Virus record (IMG/VR): IMGVR_UViG_3300021960_000418
Span: 1 to 26,944 of that record
Strand: one strand, 5' to 3'
Length of the DNA: 26,944 nucleotides
Source of the DNA: a virus
Under the pieces are notes generated by a model, which was not told where the DNA came from, did no database searches, and worked only from the letters and a program-made list of their open reading frames with translations. This document shows positions 1-26,944 of this stretch, piece by piece. The position numbers and the translations under genes were made by a program. How positions within the stretch are numbered: position 1 is the first letter of the stretch; the number at the start of each line of letters is the position of its first letter.

Positions 1-372
1 GGAAAAGTATTATCGGAAATTACTCAATTTTGTCAGCAAACAAATACACATTTATTTTTAGTGGCGCACCCTAGAAAAATAGAAAGCGAAAACGGAAACT
101 ATAAAAAACCAACTTTGTATGATATAAGTGGCTCTGCTGACTTTTTTAATAAGGCTTATAACGGTTTAATAGTTTATAGATGTATTGGACAACGTACTAA
201 ATTTGATTCTGATATTGTTAAAATGTATGTTGAAAAAGTAAAACGAAAAGAAAACGGACAACTAGGCGATTTTGATATTGCTCCTGATTTTAAAAACGGC
301 GGTGTTTATAGGGATGTAGATTTAAATGCAAAAAGGTTTGAAGTTGTAACTGATGATAATGTACCATTTTAA
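1..372 (+). CDS. DnaB/T7 gp4-type replicative helicase, C-terminal fragment
   Basis: The reading frame is open from the first base, so the start lies outside the window and only the last 123 residues are seen. The stretch HLFLVAHPRK, followed by LYDISGSADFFNKAYNG and LIVYR, is typical of the C-terminal part of hexameric RecA-fold helicases of the DnaB/TWINKLE/T7 gp4 group. In these, the His ends a sensor strand and the GSADFFNKA segment lies near the DNA-binding loop. Such proteins unwind DNA at the phage replication fork and are often fused to a primase; whether that is so here cannot be seen. The tail DFDIAPDFKNGGVYRDVDL is the usual end of this family. The Walker motifs lie upstream of the window. 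The next gene starts 12 bases after the stop, probably in the same operon. Confidence 0.8.
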   Translation, partial: GKVLSEITQFCQQTNTHLFLVAHPRKIESENGNYKKPTLYDISGSADFFNKAYNGLIVYRCIGQRTKFDSDIVKMYVEKVKRKENGQLGDFDIAPDFKNGGVYRDVDLNAKRFEVVTDDNVPF

Positions 373-384
373 AAATAAAATAAT

Positions 385-1545
385 ATGAAATACATAGAAA
401 GAAAAAATAAAATTATAAATGATAAATATACTAAATATGTGTATGAAGCGTTTGACATACAAAACAAAGAAGAAACAATTGTAAAAATACCAATAAACTT
501 TAGTGAATGTAAAACATTTGATTGGAATATTGGTGTAATTTATGGAGGTTCTGGTACTGGTAAAACAACATTATTAAAAGAATTTGGAGATTTAACTTTA
601 GATGAATTTGATGATAAAAAGCCTTTAATTAGTAATTTTGATTGGTTAGATCCAAAAGAAGCAACATTTTTATTGTCATCTATGGGATTAGCATCAGTTC
701 CAACTTGGCTTAGACCATTTAGTTTATTAAGTAATGGAGAACAATATAGAGCATCACTTGCCTATAAAGTTGGTAAAGCAAAAGAAAATGATGTTATATT
801 AATTGATGAGTTTACAAGTGTAGTTGATAGAGATGTTGCAAAAGCAATGAGTAATGCTTTACAAAAATACATAAGGAGAAATAATAAAAAAATAATTCTT
901 GCATCTTGTCATTTTGATATAATGGAATGGTTGTTGCCAGATTGGACTTATTCACCGTTAAAAGGGCGTCTCGAGAGAGCGTCAAGTCGAAGGCAAAGAC
1001 CAAAAATTAAATTACAGATATTTCGATGTAGATATGAAACTTGGAATATATTTAAACAATATCACTATTTAACTGAAGATTTATCTAAAAGTTCAAAATG
1101 TTTTTTAACTACTTGGAATAATAAGCCTGTAGCTTTTAATGCTGTTTTACCTTTACCAAGTGGTACATTAAAAAATGCTTTTAGAATGAGTAGAACAGTT
1201 GTATTGCCTGATTATCAAGGATTAGGGTTAGGTGGATTTGTTAGTGATTATGTTGCTAAATTATACGTAAAAGATGGTAAAAGATTTTATGCTAAAACAT
1301 CAAATCCTGCATTATGGAATAAAAGAGAAAATTCAAATAATTGGAGAGTTTGCGATGTGCAAAACAACTTAGATAAAATTAGAAAAGAAAACGAAAAAGG
1401 AGGACAACAAAGAAAAGTTAGTGTAACAAAATCATTTGAATTTATAGGAAATGTTGATTGTGTAAAAGAAGATCAATTAAACATATTAAAATTTAATGCC
1501 AACGCTTACAAAGAAGTTTCACAAAATCAAATAAGTTTATTTTAA
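385..1545 (+). CDS. ABC-ATPase / GNAT acetyltransferase fusion, candidate DNA base modifier
   Basis: A 386-residue soluble two-domain protein. Residues 1 to about 195 are an ABC-type ATPase: Walker A GGSGTGKTT (54-62), signature-like LSNGEQYRA (115-123), Walker B DVILIDEFTSVVD (136-148) and switch His in ASCHFD (173-178). Residues about 205-345 are a GNAT fold with acetyl-CoA loop VVLPDYQGLGLGG (272-284), preceded by FKQYHYL (223-229). There is no membrane segment and no permease gene nearby, so this is not a transporter. GNAT-fold Mom of phage Mu modifies adenine in DNA, and by analogy this enzyme may modify DNA or another phage macromolecule; that is inference. The extreme C-terminus, QISLF, matches the beta-clamp-binding pentapeptide QL(S/D)LF, which would tether it to replicating DNA. 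It lies between a helicase gene and small genes. The ATG follows an A-rich leader. Domains are certain; substrate is not. Confidence 0.8.
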   Translation: MKYIERKNKIINDKYTKYVYEAFDIQNKEETIVKIPINFSECKTFDWNIGVIYGGSGTGKTTLLKEFGDLTLDEFDDKKPLISNFDWLDPKEATFLLSSMGLASVPTWLRPFSLLSNGEQYRASLAYKVGKAKENDVILIDEFTSVVDRDVAKAMSNALQKYIRRNNKKIILASCHFDIMEWLLPDWTYSPLKGRLERASSRRQRPKIKLQIFRCRYETWNIFKQYHYLTEDLSKSSKCFLTTWNNKPVAFNAVLPLPSGTLKNAFRMSRTVVLPDYQGLGLGGFVSDYVAKLYVKDGKRFYAKTSNPALWNKRENSNNWRVCDVQNNLDKIRKENEKGGQQRKVSVTKSFEFIGNVDCVKEDQLNILKFNANAYKEVSQNQISLF

Positions 1546-1547
1546 AT

Positions 1548-1724
1548 ATGAAAATAGGAGAAAAATTTACTTTTTATAGTAATGGTAAACATAGAAAAGC
1601 TATATTTTTAGAACAAAAAAAAAATAAAATAAAAGCTATTATTTGTGATGAAAAAATGCAAGGTATTAAAGTGGAAATATTTGAGACACAAATAATTGAT
1701 GATAATCAAATTAGTATGTTTTAA
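1548..1724 (+). CDS. 58-residue protein ending in a clamp-binding-like motif
   Basis: A short gene starting two bases after the stop of the ABC/GNAT gene. It encodes 58 residues beginning MKIGEKFTFYSNGKHRKAIF. The protein is basic in its first half (KHRKAIFLEQKKNKIKA), lacks a signal or membrane segment, and may form a small beta-rich fold. Its last five residues, QISMF, closely resemble QISLF at the end of the upstream protein, and both fit the bacterial sliding-clamp-binding consensus QL(S/D)LF. The tight spacing implies co-translation and a shared role. I do not recognise a family. It could be a small partner or adaptor of the ABC/GNAT enzyme. The alternative is that the two similar ends are chance or a short duplication. 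Confidence 0.6.
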   Translation: MKIGEKFTFYSNGKHRKAIFLEQKKNKIKAIICDEKMQGIKVEIFETQIIDDNQISMF

Positions 1725-1735
1725 GACAATAAATA

Positions 1736-1972
1736 ATGCCTAAAAATAAAAAAATAAACATATCGCAAACAGACGAACACAGAAAGGCAATGCAATGGTG
1801 CATAAAAAACAATATTAAAGTTGGCGTTCTACCTACAAAAAAAGGTTTAAAAGTTGAAATTAACGAAAATGGAGACAAAAAAGTATCGCCAAAAATATAC
1901 ACACAAGAGGAAGCACAAAAAAAAGTAATAGAATTATATTTGTATATTTACAAAAAATACTGGCAAGTATGA
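1736..1972 (+). CDS. Hypothetical small basic protein, 78 aa
   Basis: This 78-residue lysine-rich protein begins MPKNKKINISQTDEHRKAM. It has a central segment IKVGVLPTKKGLKVEINENG that looks like a small beta hairpin, and a C-terminal helix from about residue 56 (TQEEAQKKVIELYLYIYKKYW). No membrane segment, Cys pair or known motif is visible. It begins 11 bases after the preceding stop and its TGA overlaps the next ATG in an ATGA junction, so it is part of the operon that starts upstream. Function is unknown. The charge and position beside helicase, modification and ParB-like genes suggest a nucleic-acid accessory protein, but that is guesswork. Confidence 0.6.
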   Translation: MPKNKKINISQTDEHRKAMQWCIKNNIKVGVLPTKKGLKVEINENGDKKVSPKIYTQEEAQKKVIELYLYIYKKYWQV

Positions 1973-2154
1973 ACATAAACTTTAACACAACTATTTTTGC
2001 TTTATTCGGCATCTGCTTTGGCGCTAATTATTGGAACTCTAAAATGGATGACGATTTTGGCGAAACAGATTTAACCGGAGAAACAGAACATTGTTTGCAA
2101 TTCTTTATTGCGGTAGTTGGAATTTCTTTTGTTTGGTTTACACAAGATAAATAA
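1969..2154 (+). CDS. Small membrane protein, 61 aa
   Basis: The ATG overlaps the preceding stop (ATGA), indicating translational coupling. The product has two hydrophobic stretches, about residues 7-20 (TTIFALFGICFGAN) and 42-57 (CLQFFIAVVGISFVWF). They are joined by an acidic loop, SKMDDDFGETDLTGETEH. This predicts a two-pass inner-membrane protein with a charged loop. I do not recognise the family. It is far from the lysis genes, so a holin role is unlikely; membrane-acting superinfection or host-interaction functions are possible but unsupported. The next gene starts 8 bases later. Confidence 0.55.
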   Translation: MNINFNTTIFALFGICFGANYWNSKMDDDFGETDLTGETEHCLQFFIAVVGISFVWFTQDK

Positions 2155-2162
2155 TTACTCTT

Positions 2163-2600
2163 TTGAAAAAAAAAGTAAACATTGCATCTGTAAAAGAAAA
2201 TCCGGACAATCCAAGATTTATAAAAGATTCTAAATTTAAAAAATTATTCAAGTCAATTAAGGCGTTTCCTGAGATGTTAGAGAAAAGGCCAATAGTAGTT
2301 GATGAGAATATGGTTGTTCTTGGCGGAAATATGCGTTTAAAGGCTTGTAAGTCTGCCGGGTTGTTTGAGGTTTGGATTGATATTGCACAAGGTTGGACAG
2401 AAGAACAGAAGCAAGAGTTTATTGTTAAAGACAATGTAGGCTTTGGAGAGTGGGATTGGGATATACTAGCCAATGAATGGGATGTTCAAAAATTAGTAGA
2501 ATGGGGGGTTGATCTACCCGTTTATGATGTTCCTATTGATGACGACCAAGACGACAAAAACGATACAGATAAAGAGGTTTGCGAATTGTGCGGAAAATAA
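2163..2600 (+). CDS. ParB/Srx-fold protein (phage ParB-like nuclease-domain family)
   Basis: A 145-residue protein opening with MKKKVNIASVKENPDNPRFI. NPDNPR (13-18) and LGGNMRLKA (53-61) are the usual ParB N-terminal signatures; the second corresponds to the GERR-type box that binds the nucleotide in ParB CTPases. A segment KDNVGFGEWDWDIL (89-102) follows, as is usual in phage members. In known phages such proteins sit near terminase or methyltransferase genes and are thought to act on DNA; their biochemistry is poorly known. No methyltransferase domain follows here. The acidic tail ends with a CELC pair (140-143) that could bind metal. The start must be TTG at 2163, because the next in-frame ATG would remove the NPDNPR motif. 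The promoterless 8-base gap ties it to the upstream operon, which ends at the terminator at 2688. Confidence 0.75.
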   Translation: MKKKVNIASVKENPDNPRFIKDSKFKKLFKSIKAFPEMLEKRPIVVDENMVVLGGNMRLKACKSAGLFEVWIDIAQGWTEEQKQEFIVKDNVGFGEWDWDILANEWDVQKLVEWGVDLPVYDVPIDDDQDDKNDTDKEVCELCGK

Positions 2601-2632
2601 ATTTGCACAACTAAAAGAAAAATTATAATTTA

Positions 2633-2665
2633 GCAGAGGATTTAAACTGCCAAGTAAAAAATCCT
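2633..2665 (+). other. Possible 3'-UTR hairpin or H-type pseudoknot
   Basis: After the ParB-like stop, AGGATTT (2637-2643) can pair with AAATCCT (2659-2665), followed by a T-run. GCAG (2633-2636) can pair with CTGC (2647-2650). The two pairings interlock, so together they would form an H-type pseudoknot; alone, the seven-pair stem would be a weak first terminator. Chance pairing in AT-rich DNA cannot be excluded. Confidence 0.3.
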
Positions 2666-2687
2666 TTTTCATAAAATTTAAGTTTGT

Positions 2688-2714
2688 ACCTCTCAGAAAT
2701 GGGAGGTTTTTTTA
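2688..2714 (+). terminator. Rho-independent terminator after the ParB-like gene
   Basis: An eight-pair stem (2688-2695 with 2700-2707, one G-T pair) has a GAAA tetraloop and is followed by a run of T. It closes the operon that includes the ABC/GNAT and ParB-like genes. Its sequence is nearly repeated at 3120-3146. Confidence 0.85.
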
Positions 2715-2741
2715 TTTTTTTAAAAATTTTTTTGTTTTTTC

Positions 2742-2772
2742 TTGTGTAATTGAAAAAATTCTTTTACTTTTG
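2742..2772 (+). promoter_or_regulatory. Bacteroidetes-type promoter for the 76-aa gene
   Basis: The -7 box TACTTTTG (2765-2772) matches TAnnTTTG, and a TTG at 2742-2744 lies 20 bases upstream, in the range expected for the -33 element. It sits just after a terminator and about 20 bases before the ATG at 2794. It is among the two best promoters in the window. Confidence 0.7.
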
Positions 2773-2793
2773 AAGTGTAAACAAATAGAAATT

Positions 2794-3024
2794 ATGAAAA
2801 TTATTAAGAATTATTTTTGGAATCACGAATATAGACACGAAATGAGAACATTGAAGCCATCTAGAAAAATGGATGTATATAATGTATTTTTGAAATTTAA
2901 TTTAGATCCTAGTGAATCATCTGATTTACATTATCAATTAATTTGTGAAGTTGTTGGAGATTATACAATACAAGGAGAAGATATTAATCAAAAACAAATA
3001 AGATTACAAAATTCTTACATATAA
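2794..3024 (+). CDS. Hypothetical 76-aa protein in a stand-alone cassette
   Basis: The frame can be extended upstream to a TTG at 2770, but that codon lies within the promoter -7 box, so the ATG at 2794 is the start. The 76-residue product begins MKIIKNYFWNHEYRHEMRTL and is probably mostly helical, with an amphipathic middle (MDVYNVFLKFNLD) and a polar tail (GEDINQKQIRLQNSYI). It has no signal peptide, Cys or known motif. The gene has its own promoter and a terminator on each side, which is the layout of a phage moron. Function is unknown; candidates for such genes are host takeover or anti-defence proteins, with no direct support here. Confidence 0.6.
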   Translation: MKIIKNYFWNHEYRHEMRTLKPSRKMDVYNVFLKFNLDPSESSDLHYQLICEVVGDYTIQGEDINQKQIRLQNSYI

Positions 3025-3061
3025 AATTATAAACCATTAAATAAAAAAAATACAAGTTAAA

Positions 3062-3113
3062 CATCAGACGTGATGGAATAGTGAATAAGTGAGAAAAACT
3101 CAAATAAGCTATT
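3062..3113 (+). other. Structured 3' untranslated segment
   Basis: Between the 76-aa gene and its terminator, CATCA (3062-3066) pairs with TGATG (3071-3075). A second imperfect hairpin pairs AATAG (3077-3081) with CTATT (3109-3113) and TGAG (3090-3093) with CTCA (3099-3102). The segment may be a processed 3'-UTR or a small RNA. No RNA family is recognised. Confidence 0.25.
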
Positions 3114-3119
3114 TAATTA

Positions 3120-3146
3120 ACCTCTTAGAAATAGGGGGTTTTTTTA
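3120..3146 (+). terminator. Rho-independent terminator before the terminase genes
   Basis: An eight-pair stem (3120-3127 with 3132-3139, with two G-T pairs) has a GAAA loop, followed by TTTTTTT. It has the same architecture and nearly the same sequence as the terminator at 2688, so the two flank the 76-aa gene. Confidence 0.85.
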
Positions 3147-3162
3147 TGTATTTATATTTTTT

Positions 3163-3170
3163 TAACTTTG
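3163..3170 (+). promoter_or_regulatory. -7 box TAACTTTG for the packaging operon
   Basis: A perfect TAnnTTTG box lies four bases before the ATG of the small terminase gene. I see no clear TTG at -33, only T-rich DNA. The spacing puts the transcription start at or next to the ATG, implying a leaderless or nearly leaderless mRNA. Confidence 0.6.
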
Positions 3171-3174
3171 CGAT

Positions 3175-3549
3175 ATGGCAACAAAAACCGACATATTAAA
3201 AAGGAATCTTTTAGAAGCGCTAGAAAAATCGCTCGGAGTAGTTACAACGGCTTGTAAAATAGTTGATTGTAATAGGAGTACATTCTACAAGTATTACAAT
3301 AATGACCAAGACTTTAAAGCGTCTGTTGATGAACTTCAAAACCTAACTTTAGACTTTGCTGAATCACAATTACACCAACAAATAAAAGACGGAAACACAA
3401 CTGCAACAATATTCTATTTAAAGACCAAAGGCAAAAAGCGTGGTTATGTAGAGCGTAAAGAGGTAGAGATGACCGCAGAGGTTAGTACGAGCAAACTATC
3501 AAACGAAGCAAAAAAGAAAATAGACGACATTCTAAACGATGAGTATTAA
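3175..3549 (+). CDS. terS: Terminase small subunit
   Basis: This 124-residue protein directly precedes, and overlaps by 11 bases, the large terminase gene, the usual place for the DNA-recognition subunit. Residues about 22-60 (VTTACKIVDCNRSTFYKYYNNDQDF) form a helix-turn-helix of the type found in terminase small subunits and resolvase-like proteins. FAESQLHQQIKDGNTTATIFYLKTKGKKRGY (about 83-113) is a common signature: this segment recurs in small terminases that act on unprocessed concatemers. The lysine-rich C-terminus probably contacts the large subunit. It binds the packaging start site and recruits the motor. Length is normal. The start ATG follows a promoter by four bases. Confidence 0.8.
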   Translation: MATKTDILKRNLLEALEKSLGVVTTACKIVDCNRSTFYKYYNNDQDFKASVDELQNLTLDFAESQLHQQIKDGNTTATIFYLKTKGKKRGYVERKEVEMTAEVSTSKLSNEAKKKIDDILNDEY

Positions 3550-4894
3550 CGAAATAATTAAACAAAAATGTGAAGATTCGCTTTTGTTTTTTACTCGTTA
3601 TATTTTCAAAGAAAACACCGGAAATAAATTCGAGGCAGCAGAGTTTCATAGAACATTAGCCAACACATTACACAAAGTACATAACGGCGAAATTAAGCGC
3701 CTTATAATTAATATACCTCCACGATACGGAAAAACTGAAATAGCCGTTAAAATGTTTATCGCTTGGACACTTGCTAAAAATCCAATGGCGAAGTTTATTC
3801 ATTTATCTTATTCCGATTCGTTGGCGCTTGACAATAGTTCAATGACAAAAGAATATATTAATTCAGATGCCTATCAACGCATTTGGGATTTACAACTTAA
3901 AAAGGATTCACAATCTCAAAAGAAATGGTACACAACGCAAGGGGGTGGAGTTTATGCAACATCTTCAGGGGGTGCAATTACCGGGTTTGGTGCGGGTACT
4001 GGTGGAGCAATTATAATTGATGATCCATTAAAACCTGATGACGCATTATCAGATGTTAGGCGGTCGTTTATAAACAATCGATACAATACAACTATTCGTT
4101 CAAGGGTTAATGATAGAGATGTTCCTATTATCGTAATTATGCAGAGGCTACACGAGGAAGATTTGAGCGGTTATTTATTAGACGGCGGAAGTGGAGAGCA
4201 ATGGCATCACTTAAAGTTAGCAGCATTGGATGACAATAACAATGCGTTATGGCCTGAGAAACATTCTTTTGAGGAACTTGAAGCAATACGCCAAGCGGAT
4301 AGATACACTTTTAGTGGTCAGTATTTACAAATCCCTTCGCCTCCAGAGGGTGGAGAGTGGAGAAAAGATTGGTTTAATATTATACACAGAGCCGAGTTAC
4401 CGAGCGATATATCTTTTGAAATGTATATTGATGGCGCTTATACCAAAGACACAAGAAACGATCCGACCGGAATACAAATAAGCGGTAAAAGTGGCGACAA
4501 TCTTTACATATTTAAAAGCATTGATAAGTATTTAGAGATGCCTGAACTAAAAAACTTTGTTACCTCTTTTGTGCAATCGTGTGGCGTTCCAATATCTCAA
4601 ATATTAGTCGAGCCTAAAGCATCCGGAAAATCACTTGTGCAGCTATTAAGGCGTGAAACTAGATATAATGTATCAGAAATAAAAACTAACTTTGTTAGAT
4701 ACTCTAAGATAGAACGTGCGAGAGCATCCTCGCCATTTATTGAAGGAGGTAGAGTTTTTATAGTTAAAGATAATTGGAATGATGCGTTTTTACAACAAGT
4801 TAGCACGTTTCCAAATGCTAAACACGATGAACACATTGACGTAACTTCCTATGCTATCGAAAGGAATTTAATTAACAACTTTTTTGTAGTTTAA
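3539..4894 (+). CDS. terL: Terminase large subunit (packaging ATPase and nuclease)
   Basis: This 451-residue motor protein docks on the portal, cuts concatemeric DNA and pumps it into the prohead. The ATPase domain has a Walker A-like motif IPPRYGKTE (59-67), ahead of a conserved HLSYSDSLA segment (88-96), and Walker B AIIIDDPL (157-164). The IVIMQRLHEEDLSGYLL segment (198-214) is a typical coupling motif. The RNase H-like nuclease domain begins near residue 290, with probable metal ligands D298 (MYIDGAY), E358 (LVEPKASGKS) and D434 (KHDEHIDVTSYA). Length and order are normal for the terminase_6/Terminase_3-like group. It overlaps the small subunit gene by 11 bases, so the two are co-translated. 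Confidence 0.92.
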   Translation: MSINEIIKQKCEDSLLFFTRYIFKENTGNKFEAAEFHRTLANTLHKVHNGEIKRLIINIPPRYGKTEIAVKMFIAWTLAKNPMAKFIHLSYSDSLALDNSSMTKEYINSDAYQRIWDLQLKKDSQSQKKWYTTQGGGVYATSSGGAITGFGAGTGGAIIIDDPLKPDDALSDVRRSFINNRYNTTIRSRVNDRDVPIIVIMQRLHEEDLSGYLLDGGSGEQWHHLKLAALDDNNNALWPEKHSFEELEAIRQADRYTFSGQYLQIPSPPEGGEWRKDWFNIIHRAELPSDISFEMYIDGAYTKDTRNDPTGIQISGKSGDNLYIFKSIDKYLEMPELKNFVTSFVQSCGVPISQILVEPKASGKSLVQLLRRETRYNVSEIKTNFVRYSKIERARASSPFIEGGRVFIVKDNWNDAFLQQVSTFPNAKHDEHIDVTSYAIERNLINNFFVV

Positions 4895-4912
4895 AAACAA
4901 TTTTAAATTTTG

Positions 4913-4920
4913 TATTTTTA
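4913..4920 (+). promoter_or_regulatory. Possible -7 box TATTTTTA before the portal gene
   Basis: This box fits TAnnTTTA, the variant that recurs before several genes here, and lies 25 bases before the portal ATG. A TTG at 4884-4886 is 26 bases away, slightly too far for a standard -33. AT-rich context makes it uncertain. Confidence 0.4.
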
Positions 4921-4945
4921 CGAAAATTTTATATTACTTTAAAAT

Positions 4946-6673
4946 ATGGCATCTTTCTTTGACCGATTCAATTTTTCAAAAAAAAATCAAAACACAAACG
5001 AGCAATATAACAGAGCCATTTATAATTGGCTAGGTAATTCTGTTCTTTGGAACAATGAGAATGATGATTCTTATATTACGGAAGGTTATCAAAAAAATGC
5101 AACAATATATTCTTTGATAAATTTAATCACAAAGGCGGCAACAACAATTCCGTTTCAAGTTTATGAAAAGACAAACGAAAACGATTACAAAAGATATAAG
5201 GCTTTAACTTCTGGAATGATGGATGCAGCGTCTATACAAAAGGCGTCTTTATTGCAAAAAAACGCATTGGTTGAATTACAAGATACTGAATTACATAAAA
5301 TATTAGAGCGACCAAATCCGGCACAATCTTACAACGCTTGGCTAACTGAATTGATTGCTTTCGGTAAATTAACCGGTAACAGATACATTTACGGAATTGG
5401 CCCTGATACTGGAGCAAACGTTGGTAAATTTACTGAGTTGTATGTTATGCCGTCGCAAGTGATGGAGATTATATCTAATGGTATAATGGAGCCGGTATCT
5501 AAATATAAATTAGAATACAACGGAACAAAATACATTGACGCATCTGAAATCTGCCACATTAAAGACTTCAATCCTTACTACGATGGTACTGGCTCACATA
5601 TGTACGGACAATCGCCATTAAGAGCGGGTTTGCGTTCATTAACAACAAACAATGAAGCGGTACAAACGGGAGTAAAATATTTACAAAACCAAACTGCAAG
5701 AGGTTTATTAACTTCTGAGATGGGCGACATTAACGAGGTACAAGCGCAACAATTAAAAGATAAATTTAGACGTCAGCATCAAGGCTCAGACAATGCCGGA
5801 GATATTATTATTACTCCAAATAAAATGTCTTGGGTTAATTTTGGATTAAATGCGTCTGATGTTTCTTTAATAGCGCAGTACAACGCATCAATAAAAGATT
5901 TGTGTAATATTTACAATGTACCGGTACAATTACTAAACAATACTGATTCATCTTCTTACAACAATATGAAAGAGGCTAAAAAGGCATTGTATCAAAACGC
6001 AGTTATCCCGGAACTAATAAAAATTAAAGACGAATTAAATAGATGGTTAGCGCCTAAATATGGCGACAAACTTTGTATTGAGTTTGATTTTTCTGTAATA
6101 CCGGAGATGCAAGAGGAAACTGAAAAGGTAGTAGACCAATTATCTAAAGCGTGGTGGATTACGCCAAATGAAAAGCGTTCTGCAATGAACTACGGAAAGG
6201 ATGAAGAAAATACTCAATTAGACGATTACTTTATACCGGCTAATTTAATTCCAACAAATCCAAGTGATATTGATTTACCTATTGAGCCAATAGATTTAGA
6301 CGTAAACAAGTTTTTAGGTCAAAAAAAAAACGAAATAATTAAGGCAGAAACCTATAATAATTATCCTCAATCTGCGACTAATAACGCTAAAAGGATGATT
6401 GAATGGCGTGATAAGTATGGGCGTGATGTTGTTACTGCGGGAACTGAAGTCGGTTGGCGTAGAGCATCGCAACTCGCAAACAGAGAAAATATTTCTTTAG
6501 ATGTTGTTAAAAGAATGGCGCAATTTAATCGCCACAGAGAAAACGCAAAGATAGATCCTAGATATAAGGGAGAGCCCTGGAAGGACAACGGATATGTAGC
6601 TTGGAACTTATGGGGTGGAACTGCCGGAGTTGATTGGGCAATAAGGGAAGTAAACAAATTAAAAGACGACTAA
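4946..6673 (+). CDS. Portal protein with C-terminal extension
   Basis: A 575-residue protein. Residues about 1-440 match HK97-family portals (Phage_portal): SLINLITKAATTIPFQVYE, AYNAWLTELIAFGKLTGNRY, HIKDFNPYYDGTG and the stem/crown segment IYNVPVQLLNNTDSSSYNNM are typical. Twelve copies form the DNA channel and terminase docking site. The segment from about 466 to 575 is not part of a usual portal. It carries AKRMIEWRDKYGRD, GTEVGWRRASQLANRE, FNRHRENAK and EPWKDNGYVAWNLWGG, ending in AIREVNKL. This compact, positively charged helical module recurs, as far as I recall, at the ends of other phage head proteins, but I know no function for it. The minor head gene starts at the stop codon. Confidence 0.88.
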   Translation: MASFFDRFNFSKKNQNTNEQYNRAIYNWLGNSVLWNNENDDSYITEGYQKNATIYSLINLITKAATTIPFQVYEKTNENDYKRYKALTSGMMDAASIQKASLLQKNALVELQDTELHKILERPNPAQSYNAWLTELIAFGKLTGNRYIYGIGPDTGANVGKFTELYVMPSQVMEIISNGIMEPVSKYKLEYNGTKYIDASEICHIKDFNPYYDGTGSHMYGQSPLRAGLRSLTTNNEAVQTGVKYLQNQTARGLLTSEMGDINEVQAQQLKDKFRRQHQGSDNAGDIIITPNKMSWVNFGLNASDVSLIAQYNASIKDLCNIYNVPVQLLNNTDSSSYNNMKEAKKALYQNAVIPELIKIKDELNRWLAPKYGDKLCIEFDFSVIPEMQEETEKVVDQLSKAWWITPNEKRSAMNYGKDEENTQLDDYFIPANLIPTNPSDIDLPIEPIDLDVNKFLGQKKNEIIKAETYNNYPQSATNNAKRMIEWRDKYGRDVVTAGTEVGWRRASQLANRENISLDVVKRMAQFNRHRENAKIDPRYKGEPWKDNGYVAWNLWGGTAGVDWAIREVNKLKDD

Positions 6674-7513
6674 TTGAGGTTAGACAAAGACAAATGGCAA
6701 AAGGCTTTTGAAAAGGAATTGGACAAGGCCGAAAAAAGGCAATCCTCTAAAGTAAGGCGATACTATAAAAACCAATACTATAAAGGAGCAGAATCTTTTT
6801 TGTCTAGCGGTCAAACATCATTTCAACTTTTATTTAATACAAGTGAACTAATTAAAATTTATCGTGATTTATATTCTGATATTGGTTTGCAATTTGCGAA
6901 ATGGTATGCAAGAAACTTCGATAAATACATAAAAAAGGGAGTTAATCCGAATCAATACGTTGATGAATGGCAAAATTCTTTTGCGTCTTATGGCTCTGCC
7001 GTAGGCGCTGAAAGGGTTACTTTAGTTAGTGGGACGGCAAAGGCAACACTTGTAAAGGTTACGCAAAATTTAATGACTGATTTAGATTTTCAAAATCTAG
7101 GTATTGCCGAAAAGACTAGAATTTTAAGAAGCCAATTCAATAGGTATTCGGCGTTTCAAGCGGAGCGATTAGTTAGAACAGAGGCAACAAATGCAGCAAA
7201 CTTTGCAACTTTAAAATCTGCAAATACAGTATTTCCGGCGGCCGATATGATGAAAGAATGGGTTGCATCTTTTGATGACAGAACAAGGTCTACTCACGCC
7301 GAAGCCGGTGCAAGTGAGCCAGTTCCTCAAAATGAGCCATTTATGGTTGGAGGTGATTTAATGATGTATCCGGGAGACCCAAGCGGATCGGCTAAAGAGG
7401 TAATTAATTGCCGTTGTTCAATAGCGCCATTTCCAAAAGAAAACGCACAAGCGACCGGAGAAATATCCGACATTGGTTTTGGTGTTTCATTTGGTGCAAA
7501 TCAAAAAATTTAA
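6674..7513 (+). CDS. Minor head protein, MuF/SPP1 gp7-like
   Basis: A 279-residue protein following the portal gene directly. The C-terminal third has the Mu F-like signature: ERLVRTEATNAANFA, WVASFDDRTRSTHAEAGA (about 193-210) and VINCRCSIAPF near residue 245, with the paired Cys in NCRC. Such proteins bind the portal and enter the head in a few copies; some affect DNA ejection. The N-terminal half is helical and lysine-rich. The start is a TTG touching the portal stop (TAATTG), since no in-frame ATG precedes the conserved N-terminal helix; the two are probably translationally coupled. The order portal, MuF, protease, capsid is standard. Confidence 0.85.
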   Translation: MRLDKDKWQKAFEKELDKAEKRQSSKVRRYYKNQYYKGAESFLSSGQTSFQLLFNTSELIKIYRDLYSDIGLQFAKWYARNFDKYIKKGVNPNQYVDEWQNSFASYGSAVGAERVTLVSGTAKATLVKVTQNLMTDLDFQNLGIAEKTRILRSQFNRYSAFQAERLVRTEATNAANFATLKSANTVFPAADMMKEWVASFDDRTRSTHAEAGASEPVPQNEPFMVGGDLMMYPGDPSGSAKEVINCRCSIAPFPKENAQATGEISDIGFGVSFGANQKI

Positions 7514-7519
7514 AAATCG

Positions 7520-7527
7520 TATATTTA
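7520..7527 (+). promoter_or_regulatory. Possible -7 box TATATTTA before the prohead protease
   Basis: TATATTTACAAAAAT lies between the MuF stop and the protease ATG at 7543. The same pattern (TATnTTTACAAA) occurs at 10709 and 11142. A TTTG at 7490-7493 is 26 bases upstream, a suboptimal distance. It is a candidate internal late promoter for the capsid genes. Confidence 0.4.
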
Positions 7528-7542
7528 CAAAAATTTTTCTAT

Positions 7543-8232
7543 ATGAATACAATTCTTTATAAAGCGGCTCCGGTTGGAGAGTTAATCGATGCGGATGAAA
7601 AAGCCGGAATCATAAAAGGTTACGGATCATTCTTTGGAAACAAAGATTCTGATTCTGATATAATTATGAAAGGCGCATACAAAAAGACAATCGCCGAGAA
7701 TGGCTCTAGGGTTAAATATTTATATCAACACGATATGAATCAACCAATCGGTAAAATGACTGAACTTTATGAGGATGACAAAGGTTTAGTTTTTGTTGCA
7801 GAGATTGCTAAAACGCAACTAGGGAAAGATGTTGTTGAGTTGATGAAAAGCGGAGTAATAACCGAAAATAGTGTAGGTATATTGCCAATCCAAAAGCAAG
7901 ACAAGGGAGATTATAGAGAAATCAACGAGGTTAAACTATATGAAATTAGCGCCGTTACTTTGGCAGCTAATGACCAAGCTAAAATATTAGATGTAAAAGG
8001 GAACGTAGATTTAGAAAAAGTTTCTAAGCGATACGATAGCCTTTCTAAACTATTGCGCAAAGGCGAAATTTCAGACGAGATGGGTTACGCTATTGAAGCA
8101 GAAGTATTAAAATTAAAATCATTATTTATTGAGTTCACGAAGCCGACAGAAATTATCACTTCGCCGAATGTTGAAGTAAAAAGCAATGATTCAGAAGTGT
8201 ATAATTATTTATTAAATTCATTAAATTCATAA
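7543..8232 (+). CDS. Prohead protease, HK97 gp4/U35 family
   Basis: Starting at the ATG at 7543, the product has 229 residues. GIIKGYGSFFGNKDSDSDII, KYLYQHDMNQPIGK and LVFVAEIAKT match the HK97 prohead protease core. Probable catalytic residues are H63 (QHD) and S110 (ITENSVGIL), with E134 (LYEISAVTLAAND) as the third member. The enzyme removes the delta/scaffold region of the capsid protein during maturation and then degrades itself. The tail after residue 160 is helical and likely lost in maturation. A longer frame upstream overlaps the MuF gene and is not used. The capsid gene follows after four bases. Confidence 0.9.
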   Translation: MNTILYKAAPVGELIDADEKAGIIKGYGSFFGNKDSDSDIIMKGAYKKTIAENGSRVKYLYQHDMNQPIGKMTELYEDDKGLVFVAEIAKTQLGKDVVELMKSGVITENSVGILPIQKQDKGDYREINEVKLYEISAVTLAANDQAKILDVKGNVDLEKVSKRYDSLSKLLRKGEISDEMGYAIEAEVLKLKSLFIEFTKPTEIITSPNVEVKSNDSEVYNYLLNSLNS

Positions 8233-8236
8233 AAAA

Positions 8237-9430
8237 ATGAACGAAGAACTAAAAGGTCAATTAGACGGAATAAGCAAGTCTATTGACGCAAAGATTGAAA
8301 AATCTAATTCAGACGTTGTAAACAACGTTGTTGAAAAAGCTAACGAGATTGTAAAATCAGAAGTAAGCGGAATGGCTACTAAATTAAACGAGCGTTTAGA
8401 CGCTATGGAAGTAGCAAACAAAAAACAATTCAATAGCCAAAAGAAAGTAACTTTTAAAAGTGCTTTAAAAGAGGCGTTAGATAATGGAGCGGTTGATGGA
8501 ATTGCAAAAGGTAATTCAAGAAGCGCATCATTTGAATTAAAAGCTGATATGACTGTTGCAGCTGATTTTACCGGAGAGGTAATTCCGGCGGACAGAGTAC
8601 CGGGTTATAAGTTTGATCCAACGAGACCAGTTCACGTTAGACAATTACTAGCTACCGGTTCAACTCAATCTGATGTTGTAAGATATGTAAAAGAATCAGG
8701 ATATTCTAATGGCGCTGCTGCAACTGCTGAAGGTGCAACTTTAGGACAGTCTGACTTTGATATGACTGCGGCTGATGCTAACGTAAGAAAAATCGGAACT
8801 TACTTCCGTATTTCTGAGGAAATGTTAGCTGATACGCCTCAATTAACGTCGTACCTTTCTGCAAGAGCGCCTGAGAAACTTTTAGAAGTGGAAGATGCTC
8901 AAATATTAAGCGGAGACGGAACTGGTGCTAATTTAAGCGGTATCATTACTGATGCAGCTGACTTTGATGTATCTGCAAGTGGTGCATTTTATCAGTCTGT
9001 TGAGTCTGCAAATGAGTTTGACGTTATCGTTGCTGCATTAAATCAATTATCATTATTGAATTATAGCGCTGACTGTATTATGTTAAATCCTACTGACTTT
9101 AACAAAATCTTATTGTTAAAAGATTCAACTAACAAATACTTAAAAGACCAAGTTTATAACGGATTACAACCTTCTTTTTCAGGAGTTAAAGTAATTCAGA
9201 ACACTGCTATCACTGCGGGAACTTTCTTAATCGGAAACTTCGGTATTGGTACTCAGTTATGGGTTAGACAAGGTGTGAACGTTGAATTCTTTAGAGAAGA
9301 TGGAACTAACGTAAGAGATGGATTTGTAACTGTTAGAGTAAGCGAAAGAGTTGCTTTAACAAACTACTTACCAAATGCGTTTGTAAATGGAACTTTCTCA
9401 ACTGCAATCGCAGCATTAGAGACTCCATAA
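8237..9430 (+). CDS. Major capsid protein, HK97 fold
   Basis: A 397-residue protein. Residues about 1-100 form a charged helical coiled-coil region (LNERLDAMEVANKKQ) that acts as an internal scaffold and is normally cleaved by the protease encoded upstream. The rest is the HK97-type shell domain: GEVIPADRV, KIGTYFRISEEML, EDAQILSGDGTGANLSGI (the standard G-loop hallmark), LNPTDFNKILLLKDS, and the end VRQGVNVEFFREDGTN with FVTVRVSERVAL. Cleavage probably falls near residues 90-105, but the exact site is not visible. Codon use includes few rare codons, as expected for the most abundant product. A strong terminator follows 20 bases after the stop. Confidence 0.93.
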   Translation: MNEELKGQLDGISKSIDAKIEKSNSDVVNNVVEKANEIVKSEVSGMATKLNERLDAMEVANKKQFNSQKKVTFKSALKEALDNGAVDGIAKGNSRSASFELKADMTVAADFTGEVIPADRVPGYKFDPTRPVHVRQLLATGSTQSDVVRYVKESGYSNGAAATAEGATLGQSDFDMTAADANVRKIGTYFRISEEMLADTPQLTSYLSARAPEKLLEVEDAQILSGDGTGANLSGIITDAADFDVSASGAFYQSVESANEFDVIVAALNQLSLLNYSADCIMLNPTDFNKILLLKDSTNKYLKDQVYNGLQPSFSGVKVIQNTAITAGTFLIGNFGIGTQLWVRQGVNVEFFREDGTNVRDGFVTVRVSERVALTNYLPNAFVNGTFSTAIAALETP

Positions 9431-9451
9431 TAACTAAAATAATATATTTTG

Positions 9452-9485
9452 AAAGGCCTAGATTAATTTCTAGGTCTTTTTTTAT
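9452..9485 (+). terminator. Strong terminator after the capsid gene
   Basis: An 11-pair stem (9452-9462 with 9469-9479, one G-T pair) has a six-base TTAATT loop; the T-run begins within the stem's 3' arm. It ends the head-gene transcript and separates it from the small-gene block. Confidence 0.85.
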
Positions 9486-9571
9486 GCCCTTAATTTACAA
9501 GGGTTTATAAATAAAATGAAAAAAAACTTTAAATAAAAGTGAAAATATTTTTTTAATTCCAAAAAAGGTTT

Positions 9572-9579
9572 TATCTTTG
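9572..9579 (+). promoter_or_regulatory. -7 box TATCTTTG for the small-gene block
   Basis: A perfect TAnnTTTG box 39 bases before the ATG at 9619, in AT-rich DNA that holds no gene. No TTG is seen at the -33 distance. The region 9486-9571 holds nothing else I can name. Confidence 0.55.
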
Positions 9580-9618
9580 GAGGGTGGGAAACAAACTACC
9601 ACGTTAAGACAAACAATT

Positions 9619-9804
9619 ATGAATTATTTAGAATTTTCAAAAGAAGCACAAAATTTATTAACAGTAACAATGTCTAAAGTAGAAATGCAATTAGCATATG
9701 TTATATATACCAACTTTGATATATCTATTATGGAGTGTGTGAGTATAGCAATATCAAGTAACCTATCTAGTGGTTTTAAAAACTCACTTTCACAAAGCAT
9801 TTAG
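9619..9804 (+). CDS. Hypothetical 61-aa protein
   Basis: The ATG at 9619 lies downstream of a -7 box; an upstream extension of the frame would run into the promoter. The 61-residue product starts MNYLEFSKEAQNLLTVTMSK and is probably helical, with a moderately hydrophobic middle (MQLAYVIYTNFDISIMECVSIAISS) and a Ser-rich end. It may associate with membrane or be a small globular helical protein. No family is recognised. It lies between a terminator and a GC hairpin, so it is an autonomous transcription unit within the late genes, like other morons. Function unknown. Confidence 0.55.
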   Translation: MNYLEFSKEAQNLLTVTMSKVEMQLAYVIYTNFDISIMECVSIAISSNLSSGFKNSLSQSI

Positions 9805-9827
9805 AGTAAAAGAACATTAATATAATA

Positions 9828-9847
9828 GGGAGGCGTAAAAACCTCCC
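9828..9847 (+). terminator. GC-rich hairpin, possible weak terminator
   Basis: GGGAGG (9828-9833) pairs with CCTCCC (9842-9847) across an eight-base loop. Only three Ts, then A-rich DNA, follow, so it may be an attenuator, a processing site or an mRNA stabiliser for the 61-aa gene instead of a true terminator. Confidence 0.4.
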
Positions 9848-9865
9848 ATTTAAAACAAAACAGAA

Positions 9866-9952
9866 ATGAAAAAACTACAAACATTAGTATTGATTTTAGC
9901 GCCTAGCTATTTCATCGTCAGATTATTAACCGGATTAATTTTTAACGTATAA
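9866..9952 (+). CDS. 28-aa single-pass membrane peptide
   Basis: A very short gene encoding MKKLQTLVLILAPSYFIVRL, then LTGLIFNV. It has two N-terminal Lys, then a hydrophobic stretch of about 20 residues, the form of a small membrane protein or leader peptide. Its stop overlaps the ATG of the next gene (TAATG), which suggests translational coupling. It follows an A-rich leader after the GC hairpin. No family is recognised, and it could also be a regulatory leader for the DUF3310 gene. Confidence 0.45.
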   Translation: MKKLQTLVLILAPSYFIVRLLTGLIFNV

Positions 9953-10167
9953 TGAGTAAGCCAAAACACTACGACAATGGCGCAAACTATGACGTCATAG
10001 ATATTGCAAACGATTACAATTTATCCTTTGCTAGAGGGAACGCCGTTAAATACATTGTAAGGGCCGGAGTAAAAAGCCAAGAGACAGAGATTGAGGATTT
10101 AGAAAAGGCGATTACTTGTTTAGAAAGAGAAATTAATAACCTAGAAAAAAAGAAGTTATGTGTATAG
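9952..10167 (+). CDS. DUF3310-family protein (T7 gp1.7-related nucleotide kinase family)
   Basis: A 71-residue protein with the DUF3310 signature: KPKHYDNG (4-10), YDVIDIANDYNLSFARGNAVKYIVRAG (13-39, seen in two parts around LSFARGN) and EIEDLEKAITCLEREI (48-61). T7 gp1.7, a larger member, phosphorylates dTMP and dGMP. Many short members such as this one are uncharacterised, so kinase activity should not be assumed. Its ATG overlaps the stop of the 28-aa gene, and the next gene overlaps its end by 10 bases. A role in nucleotide supply during phage DNA synthesis is plausible but out of place in the head-tail block. Confidence 0.8.
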   Translation: MSKPKHYDNGANYDVIDIANDYNLSFARGNAVKYIVRAGVKSQETEIEDLEKAITCLEREINNLEKKKLCV

Positions 10168-10295
10168 TTGACCACGAATTAAACGAGCATTTAGATTCTT
10201 TGGAGGAAAAGAGCGAATGTATGGAGTGCGGTGTTGATGTTTCTTTAGGCAAACACTATTGTTGTTTCAGTTGTTTAAACGCATCCAATAGGTAA
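10158..10295 (+). CDS. 45-aa zinc-ribbon-like protein
   Basis: The ATG lies 10 bases inside the end of the DUF3310 gene. The 45-residue product has an acidic N-terminus (DHELNEHLDSLEEKSE) and a Cys-rich end: CMEC (21-24), then ten residues, then CCFSC (35-39). Two CxxC pairs about ten residues apart are enough for one structural zinc. It resembles the small treble-clef or ribbon proteins many phages encode to bind host transcription or translation factors, but no specific family is recognised. Overlap with the previous gene and a continuous small-gene operon support that it is real. Confidence 0.6.
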   Translation: MCIVDHELNEHLDSLEEKSECMECGVDVSLGKHYCCFSCLNASNR

Positions 10296-10339
10296 CGGTA
10301 TTGATAAATTTTAGTTGCGAACTTAAAAACATAAAACAA

Positions 10340-10621
10340 ATGATTACACGAGAAGAATATAATAAAGCCTTGGACATTATAGAAGCCTATCATAAGCAAT
10401 TAAATTTATCTAATTTTAGGCATCTTCGTGAACAATTAAGTCCCGAATTAGATAGAAATGATTTTATTGAATATGTAGGCGGTTCAGAAAGCCAATTCCT
10501 TACATTGGGAAATAAATACCGTTTAATTAGAAAACCTGACATAAGACACAGGAAAGTTGTTATAGAAAATGACGCTAGTAAAAGAATGATAACAAATAAG
10601 CGGTATTTTAAAGGGGATTAA
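10340..10621 (+). CDS. Hypothetical 93-aa protein
   Basis: The frame extends to a TTG at 10301, but the ATG at 10340, with an A-rich leader (CATAAAACAA), is the better start. The 93-residue product starts MITREEYNKALDIIEAYHKQ and appears helical over residues 1-45. It is followed by a short beta region with NDFIEYVGGSESQFL and a basic C-terminus (RHRKVVIENDASKRMITNKR). The charge pattern suggests nucleic acid or protein binding. No family is recognised. It is the last gene before the terminator at 10675, so it belongs to the block starting at 9866. Confidence 0.6.
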   Translation: MITREEYNKALDIIEAYHKQLNLSNFRHLREQLSPELDRNDFIEYVGGSESQFLTLGNKYRLIRKPDIRHRKVVIENDASKRMITNKRYFKGD

Positions 10622-10674
10622 TTGCTTACAACGCTTAGTGTAAGATGCGCCTAAATGCTTTCTAATGACTACTA

Positions 10675-10701
10675 ACCTACGTTAAAAACGTGGGTTTTTT
10701 T
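10675..10701 (+). terminator. Terminator of the small-gene operon
   Basis: A seven-pair stem (10675-10681 with 10689-10695, one G-T pair) with a seven-base A-rich loop is followed by seven T. A further stem, CTTACA (10625-10630) with TGTAAG (10639-10644), lies upstream in the 3'-UTR. Confidence 0.85.
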
Positions 10702-10708
10702 ATTTTGT

Positions 10709-10716
10709 TATCTTTA
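10709..10716 (+). promoter_or_regulatory. -7 box TATCTTTA for the nuclease-like gene
   Basis: TATCTTTACAAA ends five bases before the ATG at 10722, so the mRNA would be leaderless or nearly so. It follows the terminator by seven bases. The last base is A instead of G, as in the boxes at 11142 and 7520. Confidence 0.5.
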
Positions 10717-10721
10717 CAAAT

Positions 10722-11081
10722 ATGGATAGCAGTCAAATCGGATGTTTAGCTGAATATAAGTTTGCAACTACTGCAATGGAACAAGGCTTTTATGTTTCTT
10801 TTCCTTTACTGCATACCTCAAGATATGACTGCATAATTGAAACGCCTAAAGGGTTGTTTAAAGTACAAATAAAATCAGTTCACAATCACAAAAATAGAAC
10901 AAGAGTTTTTTTAAGAGATACAAAGAAAAATTCATACAGTAAAAAAGACGTAGATTTTTTTGCTATTTATTACAGAGACAAAGACGGATTCTTTATTTTA
11001 AAAAATGACGGCAAACGAAAATCATTTGAATTAACATCGTCTAAATATTCAAAATATTTTAATAACTTTGCAGAACTTTAA
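10722..11081 (+). CDS. PD-(D/E)XK nuclease-like protein (group I intron endonuclease-associated family, PDDEXK_5)
   Basis: A 119-residue protein whose first 55 residues follow the layout of the small PD-(D/E)XK proteins of Pfam PDDEXK_5. IGCLAEYKFATTAMEQGFYVSFP holds E11; D36 is in RYDCIIE, and Q49-I-K51 forms the VQIKS core. Those are the expected metal-binding and catalytic residues, with Q in the place of the usual E. The family includes group I intron-encoded homing endonucleases and is also used in repair and restriction proteins. The gene has its own promoter, starts almost at the transcription start and ends at a terminator, so it is a free-standing cassette. It could be a mobile nuclease, a junction resolvase or a DNA-degrading host-takeover protein. 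Active-site residues are all present. Confidence 0.65.
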   Translation: MDSSQIGCLAEYKFATTAMEQGFYVSFPLLHTSRYDCIIETPKGLFKVQIKSVHNHKNRTRVFLRDTKKNSYSKKDVDFFAIYYRDKDGFFILKNDGKRKSFELTSSKYSKYFNNFAEL

Positions 11082-11111
11082 ATGTTTTCAATTTTGTTTT
11101 CCAACGAAAAG

Positions 11112-11142
11112 GCGTCACAAACTAATGTGGCGCTTTTTTTTT
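11112..11142 (+). terminator. Terminator after the nuclease-like gene
   Basis: An eight-pair stem (11112-11119 with 11126-11133, one G-T pair) with a six-base loop is followed by nine T, the last of which is the first base of the next -7 box. This is a tight stop-and-restart element. Confidence 0.85.
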
Positions 11143-11149
11143 ATCTTTA
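11142..11149 (+). promoter_or_regulatory. -7 box TATCTTTA restarting the connector genes
   Basis: TATCTTTACAAAAAT begins in the T-run of the terminator and ends 16 bases before the ATG at 11166. It allows the neck genes to be transcribed although the preceding operon terminates. Confidence 0.55.
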
Positions 11150-11165
11150 CAAAAATATTCATAAT

Positions 11166-11372
11166 ATGAAACTAAAAATCAAACAATCCATATTAAAAGG
11201 AGACAAGCGTTACAATGAGGGCGATGTTATAGATTTAGACGCAAAAACTGCTGATAACTGGATTAAAAAAGGTTTAGGATCTAAAATATCTAAAAAGAAA
11301 GAAAAGCAAAAGTTTGAAACAAAAGAACTAAAGGTTGAATATAAAGAAATCAAATCAGATGAGGCAAATTAA
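11166..11372 (+). CDS. Small protein of the head-tail module, 68 aa
   Basis: The frame is open further upstream but would cross the terminator and promoter, so the ATG at 11166 is the start. Residues 1-40 (MKLKIKQSILKGDKRYNEGD, then VIDLDAKTADNWIKKGLG) have a small beta-barrel-like pattern found in short phage proteins near connectors (DUF7210-like, from memory). The rest is a lysine-rich tail. It may be a minor capsid decoration or connector accessory. Its end overlaps the next gene by 14 bases, so the pair is co-translated. Confidence 0.55.
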   Translation: MKLKIKQSILKGDKRYNEGDVIDLDAKTADNWIKKGLGSKISKKKEKQKFETKELKVEYKEIKSDEAN

Positions 11373-11874
11373 AATAAACGCAACTACCGGGAATGAAATA
11401 TTAACGGCTCAAAATGTTAAAGACTACGTTCGTATTGATACAAGCGCAGATGATAATTTAATTACTGCAATGATTTCTCAGGCTAGAATATGGTGCGAAA
11501 ATTATATTTCGAGAGATATTGTTCCAAAAAATAGAACGTACTACTTAGACACAACAAATGGTTTGTTTGATTTACCTTTTGGGCCTATTGCTAGTATATC
11601 AGAAATAACTATTGACGGAACGGCTACAACTGATTATGAAATACTTGGCTTAGATAATGAAACTATTGAATTAGATAGCGGCTCTGCTGAAAAAGTAAAA
11701 GTTACATACATAACAGTAGGAATAAACGATTCTCTAGTAAAACAAGCGATGTTGCAACTTATATCAACGTATTACGATAATAGGGCGGATTTTACAACTC
11801 AGCAAAACGATGTCGCAGAAATACCAACATCAACAAGACAAATTTTAACGTCTTACAAAACTATGTTTATTTAA
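11359..11874 (+). CDS. Head-tail connector, HK97 gp6 / phiE125 gp8-like
   Basis: Starting at the ATG at 11359, the 171-residue protein has the connector pattern LTAQNVKDYVRIDTSADDNLI (about 15-35), MISQARIWCENYISRDI, then a beta domain (YYLDTTNGLFDLPFGPI, ISEITIDGT). It ends in an alpha region (VKQAMLQLISTYYDNR). Twelve or so copies sit under the portal to continue the DNA channel. A longer upstream start at 11335 is possible but would sit deep in the previous gene. It abuts the head-closure gene, whose ATG overlaps this stop (TTAATGG). Confidence 0.8.
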   Translation: MRQIKINATTGNEILTAQNVKDYVRIDTSADDNLITAMISQARIWCENYISRDIVPKNRTYYLDTTNGLFDLPFGPIASISEITIDGTATTDYEILGLDNETIELDSGSAEKVKVTYITVGINDSLVKQAMLQLISTYYDNRADFTTQQNDVAEIPTSTRQILTSYKTMFI

Positions 11875-12200
11875 TGGATGCGGGAAAACTAGATTCTAAA
11901 ATAATAATAAAGCGATTAGTTAAATCGTCTGATGAATTTGGCGGATATAATTCTACTTTGTCAGAGGTTGCTACTGTATGGTGCAATTTAAAGCAAATTA
12001 GCGGAGATATAAGCGACAAACTAGGTAAAAGAACACAAGATGTTCAGATTGAAATAATAATGCGTAAAAACACCGCAGATTTAATTCAGTTAGGAGATAT
12101 ATTTACATTAGAGGGCGGTACAAAGAATTATCGTATAAATGAAAAATATGAGTTTGATTTAGATTTTTATACTAAACTATTAGCAACAAAATCTGAATAG
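11874..12200 (+). CDS. Head closure / head-tail joining protein (SPP1 gp16-like)
   Basis: A 108-residue protein with the classic start DAGKLDSKIIIKRLVKSSDEFGGY, then VATVWCNLKQIS, TQDVQIEIIMRKN and GDIFTLEGGTKNYRI. This is the Phage_H_T_join family, whose beta-barrel ring plugs the head after packaging. Length and position, between a gp6-like connector and an HK97 gp10-like protein, are normal. Its ATG overlaps the previous stop by one base. Confidence 0.85.
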   Translation: MDAGKLDSKIIIKRLVKSSDEFGGYNSTLSEVATVWCNLKQISGDISDKLGKRTQDVQIEIIMRKNTADLIQLGDIFTLEGGTKNYRINEKYEFDLDFYTKLLATKSE

Positions 12201-12201
12201 G

Positions 12202-12645
12202 ATGGATATAAAAATAAATCAGTCAGACTTGGCTCAACTTAAAAAAAAGTTAGACAATTTAAGAACATTTGATAAAACAACGCTTTCAAATGAACTTGGA
12301 AAGACTGGAGCCGATATTTCAAGAATTGCAACAAAAGCTGCGCCGGTATTTAAGGGAACTGGAGGAGGTACATTGAGGCAATCAATAAGGTATCAAAAAC
12401 AAGGCAAAACTGTTGAGGTTATAGCCGGAGCAAAATATGCGCCTTATGTAGAATTTGGAACGGGTGCTTTTGTAACTTTTGATGATATGCTAGAACTTGG
12501 AATACCAAAGAGTTATGCGGCGCAGTTTAAAGGCTCAAAGCCGGGTTATATGAAACCTCAGCCGTTTTTCTTTGGCTCTGCTAGAATAGGTCTAAAAAAA
12601 TTATTAACTCGTTTAAATGGCGAAATTAAAAAAGCTATAAAATAA
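12202..12645 (+). CDS. HK97 gp10-like neck/tail-completion protein
   Basis: A 147-residue protein with the HK97-gp10 signature: an N-terminal helical region, AAPVFKGTGGGTLRQSIRYQ (about 46-65), then VIAGAKYAPYVEFGTGAF and PFFFGSARIGLKKLL. The motif YVEFGTG is diagnostic. These proteins complete the head-tail interface. The gene starts one base after the preceding stop and ends one base before the next start. Confidence 0.85.
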   Translation: MDIKINQSDLAQLKKKLDNLRTFDKTTLSNELGKTGADISRIATKAAPVFKGTGGGTLRQSIRYQKQGKTVEVIAGAKYAPYVEFGTGAFVTFDDMLELGIPKSYAAQFKGSKPGYMKPQPFFFGSARIGLKKLLTRLNGEIKKAIK

Positions 12646-12646
12646 T

Positions 12647-13225
12647 ATGTTAGAGGCGATTCATTATGTAAGGAAAGCAATTATTGCAAAATTAAACGGC
12701 AATGTTTTAATTAACAATGTCGCCGTACCGGTTTACAATCGTATTCCGACTGATGCAACCTATCCATTAATTAGAGTTTATTCAGTTTCAACAGACGAAA
12801 CAGACCAAAACCAACAATCATTTATAAGTGAAACAATAACACGAATTGAATGTATCTCAAAATTCTATTCAGATGATGGCGGACAATTAGATACTAATTT
12901 AATGGTATCTCAATGCTTACAAAAACTCAGAACTAGGTCTGCAAACTATATTGATTTAGCGCCAAACGGATTTAATGTTTATACAAGTGAAAACAACGGC
13001 GTTACTTATTTAGAGGATGATTTAGCGGATTCAACTTATTTTAGAGGAATAATTGAATTATCAAATAAAATTCAGCAAACTGTTCCGGTAATTGTTTCAT
13101 ATACTGATCCTTTACAAAGTGAGTTGCAACTAGAATACAGAAACCAATATACAGATAGAATTGTAGCCGATGGAGGACAATATGAATCCATTGAATGTGC
13201 AACAGACGTATTATACAACCAATAA
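12647..13225 (+). CDS. DUF3168-type tail terminator with ADGG C-terminal tag
   Basis: Residues 1-145 match the tail terminator group (DUF3168; SPP1 gp17 and HK97 gp10-neighbouring proteins): YVRKAIIAKLNGN, PVYNRIPTDATYPLIRVYSV and the beta-rich middle. It caps the tail tube and joins it to the neck. The protein is about 50 residues longer than usual. The extension (about 146-192) ends in YTDRIVADGGQYESIEC (168-184), which resembles two copies in the protein encoded at 23802. The extension may contact the tail or host-binding proteins. ATG start after a one-base gap. Confidence 0.75.
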   Translation: MLEAIHYVRKAIIAKLNGNVLINNVAVPVYNRIPTDATYPLIRVYSVSTDETDQNQQSFISETITRIECISKFYSDDGGQLDTNLMVSQCLQKLRTRSANYIDLAPNGFNVYTSENNGVTYLEDDLADSTYFRGIIELSNKIQQTVPVIVSYTDPLQSELQLEYRNQYTDRIVADGGQYESIECATDVLYNQ

Positions 13226-13237
13226 AATAATAAAAAA

Positions 13238-13834
13238 ATGGCTAAAATAACCTATTCAGCAAAATTTGACAATGTAACTTCTGATTTACCGAGAATCAAC
13301 AAAGTTATAGCAGCTGATATGAACGAAATAAAAGACTCTGTAAATTCCTTATACGATTCAATCGGTGGTTGGGTTGATTATGAAGATTCAGCGACCGCAG
13401 TAACTCCAATAAATTTGACTGCAAATGTTTGGACAGATTTAACAAATGACAAGGCCGGAAGCGGAACAATTACAACATACAAGCCTAGTTTTATAACGGG
13501 CGATTTATGGAACTCTGCAAATAATTCTTTGGTCTTTACAGAAGTTGGAGCCGGTAGAGTTATGATTGTACGAAATGATTTCGATATAACCGCCGGAGCA
13601 TCAAATACAAGACTAGATGCACGTTTATATTTTCCTGATACTGGAAAATCTGTTGAGTTTATGCACGATAATATTGCAAATAATAATGATCTTGTAAGGT
13701 ATTCGAGAACAACGCAATTATTTACGAATACTGACGTTTTAACAAGCGGTTGTAAAATTCAAGTTCGAGTTGATAAATCAGGAGCAACCGCAACAGTTGA
13801 GAACTTTTTAATTACGCTTATATCACATTTCTAA
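13238..13834 (+). CDS. Putative virion fibre/spike protein, 198 aa
   Basis: The N-terminal 45 residues (INKVIAADMNEIKDSVNSLY) form an amphipathic helix of the type used as a trimeric stem. The remainder is beta-rich with even spacing of Gly and aromatic residues (VWTDLTNDKAGSG, FTEVGAGRVMIVRNDFDI, VENFLITLISHF), which suggests a jelly-roll head. No enzyme motif is visible. Such short trimeric proteins often decorate heads or necks. It is the first gene after the tail terminator and the start of the accessory block. I do not recognise a named family. Confidence 0.55.
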   Translation: MAKITYSAKFDNVTSDLPRINKVIAADMNEIKDSVNSLYDSIGGWVDYEDSATAVTPINLTANVWTDLTNDKAGSGTITTYKPSFITGDLWNSANNSLVFTEVGAGRVMIVRNDFDITAGASNTRLDARLYFPDTGKSVEFMHDNIANNNDLVRYSRTTQLFTNTDVLTSGCKIQVRVDKSGATATVENFLITLISHF

Positions 13835-13843
13835 AACAAAACA

Positions 13844-14251
13844 ATGCGACAAATAAACAAAATTATAATTCATTGTAGCGCTACGCCGGAGGGTAGAAAA
13901 ACAAGCGCCGAAGAAATAAAGAGTTGGCATCTAGAAAGAGGTTTTTCTGATATTGGTTATCATTATATTGTCCATTTAGACGGCTCAATTTCCTATGGTA
14001 GAAACATAGATAAAATAGGCGCACATTCAAGAGGTCAAAATAAAATGTCGATAGGTGTTTGTTATATTGGAGGCTTAGATGAATGTTTAGATCCTAAAGA
14101 TACAAGAACGCCACAACAAAAAGAAAGTCTTTTAATCTTACTAAAAACACTAAAAAAACTACATTCTAAAGCGGTTATTTACGGCCATAGGGATTTTAGC
14201 GAAAAGGCTTGTCCAAGTTTTAATGCTTTTGATGAATACAAATACTTATAA
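13844..14251 (+). CDS. N-acetylmuramoyl-L-alanine amidase (endolysin, T7 lysozyme-like)
   Basis: A 135-residue Amidase_2 protein with no signal peptide. It cleaves the bond between muramic acid and L-alanine of peptidoglycan. Expected zinc ligands are present: H10 (IIIHCSAT), H115 (YGHRDF) and C123 (KACPSF). The catalytic Tyr and Lys of T7 lysozyme correspond to Y39 (GYHY) and K121. Length is slightly shorter than T7 lysozyme, and no cell-wall-binding domain is attached. It is followed two bases later by a holin-type gene, so the two form a lysis pair. Access to the cell wall would need the holin pore. Confidence 0.93.
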   Translation: MRQINKIIIHCSATPEGRKTSAEEIKSWHLERGFSDIGYHYIVHLDGSISYGRNIDKIGAHSRGQNKMSIGVCYIGGLDECLDPKDTRTPQQKESLLILLKTLKKLHSKAVIYGHRDFSEKACPSFNAFDEYKYL

Positions 14252-14253
14252 AA

Positions 14254-14697
14254 ATGCCAAAGAAAAAATTTAAAGATACAAAGGTTGGTCAGTTTATACT
14301 TAAAAAAATACCTGGATTTGTTGGAGATATACTTCCACAAAAAGGAGTCTTAGGGGTTGTTAAAAATTTAATTGATAATGAGCCTGAATTGACAAGCCAA
14401 GATAAAATACAATTACATAATGAACTGATTGAGTTATATGAGTTAGAGGTTGCTGATAGGGATTCGGCTAGAAAACGAGAGGTTGAAAAGGCTAAGTCAG
14501 GAGGCTTTGACTTTATGTTTAATTTAACCGGTGTTATTGGATTAGGCGCTTTTGCTTTTATTATTTATGCGATTGTATATTTACAAATCCCGGAATCAAA
14601 CAAAGAAGTTTGGATTCATTTGATTGGAATTTGTGAGGGAATTGTATTATCAATTTTCGGTTATTTCTTTGGCTCTGCGGTTAGAAAAAACAACTAA
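14254..14697 (+). CDS. Holin, 3TM/GTA-type family
   Basis: A 147-residue protein with an N-terminal cytosolic region. It has a charged helix ELYELEVADRDSARKREVEK (61-80), a typical feature of the Holin_3TM family, then two clear membrane segments (about 88-110 and 119-141) and a short basic end (SAVRKNN). The hydrophobic segment at 17-37 could contribute a third. It lies two bases after the amidase gene, the usual position for the pore that releases the endolysin. No terminator follows; a promoter starts at 14721. Confidence 0.75.
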   Translation: MPKKKFKDTKVGQFILKKIPGFVGDILPQKGVLGVVKNLIDNEPELTSQDKIQLHNELIELYELEVADRDSARKREVEKAKSGGFDFMFNLTGVIGLGAFAFIIYAIVYLQIPESNKEVWIHLIGICEGIVLSIFGYFFGSAVRKNN

Positions 14698-14720
14698 CTA
14701 ATAAAGTGTTTTAATTTTTG

Positions 14721-14728
14721 TATTTTTG
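14721..14728 (+). promoter_or_regulatory. -7 box TATTTTTG before the adhesin block
   Basis: A perfect TAnnTTTG box lies 18 bases before the ATG at 14747. No TTG is visible at the right distance upstream. It would drive the paralogue cluster independently. Confidence 0.5.
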
Positions 14729-14746
14729 TTTTTAAATTACAAAAAT

Positions 14747-16051
14747 ATGTCGTTAGCGGATAAAGCAAGTCTTTTACTTATACCAACCGGTTACAAATCA
14801 CAAAAAGTTTATTCTATTTTTCCTACTGATGGAGTTGGAGATTTTGATTTTTCACGATCAAGTAGCGCCACAAGAATAGCAAAAAACGGATTAATAACAA
14901 CTGTTGCTGCAAATGTTCCAAGACTAGAGTATCCTTTAATTGATGGCGTAGTAAGTGGATGTCCTAGTTTGTTATTAGAGCCACAGAGAACTAATTTAAT
15001 ACAGTATTCAGAAGATTTTAGTCAATCGTATTGGACTAAATTAAGCATAAGCATAACAAGTAATTCAGTTATATCGCCAGATGGAAGTTTAAATGCAAGT
15101 AGTTTTACGCAATCTGGTGGAACTGCGGAGCATAGTATTTATCACAGTTTACCTACCATAACAAGTGGAGCGAAATATACTGGTAGTGTTTTTTTAAAAT
15201 ATGATGATTGGCAATACTTTCAAGTTAGGTTTAGAAGTGGTGGATTTGGAGGAGAAATTGGAGTAATATATGATGCTATAAACAAAACTATTACTACTAC
15301 AAATGGAAGTTTATTAAGCTATAAAGTTGAAGAGTATGCTAATGATTGGGTTAGAATTTCTATTGTAGTGCAATCAACAAGTGCAAGTAATTATGCTGGA
15401 CTTGTGGTTGCTTATAACAATTCTGGAAATGTTTTTAATGACCCAGATAGTGTACCTAATACTGGAGCAAACGTTTATATATTCGGTGCTCAAATTGAAC
15501 AAGGTTCTTACCCAACTTCTTACATACCAACTAACGGAAGTGCAGTTACTCGTTTAGCAGAAACTTGTAATAACTCTGGAGATGCTTCTACGTTTAATGA
15601 TTCAGAAGGTGTTTTGATGGCAGAGATAAGTTTTTCTGAAATATCAAGATTAAGCATAAATGATGGAAGTACGAGTAATAGATTGATAATAGGACAAGAT
15701 GGAGATGGTGATATAAGAGCATTGGTAACATCATCAACAACACCTATCTTTGATGTAGCGAGTGGAGTTGTATTAAATGTATTGGGAGAAACTTTAAAAA
15801 TGGCATTAAAATACAAGCAAAATGATTTTGCATTATGGGTTAATGGTGTTGAGGTTGCAACTGAAAATAGTGGTGCTACTCCAAGTGGTTTAAATGTTTT
15901 AGAATTTACAGCTCAAGGTCTTAATACTTACGGAAACACTAAACAAATACAATACTACAATTCAGCATTAACAGATAGCGAACTAGAACAACTAACGTCT
16001 TGGACATCTTTTTCAGATATGGCGACTTCTCAACTTTATAGCATCGAGTAG
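14747..16051 (+). CDS. Receptor-binding/LamG-like tail protein, paralogue 1
   Basis: Starting at the ATG at 14747 the protein has 434 residues. It shares with the genes at 16597 and 17816 a N-terminal segment with a R-SSSATRI-KNGLI pattern and LLLEPQRTNLI-YSEDF. The middle is beta-rich; SYPTSYIPTNGSAVTRLAET marks the junction to a C-terminal concanavalin/LamG-like domain ending YNSALTDSELEQLTS. Such proteins form parts of phage tails that bind surface glycans. Unlike its two paralogues it starts with a hydrophobic helix, MSLADKASLLLIPTGY, so its attachment to the virion may differ. Reading frame is intact. It shows no CCGG after the first 45 bases, unlike the head genes. Confidence 0.7.
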   Translation: MSLADKASLLLIPTGYKSQKVYSIFPTDGVGDFDFSRSSSATRIAKNGLITTVAANVPRLEYPLIDGVVSGCPSLLLEPQRTNLIQYSEDFSQSYWTKLSISITSNSVISPDGSLNASSFTQSGGTAEHSIYHSLPTITSGAKYTGSVFLKYDDWQYFQVRFRSGGFGGEIGVIYDAINKTITTTNGSLLSYKVEEYANDWVRISIVVQSTSASNYAGLVVAYNNSGNVFNDPDSVPNTGANVYIFGAQIEQGSYPTSYIPTNGSAVTRLAETCNNSGDASTFNDSEGVLMAEISFSEISRLSINDGSTSNRLIIGQDGDGDIRALVTSSTTPIFDVASGVVLNVLGETLKMALKYKQNDFALWVNGVEVATENSGATPSGLNVLEFTAQGLNTYGNTKQIQYYNSALTDSELEQLTSWTSFSDMATSQLYSIE

Positions 16052-16053
16052 AT

Positions 16054-16590
16054 ATGGAAAACTGGAAAGACATAAAAGGTTACGAAGGTCATTATCAAGT
16101 TAGTGATTTAGGTAGAGTTAAATCGTTAAAAAGATGGGTAGACAATAAAGGTAATGGTGGTTATTTTGTAAAAGAAAAAATATTAAAATCAAACATAAAA
16201 AATGAACGCTACCCAATTGTAGGATTAACAAAAAATAACACAAGAAGAAAGTTCAGAATTCATCAATTAGTAGCTATGGCTTTTTTAAACCATAAACCTT
16301 GTGGGCATAAATTGATAGTTGACCATATAGATAACAATCCTTTAAATAACAATGTAGAAAACCTACAAATAGTAACAAGTAGAGTTAACACTACTAAAGA
16401 CAGAAAAGGTTATTCAAGTAAATACGTAGGTGTTTATTATAATGACAAAGGAATTAATAGATGGAGAGCCACAACAAGTGTTAACGGAAAGGTTGTAAGT
16501 TTAGGTTCTTTTGATACAGAAGAAAGAGCATCGATAGCATACAATTTTGCATTGACGCAATTAGATAAATTAAAAGATTATACACAATAG
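16054..16590 (+). CDS. HNH homing endonuclease (NUMOD4-HNH-AP2)
   Basis: A 178-residue protein with NUMOD4 at residues 2-26 (WKDIKGYEGHYQVSDLGRV). The HNH core runs from about 68 to 108: H70, then VDHIDNNPLNNN (89-100) and VENLQIVT, with catalytic H91. A DNA-binding AP2-like domain occupies about 121-172 (YVGVYYND, WRATTSV, LGSFDTEERASIAYNFA). It is a self-spreading DNA cutter that sits two bases after one tail paralogue and six before the next, and all catalytic residues are intact. It is a free-standing gene, not an intron: both neighbours are complete. Similar genes often lie in tail-fibre clusters and spread by cutting phages that lack them. Confidence 0.92.
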   Translation: MENWKDIKGYEGHYQVSDLGRVKSLKRWVDNKGNGGYFVKEKILKSNIKNERYPIVGLTKNNTRRKFRIHQLVAMAFLNHKPCGHKLIVDHIDNNPLNNNVENLQIVTSRVNTTKDRKGYSSKYVGVYYNDKGINRWRATTSVNGKVVSLGSFDTEERASIAYNFALTQLDKLKDYTQ

Positions 16591-16596
16591 AATAAT

Positions 16597-17814
16597 ATGG
16601 CACAGAAACTTAAATTCGGTAACGGAACTTGGGCGACAAAGAAAGGCTCTACGTTGTCTTATAATGACGAAGGTGGAAATTATAAACCTCTACCCTTTAC
16701 AACAACTAGAAATAGTATTGCAACAAGAGTAAACAAAGAAGGATTAATAGAAGTAGTTGGTAATGATGTACCAAGAATAGATTATACAGATAGTGCAGAT
16801 GGTGTTCTTTTGTTAGAGAATAGTTCTACTAACCTTGTAACTTATTCAGAAGATTTTAGTGATAGTAGTTGGACTCCAACACCTTCTTTAGTTAGTGTTT
16901 CCTCAAATCAATATATCAGCCCAGATGGAAGTCAAAATGCTGATAGATTGCAAATTCAATCAACAAGTTCATTAGCTATACTAGCAGATTTAGTTTCTCA
17001 TACAATAAATGTAGATATAACTATTTCGGCTTGGGTAAAAAGCAACACTAACTCCGTAGAAAAAATAAAACTATTTGGAGATTACGGAACTACAAATGCA
17101 GTTTCAAGTGAATTTTTAGTAACAGATACTTGGAAAAGAATAGAATTTACATTTACACCTACTGCTACTGGAAATAGAAATTTAGGTTTTTACAATGTTT
17201 CAAATTTAGCAACAGATATACAAATTTATGGATTTCAAGCAGAAGTAAACGACTTTGCTACATCCTACATCCCAACCTCTGGCTCAACACTTACAAGAGT
17301 AGCTGATACTGCAAGTGGTGCTGGTAATAGTGAAGTGTTTAATGATAGTCAAGGTGTACTATTTGCTAATATAGCAGCTTTGTCGAATGATGGTACAAAT
17401 AGGTTTATTTCTTTAACAGATGGTAGTAACGATAATAGAGTTTTATTTGGGTATAGAGCAGCTTCAAATCAAGTATTTGCAAGAATTGAGGGTAATAATT
17501 CAGCTTCTGTTGATTTAACTAATGTTGTTAGTGATACCGAAATAGTTATTAAATTAGCTATTTACTACGATAGTTCTTTTAATTACAAAATGTATCTTAA
17601 TGGTTTTTTAGTTGATAATGCAATAGGTACAGATAGTATTATAGGACTTGATAGATTTGATTTTACAAATGCAACGGGTACTGAAAACTTCTACGGAAAG
17701 ACAAAAGAAATTGGCTACTACGATACTGCATTAACAGACGAAGAATTAGAATATCTTACAAGTTATAGGTCATTAAACGAATTAGTAACAGAATTAAACT
17801 TAAACACATTATAA
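16597..17814 (+). CDS. Receptor-binding/LamG-like tail protein, paralogue 2
   Basis: A 405-residue protein. The N-terminus KLKFGNGTWATKKGSTLSYN and then NYKPLPF is shared with the next gene, not with the first paralogue. It is followed by a common core: TRVNKEGLIEVVGNDVPRID, LLLENSSTNLVTYSEDFSDS and a beta-sandwich. TSYIPTSGSTLTRVADT introduces the C-terminal LamG-like domain, ending EIGYYDTALTDEELEYLTS. It likely forms part of the tail-tip or fibre that binds polysaccharide. The gene starts six bases after the HNH gene and ends one base before the next gene, so it is in the same transcript. Confidence 0.7.
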   Translation: MAQKLKFGNGTWATKKGSTLSYNDEGGNYKPLPFTTTRNSIATRVNKEGLIEVVGNDVPRIDYTDSADGVLLLENSSTNLVTYSEDFSDSSWTPTPSLVSVSSNQYISPDGSQNADRLQIQSTSSLAILADLVSHTINVDITISAWVKSNTNSVEKIKLFGDYGTTNAVSSEFLVTDTWKRIEFTFTPTATGNRNLGFYNVSNLATDIQIYGFQAEVNDFATSYIPTSGSTLTRVADTASGAGNSEVFNDSQGVLFANIAALSNDGTNRFISLTDGSNDNRVLFGYRAASNQVFARIEGNNSASVDLTNVVSDTEIVIKLAIYYDSSFNYKMYLNGFLVDNAIGTDSIIGLDRFDFTNATGTENFYGKTKEIGYYDTALTDEELEYLTSYRSLNELVTELNLNTL

Positions 17815-17815
17815 A

Positions 17816-18949
17816 ATGGCAAACACATTAAAATTTGGTAATGGAGAATGGTACGGAAAGAAAGATACTATCCTTGCCTATAATGATGAAAATAGTAATT
17901 ACAAACCTTTACCATTTGATTTTAGTAGAGCATCAAAGGCTACTGTTATAAATAAAGATGGTTTAATTGAAGAGGTAGGTAGTGGACAACCAAGAATTGA
18001 CTTTAAGGATGATAGTAAAGGTGCTTTATTGTTAGAGCCGAGTAGGAGTAATTTGATACCTTATTCGGAAGATTTTAGTAATGGTGTTTGGTCTAAAATA
18101 GATTCAATTGTTTCTCTTAATCAAGATATATCTCCAGACGGGACAAATAACGCTACATTGTACACCTCAACAAGTGCATCTAATAGATTGGAGACTAATT
18201 TCTCACACCCTACATCGGTTAGAACATTTAGCATTTGGGTAAAAAGTTATAATAATATTTCTGTAAGTGGGAGATTGACGTTTTCTGGGTTGAATGATTT
18301 AAATTTTACAACCACTAATGAATGGCAAAGAATATCTACAACAAGAGATATAAGTGGAGATACTTTTAAGTGTTCTTTAAGATTAACAAATGACAATGAA
18401 TCTGTTTTAGTCTACGGATTCCAACTAGAAGAAGGCAGTTACGCTACATCGTATATTCCTACATCTGGAAGTGCAGTAACGAGGTTGGCTGATACTTGTA
18501 GTCAAACTGTACCAGATGGTGTTATAGGACAAACAGAGGGGAGTGTTTATGTTGAAGTAAATATATCAAATACAACATCCAAAACAATATTAGCTTTAGA
18601 TACTGGTAGTGCAAGTAATTTTATAATATTAGATACAAGCAGTAGTTTAAGTCCTAAAATTTTAGTTAGACAATCAAGTGGTTCTTTTCCAGCAATTATT
18701 ACTGGAACTACAATGAGTTATGGTGTTAATAAGATTGCTTTCTGTTATAAATCTGGAGATTATGCAATGTATGTAAATGGCGTATTGTCTGGAACAAGTA
18801 CAAGCACCACATTTCCAAGTGGAATTATAAAAAGAATTTCTGTCGGAGCAAATTCAAGTTATGGATATTTATCTGATACAGTAAACGATGTTAAACTTTA
18901 CAACACAAGATTATCAAACGCAGAACTACAAGCATTAACACAAGTGTAA
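17816..18949 (+). CDS. Receptor-binding/LamG-like tail protein, paralogue 3
   Basis: A 377-residue protein, nearly collinear with paralogue 2 at the N-terminus (TLKFGNGEWYGKKDTILAYN, NYKPLPF, ATVINKDGLIE) and at the TSYIPTSGSAVTRLADT junction. The C-terminal domain is shorter and ends LYNTRLSNAELQALTQV. Variation is concentrated between residues about 90 and 190 and in the C-terminal domain, as expected if these parts select the host receptor. No enzyme motif is seen. A 129-base gap without a gene follows, holding only an imperfect stem (ATAACT with AGTTAT near 19040). Confidence 0.7.
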   Translation: MANTLKFGNGEWYGKKDTILAYNDENSNYKPLPFDFSRASKATVINKDGLIEEVGSGQPRIDFKDDSKGALLLEPSRSNLIPYSEDFSNGVWSKIDSIVSLNQDISPDGTNNATLYTSTSASNRLETNFSHPTSVRTFSIWVKSYNNISVSGRLTFSGLNDLNFTTTNEWQRISTTRDISGDTFKCSLRLTNDNESVLVYGFQLEEGSYATSYIPTSGSAVTRLADTCSQTVPDGVIGQTEGSVYVEVNISNTTSKTILALDTGSASNFIILDTSSSLSPKILVRQSSGSFPAIITGTTMSYGVNKIAFCYKSGDYAMYVNGVLSGTSTSTTFPSGIIKRISVGANSSYGYLSDTVNDVKLYNTRLSNAELQALTQV

Positions 18950-19078
18950 CAAATACACCTATAATAACAACAAGAGTAAATCTTTACATAAGGAATACAA
19001 TAAGATAAGAAAATTAAAAAAACTATACAGATAATATAATAACTAATAGTTATAACCAAAAGTTAAAATAAATAAGTA

Positions 19079-19480
19079 ATGAGAATAAGTAAATACGAAT
19101 TTGATAGCAGAGAACAAGCGCAAAGTAAAATAGATGCTCTTGGAACTGCAACTGATGAAGATGGAAATGAATATCCAACTCACAAAAGTACTATTGTACA
19201 ACTAGGAAATATTGTTCTTGAACAAGGAGAATATGACGAAGAAGGAGAAGAAGTAACTGCTCCAGTATTATCAGAAGGTTGGCATATTGATGTATGTTGG
19301 AACGATGCAGATATTACTACAATAGAACAAGAAGCAGTTTTAGATGAAGATGGTATGATAGTAACTCCGGCGGTTACATCGGTAGATCATCCTGAAGGTT
19401 GGAAAGATTATTCAGTTGATATCGAAGGGAATGGCGTACATTCTTTTTTTGGTTTAAATTACGATTCACACAAAATTTAA
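19079..19480 (+). CDS. Acidic hypothetical protein of the tail block, 133 aa
   Basis: An acidic protein, MRISKYEFDSREQAQSKIDA onward, with repeated two-strand units: DGNEYPTHKSTIVQLGN, EEVTAPVLSEGWHIDVCWN and DGMIVTPAVTSVDHPEGWKD. The small repeats with PAV or PVL after an Asp/Glu-rich turn look like a beta-sheet protein of the virion. It has no membrane segment or known motif. It follows the paralogues and precedes two membrane proteins. I do not recognise a family. CCGG returns in its sequence at 19367, unlike the region upstream. Confidence 0.6.
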   Translation: MRISKYEFDSREQAQSKIDALGTATDEDGNEYPTHKSTIVQLGNIVLEQGEYDEEGEEVTAPVLSEGWHIDVCWNDADITTIEQEAVLDEDGMIVTPAVTSVDHPEGWKDYSVDIEGNGVHSFFGLNYDSHKI

Positions 19481-19484
19481 TATC

Positions 19485-19670
19485 TTGGATTTGGATAGCA
19501 AAATATCTTTTTTTGGTGGTTGGTTATTTACTACTGTTTCGTCAGTTTCTTTAATGGGATTATATCAAGCGGCTTTGGTTGGACTTGTCGGAGGTTTCTT
19601 TGGTCTTTTAGGCAAAGAGATATTCTACTTTATAAAAGGCAAGATAAATGACAAAGTTAAACGACAATAG
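19485..19670 (+). CDS. Small membrane protein, holin-like
   Basis: A 61-residue protein of two hydrophobic segments, about 9-26 (FFGGWLFTTVSSVSLMGL) and 28-45 (QAALVGLVGGFFGLLGKE), with a basic C-terminus (KGKINDKVKRQ). This resembles small class II holins of Bacteroidetes phages. No ATG exists; TTG at 19485 and TTG at 19491 are both possible starts. Its end overlaps the next gene by 23 bases. A second holin-type gene lies at 14254, so this may be an antiholin, holin partner or part of a second lysis set. Confidence 0.55.
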   Translation: MDLDSKISFFGGWLFTTVSSVSLMGLYQAALVGLVGGFFGLLGKEIFYFIKGKINDKVKRQ

Positions 19671-19920
19671 TAATTTATCAATTAACATCAAATGGCTTAT
19701 CCAAATAGTTTTGGGAGTAGGTACTGCCGTTTATATGTATCTACAACTTGAAAATAGAATAAAAGAAGTAGAAGGCGATATAAAAGGAATTAGGCACAAT
19801 CAAAACGTATATGTTTTTCCTGATATTAGAGTTTTAGAAAGTGAAATACTACAATGGAAACTCGAAAGGGAAAGATTAAGAAAAGATATCAAAAGAATAA
19901 ACGAAATAATAAAAAAATAA
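19648..19920 (+). CDS. Membrane-anchored coiled-coil protein, 90 aa
   Basis: One membrane segment at about residues 14-32 (WLIQIVLGVGTAVYMYLQL) is followed by a charged region that looks coiled-coil (ENRIKEVEGDIKGIR, LERERLRKDIKRINEIIKK). The shape is that of an i-spanin or XhlA-like anchor with the coiled coil in the periplasm or cytosol. No lipobox is seen. It overlaps the preceding holin-like gene by 23 bases, so both are translated together and probably act together at the inner membrane, possibly in lysis. The function is inferred from shape only. Confidence 0.5.
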   Translation: MTKLNDNSNLSINIKWLIQIVLGVGTAVYMYLQLENRIKEVEGDIKGIRHNQNVYVFPDIRVLESEILQWKLERERLRKDIKRINEIIKK

Positions 19921-19948
19921 AATAATAGTATCTACAAATTGAACTATT

Positions 19949-19976
19949 TTGATAAATAAATATTTTCGTATATTTA
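19949..19976 (+). promoter_or_regulatory. Promoter for the tail-tube gene
   Basis: A -7 box TATATTTA (19969-19976) and a TTTG-type -33 (TTG at 19949-19951) are 17 bases apart, the expected spacing. It lies just upstream of the major tail protein, which must be made in large amounts. It is the best-placed late promoter in the window. Confidence 0.65.
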
Positions 19977-20007
19977 CACAAAATTAATAATATTAAAAAT
20001 TACATAA

Positions 20008-20415
20008 ATGGCTACAACCGGAGTATTTAACGGAACTAACTTAATTTTAACAGTGGAAGGTGCCACAGTTGGACATACTACAAGTTGTTCAATGTCTTTA
20101 TCAATGGACACACCGGAAGCTACAACTAAAGATTCAAACGGATTTTCTGAGTATATCGGAGGCGTAAAAGGGGGAGAGATTTCTTTTGAGGGATTAGTAG
20201 TATATGACGATGCGTCAAATGCTATTGAGATGGCTGATTTTCTTTTAGCTAGAACTCAATTAACTTGCGTATTTGGAACTGCTGAAACTGGAGACGCAGT
20301 CTATACTGCTGAAGCATTTTTATCAAGTGTTGAAATGTCTGCTGAAATGGAAGCTGCCGTTACTTATAGCGGGTCTTTAACCATCACCGGAGCAATTACA
20401 AAATCAACTAACTAA
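20008..20415 (+). CDS. Major tail tube protein, TP901-1/phi13 family
   Basis: A 135-residue protein with the beta-sandwich signature of tail-tube subunits: MATTGVFNGTNLILTVEGAT, LSMDTPEATTKDSNGFSEY, GEISFEGLVVYDDA and VTYSGSLTITG. Hexameric rings of it stack to form the DNA conduit. The gene has its own good promoter and a terminator after it, consistent with high expression. The position before the chaperones and tape measure is the classic order. Confidence 0.85.
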   Translation: MATTGVFNGTNLILTVEGATVGHTTSCSMSLSMDTPEATTKDSNGFSEYIGGVKGGEISFEGLVVYDDASNAIEMADFLLARTQLTCVFGTAETGDAVYTAEAFLSSVEMSAEMEAAVTYSGSLTITGAITKSTN

Positions 20416-20442
20416 TAATAATTAGTTTTTATTATATAGGCC

Positions 20443-20471
20443 GCCGTCAATATTTGGCGACGGCTTTTTTT
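20443..20471 (+). terminator. Terminator after the tail-tube gene
   Basis: GCCGTC (20443-20448) pairs with GACGGC (20459-20464) across a ten-base loop, then seven T follow. It may be only partly effective, because no promoter box is visible before the next gene at 20495, so readthrough probably feeds the chaperone genes at a lower level. Confidence 0.85.
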
Positions 20472-20494
20472 ACATTAATTTTAAACCTTAAAAA

Positions 20495-20872
20495 ATGACA
20501 AACAAAAAAAGGGGTTACATTGACATTAAAGTCGGTAACAAAAACAGAACTCTACATTTTTCAATGAACTTTTGGTCGGAATTTACCGAACAATTAGGAA
20601 TTTCACTACAAGACATTGGCGGAGCATTTCAAAACGGAATATCAATTAAAGGATTGAGAGCCTTAGTTTATTCTGCAATCTTAGCAAACGACCAAGAAAA
20701 TGGAAACGAAATAGATTATAATTTATTTACTGTTGGCGCTTGGTTGGATGAATTAGACGCCGAAAAAATTAATGAGATTGTTGAGGTAATGCTACAATCT
20801 AAAATTTTAGGTAATAGTTTAAATGGCGAAACTGAAACTAAGGGAAAGCGTCAGCCGTCAAAGAAGAAGTAA
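20495..20872 (+). CDS. Tail assembly chaperone, gpG-like
   Basis: A 125-residue protein between the tail-tube and tape-measure genes, the position of lambda G. It has NRTLHFSMNFWSEFTEQLGI, GGAFQNGISIKGLRALVYSA and a C-terminal helix (FTVGAWLDELDAEKINEIVE, VMLQSKILG), typical of the TAC family. It coats the tape measure protein until the tube forms. Near its end a slippery G GGA AAG (20842-20848) permits a -1 shift that replaces the last seven residues with the T domain encoded downstream, giving a 236-residue GT fusion. Confidence 0.85.
   Translation: MTNKKRGYIDIKVGNKNRTLHFSMNFWSEFTEQLGISLQDIGGAFQNGISIKGLRALVYSAILANDQENGNEIDYNLFTVGAWLDELDAEKINEIVEVMLQSKILGNSLNGETETKGKRQPSKKK
20842..20848 (+). 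promoter_or_regulatory. Programmed -1 ribosomal frameshift site GGGAAAG
   Basis: G GGA AAG is in the correct zero-frame phase (codons GGA and AAG), and the -1 frame, closed by a stop at 20839-20841, opens exactly at it. The heptamer is the same as the lambda G/GT signal. The zero-frame stop is at 20870-20872. Confidence 0.85.
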
Positions 20873-21204
20873 ATTTTGAAAGCCTAACTGACCATTATAT
20901 TGGATTGGTTGGAATTAAGCCTGACGATTTTTGGCGGCAAACTTGGAGGGAAAATGCTTTAATCGCCCAACACTATCATAACAATATTAATTTAAATTGG
21001 GAGCAAACTCGTTACATTGCAGTAATGATTCACAACGTGCAATGTGAGAAAAAATCACAGATGCTAAAGCCTGAAGATTTATTTCAATTACCAAGCGATA
21101 TTGCAAGAAAAAAGAAAAGGTCAGAGCCTAAATCTACAAAAGAGCAAATGGATGCTTTTATGGTAAAATATCAATCAATGACTAATAAAAAGACGTTAAA
21201 ATAA
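20842..21204 (+). CDS. gpT-like extension of the tail assembly chaperone (made as GT fusion by -1 frameshift)
   Basis: Read in the -1 frame relative to gpG. After the shift at the slippery site, the first new codon is at 20848, giving ASAVKEEVNFESLTDHYIGL and then VGIKPDDFWRQTWRENALIA. The extension adds 118 residues to the first 118 of gpG. The T part has a conserved DDFWRQTW and a basic tail (DIARKKKRSEPKS). The GT protein joins gpG to the tape measure or the tube. A separate start at the TTG at 20905 is the alternative, but it would remove the open stretch before it, which continues to the slippery site. The stop lies in the loop of a terminator hairpin. Confidence 0.85.
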   Translation, partial: GKASAVKEEVNFESLTDHYIGLVGIKPDDFWRQTWRENALIAQHYHNNINLNWEQTRYIAVMIHNVQCEKKSQMLKPEDLFQLPSDIARKKKRSEPKSTKEQMDAFMVKYQSMTNKKTLK

Positions 21205-21221
21205 AAGCGTCTTTTTTTTTG
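21188..21221 (+). terminator. Terminator overlapping the end of the T frame
   Basis: AAAAGACG (21188-21195) pairs with CGTCTTTT (21208-21215) around a 12-base loop that contains the TAA stop, then a T-run reaches the next -7 box. The T coding end is part of the hairpin. Confidence 0.75.
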
Positions 21222-21229
21222 TATTTTTG
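21222..21229 (+). promoter_or_regulatory. -7 box TATTTTTG for the tape measure gene
   Basis: A perfect TAnnTTTG box begins where the terminator T-run ends and lies 19 bases before the ATG at 21249. No -33 TTG is visible. This is another stop-and-restart junction. Confidence 0.5.
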
Positions 21230-21248
21230 TTTCAACTTATTTAATACT

Positions 21249-23792
21249 ATGGCCGAACAGAATTTAAAAATAAATATTACCGGAGATTCTAGAAAATTAA
21301 CTAATGCGTTAAATTCTGCAAGTTCTAAACTATCAAGTTTTGGTTCTAGAATGAAAAGCGTAGGATCACAACTTCAAACTAGACTAGCATTGCCATTAGC
21401 TTTAGCCGGAGGCGCAGCCGTTAAAATGGCTATGGACTTTGATAAGTCAATGACACAGATAAAATCATTGGTTGGAATAGCCGGAAAAGAGGTTGATAAA
21501 ATGGGCGAATCTGCTCGTAAAATGGCATTAATAACCGGTAAATCAAGTTCAGAAGCAGCCGAAGCGTTGTTTTTTATAACATCTGCGGGTTTACGAGGAA
21601 AAGAAGCAATGGATGTTTTAGAAATGTCTTTAAAAGGTGCGGCAGTAGGTTTAGGACAAACAAAAACAATAGCTGATTTATCAACTTCAGCGATGAACGC
21701 ATACGGCTCAGAAACATTATCTGCGTCAGATGCAACTGATATTTTAACGGCGGCAGTTAGAGAGGGTAAACTTGAAGCATCAGCGTTAGCCGGTGCAATG
21801 GGTGGAGTTATTCCTTTAGCCTCAAATATGGGAGTTTCTTTTGACCAAGTTGGTGCTGCAATGGCCGCAATGTCAAAAACGGGAACAGATGCCGCAACCG
21901 GTGCAACTCAATTAACGGCAATACTAGCATCATTAAAAAAACCAAGCGCCCAAGCGGTTGATGCTTTAGATGCTATGGGAATGTCTACTCAATTTGTACA
22001 ACAATCTTTAAGAGAAAAAGGTCTTTTAGATACTTTAGTAATGTTGCAAGAGGGTTTAAAGAAAACCGGACAAGATACAACTGCATTATTTCCAAATATT
22101 AGAGCATTAAAAGGAGTTTTAGATTTAACGGGTGCTAGTGCAGAAGAAAATAAAAAGGTTTTTGATGCGCTTAGTAAATCAATGGGTGCTACTCAAAACG
22201 CATTTGATGAAACCTCTAAATCAGCAAGTTTTAAATTTCAACAATCATTGAATGCTGCAAAAGAAACTTTAACAAGTCTTGGACAACAGTTATTGGTTGC
22301 AGTTATTCCTTTAGTTCAAAAACTTTCAAATTTTGTTAGAAACTTATATTCAGCATTTAGAGATTTATCTCCGGTAACTCAAAAAGTTATAATTGGATTT
22401 GGAATATTTGCAACCGCATTACCTACATTAATTGGATTATTTGGCACACTTACAACTATTGTAGGTGCTTTATTATCGCCATTGGGATTAATAGCGGGAG
22501 CATTAGCAGCGGTATCATATATAATTTATAAAAATTGGAATGAAATATTGCCAGTTATAACTAATTTGTATAATCAATTTGTTGATTTATACAATTCATC
22601 TGCTAAACTAAGAGTTTTAATTTACGGAATAGGCGCTGCTTTTAAAAGCGTTTTTGATATAGCAAAACTTTATGTTGATAATTTTGTCAGTTCATTTTCT
22701 ACAATGTGGAAATTAATTAAAGAGGCTAGTGAGAAAGGATTTTCAGGATCTTTTGGCGATATTATAAAAAGTGGATTTGATGAACAAGTTGAAAATATAA
22801 AAAATACCGGTAAAGGTTTAGGAGAAAATTTTTCTGATGCTTTTAATGATGGTATAAAATCAAAGCTAGAAGAAAAAACAACCGAACAAATACAAAACGG
22901 ATTATCAAACGCGGTTAATGGAGTTCAAGGTTATGTTAATTCACTAGGCGCTAAAGTTAGAGGATTTTTTAATGATGGTTTATTTCAAGGGGGAGGATTA
23001 GGAGACGCTGCGTCAGGGGTTTCAAGTCAAACAGACAATGGCCCTAGTACAGTTGAAAGAGGTGGAGTTGGTATTCAATCACTTGCAACGCCAATGAGCG
23101 ATATGGTTGCGGCAGACAATGATAGATTGCCGACAGTCTTAGGAGAGCAAAAAGCTATTTTTATGGGTTTCACAATGTCTTTTCAAACGGCTATGGATTC
23201 AGTAAGAAGAATAAGCGGTGCGGTAAGTCAATCATTTTCTCAAATAGGTAATTCTATTGCTAACGCTTTTGGCGGAGCGCAATCCGCATTAGGTGCTTTT
23301 TTAGGTACTTTAGCAAAAGACGCTTTAAAAATTGTCGGCCATAATTTATCAATATCAATGTCTAACTCAATTACCGGAGCAACTCAATCAGCTAAATCGT
23401 TTGGCCCGGCTGCGGCTTTTGTTTTACCGGCATTAATAGCGGGAGCAACTGCATTAATATCAGGCGCTTTTTCAGGTATTGAAGGTGGTGGCGGTGGAGG
23501 TCGTAGAGCGATGGGATCATCTGTTGGAGGTTACGCCGGTACTACTAGCGGAGTTGTAACTGGTTTTGCAAATGGTGGAATTATAAGCGGCCCGACAATG
23601 GGATTAGTTGGCGAATATCCAGGTGCAAGACAAAATCCTGAAGTTATAGCGCCATTAAATAAATTACAATCTATTATTGGTAAATCTAGTAATGGAGGAA
23701 ATATTAAAGTAACCGGAGAGGTTAGAGTTGATGGACAAGATTTGTTGATTGCAATAGAAAGAGCAAACGAAACTGCGGGAAGAGTTTACTAA
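21249..23792 (+). CDS. Tail tape measure protein
   Basis: Starting at the ATG at 21249, the product has 847 residues; upstream in-frame codons lie in the promoter and terminator. Residues about 60-270 are the PhageMin_Tail/TP901 core (MDFDKSMTQIKSLVG, ITGKSSSEAAEALFFITSAG, MGVSFDQVGAAMAAMSKTG). A hydrophobic stretch lies at about 380-425 (GIFATALPTLIGLFGTLTTI), and a second with Gly-rich linker at about 720-755 (FVLPALIAGATALISGAF). These may insert into the host inner membrane during ejection. No lytic domain is seen. It sets tail length; at the usual 0.15 nm per residue the tail would be near 125 nm, a rough inference. The next gene starts nine bases after its stop. Confidence 0.9.
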   Translation: MAEQNLKINITGDSRKLTNALNSASSKLSSFGSRMKSVGSQLQTRLALPLALAGGAAVKMAMDFDKSMTQIKSLVGIAGKEVDKMGESARKMALITGKSSSEAAEALFFITSAGLRGKEAMDVLEMSLKGAAVGLGQTKTIADLSTSAMNAYGSETLSASDATDILTAAVREGKLEASALAGAMGGVIPLASNMGVSFDQVGAAMAAMSKTGTDAATGATQLTAILASLKKPSAQAVDALDAMGMSTQFVQQSLREKGLLDTLVMLQEGLKKTGQDTTALFPNIRALKGVLDLTGASAEENKKVFDALSKSMGATQNAFDETSKSASFKFQQSLNAAKETLTSLGQQLLVAVIPLVQKLSNFVRNLYSAFRDLSPVTQKVIIGFGIFATALPTLIGLFGTLTTIVGALLSPLGLIAGALAAVSYIIYKNWNEILPVITNLYNQFVDLYNSSAKLRVLIYGIGAAFKSVFDIAKLYVDNFVSSFSTMWKLIKEASEKGFSGSFGDIIKSGFDEQVENIKNTGKGLGENFSDAFNDGIKSKLEEKTTEQIQNGLSNAVNGVQGYVNSLGAKVRGFFNDGLFQGGGLGDAASGVSSQTDNGPSTVERGGVGIQSLATPMSDMVAADNDRLPTVLGEQKAIFMGFTMSFQTAMDSVRRISGAVSQSFSQIGNSIANAFGGAQSALGAFLGTLAKDALKIVGHNLSISMSNSITGATQSAKSFGPAAAFVLPALIAGATALISGAFSGIEGGGGGGRRAMGSSVGGYAGTTSGVVTGFANGGIISGPTMGLVGEYPGARQNPEVIAPLNKLQSIIGKSSNGGNIKVTGEVRVDGQDLLIAIERANETAGRVY

Positions 23793-23801
23793 AATAAAAC
23801 A

Positions 23802-26201
23802 ATGGCATACGGCGTAAAATACAGATTAGAATTTTCCGATGTTTTAGGATTTGGAAAAAAAATAGAAATATTAAAAAAAGATTATACCGGCGATGTTCTT
23901 CCAATGATTGGAGGCGCAAATCCGGTTTCAATATCTTGGCAATCGACTAACGATTTTTATAGCCCAATTATAGGCTCAAAATGTCAATTAAATTTATTTG
24001 TTACCGACGACGTTTCTTATGATGATTTTTATAAGTTCGATGAACGAGAGTACAAAGTAGTTATTTACTACAATCAAACACAAACCGGAACTTATGTAAA
24101 TAGAGTTGCAGATGACGGAGGAAGTACAGAATCTATTGAATGCGTTGATAATTCTATTGATGCAAATTTAACAACCTCTACAAGTTTTAGGCGTAAGGTT
24201 TTAGACGACGGAGGCTCTTTTGAATCTATACAATGTTTATACAATAAAATAACAATAAATGACATTCCAAATTGGACAGAATATTGGTCAGGTTTTTTAG
24301 TTGTAGATAGGTATAAAGAAAAAATGACTACAAAGCCATTTGCGGTAAGTTTTAACGCTTTTGATGGCTTAGGCACACTAAATAATTTTAATAGCGTAAT
24401 AGGCTATAATAACAACAATGTGCCGGTAAATAAAACAAATTTAGAACGTATTTCTGAAATACTGCAAAATTTAGATTTAGATTTAGATATTTACATAGCA
24501 TCTGATATAAAATACAGAACTTTTAGCCCGGTAACAACTAGCAATTTTGAAGAAATTACAACTCTAGATGTTGGATTTGATGAAATGACCGGAGACTATG
24601 GTTTGCTAAATGCAAAACAACAACTTGAACTTTTACTAAAACAATTTAATTTAAGAATATACCAATCTTATAACAAATGGTATATTGTTGAGGTAACAAA
24701 TATTTTTGATTATTACGTCAAAGATATGATTTACAACAAAGTTCAGTCAGGTACAAGCGCAACTGCAATAAGAGAAAAAATAACTACTCAATTACAAAGC
24801 ACATACGAGGAATATATTGATTATAGAAAGTATGACTATTTAGGTGCTACTATTGGAACAGAAAGAAAACAAGTTCTTTACAGTAACAAAACAGAGTTAA
24901 AAGAAACTGGAAACACATTAACAAGGGATTTTTTACAACCGGCATCTGAAGTTCATATTATTGGAAGTTATTTAAAGACTAAAAACGCCTTTTACAATTC
25001 AGGTTTTGAGTATGGTAAATATGGCTTTGATGTCATAGAGGATTCTGCAACGTCGCCCGGATTTACATTAACAAATCCAGGTAGTGGGTTTTTTCCTGAT
25101 GGCAGAAGAAACTATAATACAACCGGAGGAAGTGGAACGGGTATGATAGTAGATGCAATTATTAGCGGTGGAAGTGTTCAATCTTTTACTATTGTAAATA
25201 ATGGACAAAATTATTTAGTTGGCGATATCATAAACATTCCTTTTGATGATCCTTTTGGAGTTTATGCAACTTTTGAAATAACTTCTATTCCATACTTTTC
25301 AGAAATAGCAACTGATGAAATATCTTTTAAAGGTAGGCGTTCAATGAAATTAACAGACATTGCACCGACTACTGGATTTACTCAAATGTTTAGTTTTGAA
25401 AGTGGTTTTTTTAATCCGCAAGAGGTTAAATATGCAGATTTTACTTGTAAATTAAAATACTACATAAGTGTTTTAAATTCACAAACAATAAATATCTCAA
25501 ACTCATTTAGTTATTCAATAAACACAGTTTTAGGAAGTACCGGATATTTTTGGGATGCTGCAAGTGGTAAATTTTCATCAACCTACGCCGGAGTTAATAC
25601 AATTACAACAACAACGACAAATAAATGGCTTGATTTAAATATTGCTTTAAATGATACTGATTTAAATGTTGGCTCTGCTACAACTGCAACAATAAAATTC
25701 ACTATTTACAATACGCAATGTTCTGACGCTGATTATGATACAACGTATTATGACAATATGCAAATATTAGAATCTAAAACGTCAGCTGACCAATCAGACC
25801 AAACCTTTATTTCTAAACTTACTAATGTAGGGGTAAATACTAACATTAAAAAAGTCAATAGAATACCTGACCAAAAGGCGGGATATTATAGAACTAGAGA
25901 GGCAAATCCTTCGGCTACTTTTAAGCCAAATAGTATTGATTTAATGACTGTTTTAGGTAGAAATATAGCAAACGATTACAGAAATTTTGTTACAAGATAT
26001 ACCGGAACTTTTAGAAATTTAAAAAGAGAGCCGATGTCTATTCACAATAAACTATGGTGTTACTTTTCAACTGATGAGTTTGATCCACAAACTACAATAA
26101 TTGACGGACTTACTTATAACATAAAAAATGCAGAGTTTAAAGTTGTATCACATTTACCAAACAATGATGATGATACGCCAACAACTAGCATAATAAATTA
26201 A
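23802..26201 (+). CDS. Large tail-tip/baseplate hub-like protein, 799 aa
   Basis: It follows the tape measure gene, where distal-tail and hub proteins lie. The N-terminal part (VKYRLEFSDVLG, NPVSISWQSTNDFYSPIIGS) and YWSGFLVVDRYKEKM, with AFDGLGTLNNF (about 187-197), recur in Bacteroidetes tail proteins. Three insertions stand out. Two are ADGG motifs, YVNRVADDGGSTESIEC (98-114) and FRRKVLDDGGSFESIQC (129-145). The third is a Gly-rich beta segment at about 422-495 with NPGSGFF, GGSGTGM and ISGGSVQSFTIVNNG. A further beta-rich domain (about 510-660) may be carbohydrate-binding. The C-terminus contains LMTVLGRNIANDYRN, FVTRYTGTFRNLKREPMSIH. It is likely a trimeric tip that binds host surface structures. 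Confidence 0.75.
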   Translation: MAYGVKYRLEFSDVLGFGKKIEILKKDYTGDVLPMIGGANPVSISWQSTNDFYSPIIGSKCQLNLFVTDDVSYDDFYKFDEREYKVVIYYNQTQTGTYVNRVADDGGSTESIECVDNSIDANLTTSTSFRRKVLDDGGSFESIQCLYNKITINDIPNWTEYWSGFLVVDRYKEKMTTKPFAVSFNAFDGLGTLNNFNSVIGYNNNNVPVNKTNLERISEILQNLDLDLDIYIASDIKYRTFSPVTTSNFEEITTLDVGFDEMTGDYGLLNAKQQLELLLKQFNLRIYQSYNKWYIVEVTNIFDYYVKDMIYNKVQSGTSATAIREKITTQLQSTYEEYIDYRKYDYLGATIGTERKQVLYSNKTELKETGNTLTRDFLQPASEVHIIGSYLKTKNAFYNSGFEYGKYGFDVIEDSATSPGFTLTNPGSGFFPDGRRNYNTTGGSGTGMIVDAIISGGSVQSFTIVNNGQNYLVGDIINIPFDDPFGVYATFEITSIPYFSEIATDEISFKGRRSMKLTDIAPTTGFTQMFSFESGFFNPQEVKYADFTCKLKYYISVLNSQTINISNSFSYSINTVLGSTGYFWDAASGKFSSTYAGVNTITTTTTNKWLDLNIALNDTDLNVGSATTATIKFTIYNTQCSDADYDTTYYDNMQILESKTSADQSDQTFISKLTNVGVNTNIKKVNRIPDQKAGYYRTREANPSATFKPNSIDLMTVLGRNIANDYRNFVTRYTGTFRNLKREPMSIHNKLWCYFSTDEFDPQTTIIDGLTYNIKNAEFKVVSHLPNNDDDTPTTSIIN

Positions 26202-26228
26202 ACTTTTTTCTTTTGTTTTGTTTGTCAG

Positions 26229-26266
26229 CCGTCGTTTAACAACTTTGTTATTCGGCGGTTTTTTTT
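26229..26266 (+). terminator. Terminator of the tail operon
   Basis: CCGTCG (26229-26234) pairs with CGGCGG (26253-26258, one G-T pair). Within the loop AACA and TGTT form an inner stem. Eight T follow. It ends the late transcript. Confidence 0.85.
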
Positions 26267-26297
26267 AAAATTATTTTTTTATTTGAAAAATTTTTTT

Positions 26298-26305
26298 TAT
26301 TTTTG
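26298..26305 (+). promoter_or_regulatory. -7 box TATTTTTG for the HTH gene
   Basis: A perfect TAnnTTTG box lies 23 bases before the ATG at 26329 and after the tail terminator. A TTTG at 26282-26285 is only 12 bases upstream, too close for the standard -33. Confidence 0.5.
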
Positions 26306-26328
26306 CGTAGAATAAAACTAAAAGAAAT

Positions 26329-26526
26329 ATGTTTGAAAACAACTTCAAAGCCGAAATGAAACGGCTAAATCTAAAGCGTTATGATGTTTGCAGATTGCTA
26401 AATTGCACAATGCCAACACTAAAATCACGTTTACAAAATCCGAAATCGTTTACAATTAATGAAGTGTCAATATTACAAGGCGCTGAATTTAATTTGAATG
26501 GAATAGAATTAACCTTAAATTTTTAA
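26329..26526 (+). CDS. Small HTH (XRE/Cro-like) DNA-binding protein
   Basis: A 65-residue protein. Residues about 6-45 (FKAEMKRLNLKRYDVCRLLN, then CTMPTLKSRLQNPKSFT) have the five-helix pattern of a Cro/XRE-type helix-turn-helix; TMPTLKSRLQ is the likely recognition helix. The end LNGIELTLNF is a short beta strand that may mediate dimers. It is the first gene after the late operon and the start of another transcript with a SSAP-like gene, so it could be a Cro-like switch or an early regulator. Operator sites were not found. Confidence 0.65.
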   Translation: MFENNFKAEMKRLNLKRYDVCRLLNCTMPTLKSRLQNPKSFTINEVSILQGAEFNLNGIELTLNF

Positions 26527-26531
26527 ATTTT

Positions 26532-26944
26532 ATGAAAACAATAAACATTAAAGGAAAAGAGTACATCACAGTTAATGAGCGATTAATTTATTTTAGAACT
26601 AAAGATGAATTTAAAGGCTATGGAATCAAAGAGGATATTGTTAGTATTGATGATGCTGAAGGAATTTTTAAAGTAACAATTTATGATTCTAATGGAGAGC
26701 CTATTGTATCAGCACACGCACAAGAATACAGAGATTCTAGTTACATAAATAAAACTTCTTTTGTAGAGAATGGATTTACCTCCGCTTTAGGTAGGGCGTT
26801 AGGTTATTTAGGAATCGGAATCGATACCTCCATAGCATCGGCAAACGAAGTTCAAAACGCCGTTACAAATCAAAAGTCAGACAATAAAAAATGGCTAACT
26901 GAATCACAATTAAACGCAACTTTAAAGGCTACAAAAGACCAAGC
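26532..26944 (+). CDS. Rad52/Sak-like ssDNA-annealing or ssDNA-binding protein, N-terminal part
   Basis: The gene runs past the end of the window; 137 codons are seen. It begins MKTINIKGKEYITVNERLIY and has KVTIYDSNGEPIVSAHAQEY and NKTSFVENGFTSALGRALGY, LGIGIDTSIASANEV. The motif ETSA/FTSA-GRALG-x-GIG-x-SIAS-EEV is, from memory, typical of a phage family that resembles Rad52/Sak-type annealing proteins in pattern. Such proteins anneal ssDNA in recombination and replication. The start five bases after the HTH stop indicates an operon. Function is inferred; it could equally be a ssDNA-binding or fork-protecting protein. Confidence 0.5.
   Translation, partial: MKTINIKGKEYITVNERLIYFRTKDEFKGYGIKEDIVSIDDAEGIFKVTIYDSNGEPIVSAHAQEYRDSSYINKTSFVENGFTSALGRALGYLGIGIDTSIASANEVQNAVTNQKSDNKKWLTESQLNATLKATKDQ

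What the first reader, a model, noticed from the sequence alone, without database searches (positions are those of the whole stretch)
385..1545. Soluble ABC-ATPase fused to a GNAT domain, a candidate Mom-like modification enzyme
Seen: a complete ABC cassette (Walker A 54-62, signature 115-123, Walker B 136-148, switch His) joined to a GNAT domain with an intact acetyl-CoA loop (272-284), with no membrane segment and no permease nearby. Known: Mu Mom is a GNAT-fold protein that modifies adenine in phage DNA and protects from restriction. Inference: the ATPase domain may load or move the GNAT domain on DNA, giving a new type of base modification; the operon also holds a ParB-like gene and a replicative helicase.
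Basis: partly seen in the sequence, partly recalled or inferred. Interest (0 to 1): 0.75.

Follow-up and report, generated by a model that had tools for sequence, protein, structure and literature searches.

The report
Phage ABC-ATPase–acetyltransferase, predicted DNA modifier
This marine phage gene fuses an ATP-powered motor to an acyl-transfer enzyme; it belongs to a widespread, untested phage family already predicted to decorate phage DNA, and new clues here (it replaces a known DNA-modifying gene in one pair of phages, and carries a likely replication-clamp tag) make that prediction testable.

Summary
The ORF at 385-1545 encodes 386 aa: a complete soluble ABC ATPase plus an intact GNAT domain, both predicted with high confidence (pLDDT 90). 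It belongs to phrog_11143 (function unknown, E=3e-138), with 61 matching phage records and 399 cellular-genome loci (at least 25 of the 80 fetched lie beside a terminase gene). Iyer and colleagues named this fusion, with the pT24 copy (57% identical to ours) as example, and predicted an uncharacterised acyl modification of a DNA base (2013, 2021). It is not a Mom family member: PF25680 does not match and a profile-profile comparison is null. The Mom-like role gains circumstantial support. In two Porphyromonas Mu-like phages with 89%-identical flanks, one carries a true mom gene and the other ABC-GNAT plus a formyltransferase at the same site. ABC-GNAT is usually preceded by a ParB-like gene, often overlapping by exactly 22 nt. 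Most close relatives (70 of 79) end in a sliding-clamp-binding motif, here QISLF, against 2% of neighbouring genes. Best reading: a clamp-recruited, ATP-gated acyltransferase acting on phage DNA bases (confidence about 0.6). Chemistry, base and donor are unknown; no experiment was found.

The parts
385..1545 (+). ABC-ATPase-GNAT fusion protein, 386 aa (phrog_11143)
385..996 (+). ABC ATPase domain (about residues 1-204)
   Evidence: VIA-align Z up to 14.8 to ABC nucleotide-binding domains; catalytic residues invariant
544..570 (+). Walker A GGSGTGKTT (residues 54-62)
727..753 (+). ABC signature LSNGEQYRA (residues 115-123)
790..828 (+). Walker B and D-loop DVILIDEFTSVVD (residues 136-148), catalytic E142
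910..912 (+). switch histidine H176
1000..1458 (+). GNAT domain (about residues 206-358)
   Evidence: best matches RimI, Naa50 and other N-acetyltransferases, Z 12-13.5
1198..1236 (+). acyl-CoA loop VVLPDYQGLGLGG (residues 272-284; Q278, G281, G283)
1528..1542 (+). C-terminal QISLF (residues 382-386), predicted beta sliding-clamp-binding motif
   Evidence: 70/79 close relatives against 27/1279 other genes; consensus QL[S/D]LF or QxxLF from PMC12309361
1548..1724 (+). 58-aa gene directly downstream, ending NQISMF; travels with the ABC-GNAT gene in P12024S and four IMG/VR relatives
2163..2600 (+). ParB-like protein, same family as the ParB-like gene that overlaps ABC-GNAT genes elsewhere (profile E=5e-34)
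1..372 (+). 3' part of a primase/helicase gene (context)
3175..3549 (+). terminase small subunit (context)
3539..4894 (+). terminase large subunit (context)

Best explanation
A soluble, ATP-driven acyltransferase that modifies exocyclic amines of bases in the phage's own DNA, protecting it from host nucleases. The GNAT domain would bind an acyl-CoA and transfer the acyl group. The ABC domain would dimerise on ATP, as ABC domains do, and gate DNA engagement, base exposure or release. In this flavophage-type branch the C-terminal QISLF would tether the enzyme to the replication sliding clamp so that new DNA is modified during replication. A ParB-like partner, and in some lineages a formyltransferase, would assist or tailor the product. 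Shown: both domains, invariant catalytic residues, no membrane part, gene linkages, the cassette swap with mom, the conserved tail. Inferred: DNA as substrate, acyl chemistry, clamp binding, ATP gating, protection.
For: Complete ABC and GNAT catalytic residues in 54 diverse homologues and a confident model. Published prediction of an acyl DNA-base modification for the same family, naming pT24. Cassette swap: Porphyromonas phages BK068092 and BK068096 share 89% identity over 5.6 kb upstream and 81% over the last 91 bp; between these, one has ABC-GNAT plus formyltransferase, the other a true Mom (PF25680 E=6e-56). ParB-like gene directly upstream in 47/68 cellular-genome loci and 5/13 phage loci, with an identical 22-nt overlap in phages or genomes of several proteobacterial classes and Firmicutes; a Mom gene in Microbacterium phage Antuna also follows an overlapping ParB-like gene. 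Formyltransferase directly downstream in Porphyromonas, Pseudomonas and Gordonia phages and a Delftia plasmid. Clamp-binding-type C-terminus in 70/79 close relatives against 2.1% of other genes. Two-gene versions (separate ABC and GNAT) in Lactococcus and Streptococcus phages show that the halves work together.
Against: No biochemical data. The nearest solved GNAT folds are protein or small-molecule acetyltransferases (RimI, Naa50). No detectable sequence relation to Mom. The ParB-like link is loose in the window's own branch (8 of 80 loci). The clamp motif is absent from nearly all planctomycete and distant phage members. Aeromonas phage PX29 carries both Mom and ABC-GNAT, so they need not be interchangeable. 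The cassette swap is one pair of phages, and the site may simply be a hotspot for accessory genes.
Confidence: 0.6

Rival explanations
1. Host-takeover protein acetyltransferase: the GNAT acetylates a host protein (RNA polymerase, a replisome or nucleoid protein), with the ABC domain as an ATP-dependent switch.
For: Closest folds of the GNAT half are RimI and Naa50, protein N-acetyltransferases; phage GNATs that acetylate RNA polymerase (phiKMV Rac) are discussed in PMC7824862; the clamp tail could equally direct it to a replisome protein.
Against: Swap with mom at the same site, repeated pairing with ParB-like genes and formyltransferases, and spread over very different hosts do not suggest one host protein target.
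Confidence: 0.15
2. RNA acetyltransferase of the TmcA/Kre33 type in function: an ATPase plus GNAT that acetylates tRNA or rRNA bases, for instance against tRNA-targeting defences.
For: Foldseek with the full model ranks TmcA (2zpa) 13th and Kre33 in the 90S pre-ribosome (5jpq) 8th, the other ATPase+GNAT proteins in the list (the identity of chain 5jpq_j as Kre33 is recalled, the row names only the 90S pre-ribosome).
Against: The domains do not superpose as a whole (rmsd 16 A), TmcA has a helicase-type ATPase without an ABC signature (recalled), and the clamp tail and ParB-like link point to DNA.
Confidence: 0.1
3. ABC transporter component or metabolic enzyme, as many records annotate it ('ABC transporter', 'iron siderophore transporter').
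For: Record annotations only.
Against: No membrane segment in the protein or nearby ORFs; invariant fusion or pairing with a GNAT domain.
Confidence: 0.03
4. Member of the Mom family itself, making Mom's methylcarbamoyl-adenine, with an added ATPase.
For: Both have an invariant His-Tyr pair early in the GNAT domain and an invariant Arg before the CoA loop region; same genomic niche.
Against: No PF25680 match; profile-profile probability 0.1%; canonical QxxGxG loop where Mom has a different sequence.
Confidence: 0.07

Closest known systems
ABC-ATPase-coupled GNAT predicted to modify DNA bases (Iyer et al. 2013 NAR gkt573, not readable here; restated in PMC7824862 with Tenacibaculum phage pT24)
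   Same: Same domain pair; pT24 protein 57% identical over residues 1-321; same predicted role
   Different: The passage read does not mention the clamp-type tail, the formyltransferase partner or the swap with mom; the 2013 paper itself could not be checked
PHROG phrog_11143 (unknown function)
   Same: Full-length match, E=3e-138; also holds the Leptospira, Gordonia, Porphyromonas and planctomycete relatives
   Different: None in kind; this copy adds a C-terminal extension ending QISLF
Mu Mom (PF25680; structure 8bv8)
   Same: GNAT-fold phage protein, same genomic site in one phage pair, sometimes the same ParB-like neighbour
   Different: No ATPase, no sequence-level homology detected, no canonical acyl-CoA loop
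TmcA / Kre33-NAT10 RNA cytidine acetyltransferases
   Same: ATPase plus GNAT acting on a nucleobase amine (function recalled; structures matched)
   Different: Helicase-type ATPase rather than ABC; extra RNA-binding domains; RNA substrate

Membership tests
phrog_11143 / predicted ABC-GNAT DNA modifier (Iyer et al.) | ABC ATPase domain followed by GNAT domain in one protein or adjacent genes | tested here: met
phrog_11143 / predicted ABC-GNAT DNA modifier (Iyer et al.) | acylates a base in phage DNA | not testable with these tools
   no experiment exists in the papers found
ABC ATPase superfamily | Walker A, LSGGQ-type signature, Walker B Glu, D-loop, switch His | tested here: met
   LSNGEQ variant; invariant residues in 54 sequences; Z up to 14.8
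ABC transporter | transmembrane domain or linked permease | tested here: not met
   no TM-like stretch in the protein or the nearby ORFs tested
GNAT superfamily | GNAT fold and Q/RxxGxG/A acyl-CoA loop | tested here: met
   Q278, G279 invariant, G281, G283 nearly so; Z 13.5
Mom (PF25680) | match to the Mom profile | tested here: not met
   (control: Mu Mom and two other Mom genes match)
Mom (PF25680) | structural match to Mom (8bv8) | tested here: inconclusive
   8bv8 not among the listed rows
Mom (PF25680) | makes methylcarbamoyl-adenine | not testable with these tools
   needs nucleoside mass spectrometry
sliding-clamp-binding proteins | C-terminal QL[S/D]LF or QxxLF motif | tested here: met
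   QISLF, conserved in 70/79 close relatives
sliding-clamp-binding proteins | measured binding to DnaN | not testable with these tools
   needs a binding assay
TmcA/Kre33 | helicase-type ATPase module | tested here: not met
   ABC signature and ABC fold instead

The most novel reading that the evidence does not exclude
A replication-coupled DNA acylation system: a clamp-tethered ABC-GNAT that installs a new acyl group on DNA bases at the fork, in some lineages further tailored by a formyltransferase, forming a second, independent solution to the anti-restriction role of Mom.
Probability: 0.3. Interest if true: 0.75.

Novelty: new member of a known kind. Interest (0 to 1): 0.45.

Why it matters
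If the family acylates DNA bases, it is a broadly distributed and chemically uncharacterised phage DNA modification, easily missed because many records call it an ABC transporter. The cultured carriers (flavophage P12024S, Leptospira LE3/LE4, Lactococcus P335, Gordonia phages) and the mom / ABC-GNAT phage pair make a prediction open since 2013 directly testable. The clamp motif would be a simple way to couple modification to replication.

Tried and rejected
Com-like activator upstream, as in Mu mom: the small ORFs upstream of ABC-GNAT in L003 and L004 lack Com's zinc-finger cysteines. Mom homology by profile-profile comparison: null. Mom structure 8bv8 did not appear among the listed fold matches, which is not evidence of absence. 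Defence system (PADLOC): only weak ABC and AAA cross-matches. COG2401, recalled as an archaeal ABC+acetyltransferase fusion: no paper found and not testable here. Iyer 2013, Iyer 2009 and Krishnan 2020 are not held. Formyltransferase in the other fetched loci: none beyond the named cases (that small profile was built from three sequences and listed only one of its own three, so it is insensitive).

Full report
Observation. The catalytic residues of both domains are invariant or nearly so over 54 diverse homologues. The AlphaFold2 model (pLDDT 90.2, pTM 0.82) gives an ABC domain (residues 1-204, Z up to 14.8) and a GNAT domain (206-358, Z up to 13.5). No membrane segment or permease was found nearby. 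The window is a 26,944-base linear virus record. A 1.3-kb stretch holding this gene and the 58-aa gene after it is 82% identical in DNA to Nonlabens phage P12024S, while the rest of the first 4.9 kb does not match that phage at this sensitivity, so the cassette seems mobile.

Prior knowledge. The family is phrog_11143, unknown function. PMC7824862 states that a GNAT coupled with an ABC ATPase, exemplified by Tenacibaculum phage pT24, was predicted to perform an uncharacterised acyl modification of a DNA base, citing Iyer et al. 2013. The pT24 gene is 57% identical to this one. The 2013 paper is not held, so how much of the context below it already described is unknown.

Distribution. tblastn finds 61 phage records from flavobacterial, Vibrio, Aeromonas, Leptospira, Porphyromonas, Lactococcus, Streptococcus, Pseudomonas, Gordonia and other phages; an IMG/VR scan confirmed 178 matching stretches and a bacterial/archaeal genome scan 399. 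The genome copies fetched are mostly planctomycete; 25 of the 80 lie near a terminase gene, so at least a part are prophages. In Lactococcus P335 and Streptococcus Javan141 the ABC and GNAT halves are separate adjacent genes.

Context. A ParB-like gene lies directly upstream in 47 of 68 genome loci and 5 of 13 phage loci. The overlap is exactly 22 nt in loci of Delta- and Alphaproteobacteria, Endozoicomonas, Lactococcus, Streptococcus and Pseudoalteromonas. In the window the ParB-like gene (2163-2600) belongs to the same family (E=5e-34) but lies downstream, and in the window's own branch the link is loose (8 of 80 loci). A formyltransferase gene follows ABC-GNAT in Porphyromonas and Pseudomonas Mu-like phages, in Gordonia AnClar (annotated tRNA-methyltransferase, PF00551 E=5e-10), and on Delftia plasmid pKV29.

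Swap with mom. Porphyromonas phages BK068092 and BK068096 are 89% identical over 5.6 kb up to this site and 81% over the last 91 bp. Between those stretches BK068096 has a Mom family gene (PF25680 E=6e-56), while BK068092 has ABC-GNAT plus formyltransferase. This is the right end of the phage record, where Mu keeps mom. In Microbacterium phage Antuna a Mom gene follows an overlapping ParB-like gene. These are parallels of context, not of descent: the protein does not match PF25680 and the profile-profile comparison of the GNAT half with Mom is null. Aeromonas phage PX29 carries both genes.

Clamp motif. The protein ends SQNQISLF. Of 79 complete close relatives 70 end in this type of motif (43 under a strict pattern), against 27 of 1,279 other genes in the same loci (4 strict). 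The consensus bacterial clamp-binding motif is QL[S/D]LF, more generally QxxLF, and in B. subtilis PolC it sits at the C-terminus (PMC12309361). The relatives share ancestry, so 70 of 79 is not 70 independent events. The downstream 58-aa protein ends NQISMF. Planctomycete and most distant phage members lack the tail, so it is a feature of this branch.

Mechanism and rivals. The best reading is an ATP-gated acyltransferase on phage DNA bases, here tethered to the sliding clamp (0.6). A protein acetyltransferase is the main rival (0.15), since the nearest GNAT folds are RimI and Naa50. A TmcA-like RNA role (0.1) is prompted by Foldseek ranks 8 and 13 for a 90S pre-ribosome chain (Kre33, recalled) and TmcA, with poor overall superposition. 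No step of the chemistry is shown.

Verdict. The sequence observation is right; the idea was already published as a prediction; the new contributions are circumstantial but make it testable. Interest 0.45.

Noticed in passing
window 1548-1724: 58-aa gene directly after ABC-GNAT, ending NQISMF (a second clamp-type tail); homologues sit next to ABC-GNAT in P12024S and four IMG/VR loci; no family match.
   Followed up: partly
L172:6760-6832 (Tenacibaculum phage pT24): The pT24 copy is split into two ORFs in the same frame, which implies an in-frame stop: decayed gene, sequencing error or readthrough.
   Followed up: no
L170:2312-2962 (Gordonia phage AnClar): Gene annotated tRNA-methyltransferase matches the formyltransferase family PF00551 (E=5e-10) and phrog_9240 (8e-38).
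   Followed up: yes
L173 and L213 (Aeromonas phage PX29): One phage encodes both a Mom family protein and an ABC-GNAT.
   Followed up: partly
Acinetobacter plasmids of about 105-107 kb (e.g. NZ_CP096896.1:74325-74672): 147 Acinetobacter plasmid records carry a related ABC segment (39% over residues 69-188) in a gene annotated ATP-binding cassette protein; possibly phage-plasmids.
   Followed up: no
window 14726-18949: Three tandem related proteins (441, 405, 377 aa) interrupted by an HNH-like gene at 16054-16590; seen in the translations only.
   Followed up: no
L003:5780-5908, L004:5726-5875: Mu-like phages carry a small related-looking ORF (42 and 49 aa) overlapping the start of ABC-GNAT by 4 nt; it is not Com-like.
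   Followed up: partly

Follow-up and report, generated by a model that had tools for sequence, protein, structure and literature searches.

A putative C-terminal sliding clamp-binding motif on a predicted phage DNA-modifying enzyme and its small neighbour

A predicted acyl-type DNA-modifying enzyme of a phage ends in the pentapeptide QISLF, and the protein encoded immediately downstream ends in QISMF. Both endings resemble the motif by which bacterial proteins bind the beta sliding clamp, DnaN. The motif is conserved at the tip of a variable tail and recurs on unrelated phage DNA-modification enzymes and on phage DNA polymerases. Judging from these sequence properties, the enzyme is quite probably tethered to host DnaN, where it would modify new phage DNA behind the replication fork.

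The two genes

The window analysed here, a virus record of 26,944 bases, has been classified as linear and may be a fragment. Its open reading frames include genes that read as terminase-, portal- and tail-like, as in tailed phages. The first-pass annotation had described an ABC/GNAT protein ending in QISLF and, two bases downstream, a second gene ending in QISMF. Translation of the open reading frames reproduces both endings to the base (Table 1), and the gap is that of positions 1546–1547.

Table 1. Features of the window around the two genes with clamp motif-like endings
Feature	Position	Strand	Remarks
ABC-ATPase/GNAT fusion protein (P0001), 386 aa, predicted DNA-base acyl-modification enzyme	385..1545	+	stop 1543-1545
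ABC ATPase domain of P0001, ~residues 1-205, limits approximate	385..999	+	invariant columns
GNAT domain of P0001, ~residues 206-355, CoA loop Q278-G-x-G-x-G283	1000..1449	+	
Variable C-terminal extension of P0001, residues 356-381, missing in distant homologues	1450..1527	+	
QISLF, predicted C-terminal clamp-binding motif of P0001, residues 382-386	1528..1542	+	sequence, homologue conservation
58-aa protein (P0002), predicted SH3/Tudor-like small beta-barrel	1548..1724	+	stop 1722-1724
QISMF, predicted C-terminal clamp-binding motif of P0002, on disordered end	1707..1721	+	
ParB/nuclease-like protein, context only, possibly same modification module	2163..2600	+	
Candidate clamp-binding peptides of the two proteins (QISLF, QISMF)			YKEVSQNQISLF and TQIIDDNQISMF

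Another open reading frame of the window (positions 1–372) encodes a primase/helicase-like protein that ends in TDDNVPF and thereby resembles the acidic C-terminal tip of SSB. Its relatives have diverged middles and end in DDDVPF, DNLPF, DDEFPF or SFDNLPF. Perhaps this protein mimics SSB to reach SSB-binding proteins.

Conservation of the C-terminal motif

The published clamp motif is Q-phi-x-[LM]-[FL] or Q-phi-x-[LM]-x-[FL] (PMC11139829). QISLF and QISMF of the window, which the first-pass annotation had likened to the consensus QL(S/D)LF, both fit it, and so does QISMPL, the ending of a P0002 homologue in L102.

The tail was analysed in 40 representative homologues of P0001 (<88% identity, pairwise 55–88%). 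Q382 and F386 are the sole invariant columns in the last 66 (40/40 homologues), and the linker mostly varies, at about 2–3 bits per column. Position 2 of the motif is I, L, T or V, position 3 is mostly S, and position 4 is L, M or I; this variation stays mostly inside the tolerance of the clamp motif. The last part of the P0001 tail is modelled with low confidence, with a pLDDT of 54 for residues 371–380 and of 46 for residues 381–386. The invariant Gln and Phe thus lie in a variable and flexible context, as is expected of clamp motifs. Conservation of the last five residues against varying flanks had been the check proposed in advance, and the alignment bears it out.

Proteins of the window's clade have ∼30 residues beyond the GNAT core, and distant homologues end at the core (...SFKYIG). 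A second related clade displays a different tail, LLLPIDKLRYNEEHKFQL[NAT]LF, which still ends in QL[NAT]LF. In addition, a relative of the PX29 protein (L145) ends in DDKQISLF. A tree of 69 proteins explains the motif by three changes; in the region of the tree where the motif prevails, it is missing from the homologues in pT24, vB_VmeM-32 and PX29. At the level of sequence comparison, these relationships show that the motif was gained or lost while the catalytic core stayed.

Two irregular genes were seen among these relatives. In L064, NQISLF is immediately preceded by an in-frame TAA (∼3006–3030) in a homologue that is otherwise intact, and this is either a natural loss of the tail or a sequencing error. 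The annotation of the pT24 gene (L003:4001-5173) splits it into two pieces separated by a gap.

Recurrence of the motif on other phage enzymes

The DNA of QISLF followed by a stop codon (QISLF*) was sought in 2.9 million viral contigs, with the same-codon scramble IQSLF* as a control. QISLF* is found in 47 places, and in 29 of these it ends an open reading frame of at least 60 aa. The scramble is found in 23 places, none of which ends such a frame (0/23). The scan yields 21 distinct QISLF proteins, and all of those that can be assigned are DNA polymerases or DNA-modification enzymes. They comprise ABC-GNAT proteins, DNA polymerases, N6/N4 methyltransferases, a Mom protein (L178; PF25680 match 6e-37) and TET-associated glycosyltransferases (TAGT; PF20691 match 9e-22). 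Two proteins, of 76 aa and 174 aa, have no assignable function. Apart from these QISLF proteins, an ABC-GNAT protein that ends in QISMF is encoded on L105, a contig assigned to a Woesearchaeota MAG; this contig is more likely a mis-binned Bacteroidota phage.

A second count used 1101 proteins that are encoded near ABC-GNAT or P0002 genes and are homologous to neither, with loci from the QISLF* scan left out. The pattern Q..[LMI]F stands at the exact C-terminus of 14 of them. The expected number is a mean of 0.25 per offset over offsets 1–60, or 1.24 from C-terminal composition. DNA-modification enzymes make up ten of the 14, namely five methyltransferases of the N6 type, three of the C5 type and two glycosyltransferases resembling TAGT; five of these enzymes are assigned by profiles or homology and the rest by homology. 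The remaining four belong to one 146-aa family that adjoins ABC-GNAT. Chance is ruled out as the source of the motif by the scramble scan, the offset control and the neighbour-only count.

The motif is also kept in relatives that were fetched without a motif pattern: in 12 of 13 TAGT proteins, four of four C5 methyltransferases and six of nine N6 methyltransferases. All distinct complete Mom relatives end in Qxx[LI]F, including QISLF, QTTLF, QIDLF, QGVLF and QKTIF, except L254, which ends in QIKLL. The patterns that fetched ABC-GNAT, Mom and TAGT relatives exclude the pentapeptide, and bias of the search is thereby rejected as an explanation. Variants with Thr, Gly or Gln at position 2 (QTRLF, QGVLF, QQSLF) fall outside the strict consensus. 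Unrelated modifiers with clamp-like ends (N6/N4 and C5 methyltransferases, Mom and TAGT) are found in L150, L189, L004:2666-3265, L022:7917-8558, L104:5767-6438, L178, L157 and L103:2510-3253. The Mom profile has only one match in 296 Bacteroidota genomes. The recurrence of the motif suggests that DNA-modifying enzymes travel with the host replication machinery and mark phage DNA as it is made.

Similar endings are found on two sets of small proteins. In the family of 146–158 aa beside ABC-GNAT (L012:2205-2645, L022:6174-6650 and relatives), several members end in QQLLF, QLTCF or QLKCF and others have no such ending. A 151-aa protein beside a TAGT gene (L261:1544-1999; MKTTNKQKKGFEFESYIMDWF...) ends in QTKLF, and it belongs to a cluster of four proteins that have either this ending or QTKMF.

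Predicted activity of the ABC-GNAT protein

The ABC/GNAT label given to P0001 by the first-pass annotation is correct. The N-terminal half has the features of an ABC ATPase, with a Walker A motif (GGSGTGKT, residues 54–61), an LSGGQ-like signature (LSNGEQ, 115–120), a Walker B motif (ILIDE, 138–142) and an H-loop His176. The C-terminal half has a GNAT fold and a CoA loop, QGLGLG, of the type Q/R-x-x-G-x-G/A. Across 24 homologues, which come from phages that infect many different hosts, most of the residues of the ABC and GNAT motifs, with Q278, G279, G281 and G283 of the CoA loop among them, show little or no variation. P0001 falls in phrog_11143 (E=3e-138), a family whose function is not annotated. 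Pfam profiles match weakly, with Acetyltransf_1 below the cut-off. In the structural model (pTM 0.44), the ABC half is poor and the GNAT core is confident; Foldseek matches its C-terminal half to GNAT structures with E values down to 2e-6. A PDB sequence search with the profile of the P0001 family returned ABC and GNAT fragments only.

The original prediction of a DNA-modification system composed of an ABC ATPase and a GNAT reportedly goes back to Iyer et al. in 2013. ABC-GNAT proteins have been predicted to acylate a DNA base, and phage pT24 of Tenacibaculum is named in this connection (Iyer et al., 2021; PMC7824862). P0001 belongs to the same protein family: the two domains are fused, and the pT24 protein, a member without the motif, is 57% identical over residues 1–321. 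Base acylation is a prediction, and no modified nucleoside from an ABC-GNAT system is reported in the literature examined.

The ABC and GNAT domains of distant phages are either fused or encoded side by side. They are often found beside a ParB-like, terminase, DNA polymerase or PurN-like formyltransferase gene, and ParB-like genes directly adjoin ABC-GNAT in several of these phages. At three loci, a tailless ABC-GNAT is followed by a PurN-like formyltransferase gene (L089:2905-4505, L090:2872-4601 and L100:597-2473; annotated in L089 and L090). This neighbour hints that a formyl group may belong to the modification.

An alternative is that the ABC-GNAT protein, although tethered to the clamp, acylates a replisome or nucleoid protein and not a DNA base. 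Host proteins are the predicted targets of many GNATs encoded by phages (PMC7824862), and the closest solved structures to the GNAT half of P0001 are protein and small-molecule acetyltransferases. However, the same source independently predicts that ABC-GNAT modifies a DNA base, and the fellow carriers of the motif (Mom, TAGT, and N6/N4 and C5 methyltransferases) are DNA modifiers. The location of ABC-GNAT with ParB-like and PurN-like genes in distant phages also argues against a protein substrate, which we consider unlikely.

The small protein and the identity of the clamp

P0002 has seven known family members, including that of the window, and the motif is present in five of them. Four end in QISMF or QISLF, and the fifth is the L102 protein, whose QISMPL represents the hexameric form of the clamp motif. 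The homologues on contigs L103 and L104 stop just before the motif; no ABC-GNAT is seen on these two contigs, which carry the motif on modification enzymes instead. An AlphaFold model, built from an alignment of the window and fetched-contig rows with one database row left out, shows a confident small beta-barrel (pLDDT 84), with residues 55–58 below 50 and disordered. Its nearest shapes are Tudor, KOW and SH3-like barrels (best Z 7.6, for Tudor domains; Foldseek E >0.05), a likeness of common arrangement only.

The view that both genes always travel together was rejected, as P0002 lies beside few ABC-GNAT genes and is also found on contigs that show none. The first-pass annotation had called P0002 the small partner of the modifying enzyme. 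The case is weaker for P0002 than for P0001: the motif is present in five of the seven homologues, and the L103 and L104 proteins lack it and lie on contigs that show no ABC-GNAT. A role as partner is suggested by adjacency.

Neither gp45 nor a DnaN family was found in the cultured Nonlabens phage P12024S, whose gp24 and gp25 are homologues of the two proteins, or in the other motif-bearing records tested; the sequence of the window may be incomplete. Host DnaN is therefore the likely partner of the motif. Homologues without the pentapeptide, which had been named beforehand as evidence against tethering, do exist. However, the distant ones lack the entire tail, and two tailed ones without the motif, those of vB_VmeM-32 and PX29, belong to phages that encode their own gp45. 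EastWest has a DnaN-like clamp and no motif, and gp45 was not found in the motif-less pT24. A rule by which the motif would be present in all relatives that lack a clamp gene was rejected, as many distant homologues are tailless. Those of SL25, Porphyromonas prophages, Komp_PAO1_1, LE4, Pmp13 and Yago84 are of this kind, and no clamp gene was detected in these phages. Thus, the tether is either dispensable for the core function or is provided there by other means.

The hosts display similar motifs. DnaE of Flavobacterium and Bizionia has an internal QVSLF, a UmuC/ImuB-like protein of Flavobacteriaceae has QINLF, and DinB ends in QLKFEF or QLKFAF. Flavobacteriaceae proteins that are expected to bind the clamp thus use what reads as the same kind of motif. 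DnaN of Flavobacteriaceae is a beta clamp of the usual kind, and the region of its pocket looks canonical. The proposal that both proteins of the window are tethered to a host or phage clamp is supported by the conservation test for P0001 and more weakly for P0002, and a host clamp is the predicted and favoured one.

Binding to DnaN could also serve to block or redirect the host replisome, the phage proteins competing with DnaE and DinB and stopping host DNA synthesis. This would fit P0002 best, which is barely more than a barrel and a motif and whose L103 and L104 homologues lie on contigs showing no ABC-GNAT; small clamp-binding blockers are known, such as SocB of Caulobacter (PMC9690074). 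Yet those two homologues themselves have no motif, and on their contigs it is the modification enzymes that bear it. That large catalytic enzymes from several families bear the motif, as do phage DNA polymerases, suits recruitment and not inhibition. A block of DnaN is disfavoured because it would hurt phages that appear to depend on host DnaN, having no clamp gene that was found, and it seems improbable.

It is very doubtful that the ending only looks clamp-like and serves for packing, as a degron or as a nucleotide signal for the next gene. In several phages, the motif does overlap or abut the region where the downstream gene starts, and QN directly before the pentapeptide is also conserved. 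However, the downstream genes and their spacing differ widely, and the codons of the pentapeptide vary synonymously (CAA/CAG, TTT/TTC, and Ser from both the AGT and TCN families), which rules out constraint at the nucleotide level. Six of the 40 homologues continue for 1–5 residues past the Phe, which excludes an end-dependent degron. A different tail that still ends in QLxLF, the substitution of QISMPL for QISMF and the empty scramble control also speak against this reading.

Relation to known systems

The DnaN ring is a dimer, and each of its subunits offers one pocket. In the proposed mechanism, the ABC-GNAT protein would be an ATP-driven, acyl-CoA-dependent phage DNA-modifying enzyme, the flexible C-terminal leash of which docks by QISLF in the peptide pocket of host DnaN. 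The enzyme would thereby be held on newly made DNA just behind the polymerase, and progeny genomes would be modified during copying, before host nucleases act. The QISMF of P0002, a predicted SH3-like barrel, may take the second pocket of the same ring, with P0002 as a putative specificity or DNA-binding accessory. That a single ring might hold the products of both neighbouring genes, one on each subunit, is conjecture.

The closest parallel is a DNA modifier of phage T4. Sommer et al. are said to have described in 2004 that T4 alpha-glucosyltransferase is bound to the gp45 clamp. The binding has been confirmed, but the share of alpha-glucosylation depends mostly on how much enzyme is present rather than on its attachment to the clamp (PMC13216743). 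By analogy, this calls for caution with strong claims for a tether. T4 likewise places a DNA modifier on the sliding clamp and modifies during replication. It differs in that the clamp is the phage-encoded trimeric gp45 and one enzyme is involved, whereas here the clamp is likely the host DnaN dimer and a C-terminal QxxLF is found on several enzyme families.

Bacterial clamp clients such as Pol II, Pol IV and transposases display the same C-terminal Q-phi-x-[LM]-F after a flexible stretch, and the transposases, as mobile-element proteins that use host DnaN, reach host beta by a C-terminal QLxLF (PMC4549789). Unlike the proteins considered here, the clients described in these papers do not include DNA-modification enzymes, and the word "methyltransferase" is absent from a 2024 review of the clamp (PMC11139829). 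The eukaryotic DNMT1–PCNA pair (PMC9690074) likewise couples DNA modification to replication by a clamp tether, but there a PIP box serves the maintenance of host epigenetic marks, and here DnaN would serve protection of the phage genome. The Mom family (PF25680) is also of the GNAT superfamily and modifies DNA, and the Mom relatives identified in this analysis share the Qxx[LI]F ending. P0001 is not a member, with no match to PF25680 at E <= 1, and differs in having an ABC domain.

The enzyme core had already been predicted by Iyer et al., and the available part of PMC7824862 makes no mention of a C-terminal tail or of clamp binding for the ABC-GNAT family. In an incomplete coverage of the literature, we found no report that links the DnaN motif to DNA-modification enzymes, methyltransferases included, of phages or of cells. 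What appears to be new is the tether to the clamp, together with its recurrence in several enzyme families, in that known pieces are combined and recur across unrelated enzymes.

Biological significance

It seems fairly likely that Bacteroidota phages generally hitchhike on the host clamp: ABC-GNAT, Mom, TAGT, and N6/N4 and C5 methyltransferases would each have acquired a DnaN tag, and the host clamp would serve all of them as a shared docking site for hypermodification coupled to replication. It is largely an open question how hypermodified phages alter their DNA quickly enough to evade restriction, for which T4 alpha-glucosyltransferase and gp45 provide the main example that involves a clamp. 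A five-residue tag on unrelated modifiers, pointing to the host clamp, offers a simple, testable rule. A conserved C-terminal QxxLF may also help to spot DNA-modifying enzymes in phage dark matter, perhaps including the 58-aa and 146–158-aa proteins.
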